NCBI RefSeq assembly: GCF_040954835.1
Contig: NC_090700.1
Span: 19,387,501 to 19,451,500 of the forward strand
DNA: 64,000 nucleotides
Reading direction: 5' to 3'
Source of the DNA: Lepisosteus oculatus
Lineage: Eukaryota; Chordata; Actinopteri; Semionotiformes; Lepisosteidae
Part shown: one piece after another, positions 1 to 64,000 of the stretch
How positions within the stretch are numbered: position 1 is the first letter of the stretch
Layout: each line of letters begins with the position of its first letter
Notes under the pieces: model-generated
Seen by the model: only the letters and a program-made list of their open reading frames with translations
Database searches by the model: none
Told to the model about the DNA's origin: nothing
Program-made: the position numbers and the translations under genes

Positions 1-3213
<3,213 letters not shown>

Positions 3214-3667
3214 CTGCAATAAGAGAAAAACAGACACCGACTTGATTTTAATACATGAAACAGGAGAATTAGCAAATCTGAGGTTTCAGGGGAATGGTAT
3301 TATTAGTATTAGTCATAATACTATTATATTATACTACAAATGCTAATTTAAAGACGCTAAAGAAATACAGTTTTGAAGATTCGATAACTATGCAGATACA
3401 AAATCATTTTTAACATATGTTTCAAGTTTAAAACATTACGAAATGTGAAATACTAAGATAATTATACCCAATAAAACGTAACAGTGCCTGTGACAAAATT
3501 ATACATACTATCATTGAGAACTTTACTGCGGTATTAATGCTGTTTTTATCTTCTTATACCTTTTCAGTTAACACAGTTATTATATAATTAAAGGCATGGT
3601 TCTATGCTTTATGCAGAAGTCATAAAACATATCAAAGTTGAACTTGATTTTCAAAATTGTGAATTAC

Positions 3668-3790
3668 CTCAGCGGAAATGTATTTTTAGAGCCACTGTAA
3701 CTAACATTTCCCAGACACAATCAAAACAAGTCCACGTTTTGACGTTGAACTGATTCCGGGATCATAGGAAACACGTGCTCTGTCTATCAG
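3668..3790 (-). other. RWDD2B: Probable non-coding first exon of RWDD2B
   Basis: On the minus strand the coding exon is preceded by a good acceptor (polypyrimidine then GCAG at 3214-3215), so the 5'UTR is split. The nearest upstream donor of good quality is GAG|GTAATT, with the exon edge at 3668. The outer end is a guess because the transcription start cannot be seen. Confidence 0.4.
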
Positions 3791-3860
3791 TATGACCCCG
3801 GATATGGGAAGCGGCTCACGTTACACGTTACATGTATTGCTGCAAGTAAAACCATATGCT
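3690..3860. promoter_or_regulatory. Bidirectional promoter region between RWDD2B and USP16
   Basis: The two start codons face away from each other, 1.37 kb apart (3202 and 4572). The stretch around 3730-3850 is richer in CpG than its surroundings and holds a perfect E-box CACGTG at 3772-3777, two ACGT cores at 3733-3745, and an ETS-like CCGGAT / GGAAGCGG cluster near 3798-3815. There is no clear TATA box. Assignment as a shared promoter is inference from the arrangement. Confidence 0.4.
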
Positions 3861-4571
3861 GGTCTCAGCGTAAATATACCGGTGTTTTGCTAGCTTTTGT
3901 GTTTTATTTCTGTTAGATTTAGTACAAAGGATTTGTATTTTTCTAGTTTAAGTAGTTGTCTGTCAAGATCATACAGTACTTTTATTTACCAGCAAAAGTG
4001 TACATGCGAAATCTATATACCTAGTATTGAGGTTATAGTGGGGATCTCAGTCTTACTGTGACTGATCATTTTAAGCAGGTAATGATATAAGATGTTGTAA
4101 GGTTACAAAACACTCAGTTTTCTGCTTTTGTACTTCAAATACTTATCATGTGTGTTCTACCTCGGTAATAAAGTTGATGGTATAACGAAGTGAGAAATGG
4201 GATTATCGCTGAACAGTACGAGAGCACTGTAGCTAACCCAGGAGATGATTTCTGATAATACTTCTTGTGCATGTTAAGTGATATACACATACGTCTGAAT
4301 ATTAGTTTCTTCTTTCTTAGAAATGTTTTTCTTGCGCAGTTATCCCATCAGACATAGTTGTAGCAGTAGACAATTTAGTTCATCCAAAATGAGTATCATA
4401 ACCGTATTGCAGCATATTGTTAGAAAAAAAGTAACGAGAAACAGTATGTGATCATTGTATTGTATCGATCTCGTGAGTTATTTTGCAAATAGAGCAATCG
4501 AAAGCCAGCTTTATTTTCTTTTTAACTTTTTAGTTGTTCTTTGTCACATATAGTCACCCTGCTGGAGAGTA

Positions 4572-7500
4572 ATGGGTAAGAAGAGAGCAAAGGAAAAACA
4601 TCTCAGAGATGAAGATCCAGTTGACGTTACAGGTAAGAAAAGGAAGATAACTGCAGAGTAACTGCTACTTACATGTTCACATCTCAGTTGGATCTAAACT
4701 GTTAAACCTGTCTGTCTCTTAGAATGTTGTTGTTTCTACTAACCATAACTTTCTGATCGGTATGTTTGGTATTCTTATCTTTTAATATGTGTTGTAGGTC
4801 TGTGTTGAATCTATCTAGCTTAATTTAAATGTGTAACGCGCCTGTTTGAAACTGCAAGTACTTTTGATTCAGGCCTTTGCTTTTGTTATAGTACTGAATA
4901 GAAGGTAATTTGTACTGTTTTCCGTTAAAGATGTTTTAATTACTTTGATGGAAGTAATTTACATTATATTTTTGTAACAAAGCTAGACATTTATAGTAAA
5001 CCCTTGGTGTAAAGGACTTCAGATTCAACAGACAAAATCTGCTAAAGGGGAATTACATAGGTAAAATCCAAAATTCTGATGTTCCCTGCAATAATGTTGA
5101 AATGACAGAATAAAGCAAAGTTCAAATAAATACTATATGTTTGAAATTCAAGAATATCAGCTGTGGTTTATTGTGGTAGGTTAATTGCTTGCGATAGGTT
5201 TGTGTTTCTAATGATTTAGCAAATTTTATACAGTTTGTTTATGACAGAAATAAAGAACTTGCTTATGTATATTCAAAGGCTTTATTAACAATTTTCATGG
5301 ACTGCTGATTACAGTTGATAAAAAAGTCAAAAGATCCAGTAAGCATATAGTGTGTATATATACTGTATATATGTTTTTTTTCTCATATAATAGTGTGTTT
5401 TGGGGCTGAAAAAGTCATTTGTAATTTACTAGACATTCAACAATAATGGACACCCCTTCCCTGAGGGTTTGCTGTATGTTCTTAAATTTGGACCCATTTT
5501 CATGTGACATCCCTTTAAGGTTTGATAAAGATACCCCAAAGGACTTCTTCAGAATTTAGAGTGAAACATAAACCAAGGGTTACAAGTGGAAACTGTGGGC
5601 AGTGCACTTAAAATCAAGAACAAGAAGCACTTCTTTATGTAAAGACTTGTGGGAGTGACTAACAAGCTACCCAGCCATAATACTCTAGTTTCTTTGAAAA
5701 ATAGAAGCAAACAATACAGATGGACCAAATAGCCTAATCTGTTTGTAACCTTTCTTATGTTCTCATGGTATGTTCTTAATTAAATCCACAGTCATTTTAT
5801 CGTTAGGTTTGTTTAACTGTCTTGATTGTGAATTCACATTTGACTGTTGATATTGAGTTCATCCCTTAAAGGAGATGTCCTGTGAAATGCTGTTTGAGCA
5901 GAAATAGACATGTTTAAAATGTACACTTAAGTCGTTTTTAAAATCTTTGTATATTGAGTCTATGTGGCCCATCCTTCTTACTCAATTGTGGGTAACAAAC
6001 AGGTCCCAGATTCCCTTAAAACTTTCTATTGACAGATCACAGTGTGTCAGATTCAAGACTTTGACTGCGCAATGTATAAAACTACAGTGCCTTGCAAAAG
6101 TATTCAGAGCCTTGACCAATTCTCTCATTTTACCAAATTACAAATCCTACGTTGAAATTTTGTTCTCTGTGATATTTTTATTTCAAAACATTGAAACTCA
6201 AAAGTAGTTATTTTAATGTGACATTATGTTATGTTGCCAAACATTCTTAAGAAAAAAAAACTGAAATATGCTGTTTGCATAAGTATTCAATCCCCACATT
6301 TTAATATTTTGTAGAGACACCTTTTGCCTTTTGCAGCAATAACAGCTTTAAGTCTTTTGAGGTAAGTTTGTACCAGCTTTGTGCACTGTTCAGGAGTGAT
6401 TTTGGCCCATTCTTTCAGGAAGATTTGCTCCAAGTTGTTCAGGTTAGTCAGATGACGCTTGTACACCGCAATTTTCAAATAGTGCCACAGTTTTTCAATT
6501 GGATTGAGATCAGGGCTTTGACTGGGCCATTCTAAGACATTCACCTTTTTGTTTTTGAGCCACTCCAATGTTACTTTAGCTTTGTGTTTGGGTTTATTGT
6601 CCTGCTGAAAGATGAACTGTCTCCCAAGCTTCAGTTTTCTAGCAGACTGAAACAGGTTCTCTTGCAGTATTTCCCTGTATTTTGTACCATCCATTCTTCC
6701 TTCTATTTTAACAAGATGCCCGGTCCCTGCTGATGAAAAGCAGCCCCATAGCATGATGCTACCACCACCATACTTTAATGTAGGTATGGTGTTTTTTGAG
6801 GTGTGGGTAGTGTAAGATTTGCACCACACGTCGCTTAGTCTTTTAGCCAAAATTCGATCTTGGTATCATCAGACCACAAAATCTTTTCCCACATCACAAG
6901 TGGGTCACTATCATGCTTTGTGGCTAACTCCAGACATGCTTTCACATGGTTCTTTTTGAGTAATGGCTTCTTTATGCCATTCTCCCATACAGGCCATTGT
7001 TGTGCAGAGCTCTTGATATGGTTGACTGATGCACCTTTACTCCGCTCTCAGCTATTGAACTCTGTAGCTTCTTCAAAGTGATCATTGGCCTCTCTGTGGT
7101 TTCTCTCAGAAGTCTCCTTGTTTGCATAAAGAGTTTTGAGGGACGACCTTTTCTAGGCAGTGCCTGGGTGGTTTGATGTAGCTTCCACTTCCTGATAATT
7201 GAATCAACACAGCCCTCTGGGACATCCAAACACTTGGATATTGCTTTGTACCCTTTTTCTAAGTTATGCATTTTTTAAGTCATCTCTAACTTCTTTAGAA
7301 TGTTCTTTAGTCTTCATTTTCACAGAAGTCCTTCAGATTCACAACCTGAATAATGATCCTTTAACTGTGGGGTGTTTATCCCAAAAAATGTGGCAGTTGT
7401 TTTAATGATTCACAGGTAGAGTCCAATTGTAAGGCAGTTGTGACCTCGTTAGGACAATTGTTTTTCACCTGTCAGAACTTCTGCATCACAGGGATTGAAT

Positions 7501-10500
7501 ACTTATACAAACAGCATAATTCAGTTGTTTTTTTTTCTTAAGAATATTTTCTAACATAAAACACCTTAAAATAATTTTGAGTTTCAGTACTTAGAAATAA
7601 AAAATATCACAGAGGACTAAATGTCAGTGTAGGATTTGTAATTCAGTAAAATGAGAGAATTGGTCAAGGGTCTGAATACTTTTGCAAGGCACTATGTATA
7701 ATATATAGACTGGTATTTTCCATTCTAAATGCTTCTTCTTTTTAAAAATACACTTTTGACCTTGTCTGTGTTTTGTTGTTGATCTTAAGGTAGCCATCCA
7801 TTGTGTTGTGTGAAGATTTTGAAATTATATCTCCACTTTTCATGCTGAAAGAGATCCAGTTTCTTTACCCAATCTGTGTAGGACATTCATTTAAAACCAA
7901 TTTGTGTGGAATAAGAACCTGCTAATATTTTTTAAGCATTAAACTATAAAATGATGTGAAAAGTTGCTGTGGATATAATCTAAGATTAAGGAATTAGTAT
8001 ATTGCTGATTGAATTAGAGAATATATATATATATCTTATTACTGTGTATACAGTTTGCAGTGAAAATATGTGGCACAGGAGCTTGGCCACTTTACAAAGT
8101 TATTTTAAATAATGTTTTAAAAACGTTTATGAGGGACAAATTATTTTTATTTCAGTGAGAGTGAGAAAGTACTGAACTCTTTCTTGTAGGGCCTAATTGC
8201 AGGCACATTCGGAAAGGAATAGACAGCAGTCTGCTTAAAAAGACTGTGCAAGATGTCAATTGGAATGCCTGCCAAGACTGTAAGGGTGAGGAGATTCCTG
8301 CATCCACATCTGCGGAAGAAAACAGTGAAGGCCCGGGGATTTGGTTCTGCCTCAAATGTGGTCACCGGGTAAATATCTATGACATTAGGGACATGAATCA
8401 AAGGTGTAAACAAATTGAATTCATATACTTAACAAGATAATACTAGACAGTTTTAAAGAAGAGATCTGGTTAGCCTCAGTTATAAGATCACTTTATTTTC
8501 TATACAATTTCTTGTATTAGAAATTTGTCTTTTCCAATACCCCAACTTGCTCTCTATGAGACATACAGACAGGGAGAGAAACTTGGGGTCAGAGCTGACC
8601 CTGCAGCCATTTCTAGGGTGCCCCTGGAGCAGTTGGGGTTAGTTATTGAAGAGGCTGTAACCAATGCTGAAACGGCTTAGTGGCCAAAATATTAGGAACT
8701 CCCAATCAGACCACTTAGTGGCAGCTGATTAAACATTTGTGAGAAAGATGTAACCATATATTTTGCTGAACAGAATAAACCCAAGATTTCTTACTGAAAA
8801 CCAGTGGAACTGGTAGAAATGTGTATTTCAGTAGCAGTTAACTCTTGACACTATCAACCAATGGCTTTCCTGCAAGAACAATTGGTTGCTTTTGGAGGTT
8901 CCTACTATTTTGAGTGTATTTTTAACTCCTTCCAGCATCTTTTTAGGTTGAGTCAATATTTTGACTTGCTGTAAAAAAACAATTCTACATGGACTTGTCT
9001 TCTCTGTATATTTTTAAAGTTTCATCCCCACTTTATCCTCATGAAGTTGTGGCATAGTGTGGCCTTTAGGCTCATGACTAACAGGTTGTGGGTTTGAATC
9101 CCCACTGCATGCAGACATGGCTTTCATATCCTTAAGTGAAGTTCTTTGCCCCAGTGTCTCCAGTCTACCCAGCTATATACATGGAAACGGGCATTGCTGG
9201 GGGGTAATCGCGGTGATGGACTGGAGAAACACTACAGAAATCAGAATTAGCTATTGAAGGGCTCTTCGCCTCTTTTTTTCTGTACATCAATTAAATGGGT
9301 TGAACCTACTTCTTTTGATCTCTCTTAATACTGTAGATCTCAACAATAAGAAACTGTAAGTGAATGTGATTACCTATTCAAAATTGGATTTAAACTTGAA
9401 AGTTAATTTGGTAAGGTGATTTAAAGCATATGATTTAAAGCTATAAAAGTGCTTTAAAGGAGCCACAGCACCTATGTTTAGTAGTTGTACCGGTACCTCA
9501 AAAAACAGACAATTTGCAACGGAAAGGCCAATCATAATTCACAGAAAAATTAAGGTCAGCTAGTAATTTGTTTGCTTGTTATTGGTTCTCTTTTAAAAAT
9601 CTGCTAGATCTGAATAAGGTTAAACCCTTGAGAGAATTTTCATGCTTTAAAAGCATATCGGTTCTAATTAAGCTAATTAGACAGTGCACCCCAAGTCATT
9701 TTCGATCCATACTGATGGATGTTGCATCGTCAATTTCAATTATACCTACGACTCTGACTTTGTTAAGGAAGTGATTTTCTGTGTGTTAAAGGGTTGTGGA
9801 AGACACTCTGAAAATCAGCATGCCTTTAAGCACTATGAGAAGCCTCATTCAGACCCGCATTGTTTGGTGCTCAGCCCGGACACCTGGAGTGTTTGGTGAG
9901 TTGAAAAGTGAGAGAAAGCAGTTTAGTTGAATGGTAAGCATTTAAACCTGCCAAACTTTTTTGCCCTGTAATCTTCTTTATCTTATGAAGCATATTAATT
10001 AACAGTAAAATTACTTTAAGTGAAACCTCTTTTCATGCCACACTGAGCAGCTGTACTAAGTTATTTGACAGGTCCTCCGGCAGATGCAGGCAGGTTGTAC
10101 ATTAAACATTGTTTTCAGTGAAAATGATTAATGGATCTCCTCAACTGTTTTCAATTTTAGTTGTTCTTTTCCACTGTGCTTCGTTCTACAGCAGTTGAAT
10201 TTCTGTACTTCAAGTGTAGTAAATGTTTTTTACAGCAAGCAGTGTGATATAAAGCTAACAGTGGCGATTTCTTTTTTCTTCCTCCTATCACTTCGCTTGC
10301 TTAAAGTATTTGAAAGATTTAAACATTTTTGTATCTGTGAATTGTGTTTAATACATATACGATTATATTCATTTTCAAAATATGTTCAGCAAGTGCACGC
10401 ATTCCTCAACCAAGCAGTCACGTTTCACAATATACTGAGGCATTTCTCACCTTCCTCAACTGCTGCCTTTATATTCTCAATAGGGTGTAGCTTGGACTAA

Positions 10501-13500
10501 GAATATGTCACCCTTCACTTGGATTCAGCTCAGGTGGTGTAAATGGCTTAAGTCCTCCATTGGTGATATTAGTGAACCTGTTTAAAATATGTCACTATAA
10601 ATGTTTAGAGCAGAGTATTGTCCGTACATAAAAACTTTCAAATAATGATTTTTTCTTTACATAGCCTCAGTGCTTTCATTTTTTGTACTTATTTAATAAC
10701 TGTATTGTTTTATTTCGGGATACCGGAAGATTTGATTCTCCTCCCTTTTGCAGTTTCAGGAAATAAGTACACCATGGTTCAAACATGACAGAATTCTGAA
10801 TGCTTAGAACAATCGGATGAATATAAAAATTGCCCTGTATTAATACTGGCTTCACCATCATCAGATATCATGTTGACGAGTTATTTAAAAAGTAGATATG
10901 ATATGAATTGGCCAGCATAGTAATGCAGTGGTTAGCATTGCTGCCTCACAGTTGCTGCGGCCCTGGTTCAGTTCCTAGGGTTTTATCTGTGTAGGGTTTG
11001 TATGTTCTCCCTGGTGATAGACGGGTGTCCAGTCCAGGGTGTATCCTGCCTTGCACCTGTTGCTTGCTGGGATAGGCTCCTACTGTCATATGACTTTGTA
11101 TTGGGTAAAGTAGTTAAAAAAGTTATGGATGGATACAATAAGAATTCTGTTGATATGTTTAAAAGTAGTTGCAGAGGACAAAAAGAAACATTGAAAGACA
11201 GCAGCTGTGAACATTAGACTGGGACTAATTCAGCATTGTGTTGCCAATATTCTTGTCAGTGTTTGTGCTGTGTGGAGATGAACACACACTGAAACAAGTG
11301 ATATTAACAACTGTGCTAAGAACTTAATGCGAGTCAAACCTAATCTTTAATTTGTGTCGTTCCTGTGAACATTTGATAGCAGGTTTTCAGGTTAACCTGC
11401 TGTTTTGTCTGTGTATTTTGGTACAGGTGCTATATGTGTGATGATGAGGTTCAGTATTCCCGTACTGGACAACTGGCTCAGCTCGTGAACAACATTCGGA
11501 AGCAAGCCCTTTCAGAGATGACCAAGAAAACTCTGACTAAAAGTAAGTCCAGCTTTGCTTGCTTTCCTCTGTTGTCTTACAAGAATAGTGGTATTTAAAA
11601 CATTAGGCATGTCTGTTCAGAAATATCACCCTAAATCATCTGTCTGCCTCATTTCCCACAAGCCAAAATTGAGCTTCTGCAGTTGATTTTTTCAGTGTCA
11701 TGCTTTCATAAAATAACATAACATCACTTTATTAGCCCTATACAATTCTTTGCATAAGGAATTCGTCTTTTCGCATACTCCAGCTTGCTTTCCATGAGAC
11801 ACACAGACACACAGATAGGGAGAGTGCCTATCCTCTACCATTTCCCTTTACAATTTTAAGTTCAAGCCCAAATGCAGATGTGAGATCATACTTGGCATTA
11901 TCCACAAGTCCACAATCTTTTTTTGTGAATCCTACAGCAGTCATAGATCTTGAAATCCCCAAGGAAACACTAAATGACACAACATCTGAGGAGAACAAGA
12001 ATGGCCAGAAGAAGGACACTAAAGCAGACATCGCTGGAAAAAAAGAAGAAAAGTTGTCGCTCAAGAAGGCACCTCAGACCAATAGCAATAGTTTAGCTGT
12101 TAAAGGGCTCAGCAACCTTGGAAACACATGTTTCTTCAATGCTGTTTTACAGGTAAAATCCGTCTTCATAAAGCTATAGCAGAACAGAATGTGCCCAAGC
12201 AGGTTTGTTTGTTAATGCTGATATTCTGCACAGCTATCTCCTTGCTTTGGAGTTATTGTCTACTTACTTAATGTGGGTCTTCAAATAGTTGAAGAAAAAC
12301 TTCAACAGTTATTTCACTGCTTTGTACAGCATGTGCTGGTATTTTTTCAAACATTAAGAACTCCCACTCCTTGTATAGACATCTCTGTCTTACTGGATTT
12401 TTTCACAGTTAAAAATGCCTATTTTCTCTATAGGGAGTAGAAGCCAGTATTTATACAAATGAGGTAAAATAAAAGAAAATTACAATCACTCCTTATGTAA
12501 ATCCTTGGACATAGTGCTGGTTGGTATGTGTCTTGGGCATAATGTGTGCTTTAGTTCTGGGAAAAGGTTCTTGGATACCAAAATAAGTTAAAAATAATCC
12601 TTATATTGTAGTTTCAATTTATTCTAACAGAACCTTTCCCAGACTCAGTTCCTGAGACAGCTTCTCAATGAAATGAAAGATGAAAAGACTACTCTTCAAA
12701 TTACACCACATCTGTCCTCTCAACTGGTATGTCACAACTGTGTGCATTGTGTTTTTTTTCTGGTTTGTACCTGACATGAATGAAAAGGCATGCCAATGAT
12801 GATTGTGGAAACTGATGTATTTTTAGGAGCCCCTTGTCATCAACCTGGACAGACCTGGCTCTCTGACACTGGCGATGTGTCAGGTGCTGAATGAAATTCA
12901 AGAAACTAAGAAGGGTGTTGTTACTCCAAAAGAACTTTTCTCCCAAGTCTGTAAAAAGTAAGTTAAAAGAAGAGTGTTCTTTTTCATCTTCTCAGTCACT
13001 GAATGAAAGTGGGATAATACTTTGCTTGCTATTCAGAAGTTTACAGTATATTTTTAATGGATAAAATGTTGCAGGTTCTCTCTTCTTCAGCTTCAGTTTT
13101 TGTAGGTTAGAAAATGGGAATAAATGGATTGTGTAAGGGCGGTCATATTGTCCACTAAGCCTGTTTGCAAACCCATGGGACTGATTTGTTTATTGCAGTG
13201 GGTTTGGGGCTTATATAGTTGTGCAGTTTGACGTCTCCTGTTATGTATGGGGTCAGACCCCATATTCAATAACTATTTCAGCCAAACATTAGATGGCCTA
13301 ATCCCCTATAACAAAAGATCAGTCCCTTCCTGCATAGTGTTAAATGCTTTTTAATCTCGAGTCCTGAGTAGTCACATCGTCCTAGCATTCTTGCCTTACA
13401 CCGTGAGACCTGTGTACACTCTCCTCAGCAAACTCGGTGTGTGATAGGCATCATTCTCGTTGATCCGAGTCCAGATTACACTTGCCATCTCACTAATGCT

Positions 13501-16500
13501 TCTGAGAACCTAATCCAAACATCGCATGGTTTATCTAGTGACATCCACGGCACTGATGTCACAGGTAACAGGTTGGCTAGCAGGAGTGGTGGTGTAGGCT
13601 GGGCCAGTCTGGTGTTCAACCACTTGAGCTACACTTTCATTTTCTACCTTGCATCCTCCATCATTTGAAATGAGCAAGGATGTGTGAAGCTCATTTTTGT
13701 GGCTTGGCATCCGTTGCTCAACCACAGTTAAATGTCTACGCCACTGTAAAACATGGTAAATGGTTCTTTGCTGTGTTATCCAGGGCCGCTAGATTCAAAG
13801 GCTTTCAGCAACAAGACAGCCAGGAGCTTTTACGTTACTTATTGGATGGTATGAAGGCTGAAGAGATGAAGGTGAGTAAACCTAGGGCAGAGCTGCTTTA
13901 TATGTGCAGAGGGTTCCAGGTAGTAGTGTCTTAGAATTGGTACCAAGCAAATACTTAAGACCTGTGCACTGAATCTGTGCATTTACCCATTAGAGTTGTA
14001 TGGACATATCTACTCGGTGTCACTAAGAGTTTAGTATTTATTCAGTATCAGACGTTATCTGTTGCTCCTGGTAGGATGGTTTCTTCTCCAATGCCTTTTA
14101 CCTCAAGTTAGAAAAGCAACAGAGTATTCTGTATTCAGCTTTATCTGATATTTGCTTTTTCAAAAGACAACAATCTTCTTGGAAGGTTCTGCAGATTGCA
14201 ACTTTTATCAGTTTGCCTGTAGTACTGTTGCATACAGCTGGCACGCATCAGATTGGCAGGGACCCAAAAAAGTCACCATGTTACAAAGTTCATGTTCACT
14301 GTAAAGTCTTCATTGTTTTCAATTAAACGGTATTAAAGTAATCTTGAAACTGATGTCCTTTCATATTTTTTCGTGTTTTTTTTTCTGTAGAGAGTAAGTT
14401 CAGGAATATTGGAAGCATTAAATAATTCTGGCAAACTCATAGAGGCAGAAGAATCCAAAAAATTAGTTAAAGGTAAGCGATTACATAGCATGACAATACG
14501 TTATTGTAATTTGAATTCTCCTTTAATAGAAGTTGTGTTAATCAGTCATTTGATTAATCTGTATTTAATTTTGTATATTAATTTCCTCAAATGTGGGGGA
14601 ATTTAAGTACCTCATTTAAATACCTAATTTAAATAAACATGTTAGTGACGAAGAAACTTTTGTGTTTTGCTCTAGAAATAGCTAGTTGGGTTTTACTTTG
14701 AAGCAAAGTATTTAGTCCCTGAACAGTAATGAATCGCCATTCTGTCCTCCTAGAGTATGAAAAGAATGGAGCACCTCGGAACTTTGTTGACCAAGTGTTC
14801 GGTGGAGAGCTCACAAGTACGGTTATGTGTAAGGAATGCAAAACTGTGAGTGGCAAATCTGATTTTTCCTCATTTGTGTTTGCCTAGTCTGTTGCAACTG
14901 TTTTTGATATCAAACAGCAATCTTAAAACTTATTGCTTACCAAAAGAAAAAAGGAGAAACTAAATAAATCAGGAATTTACATCCAAACCAATGTGAAGTA
15001 TGACACGTTTATGCTTCAGACTGTATGATACTGATCTTGTATAAACCTTTCTTTGTCCGCTGCTTAAACCAATGTACTGTTTTTTTCCTTATCTTAGGTT
15101 CTTATATGGAACTGTTTAATAGATTCGAAACATAAACATGACTTTTCTGCAGCTATTGCATAGCATTCAGTTTAAAACTTTTAAAGCAGCACTGTAAGGA
15201 TTCTGGTTTCTCTATTATTTGGGTGATACTTTTATCTAAAGCAATGAATTTACAATTATTCTTTACATATGTATGGTGATCGTTTATGCAGCTGGACTTC
15301 CAAGTTGGATATGATAGTGTCAGCAGGATACTTTGCTAATGGTGTCTCCTCCAGGTATTCAAACCAATGACCATTCCAGTACCTTAACCACTACTCCACA
15401 CAGCCACCCCATTCAAGTTGCTCTGTTTTCCAGGTCTCTCTAGTCACTGAGATGTTCTTGGATCTGTCTCTCCCTGTTTCAGATGAGGTAATAATTCCTT
15501 TACAAAGTGTTGTTTAAAATGATGGGAAATAATCTAGTGGTGCTGAAATCTGCATCTGTTATTTCAGTGTTTTCATTTTTCTCTCACCAATAGAGTTATA
15601 TTCAGAATTCTGGTACATGTGACAGACATGGAAAAACAGATTGGAGAACAAATAATGAGCTTCATACACACATTACTGTATCTGTTCTGTACATGTTACT
15701 GCACACAGTATTATACATTACAATGAAGTAGTCTCATATACAAAAATATTTTTTCTTGTCCACCCAGTGGTTTTCCTGTTTTTTTCCATGTTCTGTCCTT
15801 TTCAAGGCTTATAGGAAGAAGTCCACAAAGAAAGTGGTGAGAAGGACCAGTGATAATGAGGAAGGTGATTCTAAGAAGACTTCTGTGTCTCCTGCTGAAA
15901 TTGAGGAACTTCCCTCTGGCAGCAAATATCAGCAAAAGAAAGCAAAGAAACAAGCAAAGAAGCAAGCAAAGGTAGAAGAGTCACGTTGGGTGGTGTTCTG
16001 TTTTTTATAAACATTTACAGTTTGCGAAATCTTTTAATTTTTCATATTGTGCTCAAGCACAACCTGTATACTTCAAGGGGGAACTGCAGTCACAATTTCT
16101 GAGACCAGTTATTAAATCTCGATAACAAAATAAATTGATTGACAGTATCACAAGTACCTGCAAACTTGAATTAGATGAAGCGGTTAAAAAATTGATGGAT
16201 AGAGGTATAAACAATTTATGCAGTATAAACCAATGCATCTATGAAAATCACATTATTGTACAATACGATGCAAATTTTGAAATAGCTTGACATGCATTTT
16301 GCTTCCAGATCCAAAGGCGTCAACAAAAACAGGCAGGGAAGCTGGGACTTGGCTCCACATCAAGTCAGGACATAGAGCATGTTAATGGGGACGAGTCGGC
16401 AGCACAGGAGGAGATAGATCAGTCCGAACTGGGAGCCACAACACAAGGAGAAGCGTGTTTGGAAAGCAGCGAACCGAATAACGCGCCGCCAAGCAACTCG

Positions 16501-19500
16501 CAGAACAGCAAACAGCCAGACCACTGCGATGAGGAAACCCACTCGGGAGAGGAAGCACAGCCTGAAGATTGTGAACCTTCGGAATCTTGTAGTGACAACC
16601 GCTTCAAAGCCCTGGATAACAAGGAGGGCTTAGGGGAAGATGAACTTGTTAAGGATATGAATTCCCTTACCATAAACGAAGATTTCATATCTCCTGATGA
16701 CATAGACTTCGAAATCGATAGCTGCGGCGATGCAGTAGACACGAAGGCATACACTGTGGTGGACCAAGACCCAGAACTGGCTTTCACCACTCTTGCGGAC
16801 CGAGAGGCCCCGGGGAAACAGGACTGCTCTGTCCAGTCCTGCTTGTACCAGTTTACCGAAGTGGAACACCTCACCACCAACAACAGCCTGCAGTGCGTTA
16901 CTTGTACGCAGCACAAAAACAAGGGGTCCAGATCTTCCTCGGATGGTATTGTTGTTGTTGTTGTTGTTTTTTTAATACATTTCACAATATCGCAAAGTAA
17001 AACATGAAGGTACTGTAGGGTAGCTCCATTGTTTGAGGTCCAAAGCATCCTTTGGCTTTGATTTAATCTCTGAGCTTAATTATTTAACTGAATCAGAAGT
17101 CAAACTGCCTACTATTATGTCTTTATTTGTTTCCAGTTTAAAAGTACCTGGCTCCTGAGGAGTGGAGGTGCCCCATACCCACTGTAGGGGTTTGCAAAAG
17201 AACTTGCTTTTGTAAATTAGCAATATTTGCTTGTCCCTCAGGCTTTTGTGTAGATGAAAAATCGATTAGAATGTGTTTGACAAAGTTCCTGAAAATCAAA
17301 GCTATGTAATTCTAACTGTTTAACAGTTTGTAATTTAACATTTGCACCGGCAATTAAATTATTATTCTAAAATGATATGCCTTTCTAAAAAGATCACCTT
17401 GGTCTAAGGCTAAAATCTAGTGCTCCTTTTCTGATTTTACTCCTGATGTGCAGACTAGTCCTACATCTAGACATTTTGATCTGCTAGGCTTGGCAGAGGG
17501 TGACAAGCGTGTTCTTTGGTTTTTCTCTTTGTAAGGAAGGTGAACTGGCAGCCTTGTAGTGTTTTTTCTCCACACAGTGCAAGTCTTAGTGGCTTTAGAC
17601 CAGGAGCAGAGCACAGCACCAGTCTGATTTGAGTCGCTTCAAAATGAAATGAAAGCACTACTTCCAAAAGCAAATATCTAATTGTGCTAATCTGATGCTT
17701 CTTTTGAATCCCTGCTGGCCAGGCGAGAAGTGTGTATATACCGATGCCCTAAAGCAGATGCTCATCTCTTTGCCTCCACCAGTGCTTACTCTTCATTTAA
17801 AACGATTCCAGCAGGTAAAGTTTCACCCTTTATTTTAATCTGCTCCGGTGAGCGTAGCATTAGGTTATTAGGAAGATGTTGTGCTGAAACCTTTGGTTTT
17901 GTTGCATTGTGATTGTCTTCTTTTTGTGTTTTACTTAAAATTGAATTGAACCTGTCGAGGTTTTATAAGAACAGTTTCAAACGCGAGGACAGGCCTTTGG
18001 CCTCATCTCTCGATTTTTCGGTTTTTCAGTAACTAATTGATCCAGTGACCTCAATCTGCCATTTCTTTGAAAGAAGTGAAATGAACAATGTGGCTGGGCT
18101 GCTTGTTGTCCCACAACCCCTGTGCCTCATGTTGTTAGTATTAAATGCTTTGTAAAAGAAAAAAAAAAACATTAAAAGTAAATGTAAGATCTAAAGCACC
18201 CTGCATCTTTCATAAATCAATTACACACATCTTTTATTCTTTATATAAAGAATAATATAGAACATGTAGTCCTGTCCTTTTTTTAAATTATTTAAATGGA
18301 CAACATGATTAATCCAAATCATGTCAGTTATAGTTCATTTATAAGCATTGCAATATTTAATATTCTGACACTGTGGCCAGGAACCGGAGTTCTATCAGTA
18401 CAGAACATTTAGAACAAAAGGACCTATAATGTAAAAGCATTTGCCACCAGTTTGGTGTTATCATTAATTAAAACTGACTTTAACATCATATCTATAAAAT
18501 AGGCAGTTTATTGCTACTTACTGTATTGTCTCTTTACTTTTGTTTTAATCCTTGGAAATAGCAAATATGTGATATTTCTGAATGCAGATCAATATGACAT
18601 GAACCAGATAAAAGGTGATCTAAACACATATTCCAAGCTGTCAGTTTAGGCTGCATCTACAACACGTTATTTATTGTCTCTTGTCTTTTTATTCTAGGTT
18701 GGATACAGTGTGTGTAAAGTGAATAGACATGTAATTTTTCCTCAAGTCCTAGACTTGGCCCCTTTCTGCACTACAAACTGCAAGGTAACTTTTTTTTAAT
18801 TGAAGTTTTTTAGACTGTATTATAGCCTTGGAAAAAGTCCTGAGGCAATGCGCACATGCTCCATCAAAACCCACCTGTACAGCCATTTGCCACTTGACAC
18901 CTCACAAGTCACCCAGCATCCCAACAGGAGAGTGAAAACTGAGTGGATAGGAGGCACATCTCTCCCCAACATCACAGTGAACCCATAGGCAACTGATCAG
19001 TAACTAATGGCAAGTCAGCAGGAGGTGCTGTTTACCAGACTACTGAGGTGGCCAGCAGACTAATCCCAGACCGACCATCACCGAACTCAATTGCATGTCT
19101 CTGGAATCCTGGTCAAAATTGGCTCGAGCTAGGGACTCCTGGACTTTAGATGTCAATCCACTTTCATGGTGAGCACCTTCAGTGACTGAGCCACTCAGAA
19201 CCACCTCAACATAACCTTTAAAATATCTTACCAGAAAAAGGAATTGTGGGAAATCTGAATGCTGCACCATATGTGTTTGAAAATCTTAAACAGAATATAT
19301 TTCACCTTTGTGTTTCTTTACAGAACGTACCTGAAGGAGAGAAAAAAGTGCTGTACCGTCTCTATGGAATAGTGGAACACAGTGGCACAATGAGGTCGGG
19401 CCATTACACAGCTTATGTCAAAGTTCGACCAAACAACTGTCTTACTAATCAGCTCAATGGACTTACGCCTCAAGGTATGTATTAGAACATGTATAATTCC

Positions 19501-20018
19501 AGTTAAACCATCTACAGGGGCAATGCTGTTTTTCAGCTATCTTTTTAAAATATTTAAGGGTACAAACACAGTGGGCCATTGACTCTTATTTGTCTCACAG
19601 TGACACGTGGTCCTGTTTGACTCATTGTTCATGCTTTTTACCAGCAGGTTTTAGAGTTGTCTTCTCCTGTTGTAAGATGTTTTTTTTGCAGAAAGAAAGC
19701 ATCTTTGATTGGATTTGGGGTTACAAGAATTTAATATGAAGTTACTTTCATTTACTATGTTCAAGACTCTGATAAAGAGTTGTCAGAATTTACTGCACTT
19801 TTGCACCATGCAACTGGATGTGGATTATCATGATTGTGAGGACAGTCTTGCAAGAAATACTAACTCAAATACTAAAATCTTTTTTTTTCCTAGCAAGTGA
19901 TAGTGAATCAGTGAAAGGATCGTGGTTCCACATAAGTGATACAAGCGTCCAAGCCGTACCTGAAACCAAGGTGCTGAACTCACAGGCCTACCTTCTCTTC
20001 TACGAGAGGATTCTGTAA
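4572..20018 (+). CDS. USP16: USP16, ubiquitin carboxyl-terminal hydrolase 16 (17 coding exons)
   Basis: Exons: 4572-4632, 8190-8368, 9792-9895, 11427-11542, 11938-12152, 12631-12726, 12827-12957, 13784-13871, 14391-14472, 14754-14845, 15434-15487, 15807-15971, 16309-16945, 17723-17814, 18698-18784, 19324-19474, 19894-20018. They sum to 2475 nt, 824 aa plus stop (human 823). A UBP zinc finger spans about residues 24-140 ([28 protein letters not shown]). The USP catalytic domain has Cys218 in [13 protein letters not shown], the QQQDSQELL box, the zinc-ribbon CKEC, His760 in SGHYTAY and Asp799 in WFHISDT. An acidic, low-complexity insert (about residues 462-673, exon 13) splits the domain, after a lysine/glutamine-rich stretch ([12 protein letters not shown]). 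Family knowledge: it removes ubiquitin from histone H2A in mitosis and gene control, and from ribosomal precursors. All catalytic residues are intact. The exon 13 donor is followed at once by a TTG repeat. Confidence 0.97.
5590..5762 (+). repeat. CR1-like LINE 3' fragment
   Basis: The sequence decodes, with damage, to the conserved C-terminal motif of CR1-type reverse transcriptase ORFs (FF..KRVV..WNKLP then FKK.LD). It is followed by the usual tail ending in TTTCTTATGTTCT. Relatives are at 37490-37700, 39905-40030 and 43925-44100. Confidence 0.55.
6083..7698 (-). mobile_element. Tc1/mariner transposon with IR/DR ends, decayed
   Basis: The element is bounded by TA at 6083-6084 and 7697-7698, with inverted ends reading CAGTGCCTTGCAAAAGTATT and a near-identical complement. 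The ends are about 210 bp long. Each carries a second, inner copy of the GCATAAGTATTCAATC-type repeat (about 6276-6293 and 7492-7510), the IR/DR layout seen in Sleeping Beauty-like elements. The transposase is on the minus strand from an ATG at 7317 down to 6287, in three broken frames: helix-turn-helix DNA-binding region (6972-7271), first catalytic Asp in WSDDTKIE (about 6862), second in FQQDN, and the Glu in [10 protein letters not shown]. Frameshifts show it is dead. Confidence 0.92.
8488..8645 (-). repeat. tRNA-derived SINE, truncated copy (family of 60234-60512)
   Basis: It shares TATACAATTTCTTG, the GAGACAGACAGGGAGAG-type segment and GTGCCCCTGGAGCAG with the complete copy at 60234-60512. 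The tRNA-like head on the minus strand is missing. Confidence 0.7.
9040..9235 (+). repeat. tRNA-derived SINE
   Basis: The head has an A-box-like TGGCATAGTGTGGC (about 9050-9063) and a B-box-like GGGTTTGAATCCC, followed by a non-tRNA body (CCCAGTGTCTCCAGTCTACC). Differences from a working tRNA mark it as a SINE. Confidence 0.6.
10906..11140 (+). repeat. tRNA-derived SINE with L2-like tail
   Basis: The head reads ATGCAGTGGTTAGCATTGCT with CCTGGTTCAGTTCC as the second pol III box. The tail contains GTATGTTCTCCCTGG, GGTGTCCAGTCCAGGGTGTA and ends near ATGGATGGATA. Many fragments of this family occur in the window. It fills the middle of USP16 intron 3 (9896-11426); I see nothing else there. Confidence 0.7.
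11724..11831 (-). repeat. tRNA-derived SINE fragment next to USP16 exon 5
   Basis: A truncated copy of the 60234-60512 family (TTTATTAGCCCTATACAATT to CAGATAGGGAGAG). Its right end coincides within a few bases with the point where the inverted duplicate at 45795-46530 stops matching this locus. Confidence 0.65.
15205..15415 (-). repeat. tRNA-derived SINE in USP16 intron 10
   Basis: On the minus strand the head reads TGGAGTAGTGGTTAAGG with a B-box-like GGTTTGAATACC, and the body runs down to about 15205. It occupies the intron between 14845 and 15434. Confidence 0.55.
17815..18697 (+). other. USP16 intron 14, nothing recognised
   Basis: AT-rich intron with an A-run near 18160. I see no repeat family member or coding signal. 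The preceding intron 16946-17722 likewise holds only a TTG repeat at its start (16946-16966). Confidence 0.5.
18785..19323 (+). other. USP16 intron 15 with unclassified, less AT-rich block
   Basis: About 18830-19215 is clearly richer in G and C than the neighbouring introns and reads like an inserted element, but I cannot place it in a family. It shows no terminal repeats or target duplication that I can see. Confidence 0.35.
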
Positions 20019-20171
20019 CTGACAATTTGGAAACACCAAAAAACTGACCCTCAGCTGCTTTGGAAACTGCTGTGTTGCCTGGAAGAACAATACAGTATAC
20101 CGTTTCTTGGATATTTAAATAACCAATAATCCCATAAAAAATGCAAAATGTTTAATTCTATTAAAATTAGC

Positions 20172-20177
20172 AATAAA
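20172..20177 (+). terminator. USP16: USP16 polyadenylation signal
   Basis: A canonical AATAAA lies 154 nt after the USP16 stop codon, the first such signal downstream on the plus strand. The cleavage site itself is not visible. Confidence 0.65.
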
Positions 20178-20933
20178 ATTATTTAATGTATTTTCCTGCT
20201 TCTGAATCCCTAATTCACAGCACTTTGTAGAATGTATGTTGTGTGTGGTGTTATGGTAGATGCATTCCCAGAGTCCACCACTGGGGGGAACCAGTTCATT
20301 GTTATAGCAATAAAAACCTCACTAGCGTCTTATAAGCAATCCTGGAAAGAAAATGTGTCACAAGTCGTACATTAGTAACCTGTGATCCCAGGTGGCGAAT
20401 TCTGCAAACAGCACATTCAGCTTGACGTCATGTGTATGTGTATTTGTTACATTGCAGTGAAAGGACTATGTATGTTGTGGAATACATCAAGTAATTTTAT
20501 TGCTTAACTCTAAGAACTCTAGGAGCTAAAATAATGTACTGAAAAGCAGTAAACTTGAATTGACTGAAAATATTTCAGATAAACTTAATTTGTATGCAAT
20601 ACAAGATTTATTTCTGTAACCTTTTATATTATATTGCAAAAACAATTAAAAAGTATTTTTATTTTATACATTGTGAATTGTGATTGTTTTTCCCTAAAGC
20701 TATGAATTTTGTGAAATTTTACTTCTTTTGATTGACATTGAGCAGGTGTATGGAGAAAATCACTCTTACCTTGGATTCTGTAGAATCCGTGACCACAGAT
20801 TTCTGGCATAAAATACAAGGTGGAGCGCTTTTACACTGCAGAACTGCTATTAAAAAGATTACAAAATCTATTCCAGAATGGGTGTGTCACAATGACATGG
20901 CTGTCTGCTACCTTGACGTTATTTAATCCAAAG

Positions 20934-21135
20934 AACAGGTCACCTTCTGAGTGGAGTTTGCATGTTCCTTGTGTGCGTGCACTTGGAATTCTTTCACTCT
21001 TCCACAGACATGCTGGCTAAGTAAAGTTATGTATCTTAATAGTCCATGTATGCTTGTGAGGATGTGCCCTGCAATAGACTGGTGTCTTATTCAGAGTGTA
21101 ACCCTGCCTTGCCCTCCCAGAATGGGTTCCAGGTT
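20934..21135 (+). repeat. SINE with L2-like tail, 5' truncated
   Basis: Contains GAGTGGAGTTTGCATGTTCC, the TGCAATAGACTGGTGTCTTA segment and AATGGGTTCCAGG, as in the other copies of the 10906-11140 family. The tRNA-like head is missing. Confidence 0.6.
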
Positions 21136-22069
21136 GTTACAATACTAACCAGGACTTTATATATGTATATAGTGTTAAAACTTTTCACACTTGTTTCTTC
21201 TGTGTCTTTTTATAAACAAGCTTATAAATGGTTTGTAAGTTTTTAACTTTGTTCTGGTGCCTTTCTAACACACCAATTGTATTTATTTTTTTCAGTCACC
21301 TCCTGAAGTAATTGTGTGTAAAGAATGGGTTTTTCTAAGCAACTCATCTAGCAAACATTAAACAAGAACAATAGATTCCTGTAAACAAGATTCTTCTGTC
21401 TTTGCTGACGCATGTACAGTATACCTTAACAGTTCAAGTGGATTCATCTAGGCAAGTTTCTTTTGTCTCCATCTCATTCCTGATCACATAGTCAAAAGAG
21501 CTACAAATCTGAATCTATTCCATGAGTAACTAACTTTATGGTTTCAGTTCTACTCCAAAAAGCATTATTCCAAGTATTCCTCAAAGCAGCGTGACTCCCA
21601 ATAGTCACTTTATTCCATTCATATCCCACATTGGATGTAGCTAGAAGCAAAAACACAATTGGTGGTAATAGGTAGCAGTATCATATTTAAAGTAGCTTGC
21701 TTTTCATACTGTAACACTAGGTACAGCAGAGTACACCTACAATACAGTGCTGAAGAGCAGCGCAATGGCAGGATGTTTTCTCTGTATGTGGGATGACCCA
21801 CCTCATGCCAGACTTCCAACTGTGGAAAGATTACAGGTATTCTAGAGGAGATCATTTCATGTGGAGTTCATTCAAGTAAACAGTAAAAGGTTCTTTAAAA
21901 AGGTGGCTCAACAGTGACACTTGAATTATTAGTTCAACTACTTCCAACAGCATAACCTATTCTGACTTTGAGTCAACATCAGATAGATTTTAATGTCTCA
22001 GTTCTAGCCAGATGGGACTCTGATAAGAACTATAGCAAAATATAGCTAATTTACTAATATAAAGTTAGT

Positions 22070-22135
22070 TTCTTTTCAGCATGGAATAAACCTTTACTTG
22101 TTCCTTTAAAGCTTACGCATGCTGATGCAGCTACC
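22070..22135 (+). repeat. Penelope-like element 3' end fragment
   Basis: Reads CTTTTCAGCATGGAATAAAC through ACTTGTTCCTTTAAAG to GCATGCTGATGCAGCTACC, the shared 3' tail of the family. Confidence 0.65.
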
Positions 22136-22158
22136 TTTTTTTTTAGAAATGTAGATCT

Positions 22159-22164
22159 TTTATT
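22159..22164 (-). terminator. CCT8: CCT8 polyadenylation signal for the distal terminal exon
   Basis: AATAAA on the minus strand, about 420 nt after the stop of the distal terminal exon. It sits just outside a Penelope-like fragment at 22070-22135. The assignment rests on position only. Confidence 0.45.
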
Positions 22165-22582
22165 TCAATTTAAATGTGAAATTGCACTGGAATGCAATGC
22201 ATAAAGTGAAATCTATTTAAACTTTACTTCGGTCTACTTGGACCTACTGAGAATGAAAAGCAACAATTCAACAATCCCATTAAAACAATGTAGTACCATC
22301 ATCAATAAAAACAAAGAATGATTCAGAAATTCAGAACCTTACAGCTGTGTAGAAAAGAAAAGACAATGAAACAGTTCAGAAAAACACTGACAGCTGAAGT
22401 GCCTTTTTATTAGGGGACAAAAGCTTCATCACAATTCAGTTTCCCTAAAAATATTAATAACACGGTGCACGACAGATTAAATAAATGTGAAACAGAATAT
22501 GGGACAGACTGATAGACCGGGTGGTCTGAGTCAGTCCAGTTCTACCCAGAGTCAGTAAGGGGAAGAGAACCAGCACACTGAC

Positions 22583-25500
22583 TCAGTCTTGGTCTTCATC
22601 CCAGTCCTTCTTTCCTTGAGGGGGTTTAGGTCCGCCTGCTGGCTTGGCCATGATGATCTGTGAAGAGGCAAGAGAAGTGTATCACTGGACAGTTCACAAC
22701 TGAGGCCCAGACTGACCATGTGATTTCCATGTCCAACAATTCCAACCACTTAACTGGATCTTCCTCTTCTTTTTCTTAGTTTGCTAACATCACAAGACTG
22801 TGATTTTATTATTAAGGACAACTGAATCAAAGTTTTTTGCTCTTTAACAGAACTTGCAGAATTGTGATAAATGCTTGTGCAGCTACTGTATACTGTTCTA
22901 ATTATGGTGCCTATTCAGTCAACAATTTGGAAAAGCAGACTTGATTAAGCAATGAGGCTTGGTACACATACAGATGGTACCATGTGTAACACTACAATGG
23001 GCAACAACTCTAAACTCAAAAAGGCAAACACTGGTAGGAGACTATTTTGTATAGATAGAATAGAATGTATGGCTTATGGTAGACACTGGAAATGTGGATA
23101 CCTTGTGGTATGTAGTCACTGTCAATTGGTTAGCATTTCTCACGGTTTAAAATCATGGTGCACCAAATTTCATTACTCCACCATGCAGTTTTCATCATAT
23201 AGTTTTTATAGTTGTCCGAGTAGGCCCACAAAATAATATGCACAATGACCTTTTAAAAAATAAAGGTCAATAACTGTCCTTCTCACATTCGGACATCTGT
23301 AGAACAGAATGTGTAACTGTTCTGACAACACGGTAACTCTCTCTCCATGCAAAATACATGCAAGAAATCCATGCATATCTCTTTCATTTGTATTGTAACA
23401 ATATATTTACACTAAAATCAAAAGGTGCAACATTGCAGGCATGTACAAAAAAAAATAGAATATTCTATGATTACATAATGGCCACTAATTTTCCATATTA
23501 TTTCCATAACAGCTTTTAAAAATATAATATAAAATATAATATACAATATTTTCCCCAGTCTGTGATTTTTCACATCTATAAACACAATTTTGTTCTGGTA
23601 TTATGTACTATAAACAAAAACATACTGAAAAGCTCCACAAATGGCTCTTAAAATGCTAAAAATCCACTAATCTCTCACTTTCTGTCCTTAATTTAAAACT
23701 CTAGCAAGACATCATGGACATCTATCTATGAAGAAGCTCACAATAAATGAAATTACAATTTAATAATGAAATCTAAATCAAACTTCGACAACTTGTGCAA
23801 AATGATGTTTAGACACCTGTGTAAAGTTAGTATTGGTTAGTTTCAAGTAGTGATTTTAACAAAACTCTTTCTACTTTACTCATGCTAGTGTGAACTGACT
23901 GTGACATAGGAGTTGCACTTTCACACGCAAAAACAGTGCTCAACATTATGGCATGTCCCATTCCATTAAAACACTCCTGACACTCATGGCACCTTTTTAA
24001 AATTAAAAATGGGTGTCAAATTTATCTGGTTCATCTTCCCAACTGTCTTTGTCCCAATGTCCTTGCTGTTTGGGAGGTCTGGGTCCACCTGCTGGTTTAG
24101 CCATAATAATCTGACAAGATTACACAAAAAGGATTGAAACATCAATATGTGAAAAACCAAAACAAGATGGCTACCAAAGGTCTGATATGGAATCTACAGT
24201 GTATCTGAACTTCAGAACCATGCTCCAGCCAGGCACTTAACGAACACTTGAACAGAATGGTTCTAGTGTGGGATTTAAAAGTGAGAAATATCTTCAAGGT
24301 ACATAGTAAGGATTCTGCTACAAATCAAATGTTTAAAACTTGAATGGCTGGAATGTCAATTCCTGAGTATTTCAATAAATGTACACAAAATGTTATCGGG
24401 GGCAGGAAGTTTAGCTGTGTTATGCAATAACACGGTGTACCTCTCCTCCAGAGTATTACAGTGTGAATAACTGTAAGGAAATCATCACTGTTTCTATTTA
24501 AAATAATATGTAAAATAAATTCATCTGTCTCCCATGGAACCGAGTTATCCAGAGGAGATGGTGTTTGCAGCATGAAAACAACCTTTACATAAAAGCTACA
24601 TAAAAGATGTTTTGTAACAAAGCTGTCTTTTCATTCTTATTACTTAAAATTTTCTAAGGGATACCAGAAACACTGATCTCACCTGATCCACCCTAAGAAC
24701 TGTGACGGCAGCATTTGTGGCCAGTTTGATTCCCCAGTACTTCACCAGGTAGGGGTCCATGATACCTGCTTCCAGCATGTCTTTGACAGCAGCACCTTCA
24801 CCCTTTATACAAACAGAAAGTTTATTTTTAAGATAGGTTTCCAAATCAGAAAATAAGAAGATCACAATGTACATAAACTTTGAATCATCCCTGTCCCAAT
24901 ATGGTCCCCCAACTATCACACATCACACCACATTTCAGCTAATGTTTAATACAGTATCTACATTCCTAGATGTTTGTGTTGAAACGCATGCAGTGACAGC
25001 CAATCATTCATTCCAAAAGTCACACAATGGATTTACTCCACATTGAAGACTAAGACTTAAGTTTATAAATATCCTTTAGTTCCTTTGAAATGTTCCGAAA
25101 GTGTCTGGATCTCATTTTGTAGGATACATCATGTTTGTACCCCAGAGATCTTAAGAAAGTCTAATGTCCTCAACCACTATTCTCCACTGATTTCAATTTT
25201 CTTCTTTCTAACATACCAAATACTTATCATGGGAGTGTCTTTTTAAAATGACACCTGTTGTATCCTATCACCTCACCTCAATATCAAATCCAATGTTTCT
25301 GTTGCCTTCATGATGAACTGCGTACAGCTTGGAAATAAGTTCTTTGCCTTTCACTCCAGAGTTCTCTGCCAGAGCACGGGGTACACATTCAAAGGCCTCT
25401 GCAAACTTCTTGATGGCATACTGCTCAAGACCTGGACACGACTGAAACAAAAAAAACAGTGCAGTAAGGGTAGAAGCTTGTGTGCAGGCACACAGATCGG

Positions 25501-28500
25501 ACATTGTGATTTCCCCAAACTTACCTCTCCGTAGGACGTGATCCGTTTGGCCAGCTCAATCTCAGTTGCTCCAGCTCCTGGTAGAAGACGTTTATCCTAG
25601 AAAGAGTAATTGGGTGAGGGCATCAAGAAGCAGTCTTTTTTGAAGACATTAATCCAATTGATTATATAAAACTTGAAATGTAATATAATCTTCAATTATT
25701 ATGCAAATGTATGTTTATGTTTAGTTTTCAAATGCAGAGCAATATATTATCAGATTTTAGGTTATGTATATTTTATTGTTAAACTCAATTAGAAATCTTA
25801 GGCAAGTACTGCTTTCATCAGCTCTTTTAATACAACACACTGTTTTGTTTAACATACCCTCACAAGAACTTTGAATGTATTGACTCCATCGTCTACGGCC
25901 CGTTCAACATCATCCATGAGATTGTCTGTCGAGCCTCGGATTACAATAGTAGAGATGGCACCATCCTCTTTTTCTGAAATTGTTAAAAAGCAACGTGGTT
26001 AGTACAAACTTCAGAAAAAATAATTCATTTCATACATACAGTTAATAAATGAAAGTTCACGAATAAGTCATTCACAAAAGCAGGCTCAAAAATGCTTAAA
26101 TGCTCAGTGCTAATTATTAAACATATATAACTCTTGCCACAGAATGATTGCTTCCCCATTACTTTTATCATAATTAACTAATAGGGACAAAGTATAAGCT
26201 CAGAGTTACCATTTTATGTTCTTTATTTTAAGTGTGTATGTTCACAAAAACAAGTGGATTCAGATAAAAAATGTGTCTCAATTTTCTTGTCTAGGCCAAT
26301 TTTGTTTCTTCAAACCTTCACAAAGAATCATGAATTCAAGATGCCTACCATGTTTGAAGACAACAACCTGTGTGTCCCCAACTTCTGAGAGATAAACACT
26401 GTCACAGTGTCCCATCTCTTCGGGAGTAGGTGGTGTCTGTGGAAAGAGTTAAAGGTTAGAGTCCATGGATTTCAACTAAAACTATGAATCTGATACTCAG
26501 ATCAACTTGTTTCACCGTGAAATACAAATATTTATTTGAAATAGAAATCTCCATATCACATATGAAATGTATGAAAGCATAATCAATTCACACTAATTAT
26601 AACCTATATCTATAGCAAAGCAGGCAAATATAGATCAATATAGCTATATAGGCGTTACTAATTGACTGTAATGAATAGAACTGGCATTCCAACGTGACAA
26701 TAAATATTTGAATGCTCAAACTTAACACTGTAAGGTTTTTTTTATTTTTCTTTGTTACTCTTTCCCCAATAAATGTTTGGCTTTAAGCACTCAGGTCTTG
26801 ATTACAAATTCAACAAAATGGAAGGAGGTGAATATTTTTGAAAGGCACTGTATATGTATCATTCATGTATATGTATCATTCATTCACTCGTGAGTTTCAT
26901 TTATAAAACTTACCAATCTGGGTAGTGCTACTGCTCCCAATGTTTTACACAATCTTCTTAAGTCCCACTTAGAATTAAGCCTGTGAAATAACAAATACTG
27001 TATTAAATACATAACTTAGAAAACTCACTTAAGAACTAATGCTGGACCTGTTTGTAGTTGAGCTCCTCAGAGTGACATGTAATGAAACTCTTTTATAGTT
27101 CCCTGTGCCTGAAAAGAAGTACTAAAGCTATCATACAAAAGGTCAAAACAACAACCTTTTCCAGCTCCAAAACAGATGAAGCAGTTGAATTTTTCACAGC
27201 CTTACCTCACCACCATCAGTTGGTATTTGTTGGCATAGTGCAGAGCCATGTCTGCCACTTTGCCACCTGTTACCACTACATTGGCTCCAGCTTCAGCAAT
27301 GGCTTTGACTTGAGTCTCCATCAGATTCTCCTCTCCCCGGCTGAAGGTCATCAACTCCTCTGCATTCTTAATTAAGACGGTTCCCTGATGTAGGCAATGA
27401 CATGTGTTAAAGTACTTTGGCGATGTATCACAGATCCACCCAACAACACCAATCAGCTTATACTCCTTCCTCCATACCACCCCCCACCCTGGGAAAGGAG
27501 ATCCAAGCCTGATTTCCACAGATATATCCCAGATGACTATTTCTAACTTACAATGTGACACTACTTCCCCACACACGACAATATGAATCTAACAGATATA
27601 AATAATCCATAAATGGTATTTTCTTAATCCTAGGGAAATGCTTAAATATAATAATGTACACGATACAAATATGAATTAGCACCTTCAGTCAACCACTGCC
27701 TTACCTTGGTCTCTGTAACCATACAGTCAAATGGACAGGAAAATACAGCTATTTTTGCATCTTTGACGGAAGTGATATCTCCTTCTGTTTCTCTTTTGAA
27801 CACCATTCCATGCAAAACGGAGGAGGCAGTCAATCCACTACCCTGTAGTGACAACAACAGTCATTAGTACAACAGATAGCACCTGCTCTATTTAAATTAT
27901 TATAGATCACGGGGCTTACCAAAATCTTGCACACTCTAACGTTGTCCACATTGAAATTACCGGAGTCAGGGAAAATAGAAACTGCAAAACAAATAATTGT
28001 GCATTGAATAAAACTCTACCCGAGTACTGACAAATATAAAACCTCTTTCTGCAGGTACCTTAGTCTGCACTCTGATCATCAACTCAACAATTAATTTGTC
28101 ATCATTTACATTTCTGCATTTCTGAAATATTTGGTTAGTGCTTTCTTAGCATTTAAACCACTTTTTCTCAGCGAGGTTTGAAAACTTCCAATCTATCCAA
28201 ATGTACAGTAAAAATATCTCACCACAAGCCTGTGCGATGAGATTCGACAGGAAGTCTTCGTTTCCATACTGCTTGCTCATCACAGAAGGACGAATCAGAG
28301 AGGTGGCCTCCTCCACATCATGGAGGTTCTTGGCTGAAGAGCACACACAGTCTGGAAGTATTTCCAGAGCTTTCTTGCATCCCATTTCATATCCTTCAAT
28401 CACCTACATTGAAAAAGACATTAAATTCCTTGTACTCCTATACAGCGGAACAGTTTTAAACAAAACCCCAAACAGCTCACAAGCCCCAGGCCACAAAACA

Positions 28501-31499
28501 GAGGAATGAAAATAAGAAATTATTTTCTTATTACATGTTAGTATTACATGTGTACTTCACGTCCTAAACTGAAGTGGAAAGTGAGTGATTCTACAGGCTC
28601 ACCTCAGACACTGACAGTCCCATTCTGAGAAGCTCTTCTGCCAGTTCCAGCAGCGCCCCAGCAAACACCAGAACAAAGTTGGTCCCATCCCCAACCTCCT
28701 GCTCTTGCATGTGGGAAGCCATGACGATCATTTTAGCTGCAGGGTGCTGAACCTGGTGGGTGCACAAACAAACAAAAAAAAGATCTTATGCACCTTGTTT
28801 CTTCTCCAATTCTCACACTGTACACATGTCACTGAATACCTTTCTCCTGCAATGGGGACTTTTATCAAAAGCTTTTTGACAATCTAAATTTACCAATCTA
28901 AATATTATATGCTCCATGTGTTTCATTAATTCTGATACTTGTTCAAAGGACTCTATATTCCATATAGGTAATCCTCTAGGTTAATTCTAATAACTAATTC
29001 CATAACCTTACATGTAATAGAATTCAGACTAATTGATCTATAATTATTTGGGTCGGTTTGGGCACTTGTCTTATTGATGGGCACTATTCTACAGTTCATG
29101 GGTACTATCCCTGTCTTTTTTTAGATTTCACCATTACAACTCCTCTGCCTTTACAACTATAGCATGAAGACTACCTATTTTATTCATATATTATTTTACG
29201 TATTCCTAGCCTGACATACAATGATGGAGACAGCAGTAGCACACTCTCTGCTAGAGTACAAAATATTTAAGCCACAGGGTGAAGTACTACATAGACAGTA
29301 AAGGTTTAAAAAAAGGAATACTGGTCCTTACAGGCTAAAAGATATTCTGATTTTGTTCAAAATGATATCTAAATTAATTAAGTCAACCGCCTTGTTAATT
29401 GATCATAGATAAATTGTTCCAAACCTTTAGGAATATTACCCATAAAAACTTTTGGACTGGGTTCCACATAACCAGAGTTGGAGATCCATCATTAAGAAAT
29501 TAAAAGTTTCTGCTGATCTCTGTCTTCGGCTTTTCTCACAAAACACTAGTTAAACAATTAGGAATTAAGGCGGTTCAAAAATGAACTAAATACCTCAAGT
29601 TCTCGCAGAATAGTTGCAGCATCATTAGTGACAAAGAGCTTTTCCAAGTGGTTGATGACCATTTTATTCATGCCTGAAAAGAAGTAAAAAGGCCCAGATA
29701 TTAAAAAACAGAATTCTGCATTCCTATAGATTAATATTTATGTGTACTTTTCTGTAGGCTTATAGCATTAAACACACATCCTGAAAATATCAAATCAGTA
29801 GTAGTACACCCAGTCACATCTCTTATTTAAAAAACATTTCAAAATTATTCATTATCCATGTAGGTCTTAAATCACAGAATCTCATAAAAAAATAGACTCA
29901 ACCTCTATTGTAATATTGTATTGGGCACTGATCAAACATCTGATATTGACAAGCACAGTCCAGACCTACCATTTGGACCGTAGGCTGTCCGTGTGGTCTG
30001 TGCCAGCTCTTTGCAGGCCTGAATGTTTCGGAAGACTGCCTCCTCCAACCCAGAGTAGTGCTGAAATGAACAGGTTTTAAAAAATAAAACAACTTATTTA
30101 AAACAGCTAGCCTAATGATTAACTGAAAATTGATCTGGTCTGCCCTGCATCTGTGAATGCCACTCCTTTCACTGTCATCACCATAACATTTACTAACAAT
30201 ACAATATTTGTTTTGGGAAGTACTGCAAATAAGAGCTATGTCTATACTGTTGTATATGGGACATTCCATACAGACTGTGCCGTGTTCATGGAGCCTAATT
30301 ATTCCACTAAAACAGGTTATGGAACCAATGATGACCTAACAGTACTAAGCATATATTGTTCACTTCCACACAGAGGTAGTTCAGCCCCCTGAACACATCT
30401 GCCATGTGTCAAGCAATTATTTCTGATGTTAACATTTGGATAGCTGTCTCCTGAACTAGAGTAACTGCATGAAAGTGTGTATAAACAAACTACTGTATGG
30501 CTGCAGGCATGTATTCCTGTAAATTATTTATTTTACATAGAGTAACAACTTTAAATCAAATTAGGCTTTGTACTGCTTGTGCCATCTTTATCACCTGTGA
30601 TCAGACTGCATTAACGTTAAACAACAATGCTTCCAGAAATAGCAGTGATAAAACAATAAGCCCAGCATTTACCATAGATTCAATTACAATTTTGAGTTCG
30701 AGTCTACTGCCGCGACACTGCTGTAGAATTGACAACAGTTACGGCAACTTTGCCTGGCAACGCCCTGTAGCATCATGCCGAATACGTTTGTGTTGTATAT
30801 ACAATTGTTACTTGAAGTACAGAAGCGTCTAGCGATTTTAAAACAAGCCCTTCTCTATTATAAATCCGAATTAGTCTGAATTCGGAAAATTCAGTTCATG
30901 AAAATCAACTGGCGTATGCTTGGTACTAACTGTTCCTCCATGAACAAAAGCGTTAGCAATAATAATACTACGGATTTTAGCTACATTCCTGTTCGAGAGC
31001 TGTTTTAACACCGAATGGCAGCTCCCGAAATATCTCCATGTATGGGTAAAAACGGAGTGTCGTCAATGAATGATTTCCACTACGGCTGCCGTTAGAAAGC
31101 ACATGTCCCTCGTCTTACTGCATTTAGCTACAGTACAGAAAATGCTTAAAGAGGCACTGATTACACAAATATGCTGCAAGATCGTTTAATAAGTTATGAT
31201 TTACGAGTTATTCGTGCCACAACAACCTACAATTTCAAAAAGCCCGTACAAAACGAGCAAACGAATGCTATATATCACAATAGGATGAACTAATCTAACT
31301 GTGGCCTACACAGGCTTTTTCTAGAAGTGTCCCACATGACACAGCGTCCAACCGCACTTCCCTTGCAATTGATACAAAATTGGACATAAAAGGTCATACA
31401 TAGGTTAATCTTCAAAACAGATGACTAAATGTTCTTTACCTTTGCACCATCCTTTAACATCTGGGCAAAGCCCGGAGCTTTAGGTACGTGAAGAGCCAT
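22583..31499 (-). CDS. CCT8: CCT8, T-complex protein 1 subunit theta (15 coding exons, distal terminal exon)
   Basis: Minus-strand exons: 31440-31499 (ATG at 31499), 29970-30060, 29594-29673, 28603-28752, 28223-28403, 27920-27981, 27705-27842, 27206-27384, 26914-26980, 26349-26436, 25858-25973, 25525-25596, 25277-25441, 24683-24802 and the distal last exon 22583-22657. They total 1644 nt, 547 aa (human 548). The subunit belongs to the TRiC/CCT ring, which folds actin, tubulin and other cytosolic proteins using ATP. Visible group II chaperonin signatures: NDAATIL in exon 3, the nucleotide-binding GDGT at about residues 98-101, VVTGGKVADMALHY in the apical domain, and LPGAGATEIELA in the returning equatorial domain. 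The tail from this exon ends GKKDWDEDQD, like the vertebrate norm. A second terminal exon gives another tail (see 24003-24110). The start context and length match the family. Confidence 0.97.
24003..24110 (-). CDS. CCT8: Alternative terminal exon of CCT8 (proximal), giving a 558 aa isoform
   Basis: This minus-strand exon has a good acceptor (GTCAG just above 24110), starts in the phase exon 14 (24683-24802) requires, and runs 35 codons to a TAA at 24003-24005. Its first 14 residues (IIMAKPAGGPRPPK) parallel those of the distal exon at 22583-22657. In those 14 codons the two exons differ at seven codons silently and at two by amino acid (R/K, K/Q), the pattern expected if both are under selection. 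The rest diverges: a tryptophan-rich acidic tail ending DEPDKFDTHF replaces GKKDWDEDQD. It is clearly a tandem duplicate of the last exon. Use as a mutually exclusive terminal exon is inferred; it needs its own poly(A) site, for which AATAAA on the minus strand at about 22804-22809 is the nearest I noticed. Confidence 0.8.
   Translation of the reverse strand: MIMAKPAGGPRPPKQQGHWDKDSWEDEPDKFDTHF
26690..26860. repeat. Tc1-type transposon end fragment in CCT8 intron 9
   Basis: Positions 26815-26860 (GGAGGTGAATATTTTTGAAA then GGCACTGTATATG) match the outer end of a Tc1 inverted repeat. The rest of the element is absent. Confidence 0.5.
28753..29593 (-). other. CCT8 intron 3, nothing recognised
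   Basis: Ordinary AT-rich intron sequence. I see no repeat family of this window in it. Intron 1 (30061-31439) is likewise plain, with some CpG-containing text near 31000-31330. Confidence 0.5.
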
Positions 31500-31640
31500 A
31501 TTTCAAGTGGTTTTGCTCCCCGGTACAGACAGAAAAAGAACCGGTGCGTGTGCGGAGAGTCAGAACAATCGAGCTACGAGCAAAGGCGGAGCAGGAAAAG
31601 TAAATCGAGTATCGAGTTCATCGCTGTAGCTGGTAGTGGG
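31500..31640 (-). promoter_or_regulatory. CCT8: CCT8 promoter and 5'UTR region
   Basis: The stretch just upstream of the CCT8 start codon is less AT-rich than its flanks and holds CpGs (around 31530-31625) and a GGCGGAGC box near 31585. No TATA box is evident. The start of transcription cannot be placed. Confidence 0.3.
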
Positions 31641-32016
31641 CTGAACCTGTGGATGTGCGTCAACTCGTATACTTTTCATCATGGGATTAACATCTACCTG
31701 TTTTTGTTGATGGTAGATTACACTCGTGATTACTTCGTTTCCATCATTATTAATATTTTTTATTCTTGTAAAAAACGTTATTTAAAAAGGCATACAAGTA
31801 ATTTTAAAAGAGCAATGCCATGTGTATTATTTTATTAAATTGTTTTAGTGATCTTCAAAGCTTTTCTTATAATTTAAACGTCCATATGTGTATTCATTGA
31901 AAGGTGTCCCTACTCACCGTACATTTTGAATATGATCACAATCATAATAGGTAAACTATTTTGTTAATAATGGGTGATATGCTGTATTTGTAACAAGGAA
32001 TGAAACACTTGTATAT

Positions 32017-32252
32017 TGTAACGCTTACGGCCGACAGGCGCTGTGTAAGAGCCGGCGTACCAGAGCGGGTGACGTCACCGCCCTTCCCTGTGATAGCAGG
32101 ACCACAGCTACTGGGCTGTGGAGAGATCTCTCTTTGGCTCACGGGGCTAGGTCGCTGCAGAGAGACGCGGAAGTCCCGGGTTCGAGCCCCGGACGGTGCA
32201 GGGGCCGACCTAATGCGGCAAGGGCGCCCGCCGGAGCCCCCGTTGCGTTACA
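32017..32252 (+). repeat. 5' LTR with tRNA-like pol III promoter and CRE
   Basis: The LTR holds a 12-bp palindrome GGTGACGTCACC with a perfect CRE (TGACGTCA, 32070-32077), a second palindrome GAGAGATCTCTC (32121-32132), and then a tRNA-like block. The A-box-like TGGCTCACGGGGCTAGG is at 32135-32151 and the B box GGTTCGAGCCC at 32179-32189, 46 nt between tRNA positions 8 and 54 as in a real tRNA. The T arm pairs perfectly (32176-32180 with 32188-32192). The acceptor stem does not pair, so it is tRNA-derived, not a working tRNA. The 3' LTR repeats all of this 298 bp further on. Confidence 0.8.
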
Positions 32253-32314
32253 TTGGTGTCAGAAGTGGGATGGGATAGCCCTTCGCCGGGGACGGCGATT
32301 TAAGCGGGGGAGAG

Positions 32315-32550
32315 TGTAACGCTTACGGCCGACAGGCGCTGTGTAAGAGCCGGCGTACCAGAGCGGGTGACGTCACCGCCCTTCCCTGTGATAGCAGGAC
32401 CACAGCTACTGGGCTGTGGAGAGATCTCTCTTTGGCTCACGGGGCTAGGTCGCTGCAGAGAGACGCGGAAGTCCCGGGTTCGAGCCCCGGACGGTGCAGG
32501 GGCCGACCTAATGCGGCAAGGGCGCCCGCCGGAGCCCCCGTTGCGTTACA
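32315..32550 (+). repeat. 3' LTR, identical to the 5' LTR
   Basis: Same 236 bases as 32017-32252: CRE at 32368-32375, A-box-like block at 32433-32449, B box at 32477-32487. Identity over the full length implies a recent insertion. Confidence 0.88.
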
Positions 32551-32556
32551 ATATTA

Positions 32557-32770
32557 AGGATCAAGTAATAGGTTTATTCCATGCTGAAAAGAGAAGAGAG
32601 AAAACACAACGTTTCGCCAGTGGAGTCTTCTTCGGGTGTAAAGTGTGGCACATGATGACACCTGAAGAAGGCTCCACTGCCGAAGTGTTGTGTTTTCTCT
32701 CTTCTCTTTTCAGCATGGAATAAACCTATTACTTGCTCCTTTGCAGATTGCGCATGCTGATGCAGCTACC
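32557..32770. mobile_element. Head-to-head pair of Penelope-like 3' ends (palindrome)
   Basis: The left arm (32557-32640, minus) and right arm (32651-32770, plus) are inverted copies of the same tail: hammerhead-like core, TTTTCTCTCTTCTC, then ATGGAATAAACCTATTACTT. About 10-15 bp separate them. The right arm runs on through TTGCAGATTGCGCATGCTGA to the family's 3' end; the left arm stops where the miniature LTR element begins. Confidence 0.7.
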
Positions 32771-33382
32771 CACCTGAACTACTTATATATTAATCCTTAG
32801 AGAAAAGTGCTTTAGCCATTATTAAGCAAATATGTCGTGGTGGGTACCCTCTTGATTTAATTTATGTTTTCTTCTTTAAAATCTGTATTTTATATTGCCT
32901 GATGATAATCTATGACTTTAAATTAGTGAAGTTGGACAATATTTTAAAAGAGTGGTATCTCTGATGATTCCCGTGAGATAGGGGTGTCATGTATTACATA
33001 CTGTATAAATACATATAAAAGGCATAATAACTAGGATAAGATGCAGGCTGATGAGTCAATGATCTTGAGTATTAACTTAATTTTATGCACATAATCACTT
33101 CAATCAGTCAATTGAGACATCACTCTCAAACAGATTTAGTGTAATTTTTATTTGTACTGTAGGTACATATCCAGTGACTCATGGCCCAACTAGAACTGGT
33201 GGACCATTCAAAGGACCATGGACCTTGTCATAAAACACCTAACCTGGATTTAAAGGTAGCACTTGCAACATTGGTAACAGTCAATTAAACACAGCAGAAA
33301 AGGTCACAAATGAGAGCCCACTGAGCTCGTTTGGTTCTCTCTTTCTATAGTCACTTAACCAGTACTTGTTGCACTCTCCTTA

Positions 33383-33560
33383 GCACGGCACCATAAATTG
33401 AGAATTTAGTGTAGCCAATCAATCCTAGCCAACATGTCGAGGGGAGGTGGGAGTACACTGGGGCACCTGTTGAAAATCCACATGAACTTGCAGATGGCAT
33501 GCAACCAGAATTTATCCTGGATCCCTGAGGCAGCAATACTAACCACTATGCCACCATTTC
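33383..33560 (-). repeat. tRNA-derived SINE with L2-like tail
   Basis: On the minus strand the head reads GGTGGCATAGTGGTTAGTAT with CAGGGATCCAGGATAAATTC, followed by CATGTGGATTTTC and the tail. Same family as 10906-11140. Confidence 0.6.
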
Positions 33561-34679
33561 TTCACTACTGCATGTATAGTTACACATTGTAATTTCTGAC
33601 TGTTTGGTAGTAAAGGTTAACACTGCCCAGCTCTGGTCATGTGTAAATGATCCTAAATGTTTTCTGAACTCAGCAGTATCTTCAGTTTAGTGCTTGCTGA
33701 AGTCAATACACTATGCTAAACAAGTCTGTCTGCAAGAGCGGAGTTCTCTGGATTGCGTCGTATTCTCATCATTCTCACTAGGTACTGCCGTTTGGTATCT
33801 ATTTACAGTATGTGGTCTATAACCTTAATTTAGTCTTAAATTATCATGTTATGGAAACTCTGAACCTGCTCTATACATTGTAAAAAAGGCATATACTGTA
33901 GCACAAGGAGGGCAGTGGAGAATTATTTTTAAAGGTTCCAGAGAGGAAAGCCTTGGAAGAAAGACAACCTCAGAACAAAGGGAGAAGGAAGAGTTTTACA
34001 GCAAACATGAAAGCTTTTAAGTATGGCACATAACACTGAATTATTTAAAACGAAACGGCAAGACACTTGAAGAAGAAATGTGATGCAGTCATGAGGATCA
34101 ATGTAATCAGAGGATTAGTTGTGGAGTGTTTTTTCCCTCCTAACTACTGTAGCAACTATTACATGTCTGGATTGTCCATGCATCAAATCAACTGGACATG
34201 GATGAGTCCTGTGGCATCTGTTTGATCTGAACTTGCCTTATATTCTCTTGTTGTTGTTTATGTTCAGTTTGTTTTTTTTCTGGGTCATCATACCATGTCA
34301 AAGGCAATGCTTCTGTTAGCCCATTCCTCTATGTAGTATTAATTTACATTTTATTTAAAAAAAAAACATTTTTATCCAGCTGGTCCTTTTCTTTTATATG
34401 CCGAATGCGTCAGCAGGGAGCATTGCACTGCAAAGGTTAAGGTTGTGCCCAAGTAATTAGGCAGCCTCTTTCTGGTACACTGCATCATTCCAGAGTTATT
34501 GCGTTCAGTCCAGCACAACTATGTCACTCAAAGCTGATTGGAGCTGGAGGCATTTTTCGTGTCTAGAGTCATGCCATCTGAGCAATTTAATTGGAACCCA
34601 ACTGACAGACAGGGGCATGCCGACAACGTCCCTCAGCTGCCAAGCGCTGTCTGTGTTGTAAGCTATCTCAATGTGAACA

Positions 34680-35009
34680 TGTTCGGAGGCGACTGACTGT
34701 GTGCAGTGAAGAGCTTGCTAAGCACCCTTCGTGAGAAGGTTTCTCTCAAGACATCCTTGTGAGCATAAACGGGCATTCCCATCAAAAACCGAAGACAAAA
34801 TCTAAAGCTCACCCACAAAGAAGGGAGACTAGAGTTTAGAAATACACCAGAGAAAGGACGGTTAGTAGCAATATGCAGTCTTTACCCATCTCTGGTCTTA
34901 ACTTATGAGTGCTGACAGCAGTTGGCTGTCAGATCTTTTGTTTGTAGGAGAGCAAGGCAAACAAGGCTGGCCCTGGTTTTACCTCACCCTTAGGATTGAC
35001 TTCCTAAAG
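34680..35009 (+). other. MAP3K7CL: Candidate 5' non-coding exon and promoter of MAP3K7CL
   Basis: A strong donor CTAAAG|GTAAGT sits at 35009/35010, and the coding exon at 37271 has only 5 nt of 5'UTR after its acceptor, so an upstream non-coding exon is required. The region 34390-35009 is less AT-rich than its flanks and free of recognised repeats. A 35-codon ORF at 34905-35009 ends in phase 0; spliced to 37271 it would run into the 5 nt before the ATG out of frame, so it is not counted as coding. Confidence 0.4.
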
Positions 35010-37270
35010 GTAAGTCAGTGTGAATTAATATTGCCTTTATCCTTTTGTTATTGGACCCTTATTGAAGTACATACTGTATAAATAAACCATGGCATGATAG
35101 ATTATTGTATCTGGTTAACTTTCACCCAAAATGTGCCTGTAATGTTTAACACAAAGCATCTTCTCTCCTGAACTGGAAACTCTACTGATTTCTAATCAAG
35201 TGTCAGAATACTGTGCTGCTCTGTGCCTACTGAGTTTCATTCTCAGCTTCTAGTAGAGAGTAGTTCCTGCCTTCTCTAGCGAGCATGTGTTTTTTAAATA
35301 ATTTTTCACTGCTACAGTGCTTTGTTGGCATTGGCAGCTTGCAGTCATTCATTTTGATCTGTTTCAAATATAATATTGTCATTTTCAGATGTAGCTGTTA
35401 GTTTAATTTTGACAGGCACAAATTCAAATGGAGCCAAATTAGGTCCCTCCTACTTTGAGAAACTTTCTGTTCTGGAACATTTAATATGACAGTTTGTATT
35501 CAAACAAAATTGTCTCTACTCAGAAAATGAGGAGTAACAGTGACAGACTGGCAAGATACACTGTTGCACTTGTTTGTATTTTAATACAATTGATTTATAA
35601 TAGTAATGTATATTTCAAAATGTGTGTATTCACTGTTTTATCCTGTTTATCAGTGAAGGTACTGTAGTATGTTAAGTTTTTGTCTCTATCCATGTTGGGA
35701 TCATGTTTTTGTTTTACGAGACCCAGCTGAAAGGCGAGCCTATGTGATTTGCTTTGTATTTTCTTTTTGGTTACAACAGGGTTTCTGTGGTAATTCAAAC
35801 AATTCAACAGGAAAAGTGTTAGCAATATTGACAATATAAGGAAGAAGGCCAACATTTCTTAATCAGACTGATAGTTTGGACTTCATAAGCTGTGTTTGTA
35901 CCTTTGAACTTCCACTGCTTTTTTAAATCTACTTTATTGGATAGATAGTAAATAGATGCTCTCAGTATGTATTGATTGGAGGTTGTATATCATCATTTTC
36001 AATATACTTTGTCATACTGCTGGACATTAGAGACTGAAAAATTATGTTGAGTTGTTTCAGGGATAAATTACAATTCTTTATATATTAGTGTTTGGAATTG
36101 TTTTGAGTTTTCAGCTTTGATTAATAACACAAGATTCAAAATATGCAAAAAAAAAGCTGAGAATAAAACAATATTGTTTAAATATTTTATGGTACAGCTA
36201 AAACCACTCCACAAAATAGAAGTATTAATTATTAAAGATACAAGAAAGTTAGTTAAAATAGTTCTTCAAGCTGTGGTAATCATAGAGGTTTAGAGAGCTT
36301 TGGGCCTACACATAAGCCTAAGACATTTCCAACAAATAACCAGAACAGAAATAAACCTTCTCAATACAGTTTAATATGGTAAAATTTTGATGGTGCACAC
36401 GTTAATTGGCTTCTGAGAAAATTGTCCCTGTTGTGATTGTGTGTGCATGTTTGTGCATGTTTGTGCCTGTGTGTGTTCTGAGGTAGGCTAAGGTCTTGTC
36501 CAAAGTGTATCCTGCCATGTGGTCATTGCTTGTGACCCTGTATCATTTATTGTGACCCTCACCAGGAAAAGTGAGCCAAAAAAAGAATTAATTTCCACCA
36601 TGCTTAAGGCCTTTACTGTTCAAGGTCTATGCTATTCACTTATCAACAGGATTCCATAAGACTTAGAATATTGGGTAACAGTAACTAATCGCCAAGCCAT
36701 GACTCCTACATAAAGACCTGGTTGGGAGAGGCCCCTCAATATCCATGGCAACCCTTTGAAAACAATCTCAAACCAACAGTGTTGGATTCATGTTACACTT
36801 ATTTCTGGCAGAGATCTGGGCAGGGAAGAGGCATTTGGAACATGCCTGACAATTGTTAACAACATCCTTGTGAATCCCTGGACCAGACAACCTAAAAAAA
36901 TCTTGCTTAGGGTTGTCCCTCAAATACACAATAACCCCCCAAAGCATTTTTACAGGGTACTAAAATTATTTTATTACTGAGTCTTCTAAAAAATCAATAA
37001 CAGCTGAAGACTAAGTTCTCCTCTTAGTTTAATATGCTTATATTATACTGTATATTGACTTAAGTTTCAATTTTAAATTCAAACACATTATTAGTGTAAT
37101 ATGGATGATTGCAAAAGAAAATCATTCCAATGACAGTGTTGTTTTATAATTGATTATTGTATGGCCACTTTTGTTATTCAACACAACAGTGGGTTCACTG
37201 ATTTATTATAATCGGAACCCATTGCTCCTAAATAGCTGCTGTTTCAGTTAAGTTTTGCTTTCTTTAAAAG
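35010..37270 (+). other. MAP3K7CL first intron
   Basis: Mostly AT-rich sequence. A weak SINE-tail fragment (plus strand, with GTATCCTGCCATG) lies at about 36425-36560. I see no other feature. Confidence 0.45.
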
Positions 37271-40200
37271 GATAAATGATCACCACAACAAGGCACGTGT
37301 CTCCTGATAAACCAGAAGTCCAAATAGCCTTCAGTTTAAATGATTCCACAGGTAAGAGGTTAATTTCTGTTGTCTCATTTTGGTATTTGAAAAGCCCAAG
37401 GTGATTAGGCTTGAAATCGAACAAAGTCAACCTAGTATATTTCTTCAGAATAGATGTTGAAACATGAGCTAGTAGGCACAACTGGAAAACAGAACCCAAA
37501 ACAGAAAACACTTCTTTGCTCAAAGGGTTGTGGGAGTATGGAACAAGCTATCCATTCATGTAGTTGAAACTGATACTGTGGCATCTTTCAATAAATTGCT
37601 GGATGAGATCCTTGGATCATTTAACTACTGTACTAACAACCAAGTGGGCTAGAAGGCTGAAGGCTAAAAAGCTTCCTCTCATTTGTAAAATGTATTATAT
37701 TGTTTTTTCTAATTTAAAGCCATTTGAAGTGCTAAGTGGTTTAGCCTCTTCACTACCGCAAAAATGCTACGTTAGAATTTTCCGTTTATGACATAAAATA
37801 CATATTTTCTTTGTAAGTATCAAGAAGTCTGCCAGTTTTCCTAAAATATCTTACCATCTAGTGGGGTCATATGTGGCAACTAAGACTACTGTATATGGCA
37901 TGGTTGTTTTTTGAAAATGAGCAAAACACTCAGAAATTAAATTAAAATTGACATTGACATTTAGCCTTGACAATTAAATAATATGTTTTTATCAATATAT
38001 GTGCTCCACATAAAAAGTGACACATCTGTCACACCTGGACTGAGGGGATAATTATTAATATTGTAACAAAAGAGGTACTCTGGTTTTAAAAGGACATTGC
38101 CACAAAAAATAAGCTTCAAAGAAAAGTAAAGGGATGCTGAGATTCATTATCATGGTCTCATTTTTGTTTCTTTTTGGTCTTAATAAAATCACCCGTCTCT
38201 CAGTTTTCCACTGGGTTGCTCTGTGGGAAACTTCCAGAGCTTATTCACCATAGGCCTTTGTGTGTTTTATCAGTTTAATTTTAGTCATTCTTTAGCCTGG
38301 CAAGTGTTCTCTATTTTGGTAAGCTTTGGCATTTTAAAAACAAAATATCACCCTAACTGCACAGTGGGACTCTCTGCTATACTGCTGTCAAAGTGTTTTA
38401 CAGCTATTCAGCCAAATGCTTCAAGAGCAGCTGAACAGCTGACATCCTGGCATCATATTTCCTGTTTAATACCTCTATGGCGCATGATTCACTCATTTGC
38501 TTTTAGAATACTGACCTCTATTTAAAAACATTTAACACTTCACCTGCCACTATTGACTTCCTACTTGACTGTGAACACTCAAGAGTAGTCCCAGAACACT
38601 TGGAAATTGCAGTCTCTTTATACACTATAATATACAAAATTTTATATTAACATAATTTCAAGCCTTAATTGCAGCAAAACCTGGACTTAAAGTAATGATG
38701 ACTGTGACACTCCCACATTGTAGGAGACCTTAAAAATGTTATGGATGTTATAATTCTTTTTATAATAATTCATTATTCCGCTAATTAGCTGACACATTAT
38801 CCAAGGCGACTTTACATCTGAAATAACAAAAGACCTGTAAAAGTTTAATGGTGCAAAACACAATCTAGAGTAGTGTAAACTAAAAGAAATTAGTTAACAC
38901 AGTAAAGAAATTTTTTAACTAAATAATTCAGTACAAGGTACAGAAATTAGAATAATTAGTTGAACAACAGGCTCTAGAGGTACAATCAATATATATCTGT
39001 GTACAATTATATACTGTAGTACATTACATATACTGTACTTACTGGATATATTTTGCATTATACAAATTGGCATGTAAAGTGTTTTGAAAAACTTATGTTT
39101 TTTCTACAGTACTAAAACATATACACTAACATACATAATACATTACACAATTGTGAAGCTGAAAAAATACACTTCTACAGCAGCCCTAGGACATATAAAA
39201 ACATAATCAAGCATTCTCAGGGCAAATGCTGTGAAGTGACACCTTAATGGCACCAACTCAAGGGTAATTCTGGTGAATTGTAACTGAATCCTGCTAAGAC
39301 CAGCCTTGCAGGGCATAGACCTAATTTTTAAACAGTTCCAAAGAAGCTGACAATAAATATTCATTGGAGTTTAGCAGTGCAGCCACTGTGAAGTATTTTA
39401 AGTAAGTGTTCTTTTTGTGCTGATAATGTTGCACTTTTGCAGCAGGACACTGAGCAGGATTAAAGAAAAGGCTAGGTAAAGCCTTGTATTGATTTCTGTA
39501 TATAATGTTTTGCCAAAACATATTTTAAAGAGTTTCAATTTGCTCTGCTAAAGAAACTTTGTTGATTTAGCATAATGTTTTTTGGTCCATTTTTTTATAG
39601 ATCTGAAGGATGCTGAAGAGTCATTACCCTTGACTTTTCCAGATCTTGAGCAGCAATTACAGGTAAGTTTTAACACCTGAGTAGCATTGTGGTACTCCAA
39701 AACCATGTGACATTCCTAAGAAATTTATGGAGCAGTCAATTTTTGAACAGTACTGTAAAGTATAGGAACAACATGACAGGCTGGGCATTGTCACTGATAG
39801 CTGGGTTCAGCAGGAGATGTTGTTACAAAGTTTTTACTACTGTACATCCTATAGCCTCTTACTTTAATAAACTAAAATGATGGGATGAACCTTTTGTGAG
39901 GATCTGTGACACTCAAGCTAGAGGACACGTGGAAACTAAGCAATGGTGTATTAAAACTAATATCTGGAAGCACTTCTTTACACAAAGGGTTGTGGGAGTC
40001 TGAAACAAGCTTCCAGTGCCCTGGACCACCAGGTCCACTGGTATCACCTGCAACGCTGCCACTATCAGCTCCAGGAATGGGTGGAAAGTTCAACACAGCT
40101 CCTGGAGAAAAAAAAAACTGATCAGGTGTTGAAGCCTGGTGCTGCTCTGTAAGCATCACTACTGTCTGGACTGAATCCAGTCTTACTCCCAAAAACAGAG

Positions 40201-43200
40201 AGGTCTGAAGCAGCGACAGAGAGCTCTTCCCCCAGTTAATTCAAATCCCAGATCAGTTACAGTAGGTGGTACAAAAGCAGTATAAAAGTGAAAGGAGTAG
40301 ATTTAGGTGTCCTCAGATTCTGAATGGACCAGAGAGAGTCATCCCTTCATAGAACTGCAAAATAATTAGAATAAAAATCTTTGTCTCAATGAAAGAGTGG
40401 CACTAAGAAGGTTGCACTACTGTGTAACAGGAAATTCACCTCCTACCAATGCAGCAACTAGAAATGTCTTTCCAAGGCTGGAGAAGAGAGCCAAGCACTG
40501 AGAAACTGGAGATAGAAGCTCCAGTGTGATCAGCAATGTGATGTGAATGGCCCACAGGTCAGGAACAACTTTTCTGTCTAGTACAGCAGCTGGTCTGCAG
40601 CCCTCAGGACCTGCAGCATCAGCAAGAAGATGGTCAGTAGGAGTGAGGATGTTCGGGTATGCAGGTCAGCTCTGAGTCCCTAAAGTCCGTTAGGAAGGCT
40701 TTCAGTTGCTCAGTTTGAACCTTAATTGAATTAACATTGTAATTAACAAAAGCTTTTTAAGAGCTTTCTATTCGAAATAATTTGACTTTTTCAAGTTACC
40801 AAGGTTTTTTTTAGTTCAGGTAAAATCTCTTTTCCAATACAGAAAACAAATCGAAATGATTTAATTTGAATATTATGAGCTGATTTGGGTGTTCAATTAA
40901 ATAAGCCCTAAAATCCAGCAGAAAATGGGCTCACAAGGAAGGAGAGCTGGAAGCCTTAGTATTTGTCCATATTTTAATGGCTGTTGTTGGGTCAAGCAAT
41001 GCATCCACAGTAAAATTAAAATACACATGGAAACTCCCTCAAATATTGATGCAGCAGCTATGTCTTCTGTTCTGATTAAATCATGTACATGAACAATAAT
41101 AATAATATAATAATAAACTTTATTTTATATAGCGCCTTTAAAGGTGGCTTCTCAAAGCGCTTTACAGGATGACAATAACAATAAATAAGAAGACTACAAC
41201 AATAAATAAGAAGATTTCACAAGATAGGACACAATTATAATTACAACAATACAACAATAACAATAGAGGAGACCGTGGAAGGTGGTATTAAGAAGAGCAG
41301 AGGGGTGAAGAATGGAACCAGTTAAGTAAAGGCTTTTCTGAAGAAGAAGGTTTTGAGTCTGGATTTGAAGGAGTTTAGAGAAGGTGACTCTCTAATATCT
41401 TTGGGCAAAGAGTTCCAGAGCTTGGGGGCATAGCGGGAGAAGGCCCTGTCGCCCATACAATGTAGACAGGCTTGGGGGACAGTAAGGTGGGCAGAATTTG
41501 AAGAGCGGAGGTTGCGAGGTGGGGAGTAGGGCGATAAAAGTTCAGACAGGTATTGAGGTGCCAAGCCATGTAAAGCCTTATAAGTGAGCATGAGGATTTT
41601 AAAGTCTACGTGGAATTTGACCGGAAGCCAGTGCAAGGACTCCAGGATTGGAGTAATGTGAACACTTGCACTAGACCTGGTCAGGATTCTGGCTGCTGAA
41701 TTTTGGACATACTGCAGCTTGTCCAGAGTAGATTTAGATACCTCAGGGAGTAGAGCATTGCAGTAGTCAATTCGAGAGAATACAAATATGTTGATCAGCT
41801 TTTCAGCCACAGTTAATGATAGCATAGGGCGTAGTCTTGCGATATTTCTAAGGTGAAAAAAAGATGTTTTGACAGTATGCTGTACATGTGGGTCGAATGT
41901 TAAGCCAGAATCGAATATAACCCCAAGGTTTTTCAATTTTACAGAGCCATCTACAGACAGGGTTACAGGACTGGCTTTACGAAGTTGATGGGGGGTACCG
42001 ATAAGCATGACTTCAGTCTTGTCACAGTTAAGATGAAGGAAGTTTTGAGTTATCCAAATTTTTATGTCAGAGATGCAATTAGATAGAATAGAGACAGCCA
42101 CATCAGTGTCGGGTTTGGTATGGGTGTATGTTTGAGTATCGTCAGCGTAAAAATGAAAGCTGAGGCCATGTGATCTTAAAAACTGACCAAGTGGGAACAT
42201 GTAAATGCTGAAGAGCAAGGGGCCCAGTATTGAGCCCTGGGGGACACCAGACTTGACAAGACCAATTTCAGACCTGTACCCAGAGAGAGAGACAAAGTGA
42301 CAGCGATCAGTGAGGTAAGACTTAAACCATTTGAGGGCAGTGTCAGAGACTCCAAACACAGTCTCGAGACGAGAAAGTAAGATGTTATGGTCAACAGTGT
42401 CAAAGGAATATGGAAAGAGAACCAGAATCAGAAGCTATTAGGAGATCGTTGGTGACTTTGACTAGGGCGGTTTCTGTGCTGTGAAGTTGACACGGAAGCC
42501 AGATTGGAGGGGTTCGAAAAGGTTGTTTGTCATGGGTGGTTATGTAACTGAAGTGTGACAGATAGTAAACTTATAATCAGATAAGTAATCTCTCCAGGTC
42601 TGATAATGTACACTTAGGCCGGAAAGACGCCACCAAGTTTGCAAGAGGCTGCCTTCATGAATCGCAGATGGTCATTGTACCAGGGGGCAGGGCGAGAGAA
42701 GGAGATGGTTCGAGTTTTTAAAGGAGCAAAGGTGTCGAGGGTAGATAAGAGCATTGTCAAGTAACTGTATTTTGTCCTCTAGAGGGTCAGAGGAAGAGAA
42801 ACACGATAAGGAGAACAGAACAGAATTAGCAAACCTTGGGTGATAAATTTATTGCCAGTTGCGGAAATTTACAGAGCTTGAGGGGGAAGTGTTAGAAACA
42901 GGTAATTCCAGATTGAAACAGGTAATTCCATATTGAAGAGAGATTCCTTTTACCAAGCAATAAATGTAATCAAATTATTTTCAAGCTTATTTACCCTCAT
43001 AAATCAGATAGATTTCCAACAAATTGAGTAAATGTGCTGCAAGCAAGAGTATTTTCCAAAGAATGGCGTTGTTATATGCGATAAATTGATATCCACTAGA
43101 GACCGCCAAACCACAGCTTTGTTTTCTCTTACCATGAGGAAGGAAAAGCAGACAGTGATACAGTAAACATGCTCCCCAGCCAAAGGTAAGAGAAAAGAAC

Positions 43201-44627
43201 AACTGTGTAAACACTGTGAAGAGGAGTTTCCTATAGTTTTTCATTCACTGCCCAGAATGAAGATTAATAAGGCAAACAGATTTAATGCTGCATACTGTAT
43301 GTATGTAGAGATATCTGAGGGTTGGTATGTGTCTGTTCATGCTTAGTATGCATATTCATGCTTACAACTTTGTGTTGATAAAAAAACAGATTTTTCTGAA
43401 TCGACTATTTTCTTGGACTGCAGTGCATATTGGAAGCACATTTTCAGAATATGCCAGAATAAACCCTACTCACTTAGTGGACTTTAATACCGTGATCATC
43501 AAGCAAACAAGTTTGTGAAGCTCTAATAAGTCACTGATTAAGACAGGCTTAGTTACAGTATGTGTTGCATTTTAAATACCTTTAATTGTTCATATAAATC
43601 GCATGGGTACAAAAATGTGTTGCCTTCCATATGCAAGTTAAATAAATGCTGCTACTACTTCTGCCCCAAGGCTCTTGGGTCCTGGGTTGGATTCAGACCA
43701 GGAGCATTTATGTGGAGTTTGCATGTTTTTGTATATTGAGTTTCTGTCCAGGTTAATTGCCTATATTCCCTATATTGCTCCTTCCCATCATGGTGTATGG
43801 GCCCTGAAATCAACTGGTATCCCAGCATGGTTGTAGTCCCACCTTGAACCCTGTACCTGTCATGTTATGCTCCAGCTTAAAATCTAACCTAAGAACACTC
43901 TAAGAAAATGGATGGAATGGCCAGTATGGCCCCATGTGGAAGCATTTAAAACTGAGAACAGGAGAATGTTTTTACCCAAAGGGTTGTGGGAGTATGGAAC
44001 AAACTACCCAGCAATAATATTGAAACCAAAACACTGGTTTCTTTCAAGAAACAGCCAGATGAGACCCATCACCCTCAATTACTGTAACTTCTAACTACTA
44101 AATAAATTGCCAGCAGCCATGTCACCCTGCAATTCACATCTGGCAACCCGCTGAAGCTAAGCAGGTGTGAGCTTGGTCAGTACCTAGATGGAGACCTTCT
44201 GGGAAAAACTAAGGTTGCTGCTAGAAGAGGTGTTAGTGGAGTCAGCAGGGGACGCTCACCCTGAAGGTCCTAATGCCCCAGTATGGTGATGGGAACACTA
44301 TACTGTAAAAAGGTGCCGTCCTTCGAATGAGAAATAAAACCAAGGTCCTGACTGTCTGTGGTCATTAAAAATCCCAGGTGTTTCTTGAAAAAAGGTGTAA
44401 CCCTGGCATCCTGGCCAAATTTCTCATTTACCAATTAAGGGTTCCTGGTAATCCCTTATATATGAATTGGCTTCATGCTTTCGCTGATGTGTGATGAGTG
44501 TCTGACGTCGCATCATCTGGGTGGGTGCTGCACATTGGTGGTGGTGGAGGAGAGTCCCCATTATCTGTAAAGCGCTTTCATGGAGTGTCCAGAAAAGAGC
44601 TATGGTATAATACTATAGGTATAAGCA

Positions 44628-44661
<34 letters not shown>

Positions 44662-47600
44662 GTAGTAGTAGTAGTATTATTAGTAGTAGTATTATTATTA
44701 TTATTATAAATGAAGAGACACTAAAACGTTTCAAGAAATGTGCTCCAAGAATACATTTATTTATATTTAAATATTCACTTCAATTCAATTTATGTTTATA
44801 TACTGTAGGGCCTTTCACAACAAGGTTGCCCCAAGGCGCTTAACAAAGCAAGTGACCATACATGTTGTGAATACAGAACAGAAAAGACCAGAAGACATCG
44901 GAGGAGAGGTACCAAAAACTCCTTAGTAAGGAGAAAAAAATCTCTAGGGGTCCAAGGTCAACTGTTTGTCTAAACCCTTTATGGCATGCTAACGTTATAC
45001 AATTAAAAACAGGGTATTAATCCATCTATCATGTCTTCTGTACAGTATGTCAGTACTCCATGCAGATCTCTGTAGACCAGCAAAATTATCCTAGCTATAT
45101 CCACAATGTCCCTCTTGGATCCATGGCATCAAACTCAGATGTAGCCCAACCCGGGCGCCATCCGGACATGTGAGGAGGAAAATAGAATAGTTTAGTCAGA
45201 ACAGATGTATCTTTCTGGTGGGCCAACATACAGACACACAATGACATGTACAGCAGCACCAGCAGCCATGGTTGCAGCAGGCTATGATGTAAGGTGTGAG
45301 TAGGCTCGGTTGAAGTAATAGGTTTTCAGTCAGGATTTTAATACTGAGATTGACTTGGCATCCCAAACATGGGATCCATAAGCTAGGGGCCCTGTAACTA
45401 AAGGCTTTACCGTTTTTTTATTAATGTGTGGAATATGAAGAAGACCTGCATTCTGTGATCTAAGCGGGCGACTTGGATTGTATACATTAATAAGTTTAAT
45501 TAGATGGACAGGTGCCTGACCTCTGAGAACCTTATAAGTAAGTAGAGGGATTTTGAAGTCCGCCCTGTACCTGACAAGAAGCCAGTGAAGAGAGCTAAGT
45601 CTTAATACAACTCAGGCACATTTATACAGTCACAGATGAAAGAAGATGTTCAGCTGAAAAATGTTATTTGTTGATTTATTTAATTACTTATTTTTTTATT
45701 TTGTTTATTGAGCTATTGAGCTATGGTCAATATCTATCTATATCTTTCTAATCTTAATTTAATAGAAATAAAATATTTAAATGTGTTTTTTTTACTTTGT
45801 TGGTATCCAAGAACCTTTTCCCAGAACTAAAGCGCACATTACACCCAAAACACATACCAACCAGCACTATGTCCAAAGATTTACATAAGGAGTGATTGTA
45901 ATTTTCTTTTATTTGACCTCATTTGTATAAATACTGGCTTCTACTGCCTATAGAGAAAATAGGCATTTTAAACTGTGAAAAATCCAATAAGACGTAGATG
46001 TCTATACAAGAAGTAAAAAGATTACTGTTCTTCATCTTTGAAAAAATACCAACACATACAAAGCAACTATCTGCAGACCCACATTAAATAACTAGACAAT
46101 AACATCAAAGCAAGGAGATACCTGTGAAGAATATCAGCATTAACAGACAAACATGAACATGCTTGGGCACATTCTGTTCTGCTATAGCTTTATGAAAACT
46201 GATTTTACCTGTAAAACAGTATTGAAGAAACATGTGTTTCCAAGGTTTCTGAGCCCTTTAACAGCTACACTATTGCTATTGGTCTGAGGTGCCTTCTTGA
46301 GCGACAGCTTTTCTTCTTTTTTTCCAATGATGTTTGCATTTGTGTCCTTCTTCTGGTCATTCTTGTCCTCCTCAGATGTTGTGTCATTTAGTGTTTCCTT
46401 GGGAATTTCATGATCTATGACTGCTGTAGAATTTATAAAAAAAGAACGTGGACTTTGGATAATGCCAAGTATGCACTTACATTTGCATTTGGGCTTGAAC
46501 TTAAAACTGTAAAAGCAAATGGTAGAGGAAATAAATCAAATGTTACAAGCACAACACAACTATAATAGTTTAGTGGTTGATACCCATTACTAAAATCAGA
46601 TTTGCATGAGTGAGCTATTTTGATACATTCATCCACACTGAACCTCTAAACTCCAAACACCACTCATGATGAACTGAAGTTCATGCAACTGATGATGAAG
46701 TTTTGCAACTGGTAAATTTGCAATCAAACATTTACCGATACATGCTTGCCAAAATATTCTGAATGATCCACCCAGTAACACAATGGACCTCTGCGAGTAT
46801 CAAGTTTTTCAGTTAGAGTAATTTTTAAATATCACAGGTGGTTAGCTGTGCCAGCATGCGTAGGCTGCAAAGGAACAAGTAATAGGTTTATTCCATGCTG
46901 AAAAGAGAAGAAAGAAAACACAATGATACGACCATGGAGGCTTCTTCAGGTGTAAGAAAGACAGGGCAGTAAGCAAGGTAATGTAGCAGGAAACTAAAGC
47001 TGGGAGAGAGGAGGAGCAGGAGGCGGGAGCAGGGGACAGGCAGAGTGGTCAATCAGGTAGTGTGGAGTCAAGATAGGTGAAGAGAGGTGTGAAATGAAAC
47101 CTACCATGAATAGAGAGAATTTAGAAGAAAATTAGCCTGTTGTTGAGAGAAGACAGAAAGTATGATCCTAGCAGCAGGATAATTTAAGTTTCTGTCATAT
47201 TTCTGATGTAGGAGTTAGAAAAACCATCTTTGAGAACACAGACGGAGAGATTAGTGTGATCATGGCCGTCAGAGGTGAAATTAGAAACAATAGACAAACA
47301 TTTTCTAGACATCAACTTCTCCATTAACTACATCCGACTCTCTACTTCAGTCCATTACAAACCCACTGATTTACTATCTCCTGTATAGCTCATTTCACCC
47401 CAAACACACTAAAAACTCTCTCCCTTTTTCACAGTTCCTTCGGCTACGACGACTCTGCAGCGACGACATCGATTTCCAGAACCAAACCCTCAAAATGTAC
47501 TATTTTTCATTAAACAGAGGATACCCTAACAGTGTTATTGACAGGGCCCTTGCCTGAGTCAAAAACACCCCTCGGACCATCAACTTAATCAGGAACTCCC

Positions 47601-50600
47601 ACCGTAACAACCGCATTCCCTACCACCCCAACACACTTTCTATTCCCAGGACTATTAATGACAACTTTTCCATCCTACAGGATGATCCCTCCATTGGGGC
47701 CCTCTTTTCTGACTGCCCCATCATCTCATATCGCCGACCACCTAATCTGCATAACCTTCTTGTTCACAGCTCCCTTGACCACCCTCAGCAATCATCCACA
47801 CCAGGCACTTTCCCCTGCAACAGAGCTCGCTGTATCACCTGCAAGTACATATCTAACACCACACTCATCCAAGGCCCCTCAAGACAATTCCCGATCACTC
47901 AGATGACATTGTGTATCTCCAGCAACCTTATTTACTGTATCTCTTGCAGTAAATGTCCAACCATCTACATTGGGGAAACAGGAAAGGCTCTTAAGATTAA
48001 AGATTTCTTCAAGCCTATTGTTTCTCATTTCACCTCTGACAGCCCTGAACACACTAATCTCTCCGTCTCTGTTCCCAAAGATGGTTTTCCTAACTCCTAC
48101 ATCAGAAAGACAACAGAAACTAAAATTATCCTGCAGCTAGGATCACAGGCTAATTTTCTTCTAAATTCTCTCTATTCATTGTAGGTTTCATTTCACACCT
48201 CTCTCTACCTATCCTGACTTCACACTACCTGATTGACCACTCTGTATGTCCCCTGCTCCTGCCTCCTACTCCTCCTCTCTCCCAGCTTTTGTTCTCCTGC
48301 TACATTACCTTTGTTTACTGCCCTGTTTTTCTTGAAGAAGACTCTACAGCCAAAACGCAGTGTTTTCTTTTCTCTTTTCAGCATGGAATAAACCTATTAC
48401 TTGTTCTTATATATATTTCAGTCTTTATCTATGTTTTTCAGTCTTCAATGAACACTTATTCATTGCAGCTAACATTAGTATTAATTCCATGTGTATTAAA
48501 TGAATGTAGGAAGGGGGGACCAATATTAATATAGATCCAGTATATCACTGACCCCTGGCACACAGTAAATTGGAGCTCTGCTCAGTAAATATACAATATG
48601 TATGTACAGTATACAGTGCCTTGCTAAAGTATTCAGAACTTGGCACATTTTTCACATTATGTTGTTTTAAAGCTTTCCATCATGATGCTGAAAATTATGA
48701 CTGCATATGTATTCCAACCCTTTGCTTTGGCAAATGCACATTCAAAATAAATATAAATCTCAGGATTTCAAAATAAATACAACTGTATATCTATCTTAAT
48801 AATATATCAACCTTCAACCACAAAAACCAAAGAACTTTTAAAACAACTCAGGTATAAAATTGTATAAATGAACAGATGAGGAAATGACAAAAAAAAAATC
48901 AAAGACCCTTAATATCTCTTTATGATGGTGAAGTTGATCATTTAGAAGTGTAAGGCATTGGATGCACTGTCTAGATCAGGGCATCACTCCTAATGGAGCA
49001 GCCAGTCAAGGAGGAAACTGGTTAATGAGACCACCATGAAGTCAATGGTGACTTTTAAAGAATTAGATAAGTACCTGAGATGGGAGAAAACATCTCTGGT
49101 TCAATGTACTCCAGTCATCTCACAAAGGGGTTTGTATAGAACTGAAAAGAAAACATCTCACTTGGGGTTTTGCAACAGAACACTTTCTATAAATGATATT
49201 GCAAACATGTGGCAAAAAGCTAGGTGGTCAGACCTGCCAACGTTCGGATTATTTGGTCTAAATGCAGAGTATTACATCTCAAACAAACCCAGCATGGGGC
49301 ATCTCTCAGTCAGCAATCTTCCTGCTGTTAAGCATGAATGGTGGCAGCATTGTGTTATAGTTCAGCAGCCGGGGATGAAAAGCTCATCAAGACTAATGGA
49401 AACATAGATGGAACAAAGCACGTGCAAATCTTAGAAGAAAACCTGCTTCAAACTGGGACAAAAATTCCCCTTTTGGCTGGACAGGAACCCAAAGCACAAA
49501 TCTACCACTGCACTGGATTGACTTAAAAAGAATAAATTGTGTGGCCCAGTCAAAGTCCTGACTGTTGACTCTTACTGCTGCCTGTAAGTGATCCCCAAGC
49601 AACATGAGAGAGCTTGAGCAAATCTGCTATGAAAAATGGGCAAAAATTGCACCTAGCCGATCTGTACCATTGGCACAGACTTACCTAAAAAGACTTGCAG
49701 CTGTAATTGCTACTAGAGGTGTCCCCACAAAATATTGAACTCAAGAGCCTGATTAATAATGCAATCAATACATTTTAGACTTTCCTATTTAGTTTCTGCT
49801 GACATTTACATCAACTTTTCTAACCCTTAGGAGTCTTCAGTTTGAGCAATTAGGTTTTGAACTCAAATATTCAATCTAAAAGAAGAGTATAATTTTGTAA
49901 TTTCACAAAAAGGGAAACCCTAGGAAGGATATGAATACTTTTGCAGAACTATATTCTGTACTGTATGTGTGCAGAGTATATCCTGGTATTATAGGGCGGA
50001 GGGCAGGACTGTACCTTCGGTGGGACCCAGTCCATTACATTGCATGGTCCTAGTCAGTATGTCTTTAGGAGGTAGGAAGAAATACAAGCTCCCAGGAAAA
50101 ACCCTGAAAAAACAAGGAGAACAGGCAAACTGCAATCTGTAACCAAACCCATAACCTCATAGGTAGCAGCACTTGCATTTTTGCTTATTTCTTTTCTACT
50201 GGGTATGCATTCTGTTTATGGAGGCATGAATATTATATATAATGTAATATTTATAGAGTATATTACATGTTAAATTTCTATTCAGTTCAGACCACCATAT
50301 ACTGTACTACAGAAACCAAAATGCTATAGACAACGAAACATACTGCAAGATGTGTCTTTGTCTTTGACACTTGGTAACTGTCCAGATTTTAATTTAAATA
50401 TCAAACATGTTCAATTAAGGGATTAAATGCAAATAACCAACATTTGCTGTTTGTTAAAAAAAATCTATATTTTAATTACTTACAATACATTGACCATGAT
50501 TAGGGCATTGTCCAAACCTTTTCTAAGGTGTGTGGTCTGAAACCTTAGTGTATTTAGTATTACAGTATATTAGTACTTATTAAACACATGATCTCAGACA

Positions 50601-53600
50601 CAACAGAAGTTAAAAGGCATTCAGAGTGGGAATTAAAAGGGAATTAAAACTTCAGAAAGAGCTAGTCAGAGTCTCAAAGGGAAATTTATTTTTAACTTGT
50701 CTGTTCTGTCTCATACTGAAAGCAGAAGTAAGAACCACAGGGAACACATGGGAAGTGGTGTTGCCATCGAATTTCCATGTGTTGTAACTGTTTTCAGAGC
50801 ATGTGTGTGGGCTGCTACTGTTCGTCCCCCATGAGGGTTTCCCTCTAAAAACCCATTTTACAGTTGCTGTGGCTTCACGTATAATGCACTTCATTTCTTT
50901 CCAGATGGTCCCACTTATAAGAACAAAGACTCAGGCTCCTTTGGTTCAATTCATTCACTCTTGGGAAGACAGAGTAATACTGTCAAAGACTTGCCAAGAC
51001 ATCATGTCAGAATTTTCCAATGTACAAAAGCTCTGAAGTAGGTCTTCCTGAGATGTACAGTATATTGGACATGGACTTCTAAATAGTCATCCATCCATTT
51101 GCTAATAGCTTCATCCAACACTTTATCCAATACAGAGTGCCTATTTCAGCAAGCAACAGGCGCAAGCCAGGATACACTCTGGACTGGACGCCAGTCCATT
51201 GCAGGGCACCATCAAAATTACACCAAAGCCAAATTTCCCAGAAACCAATTATACAGTACTTCCAGAATGTCTTGGACTGTGGAAGTAAACCGGAGCATCC
51301 AGAAGACCCACATGAACACGGGTGTGCATACTAACTCCACACAGATTGAATCCAGGACCCTAGCGCTTCAAGGTAGCAATGTTATCTACCTCACCACCAA
51401 GTCACTCTTCTAAATAGACTATCTATAATTCATATACGATACAATAATATTATTTTATTATCAGAAACTAGTTTGTGTCTAAGCAGCTATGTTTCACACA
51501 CAGAAAAGTACCTACAAAACTCTACAAACAATATGTATAAACTTCACATTAAAAATGAGTAAAATTAGTTTAACCCACACATATTCCTTATAGCACTCCT
51601 ACAGGAATCCCCACAGTTTACCAGAGCCTGAAAGTTGACTCCCCCAACAATCACAATTAGCTGCTCAAATTGCACAATATCCCTCGTATATCTTGATTTT
51701 TAGGCTTTTTTTGTGTGTATCTGTTTGCAGGTATGATTAATGAAGTATTCTACCTCCCATCTCAAATTCCTTAGATATTTTGCTAACATGCATCTCTCAG
51801 AAGGGGCTCTTAAAAAACAGACAATACGAAAATAATTAATTTGAAATGTATCTGTACAGTTAGAGCACACAATAAACCTACATTACATACTTTCATGAAG
51901 GAATAAGCTAAATGTTTTGATTGTATTATTATAACTACATCCATTTTAAGCCAAGTTACTGTACACCCTTGGATTTGGAAATTGAATTCTTGTATATGGG
52001 ACCAATTTGAAGAAATAAACATGTTAGCATACTGTATGTTAAAAGAAAAGGAAATACAAGATACAGTATTATTATTTATAGCTCAAGGTTGGACCTTTCA
52101 TCCATTGTGGGTCACCTCCACATCCCAAGTGCCATATAAATGCACAGGATTACTATGATTTATTTAGCAATTAGCATAAGCAGTACAGTACATAACAACA
52201 ATAAATTCATATAAGGGAAAATGAGGCATTAATGAGCAAATGTGGACCCTTAAGAATCTTCACTGGTATAACAAGGGAAAAGCAGAGTAAGGATTAGTAA
52301 GGCGTGAGAAAACATAAATATAGATACTGTATATGGTAAAATGATGAATGAGAAATGCTGTGTCGTAGTAAAGTAAATGTGAGTTTTAATACTATAAAAT
52401 CGGTGGAAAAACTACAAAAAATGCTGCACGAAATTATCGACATAAACTTTTATTACTGTCTTTCTCAGCTTTTTTTGGGGTTGCCCTGTTTCTTTAGTCA
52501 GTCAAGTGAAGACAAGAGTGTCATCTTCATGCCAGAGGCAGCTTGCTTAAGCTCTCACAGCAGTGCTGAGAGTTGACTGGCCTTAGCTGATAGGCTTATC
52601 ACACTCCTTTCAGTTGTTATTTCTGACCTGCTTCTCAACATGCCCCAGCTTCCACTTGGCTTTTATCAGAATGCTTATCCCTGCCTCTTCTCATGCATAC
52701 AAATTCATTTCTTCACTTCTTCTCCAGCCGCTGCCTCCCTATCAGTCATTGCCTGAATCCCTGCAAGTGTACAAGGACCACTGCAAAATGGCCAAAGAGT
52801 TTCACGATGTCAAGAAGGAGATTGCTCGGCTGGAGGAACGGAAGTAAGTCATTGCAAAAAGGAGATTTGGAAAATGCAAATTGACATCTTTTATAGGAAC
52901 GGAGCATCAGAAAGTTCACAAAACAAGCAATATTTTGTTGCCAGCTAAATAGGTTTTCTGTTCATATCTAGGTATGTTGTTTGCTGATGTCACCCTTCCT
53001 GTTTTGTTATGTCATTTACTTTCACTTCTTTAAGGTAAGAAATGTCCAATGAAAACAAATTTCCATTTCACATTTCCTAATGCTGTTAATATTACTGGCT
53101 CAGTAACTTGGCATAGGTTTCAACCACAATTCACTATGCTACTTTCCTTTTGAAAACTATCAAAATAACTTCTAGTTTTATCTAAGCCCCCATGCATGAA
53201 CTATGAACAAATACAGATTTGTACACAGAGAAACAGGCTACTTAGACTTTTATGTTCTCCCTGTGTTTGTGTAAGTGTCTTCCGGATTCTCTGGTTTCTT
53301 CCCACAGTCCAAAGACATACTGGTCGGTTAACTGGCCGTGGTGAAAGAGCATACAGTGTTTGGGTCTGTCTGCCCTGGGATGGGCATGGGATGGACTGGG
53401 ATGGGCATTGGATGGACTGGGATGGGCATGACATGTGGATGGGATAGACTGGGATGGGCATGACATGGGGATGGGATGGGCCCTGGGATGGGCATGGGAT
53501 GGACTGGCGTCCCATCTAGAATGCATCCCACCTCGCACCCGCTGCTTGCAAGGATTGGCTCTGGCTCCCCAGTGACCCTGAACTGGATGAAGTGTTTAAG

Positions 53601-56600
53601 AAATGAATGGATGGATTATCTTGGACTTGTATCAAGATATAAACACTATAGCTGTACTTATAGATCCAAAGAAGGAATGAGAACCTCTTTACATTAAAAG
53701 ATTACAACGGTGTCTCTTCCGTGTCACTCTGGCCCCTGCCCCCTATTAAAAGCTTAGTCAACTTTATTTTAAGTTCACTTTGTATATGAAATCAGGGGAT
53801 TTCCAGGTTGCGTCAATGTTTTTATTTTGAAGTTTTGAAACCAACTCCATGGTAATGAATATTGCATGTCTTAAAAGCGCACTGTTGCTCACATGTAGAG
53901 TAGGTATTCACTATTCAACAATTTTAAGTCTAGTTCTGAGGTTAGGCCATGATTGAGATAAGGCAGAACATTAAAAGTACAGCTGGGGGTGTGTAGAGTG
54001 ATAGGGGAATTCCATCTGTGAATTAATTTCAGTTCAGGAGAACTTGGACGGGCAGTTGTTTTCTGGACAGCTTGAATCAAATCATGTATAACTACAGGTT
54101 ACATGCTCTAGTGTTTGCAAAAAAATGTCTGGAATCTTGAATAATCACACTGTAGAAAGAACTATTTATCTTATGACTCCTATACCAGTAGCTTCAATTA
54201 CATTGCTGTGGTTGAAATATTCCTTTAATAATCATAATCCCGTTTCCCTGAACATAACTCAACAAAAGTGTTAAAAAACTGTCTGTTGGGTTGGGTTTAT
54301 TTATTTTTACTGTAGTGAAACCAAACCATACCATACCTTGGCTGACATTTTAGGACACATTATGAATTAAAAAAAAGAATAAATGTAATTGTTTTAATAA
54401 ACCTGTAATTGAAGCCATTAAACCTTGCAGAGTCCATTGCCAGTCTGACACAACTCCACACACTGTGCTCAGCACTGTATGATCTGGAGGTAACCATACT
54501 GATGTGCTGTGGCATTGTTTAAAAATACACCCTATCATTACATCAATCACGTGTTACAGTACCTCTAATACCTTGTTATTTTCAAAATACGTCATTATAA
54601 AATACCTCTCTACTCAATCAAAAACAAACAGCAGTAAATATTCTGAAAAGCCCTATCTTCCCAACCCATATTTCAACAAATCGCTAACGTTAAAAGTTAT
54701 TTTTTTATTACTTTGTCTTAAGATGCTCCCTGAAAGTCAGCTTTTAACATAATATTTTATGTGCCCTATTCAATGAATCATCCTGCATGAAAACCCCTTA
54801 TTTTACTGAAAATTCTAATCCCTAGCAAAAGAAATAGGGTAATGATCTTCAAGAATTTGCCATTAAGGCTGTAGAACTAAATGCAGTACACTCTAGGGAG
54901 TCACGCCTTCATTTTCCAGGAGTATAAGAGACTTTTGTAACTTTCCGGACAATGCCTTGAATACAAGAGTAATTCCTTCAGAAAAAATATGTTACTCTAC
55001 ATATGTTAAGAGTAACATTTCATAATGGAGTTTTTAATGAAAGTTCGGGAGGAATGAAGGCAGCCGCGCTCATTCGACACAGCTGCTGCAATTCTCACTA
55101 AATCCTGACGTAAGCAACCAGTCTCCATAAATCTCTTAAAAAGATGTGCTAATATCCCAGATTAGGTCAGAAGGATAGTCCTGTTCTCCCATCTTGACTT
55201 TAGGCAGTGGGCTGTAGCATGACCCTAGATTTATGTGAAAGAAAAAAATGGCAAAATCATAAATGTATACTTTCACTTATTCAAAGGAAATAAATAACAA
55301 GAGCCACATGTTCTATTAGTCTGAACTGATTCCATCTCAGATTTGGGCCAGTGGCCAGATGTAAATAAAACATTTCTATATATGACAAAAGTACTTGTCC
55401 AGAAAAAATATAGCAAATTCACCTTATACAGTTGTAGTTAACATACATCATTACAAAGGACTTTTAAAGCTTACAAAATGAATCACAGGGAAAGCAAATC
55501 AGCAAAGAATCAAACCTTGTTTATTAAAATCATGTTACTTAGTGTCTTTTGAGGATCCGCCTCTTGAGGTTTGTTAATCTGGTTCTTCTTATTCCCATCT
55601 TCATTAGCTAGTCGCTTTTATGGGAGAAAAAGATAATACGTTTTACATGGAATAAGTTTTGGATTTATAGAATTTAACATAATATGAACAATAACAGAAG
55701 ACATGCTCACAGAGGTAAGATTATTACACTTTGGTGCTGGAAGGTCAGAAAAAGAAAAATCCAAATAAACAGCTGTTTATTACAGCACAGAGTATAATCT
55801 AGATAAGAAATGCAACTACAGCTTATACTCAGCATGCGCATGAAAGGCGAGAGAAACATACTGTACATTACAGTAAAATTCCAGAATAAAAAGGGAGCAT
55901 TTCCCGGGGTGCTATCTGCATGGAGTTTGTGTGTTCTCCCTGTGTTTGTGTGCATTTCCTCCCACAGTCCAAAAACATACTGGTATGTTAATTGGCTGTG
56001 ACTCACCTGTGATCAGGAATTGGAAGAAGTGGCTAGGAAATTAATGACTGGGTGAAGTCTACATTTCTTCACAGTCTGAGAAATTCTTTTGCTCAAACAT
56101 ACATGAGCTACACACAACTGGTTGTGCATTATTGCCAAGACTCATCTGAGTTTTAAGTCATGGGACAAGGTTGATTTTACTTCTACTGTGGTAGGAAACC
56201 AAAATAAGCTCTGGCCTGATGAGTCACTGTGGCTCTGATACGGAGTTTACTTTTTTTGTACTGCAGCAACCAGTGACACATACTGCTCCCCCATATGCTC
56301 TGAAATGAAACATAAGAAGTTGCATTATTAACATAAATCCTTAGCACTTATCAAATCATTAGTTTTTGAGTTCAAAGGACATATCATTCTATTGTGTTTA
56401 TGTACAGTACGTGCTTGCTGTTTATAGGGAGAAAATAGAAAACACTGTGACTTGGCATGAATGTTTCAGGGCACTGTGTAAAATATTTATTGGATTAAAC
56501 AAAACAAAAATGAATGTTCACACTTCAAATACAGCAATATTTGTCTATAAACAAGACTTCATTTTCCTTTAATTGGCTATAGTTCATAGTGCTTCCTTGT

Positions 56601-57655
56601 CATTTTAAAAGTCAGTTTTCTGCTTTTTTTATGGCCTAACTACAATGCTTAGTTTGGAATTTATCCAAGGTTATTGCACCATACTTTACCGTACCTCCCC
56701 TCAGCACAACACAAAAAAGCTTTTCTGTGTACAAAGGCCGGTTTTTACAAGCTTTTCCACATGTTCCTTTTTTGTGTTGTTGATCTACAGAGGCATATCA
56801 GCATAAACCCTGTAACAGTTAAATACTTATCAGCAACACACAGGTTGTAAGACTGGAAACAATCCTTGTCTCTGTGCTCTCTGCTGTGTTTGACAGGAAA
56901 CTCAAGTGTGTCACAGGGAAATGCCCTGCTGAGATTTCAATTCCTCAATTTGATTCATTTGGAAAAAAAGGCATAGAGATTAATTTTCCGCATAAAATCA
57001 AACAAAGAAACACACACGTTTTCTTTCAGCTACAGTAAATCCCATTCATGAACAGATTTTTTTTTCTGCAGTGTTTGGCTCACGCATTGGAATTAAAAAA
57101 ATCTGCAGCACCGGCAGATCAGTTTTATATTAATGATGATAATAGAACATGACGTTTTTCCTGACTTTAATGTAAGAGTTCATCTTGACATTAAGCATGG
57201 GGAAGGAAACACAAATTTGACACTTTTGGTCAGTGTTAAGTTTCATGTCCTTGAACTTACCTTGAACAGATTTTCTGAGTCAGATTTTTTTCCACTCTGG
57301 TTCTGATGGAACCAAAATAGTACAACGTCTCAAATATATTTTATTTTTTAATTTCAGCCCACTGTTAGTTCTAAATTTAATTCTGGAACTTTGAATGCCT
57401 CATTCGTTGCAGCTGTTACCAGTTAAAAAAGTATAAAATATGGGACTATGACAGATTCCTCTTTTTTGTCACAGGAAAGAGCTGATAGCTGCCCTGGTTG
57501 AAGATGAAATGATGAGCCAGGAAGCTTCTCATCTTCAGGAGGAGTTCAGCGTGCTTGCCGAGGAGAATCGGACGCTGATAACAGTCCAGAGCCAGCGCAG
57601 TGAGCAGCTGGAGAAACTCCGCGTACTGAACCAGAAGAGACAGGGATCCTCATGA
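37271..57655 (+). CDS. MAP3K7CL: MAP3K7CL, TAK1 C-terminal-like coiled-coil protein (4 coding exons)
   Basis: Exons: 37271-37351 (ATG at 37276), 39601-39662, 52728-52843 and 57475-57655 (TGA at 57653-57655), giving 144 aa; the short human form is 142 aa. Phases match at each junction and all introns are GT-AG. Exon 1 encodes DKPEVQIAFSLNDST, the family's N-terminal signature. Exon 2 encodes LPLTFPDLEQQLQ. Exons 3 and 4 form a charged heptad-rich coiled coil (VKKEIARLEERKKELIA, then EENRTL and EQLEKLR) ending in RQGSS, as in mammals. The protein resembles the C-terminal TAB-binding region of TAK1 (MAP3K7) but has no kinase domain. Its biochemical role is poorly known. Intron 3 is 13 kb and packed with transposable elements. 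Confidence 0.93.
37352..39600 (+). other. MAP3K7CL intron after coding exon 1: one LINE fragment
   Basis: A CR1-like 3' fragment lies at 37490-37700. A short stretch at about 38770-38815 (TTATCCAAGGCGACTTTACA) resembles the body of a fish tRNA-SINE. Nothing else was recognised. Confidence 0.5.
37490..37700 (+). repeat. CR1-like LINE 3' fragment
   Basis: Decodes with stops to the CR1 C-terminal motif (TQ/LKGLWEYGT register, then DEILGSFNY) and ends in the family's 3' segment with CTTCCTCTCATTTGTAAA. Confidence 0.6.
39905..40030 (+). repeat. CR1-like LINE 3' fragment
   Basis: Contains AGCACTTCTTTACACAAAGG then GTTGTGGGAGTCTG and AACAAGCTTCCAGTG, the same coding remnant as at 5590, 37490 and 43925. 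Confidence 0.55.
41095..42830 (-). mobile_element. L2/Rex-type non-LTR retrotransposon, 5' truncated
   Basis: An open frame on minus (41322-42359 and further upstream) encodes the middle and end of a reverse transcriptase: FDTVDHNILL, GVPQGSILGPLLF, FYADDTQ with the catalytic Asp pair, then the C-terminal NSLPKDIR and FKSRLKTFFF. The minus-strand 3' end reads GCGCTATATAAAATAAAG and finishes in an ATT-rich tail at about 41095-41130. Damaged upstream RT sequence (PCPLVQ..., FEPLQSGFR) reaches about 42830. It is a dead 5'-truncated copy, but its 345-codon open stretch suggests it is fairly young. Host-gene status is excluded by these motifs. Confidence 0.88.
43670..43890 (+). repeat. SINE with L2-like tail, diverged
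   Basis: Contains GGGTCCTGGGTTGGATTCAG, GTGGAGTTTGCATGTTTTTG and a late AATTGCCTATATTCC segment matching the 10906-11140 family order. Confidence 0.5.
43925..44100 (+). repeat. CR1-like LINE 3' fragment
   Basis: Shares AAAGGGTTGTGGGAGTATGG and AACAAACTACCCAGC with the other copies. It ends directly against the 5S-derived SINE. Confidence 0.6.
44113..44706 (+). repeat. 5S rRNA-derived SINE (SINE3-like), near complete, with ATT tail
   Basis: The first 85 bp follow 5S rRNA: GAAGCTAAGCAGG (44153-44165) and TCAGTACCTAGATGGAGACC (to about 44196) correspond to the pol III internal control region. The body includes GGTCCTGACTGTCTGTGGTC, ATTGGCTTCATGC and GCACATTGGTGGTGGTGGAG. The end reads GCGCTTTCATGGAGTGTCCA, and the tail is an ATT/AGT microsatellite (about 44630-44706). 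A decayed relative is at 524-895. Confidence 0.85.
44770..45590 (-). mobile_element. LINE 3' relic on minus strand
   Basis: The minus-strand 3' end shows a TTGAATTGAAGTG tail after AGGCCCTACAGTATATAAAC. Upstream text such as the complement of AGGGGCCCTGTAACTAAAGG and AACCTTATAAGTAAGTAGAG matches the usual C-terminal end of fish L2-like ORFs. It is heavily decayed. Confidence 0.5.
45795..46530 (-). pseudogene. USP16: Inverted duplicate of USP16 exon 5 with flanking introns
   Basis: On the minus strand this block follows USP16 11830-12585 closely: end of intron 4, all of exon 5, and about 430 bp of intron 5. The exon copy (46209-46423) is 215 bp, exactly as in USP16. It keeps the CAGCAG acceptor, the GTAAAATC donor and an open frame with the catalytic-Cys motif [10 protein letters not shown] handful of replacements are visible (for example S to R before NLGNT, and A to T after FFN). 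Because introns are included, it came through DNA, not RNA. It lies antisense in MAP3K7CL intron 3 with no other USP16 exon near, so it is most likely non-functional. Confidence 0.9.
46845..48405 (+). mobile_element. Penelope-like retroelement with GIY-YIG endonuclease and inverted arm
   Basis: The plus strand encodes, with frameshifts, the end of a Penelope-type RT (FLDINFSI, SVHYKPTD) and a linker with paired cysteines (FPCNRARCITCKY). Then comes a GIY-YIG domain: LIYCISCSKCPTIYIGETGK, from about 47923. After it come the family 3' segment and the tail ATGGAATAAACCTATTACTT (to 48405). The left 430 bp (46845-47290) is an inverted copy of the right end (about 48018-48405), including the endonuclease C-terminus. 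Such arms are typical of Penelope elements. It is broken by stops and frameshifts. Confidence 0.85.
48612..49952 (+). mobile_element. Tc1/mariner transposon relic
   Basis: It starts at TA followed by CAGTGCCTTGCTAAAGTATT (48614 on) and ends near 49952 with GAATACTTTTGCAGAAC, the decayed inverse. The plus strand keeps transposase scraps: a WSDLPTFGLFGLN-like region, a DGTKHVQILEENL block near 49400, and a KRLAAVI-like C-terminus near 49700. All frames are broken. Confidence 0.75.
49985..50170 (-). repeat. SINE with L2-like tail, minus strand
   Basis: The complement shows the family segments ending in TTGTTTTTTCAGGG and GGTTTTTCCTGGGAGC, with the text around 50125-50170 (CTCATAGGTAGCAGCACTTG) corresponding to the head. 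Confidence 0.5.
51083..51412 (-). repeat. tRNA-derived SINE with L2-like tail, near full length
   Basis: On minus the head (51340-51412) reads CTTGGTGGTGAGGTAGATAA with CCTGGATTCAATC. The body holds CATGTGGGTCTTC, and the tail carries the TGGACTGGCGTCC complement and ends at ATCCATCCATTTGC (51083-51110). Confidence 0.65.
53235..53612 (+). repeat. SINE with L2-like tail carrying an internal tandem expansion
   Basis: Normal family text comes before (GTTCTCCCTGTGTTTGTG, TTCTTCCCACAGTCCAAAGA) and after (CTGGCGTCCCATCTAGAATG, TGAACTGGATGAAGTG). In between, 53375-53516 is a tandem array of GGGATGGGCATGG / GGATGGACTG-type units. Confidence 0.75.
53375..53516 (+). repeat. Minisatellite of GATGGGCATGGGATGGACTG-type units
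   Basis: Six or so imperfect units of roughly 20-30 bp mix GGGATGGGCATG, GGATGGACT and GACATG. It has an evident origin in the SINE's own GGATGGACTGGCGTCCC junction. Confidence 0.8.
55912..56020 (+). repeat. SINE tail fragment
   Basis: Reads TGCATGGAGTTTGTGTGTTC, TTTCCTCCCACAGTCC, AAAAACATACTGG, AATTGGCTGTGACTC: the standard family tail, truncated on both sides. Confidence 0.65.
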
Positions 57656-60233
57656 CCCTTGCAGTAGGACCTTTAAGCCAGTATCAGCCAGGGCTGACGA
57701 TGGAGTAGCCTAGCCCTGCCAGTGGATTTCTGCAATTCCGTGGCACATTGTGGTTTGTACTGCTCTTTGAGAGAGGCCCCAACACAGAGGCCAAGGAAAA
57801 ACAAGGTCATGATGTCTTGGGAATGGAATAGTGCACACAGTGATGCCTCTTCATTCTTGCCCTTCAGACTGATAAGTAAAAACTACTACTGGGGACACTC
57901 TGAAACCTACTACTAATAGTTGGTTTGTCTTTATTATTTCCACTCCAGATACATCAAAATGTTTAACTGAATTATAGCATAATTAAAATTAGACAAATTA
58001 GGAGTATTATTAAAGTCCAATGTAAAAATGTTTGAATCTCATTTGCAAGGTCTATTGTTTGTTAGCTCATTTGCTTTAAATGTACGTGAAATGGCACCCA
58101 TGACAATTTTTAGAGGCCATTTAGAGAACCAAACCGAGTAAAAACTGTGAATGGGGACTTACATGACAGAAACACAAAAAAACTAATTTTGCCTTTTTTA
58201 TAGAAACTTTGTTCCTCATAATAGAACCAATCCAGACTTTTAAACAAAACCAGACAAAATGAATATATAAAAATAAAAAAAACTAACATATTAACTTAAC
58301 TTTGGTTATCTAATTAAAGGCCTATTTGTTATTCTTGAGGTCTTCAACTAAAAGGTAATTTCAAAATTGGTTTTCTAGTATTCAAAGTAAAAACAAATTA
58401 ATATAAAAATTGTAAAAAATATTTAACTGCAATCAGTGTATTTTTTCTGCAACCCATGTTCAATGTATACACTAATGCTAAGAGTTGAAATCTTTACAAA
58501 AGGTAAAGTAAAGTATTACTCAGGTGGAACTGTTTATTGAAGTATTATCAGGTACTGTAATCTACAGATAGTACAGTAATTCAACATTAAGAACAGATGT
58601 TTGAAGTTGTGCTACATCATTAAAATAAAACAGAGAAATATTTGAAATTCCTTGTGAAAGTATCTGAATCAGAAAACATAGACAAATTTACAAATAATTT
58701 AATCAGGCTATTACACTAAATTAATTTTGTTTCATTAGAAATTAATGTTTAATTAGAAAATGATAAACCTAATTTTTGATAAGCCTGTTTTTATTCAGTT
58801 AAATAAGATATTACCTTAAGATGGAGTAGGTTTATCTTCTATATCTTCTCATTTTCTTTCTTTACTCCACTTTATCTCACCACTTCACCCACTATACAGT
58901 ATCTCTTTCCTCCACATACAGTACCTGAAAAAGGCTCTACAGCATAAACTTTGTGTCCTTTCTTTTTTCTTTTCAGTGTGAGCTTGTTTCTTCTCAGCTC
59001 CCCACTCTTCATATTTTGTTGCCTCCAAAATTGAGAATTGTTTTTTAATTGTTTTTTTTCACTGGGAATAAAAATTCTAACAAGATTAGGTGTCACCTCG
59101 TTGTGTTTTCTGTGGTCTTTTGTTTGATTCTCCTGTTGGCTCAAAAGATACTCTCTCATGCTAAATAACTGCTTGAAAAAAAAAACAAGAACAATTACAG
59201 AAGAATCTGGAGAAGCATAATAGCAAAATCAATTAGGAAAGTGTGGGTGTCCTAGTGGTTTTCAATTTGTGGGTGCAAGCGTATACGAAATACTCAGGTA
59301 GGTCACTATTGTCTGTTTTAAAATGTAAATTTGAAAATTACAGTTGACATTATTATTGTAGGATTTGTGTTAAAACTGTGAAAGGATGGAATCAGTGGTA
59401 TCCATCTGCTTGGAGTATGCAAGATTTGAATGGCAGACACTGTGAAACAGCATTTGCATGTTTTGGCAATCAGCATTCAGCAGGATTGTGGCACAAAATG
59501 TGACACACAACTTGCAGGTACAATATAATTTTCAGGAACCTCTGCAACAGGAGACCAGAATGGCAATACAACTAACAATTATCTGTATGTTTTTTTCAAA
59601 GTACATTTTATTATAAATCCAAGTGTTTTTGTACAGTATATACTGGTGGGCCATTGGGTTAAAAAGCTTAAAAGCCAGTCTAGAAAAAGATTATTTTTAA
59701 ATAACTCGTGGCTGAAGTCTGCAGCTTAAGAAAAGTCCATTTTAATTGGGATGTTCACACATCTGCAATAGAAATCATACAGCTTCTGTTGCAACCTTTT
59801 AAGTTCTATTGGCATTCCTTTCTCATCTGTTTTCTCCTATACTGGTCTTTTAGTTTGGCTGACTCTAGATGATCTTCATCTGAGTATGTGATGGGCTGGG
59901 GCTCCTGAATTGTTGCTTCATGTTTGAAGGTTCTTGGTGTATGCTGTCTCTGGGTACATGTACTTTGTTAAACAATAAAGAATTGTTCTCCAAGAAAAGA
60001 AAAGAAAAGAAAAGTCAATTTACACGTGTACGTCAGACTGAGCAGAGAGCCATGTAACAGAACAGGAGGAGCAACAACGTGCGACACTTTGTGGGTAAGC
60101 GGCACAAACTATCATGTCACATTGCAGTTGCCAAGCCCCTGAGGGCAGCATGAGAAGAACCTTAACAGGGTTTGAAGCAACAAACAGATAAGGAGTAGTC
60201 AAGCAAGCTGTACATGGTCTCTTAATGTGATAA
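57656..60233 (+). other. MAP3K7CL 3'UTR and downstream flank
   Basis: Probable 3'UTR, with candidate AATAAA signals near 58270 and at 58624-58629. A Penelope-like relic lies at about 58920-59020 and an AAAAG microsatellite at 59993-60013. I see no gene. Confidence 0.45.
58920..59020 (+). repeat. Penelope-like 3' end relic
   Basis: Contains CCTGAAAAAGGCTCTACAGC followed by TTTGTGTCCTTTCTTTTTTC and TTTTCAGTGTGAGC, a damaged version of the family tail; the hammerhead-like core has lost its invariant bases. Confidence 0.5.
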
Positions 60234-60512
60234 TGTTGCTTTATTAGCCCTATACAATTTCTTGGATTAGGAATTCATCTTTTCACATACGCATACCCCA
60301 GGTTGCTATCCATCAGACCAGACACAGACAGGGAGAGAAGCATGGGATCAGAGCACAGGGTCAGCCATTGTATAGTGCCCCTGGAGCAGCCAGGGTTAAG
60401 GGCCTTGCTCAGGGGCCCAAGGGAGTAGGACTACTCTGCTGGCCGCGGGATTTGAACCGGCAACCTTCCAGTCACAGGCACAGATCCTTAGCCACAGAGC
60501 CACTCTCGCCAA
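60234..60512 (-). repeat. tRNA-derived SINE, complete copy
   Basis: On minus it starts at GGCGAGAGTGGCTCTGTGGC (A box) with GCCGGTTCAAATCCCGCGG as a near-perfect B box. The body includes CTGCTCCAGGGGCACTATAC and the copy ends in AAATTGTATAGGGCTAATAA. Truncated relatives are at 8488-8645 and 11724-11831. Confidence 0.85.
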
Positions 60513-62317
60513 AGGTGCTTCTCATCTGCACCTTGGTGTGGGCAATAATTATTAGTAGGAAAACAGGGCAACACTTTAAAATAAGTGTAATTGGAACATA
60601 CGTATAGGCCATTTGACCCGTCATGAACATTTTGAAGTTTAGTCAAATAAAATATACTTTGTAAAGAAACCCAGAGTTTGAGCCTCAAAACCTGTTCCAT
60701 ACACCCACAATTCTTAGTGTAAAGAGTTTTTTTATTATTATTCACCCTACATTAACTCCCATAATGTAACTAATGTAGTTTCCAACAACATTTCTTTTTT
60801 CCACTGCTGAGGTCTTCATACATTCTTAGTCTTATTTTTGTTTTCTGCACAATTAGCAAAAGACACATGGAATGTATATATAATTACCTACAGTATATAT
60901 ATGTTAGTAATACTCCTAGTAAAAAATAAGACTAACTGTCTCATAATCCAGAATTATACAGGAAATGTAATAGAAACAAGACTTAGTGCTCTATACAGTA
61001 GGTTCTTGTTTTATCTCCCTTCTAATAATTATTAGTTTGGCTTAAAATTACTCAGTACCAGCGGAACTGCTTATTTAACAAAGAACATTTGATTAACATA
61101 TTTTATAAACACGTGTGTGATTTACTATTTTCATTTTTATCTTCCAGTACTAATCCCTTATTATTTCATGAACTGTTTATTTCCATCTCTCTCTCCAATG
61201 ATCTAAGGCGCATTTAAAAACACAAAAATTACCAATACTGTACTTCTTTGTTTTGTTGTTAAACTCTCTTTATATATTAATTGAAATGCAATAATACATT
61301 TACAGTAAATAAGATGATTTAATATGGCTTTCATATCAAATGCATTTGAAGTAAACACACAGAAATAATCTAAATACATTCATGGCATTTCCCTCTTTCG
61401 ACATGCGATGATCAACATCATTATCATAAAGCAGTACCAGAAATTTCTGATTTCATGCCAAGGCAGACGGAGAGTCAGCTAATGCTAACATAGTAACACT
61501 ACTCTTATTTTGGTTTTCAGCTGAATTAGCGAAAGACAAATGGAATGTAAACAGTATATAATGACCCACATACATAATAACAATAATACTCTTAATTGTA
61601 CTCAATAATACTCTTTGAAAAAAATTGACCAACTTCAGCAATTACTAATGAAAAATCTGATTTTCTTCTTTAAGTTCAACTGAAATGTGTGGCATTTTAA
61701 TACACTTCCTACTCAATTGTTTCACATCCAGGTCTGACAGAGCCTTCCCCAGGCTATGACTAAAATGGGAAATATCACACTGTGCATAATCTGAAAAAGA
61801 CATTAAGTAAGACATTAAGTAACAGGAAAATGTGTGTGATGTGTGCTGTTGCTTCAAAAATCATCCACCTTTAATTAGTAAGAAAAAGAACGCAGATTCC
61901 TTTACTTTCTTATCCCATCTCAAGCAATTTCAGTCAAGACAACCACATTACAGTATTTGCCCCTGCAGTCCAGATTGAATCTCATCATCAATAGGGAATT
62001 GTACCACTGACCCAAATGAAGGATGTGATCTAATTATTGAATGCACAATTCATGTTTACAGCAGTGTCACATTTTACAACTGGCTTTAACAGCAGTGTGG
62101 AAGAATGATGAGTGTTCTGGACTCCCAGCCAATGGGCTGTTAGCCCAAGTCCTGGGTAGGACACTGGTATTGTCTCCATGAGCATGATATTTCCCTTACT
62201 GTACATGGCTCCAGTCTCTGCCTTGCTGTACACATGGGACATAAGGTCATCATTGTAAAAGAGAATTTGTTTTCTAACTGAGTTATTTGTAACTTATCTG
62301 GTTAAATAAAAGATTAA
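60513..62317. other. Intergenic AT-rich region, nothing clear
   Basis: No gene or repeat family recognised, apart from two diverged direct repeats at about 60815-60920 and 61480-61600. Confidence 0.5.
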
Positions 62318-62515
62318 AATATCCGTCCATCCATTTTCTTACAGCATTATCCAATAAGGTTTGCAGGGTGGCCAGAGCCTATCCTGGCAAGCTATGTGGG
62401 CAAGGCAGAATATACCCTGGATGGGATGCCACTCCATTGCACGGCACACAGACACAAATATGCACATACTCACACCAGGCATTTTTTTCCAGACATCAAT
62501 TAACCTACCCCTATG
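62318..62515 (-). repeat. SINE tail fragment, minus strand
   Basis: The plus strand reads ATCCGTCCATCCATTTTCTT, GGCCAGAGCCTATCCTGGCA and GCCACTCCATTGCACGGCAC, the complement of the family tail. Confidence 0.6.
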
Positions 62516-62539
62516 TCAAAGAGTGAGATTTTTTATCGT

Positions 62540-63610
62540 AACTGGAGGGAACAAGTTAGAACATGATCTTGAACTGCGAGAGAACAGAACTAAGATCCTG
62601 GGAGTGTATTTTTGGAGAAGGGATGGAAATGGTGAATTAGCAGAAAAAATTGCCAATCCTAAACGGGAAACATATGCAGTGGAAAGACCGGGACCTCATC
62701 CTGACAGGGTGGGTGGTTACTAAAGCCGAGCTCTTGCCTGCATTGATATTTCTGGCTTCCACCTTCCCAAACTCACATGGTTATGTGGCAGTGTTGAGGA
62801 AACTGATATTTCAATCTATGGGTGGGAAGCAGGAAAGATTAAGGGGAAAAATAATATATAGGCTGCTGTCCTTAAGGTAGACTTCCCAGATGTTACTACT
62901 AGGCTGGTGTGCATCTTCCGTACCTCCGTACTGAAGGGCTTCACGACAGCACCTGATCTGGGTATCTGGACTTATTTTGCTTTAGGTAAGTAGGGAGGTG
63001 TTCAGACCCAAGCTGGATGTCCTGTTCTCTGACACATGCCAGTACTTTATGGGATGTTAAGAAACTTTTTTAGATCTTATTCAATTGGTCACATTCCCCT
63101 CAGAGAGGTCAGCTTCCAACAACTGGAGGATCTGGACATGCCTCATAAATATAGATTGAGCACTGTGGACATTTTAACAGAAGCCCAAACAAGAAAAGTG
63201 TGGAAACACACATCCACTGCATTTTAGTGTGACATTCACAAAAACTTAGACTGGAGCGCACAAACCTTCTTGTACCACCAGCTCCCAGCCCTCACTGTGT
63301 TGGAATGGCCTGTTGTGAGGAAGAGACTTTGACCACTCTCTTGTGGTTTTCTATGTTGCTAAGGCTTTCTGGGCCCAGTTTATAGGCCTTTTTGCCTAGC
63401 TTTTCCTTACCTCTGCTTTCATCATGCTTGGCATCTCTCCTGTCAAACTACCCCCCAACATCTTTGACAGGTTTTGGGCTATAGTAAACAGTGAAAAAGA
63501 CACCCCCTGGGAAGTGAGGAATATGGGGGTGTCAAAAGGCATCGAAGTTCCAATCAAAGGAGTGGGTAGTCTGGCGCTATCCATTATTAAAGATAACTAT
63601 TACTTCTGAG
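62540..63610 (+). mobile_element. L1/Tx1-like LINE fragment
   Basis: Broken frames decode to the C-terminal part of an L1-clade RT ORF: KILGVYFWRRDGNGE, then the shifted TKAELLPALIFLASTFPNSH and LIFQSMGGKQERLRGKIIYR, then LLSLR and GFTTAPDLGIW. Weak similarity continues to about 63610. Many frameshifts and stops; inactive. Confidence 0.65.
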
Positions 63611-63928
63611 AGGAAGGAGGAAACAGAAAATCTGTGTAAAATAGAGGAAGTAGGATTGCATCTCAAAACTCTGTAATAATGAAAAGAAGAAGCATGCAAG
63701 GAAAAATGTAATTTCTCATTAAAAAAACACCAGCAAATGTTCTTCAGAAGATGATGTATGATATACGATCTAATTTACCTGAGCAAATATACTTTTCTTT
63801 TGGCTTTGTAATCTTCTCTGAACGTGTGCATATATACTGTTTTAGCTATTTAATATTGTCAAGTTTCTTCTTTGTGTTATTCTGTATCTATTTGTGAAAG
63901 GAAATAAAAGTTCTTAAAAATCAAAATC

Positions 63929-64000
63929 CAGTATGTTTTTGGACTTTGGGAGGAAACCAGATCACTGGGAGGAAACCTACACAAACATGGGGAGAACATG
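63929..64000 (-). repeat. SINE tail, cut by window end
   Basis: The complement reads CATGTTCTCCCCATGTTTGT, CTCCCAGTGATCTGG and AAAAACATACTGG, matching the family tail. The rest lies outside. Confidence 0.6.

Follow-up and report, generated by a model that had tools for sequence, protein, structure and literature searches.

How a 534-bp LTR retroelement without genes could spread in a vertebrate genome is the question raised by positions 32017-32550 of the window, the whole 64,000-nucleotide stretch of Lepisosteus oculatus contig NC_090700.1 that was analysed here. The sequence-only reading took this locus for a complete TRIM, and it had to be decided whether it is a member of a mobile family or a single damaged or duplicated copy. 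Helenus elements are TRIMs with tRNA-like sequence in their LTRs (Kojima 2024, PMC10886601), and by sequence comparison the window element is a genuine, recently active TRIM of this known kind. As a whole, the explanation considered probable is that of a Helenus-type, gene-less LTR retroelement with a Pol III-type promoter in its LTR, mobilised by a gypsy element and also giving rise to palindromes of strong-stop DNA.

Structure of the element

Self-comparison of the window gave two LTRs on the plus strand, at 32017-32252 (5' LTR) and 32315-32550 (3' LTR), which are 236 bp long, 100% identical and bounded by TGTAACGC...GCGTTACA. Their identity ends abruptly at both outer sides, and comparison of the flanks showed the target-site duplication ATAT on the left (32013-32016) and on the right (32551-32554). 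The spacer between the LTRs (32253-32314, plus strand) is exactly 62 bp and has no coding capacity. The 18-nt primer-binding site TGGTGTCAGAAGTGGGAT (32254-32271, plus strand) begins one base past the LTR, complements the 3' end of host tRNA-Leu and is the sole match in the window at three or fewer mismatches, while the polypurine tract GGGGGAGAG (32306-32314, plus strand), read from the sequence, abuts the 3' LTR. The LTRs, their ends, the interior and the ATAT flanks had thus been described exactly beforehand, and the primer site and purine tract were both located as claimed. The features that define a TRIM (two LTRs, primer-binding site, polypurine tract, no coding capacity and a length under ~1 kb) were all found, so that the earlier identification of a complete TRIM stands, although it overlooked the tRNA-like Pol III promoter in the LTR.

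Two 12-bp palindromes are present in each LTR. A motif scan placed the first, GGTGACGTCACC, at 32068-32079; it holds the core TGACGTCA, which we take to be of CRE type. The second, GAGAGATCTCTC, occupies LTR 105-116 (32121-32132, plus strand) and is the centre of head-to-head inserts in other copies. Downstream of it on the plus strand, an A-box-like motif TGGCTCACGGG (LTR 119, 32135-32145) was found by motif scan and a B box GGTTCGAGCCC (LTR 163, 32179-32189) by comparison of the consensus with shuffled LTRs. The same features recur in the 3' LTR, with palindromes at 32366-32377 and 32419-32430, the A box at 32433 and the B box at 32477 of the plus strand. The G+C content of the LTR is 0.66 vs 0.37-0.38 in the 5-kb flanks, and its CpG observed/expected ratio is 0.95 vs 0.29 across the window. 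A packaging-type hairpin in the interior was not significant (fold z-score -0.64). A hammerhead ribozyme, as in retrozymes, was rejected for the LTR, as the CTGANGA/GAAA core is absent from LTR and interior and no such Rfam match was obtained.

A dispersed and recently active family

In the genome (1.2 Gb, 813 contigs), exact matches to the final 43 nt of the interior number 440, compared with none for the reversed pattern used as control. This argues for a real, young, dispersed TRIM family and excludes both a lone deletion and an assembly duplication, which had been named beforehand as the outcomes that would overturn the TRIM reading. That the window copy is a one-off remnant of a long element with its middle deleted, for which the small size alone would speak, has practically no probability, considering the 440 exact interiors, the full-length copies with independent duplications and a partner LTR, described below, that is unrelated past 8 bp. 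Among 100 of the 440 interiors that were listed, 85 loci could be distinguished; 12 of these carried more than one interior, six of the 12 on both strands. With the 534 bp as query, 2165 candidates were obtained; the 40 that were scored contained 94 matched stretches, and the full-length copies among them were 96-99% identical to the window copy, itself recovered at 100%.

Outer flanks were identical over 4 bp in 34 of 39 distinct loci and over 5 bp in none (0/39). Shuffling the flank partners gave a mean of 8.3 matches and a maximum of 17 in 10000 trials. All 34 matched targets fit NTAN, and 15 of them are ATAT. These counts leave out L043, an exact 3.6-kb copy of L042 that is still included in the variant table, as well as array sub-views of one place and L031, on a viral contig. 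Scans of viral contigs gave no match to the joint of LTR and primer-binding site and one match, L031, to the B-box region. The genome search proposed in the sequence-only reading, for copies, duplications and LTR identities, therefore found the family. Its argument that the outer target duplication proves movement as a unit was invalid, since a later internal deletion keeps the duplication; movement as a short unit is still supported by the independent family copies with their own duplications.

The absence of differences over 236 bp sets a 95% upper bound of 1.3% on the divergence of the window LTRs. Within the 25 loci with two LTRs, the LTRs differ at 1.7 positions on average and are identical in seven; between loci the average is 4.0 positions, and five of 1200 pairs are identical. 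However, dating by LTR identity is rough in this family, since the two LTRs of an element are sometimes of different subtypes: those of L006, L016, L036 and L045 differ at several recurrent positions, and 3-6 positions separate the LTRs of some two-LTR elements. Such partly recurrent differences are not expected from simple reverse transcription and therefore count against the explanation preferred here. That the family is non-autonomous and recently active, as had been suggested, is borne out by the 440 interiors, the copies at 96-99%, the mostly individual 4-bp duplications and a candidate autonomous partner.

Two further observations concern single loci. L042 and L043 (C456:1114393 and C456:299023) form an exact 3.6-kb duplicate within one contig, likely an assembly duplication or a very recent segmental one. 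At L044:2134-2137, one ATAT is common to two Helenus insertions, the second having apparently entered the target duplication of the first.

Primer site and host tRNA-Leu

Among 57 interiors, recurrent variants were found only at interior positions 14, 18 and 19, all within the primer site, while seven further positions vary once each. Two array loci, L038 and L047, are absent from the primer-site tally and the variant tables. With L043, L038 and L047 left out, 56 interiors fell into a CGC type (29), a TAT type (17) and mosaics (10). The window copy is of the TAT type, which is the complement of the host tRNA-Leu 3' end. A single pattern made of the tRNA-Leu T-arm and acceptor occurs at 12 places in the genome; the ends of ten are perfect complements of the TAT type, those of none complement the CGC type, and the other two differ at the positions matching 14 and 19, respectively. 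Six of the places were fetched, and ARAGORN called tRNA-Leu in four. The other two, cut at the 5' side, appeared by eye to be intron-bearing tRNA-Leu-CAA; with introns allowed, ARAGORN called one of them tRNA-Arg and made no call for the other. On the simplest reading, new copies would receive TAT from the primer tRNA and CGC from the RNA template, and the mosaics would be repaired heteroduplexes.

Head-to-head palindromic inserts

Three loci from the 534-bp search (L047, L048 and L049) flip orientation at the palindrome of LTR 105-116, the centre of which is altered in L047. An exact 28-mer of this joint with the R side outward occurs at 10 places in the genome, which represent nine insertions, as two of them lie in a single element on contig C11; L049 is met once more among them. 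Neither the U3-side mirror joint (exact 26-mer) nor the joint on the right of the CRE palindrome, which has the same length, occurs in the genome, and the left-side CRE joint is absent from the family loci examined. The 28-mer and 26-mer counts are lower bounds, because these patterns span variable LTR positions (106 and 120, and 103-106, respectively). Three inserts of 252 bp are composed solely of two head-to-head pieces of LTR 105-236 and have the target duplications ATAT (L052 and L060) and TTAT (L061). Matching 4-bp flanks (ATAT, ATAA, ATAC, GTAC, GTAT or TTAT) were present in 12 of the 14 head-to-head loci of which both ends were seen (L047, L048, L049, L052, L053, L055, L056, L059, L060, L061, L062, L093, L094 and L095); the exceptions are L059, which is old and has indistinct ends in the wider stretch L063, and L095, without matching flanks. 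Of 12 palindromic loci, 10 have arms of unequal sequence, with one differing position in L052, two in L062 and at least four in the others; the arms of L047 and L060 show no difference. Differing arms indicate that two molecules were probably joined.

If the RNA starts at LTR 105-108, LTR 105-236 would be the minus-strand strong-stop DNA; the start was therefore placed there, and the palindrome at 32121-32132 would be the RNA 5' end and the beginning of R. The head-to-head inserts are apparently integrated dimers of strong-stop cDNA. The other head-to-head joints, L093 (112/145), L094 (131/128) and L095 (197/186), fall within R-U5, as would be expected if strong-stop DNAs of shorter length had been joined through small matches. 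L049 and L095 also contain joints of the reverse polarity (+ to -), which involve U3 and are not accounted for by strong-stop dimers; that at L049:2199-2222 is a second kind of fold-back joint, at a hairpin placed near LTR 92-100 or, more widely, at about 86-104, shortly before the RNA start deduced here.

The 252-bp palindromes could also be a separate MITE-like family of DNA transposons moved by a transposase, and they do look like elements with terminal inverted repeats and short duplications. This is very improbable, however, as their ends are the U5 ends of the LTR, they are exactly as long as two R-U5 pieces with the palindrome in common, their arms differ between copies and carry Helenus LTR variants, and their duplications are of the 4-bp, ATAT-like kind of the LTR family. 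Returning to the strong-stop origin, we give an even chance to the wider proposal that the dimers are a second replication product, with U5-ended 252-bp palindromes that insert like MITEs and can serve partner genes as LTR-like ends. As a source of palindromic, MITE-like insertions, integrated strong-stop dimers would be out of the ordinary, and some inverted-repeat elements elsewhere could then stem from such dimers. Literature on integrated strong-stop palindromes was not recognised among the matches listed, which is a weak negative.

Tandem arrays

More than two LTR pieces were found in 14 of the 39 loci, with matching outer flanks in 11 of the 14, and the largest array (L038) has 22 LTRs. 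Types of primer site are mixed in 11 of 14 multi-unit loci. In L012, L029 and L033 the outer LTRs are identical while the inner ones differ by 3.3, 5 and 6 positions on average; the same tendency appears in L019 and L046 (outer 1 and 2 vs inner 3.5 and 5), but L022, L028 and L038 do not clearly show it (outer 3, 4 and 3 vs inner 2.5, 2 and 3.55). A run of eight LTRs in L047 has the same variants. As for a change of subtype at LTR 105 in array units, L012 by eye fits both phases.

For arrays of the plant TRIM Cassandra, recombination and template switching were both left open (Kalendar 2020, PMC7215508), and for those of bivalve TRIMs recombination was preferred (PMC6934838). Arrays and palindromes could both have arisen in the family studied here by DNA recombination after insertion, through unequal crossing-over or cruciform repair. 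The eight-LTR run of L047 and the 22 LTRs of L038 look locally amplified, L091/L092 (see below) and L042/L043 show segmental or assembly duplication, and the outer duplications of tandem arrays would be kept under both models. On the other hand, recombination fits poorly with minimal U5-R/R-U5 inserts that lack U3 but have duplications, with U5 ends on both of their outer sides, with arms differing in 10 of 12 loci, with the lack of U3-side and right-side CRE joints, and with the outer identity and inner divergence of L012, L029 and L033. It is thus regarded as rather unlikely, and the observations favour arrays that formed or moved as whole units in the course of reverse transcription, some of them being amplified locally afterwards.

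A candidate Ty3/gypsy partner and its chimeras

One of the palindromic loci, L062, contains two identical 252-bp palindromes around 1.8 kb of other sequence, all inside one ATAT duplication. The 1.8 kb carries a minus-strand gag-protease frame that reaches the start of the reverse transcriptase (RT) and lies beside the primer site TTGGTGTCAGAAGCGGG. The frame matches an aspartic protease at 3.5e-6, and its nucleocapsid matches are weak (best E 0.0076). On the truncated side, the partner meets sequence of the tRNA-Leu 3' end over seven common bases, ATCCCAC.

For the gag region, 406 candidates were obtained; the 40 that were scored, among them L062, match at 99-100%. In one partner copy ATAT is followed by a 351-bp LTR beginning TGTAACGC and then by TTGGTGTCAGAAGCGGG, the length being based on LTR ends inferred from the start motif and the primer-binding site. 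This LTR contains AATAAA and no B box, and shares only 8 terminal bp with the Helenus LTR, being otherwise unrelated; the primer regions of the two elements are 94% identical over 17 nt. When 20 further gag copies were probed on the 5' side, 12 had the partner LTR start, six followed inverted Helenus sequence, and in the remaining two (L076 and L086) the partner LTR was shifted or its start changed. The 12 partner 5' flanks were ATAT (4), ATAG (2), ATAC, TTAC, AAAG, CAAG, TAAG and AACT (1 each), so that eight fit NTAN, judged from one side only, with AAAG, CAAG, TAAG and AACT outside the pattern.

The six gag copies after inverted Helenus sequence are L072-L075, L080 and L090, on contigs C456, C412, C380 and C35. 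Wider stretches around two of them, L091 and L092, showed a single insertion duplicated together with its flank at 99.4%, and the six may therefore not be independent; the shared flank suggests an amplified region. The frame of L091, which was seen without its right end, continues into RT and RNase H domains. Helenus strong-stops are thus tied to the gypsy element by at least two structurally different chimeras, L062 and L091.

The same LTR start, the near-identical primer site, the similar target and the chimeras with palindromes make the Ty3/gypsy element the likely helper of the TRIM; for the assignment as Ty3/gypsy-mobilised, sequence comparison supplied a candidate helper with matching ends, primer site and target. 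The autonomous element sought in the sequence-only reading was to have the same LTR ends and primer site; the candidate does share the first 8 LTR bases, but its primer site is near-identical, not identical.

The putative LTR promoter and the assignment to Helenus

The B box of the LTR is perfect, and the A-box match lies upstream of it at Pol III-like spacing. Among 5000 dinucleotide shuffles of the LTR, the B-box consensus occurred in six, and a B box together with an upstream A-box match in none. The A box is 14 nt downstream of LTR 105, and the RNA start deduced from the palindromes lies 11-14 nt before it, which is the distance expected for Pol III. These features point to a Pol III-type promoter in the LTR, made up of A and B boxes. 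AATAAA and ATTAAA are absent from the LTR. TTTT is absent from the whole element, which is no signal, as 2813 of 5000 shuffled elements lack it as well.

A complete tRNA gene in the LTR was ruled out at default settings, ARAGORN finding no tRNA there and Rfam listing no tRNA match at E up to 10. With -ps80, ARAGORN gave a degenerate tRNA-Arg-like fold across each LTR, but such relaxed settings are unspecific, since -ps50 gave seven matches in 800 bp. Aligned with human tRNA-Val, Ala and Lys, the LTR scored above all 500 shuffles, 0.5-1 point over the best of them; with human tRNA-Leu it did not exceed all 500. As a sign of tRNA descent of the LTR these alignments are only suggestive, and its tRNA likeness appears partial.

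It might be asked whether the element is an ordinary TRIM that Pol II transcribes from LTR 105, its A and B boxes being relics or due to chance. Full tRNA models fail at default settings, a palindromic TGACGTCA site stands upstream at LTR 54, and the strong-stop evidence fixes the start, not the polymerase. Against this stand the joint occurrence of both boxes at Pol III-like spacing, seen in 0 of 5000 shuffles, the distance of 11-14 nt between start and A box, and the lack of AATAAA/ATTAAA in the TRIM LTR vs its presence (AATAAA) in the partner LTR. Transcription by Pol II is consequently held to be unlikely, if somewhat less so than recombination.

With an A box and a perfect B box in the LTR, the element is filed under Helenus. 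Helenus LTRs carry the motifs TRGCY, YGG and GGTTC, 4-bp duplications are the rule in animals, and vertebrate members use tRNA-His, Leu or Lys as primers (PMC10886601). A/B-box motifs, 4-bp duplications (34/39) and a tRNA-Leu primer were all found here. The remark in the sequence-only reading that TRIMs are best described in plants was incomplete, Helenus having already been described from fishes; its hosts include coelacanth, sterlet, paddlefish and ostariophysan fishes (PMC10886601).

A possible life cycle

The following course would account for most of these structures; its polymerase, packaging and mobilisation are those that we infer from sequence. Pol III would start the RNA near LTR 105-108 and read through, and the RNA would be packaged in particles of the gypsy element. 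Host tRNA-Leu would prime minus-strand DNA, plus-strand synthesis would rewrite the primer site, and the gypsy integrase would insert the product at NTAN sites, chiefly ATAT. As the RNA would begin in a 12-nt palindrome, two strong-stop DNAs could pair through their 3' ends and prime each other, and the resulting U5-R/R-U5 palindromes could also be inserted by the integrase. Tandem arrays may come from repeated transfers or from multimeric RNAs.

Comparison with known systems

A literature search on Helenus TRIMs found PMC10886601 alone. The elements described there (e.g., TRIMp3) resemble the present family in their TRIM length, two short LTRs with A and B boxes, primer-binding site and polypurine tract, 4-bp duplications and tRNA-Leu primer; a gypsy-type partner without LTR homology is likewise expected, and tandem arrays are known in one fish family. 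In its available text, Pol III transcription is not demonstrated, and palindromic strong-stop inserts, two types of primer-binding site compared with host tRNA, and chimeras of partner and TRIM do not appear. Cassandra (PMC7215508) is similar in the Pol III promoter of its LTR, its tandem LTR-interior arrays and a helper not identified in the text available, but is a plant element with a 5S rRNA-type promoter and near-identical array units. The biv-TRIM of bivalves (PMC6934838) is an animal TRIM with tandem arrays too, although it has no clear primer-binding site and its arrays are ascribed to recombination. Within the same genome, the Ty3/gypsy element (L064, L091) shares the TGTAACGC start, the primer region and an often ATAT-like target with the TRIM and is unlike it in its 351-bp LTR with AATAAA and in its gag, protease, RT and RNase H. 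The transcription, the mobilising element and the array origin of Pol III-driven TRIMs are left open in the available parts of PMC10886601 and PMC7215508. The present family keeps internal records for each step, namely an inferred RNA start, a tRNA-matched primer site, a candidate helper with chimeras, and arrays of mixed subtype that have duplications at their outer ends.

Other features of the window

Beside the element, 32556-32741 forms a near-perfect inverted repeat with 84-nt arms (93%) and an 18-nt loop, the halves of which recur near 2177, 22071, 46816 and 48333; it matches microRNA models below threshold, as can be expected of a long hairpin. Two open frames, at 11736-12179 and 46182-46535 and of opposite orientation, share most of a protein stretch ending NLGNTCFF, without a Pfam match; the stretch is reminiscent of a ubiquitin-specific protease exon. 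On the minus strand, 27202-27588 holds an exon matching T-complex protein 1 subunit theta (CCT-theta), with ~94 bits to the best chains and 48.5 bits to chain 4v81, from yeast, which agrees with an animal genome. Also on the minus strand, 6287-6865 is what remains of a DDE transposase and 41322-42434 of a reverse transcriptase. A minisatellite at 53375-53507 has several overlapping periods around TGGGATGGGCA.
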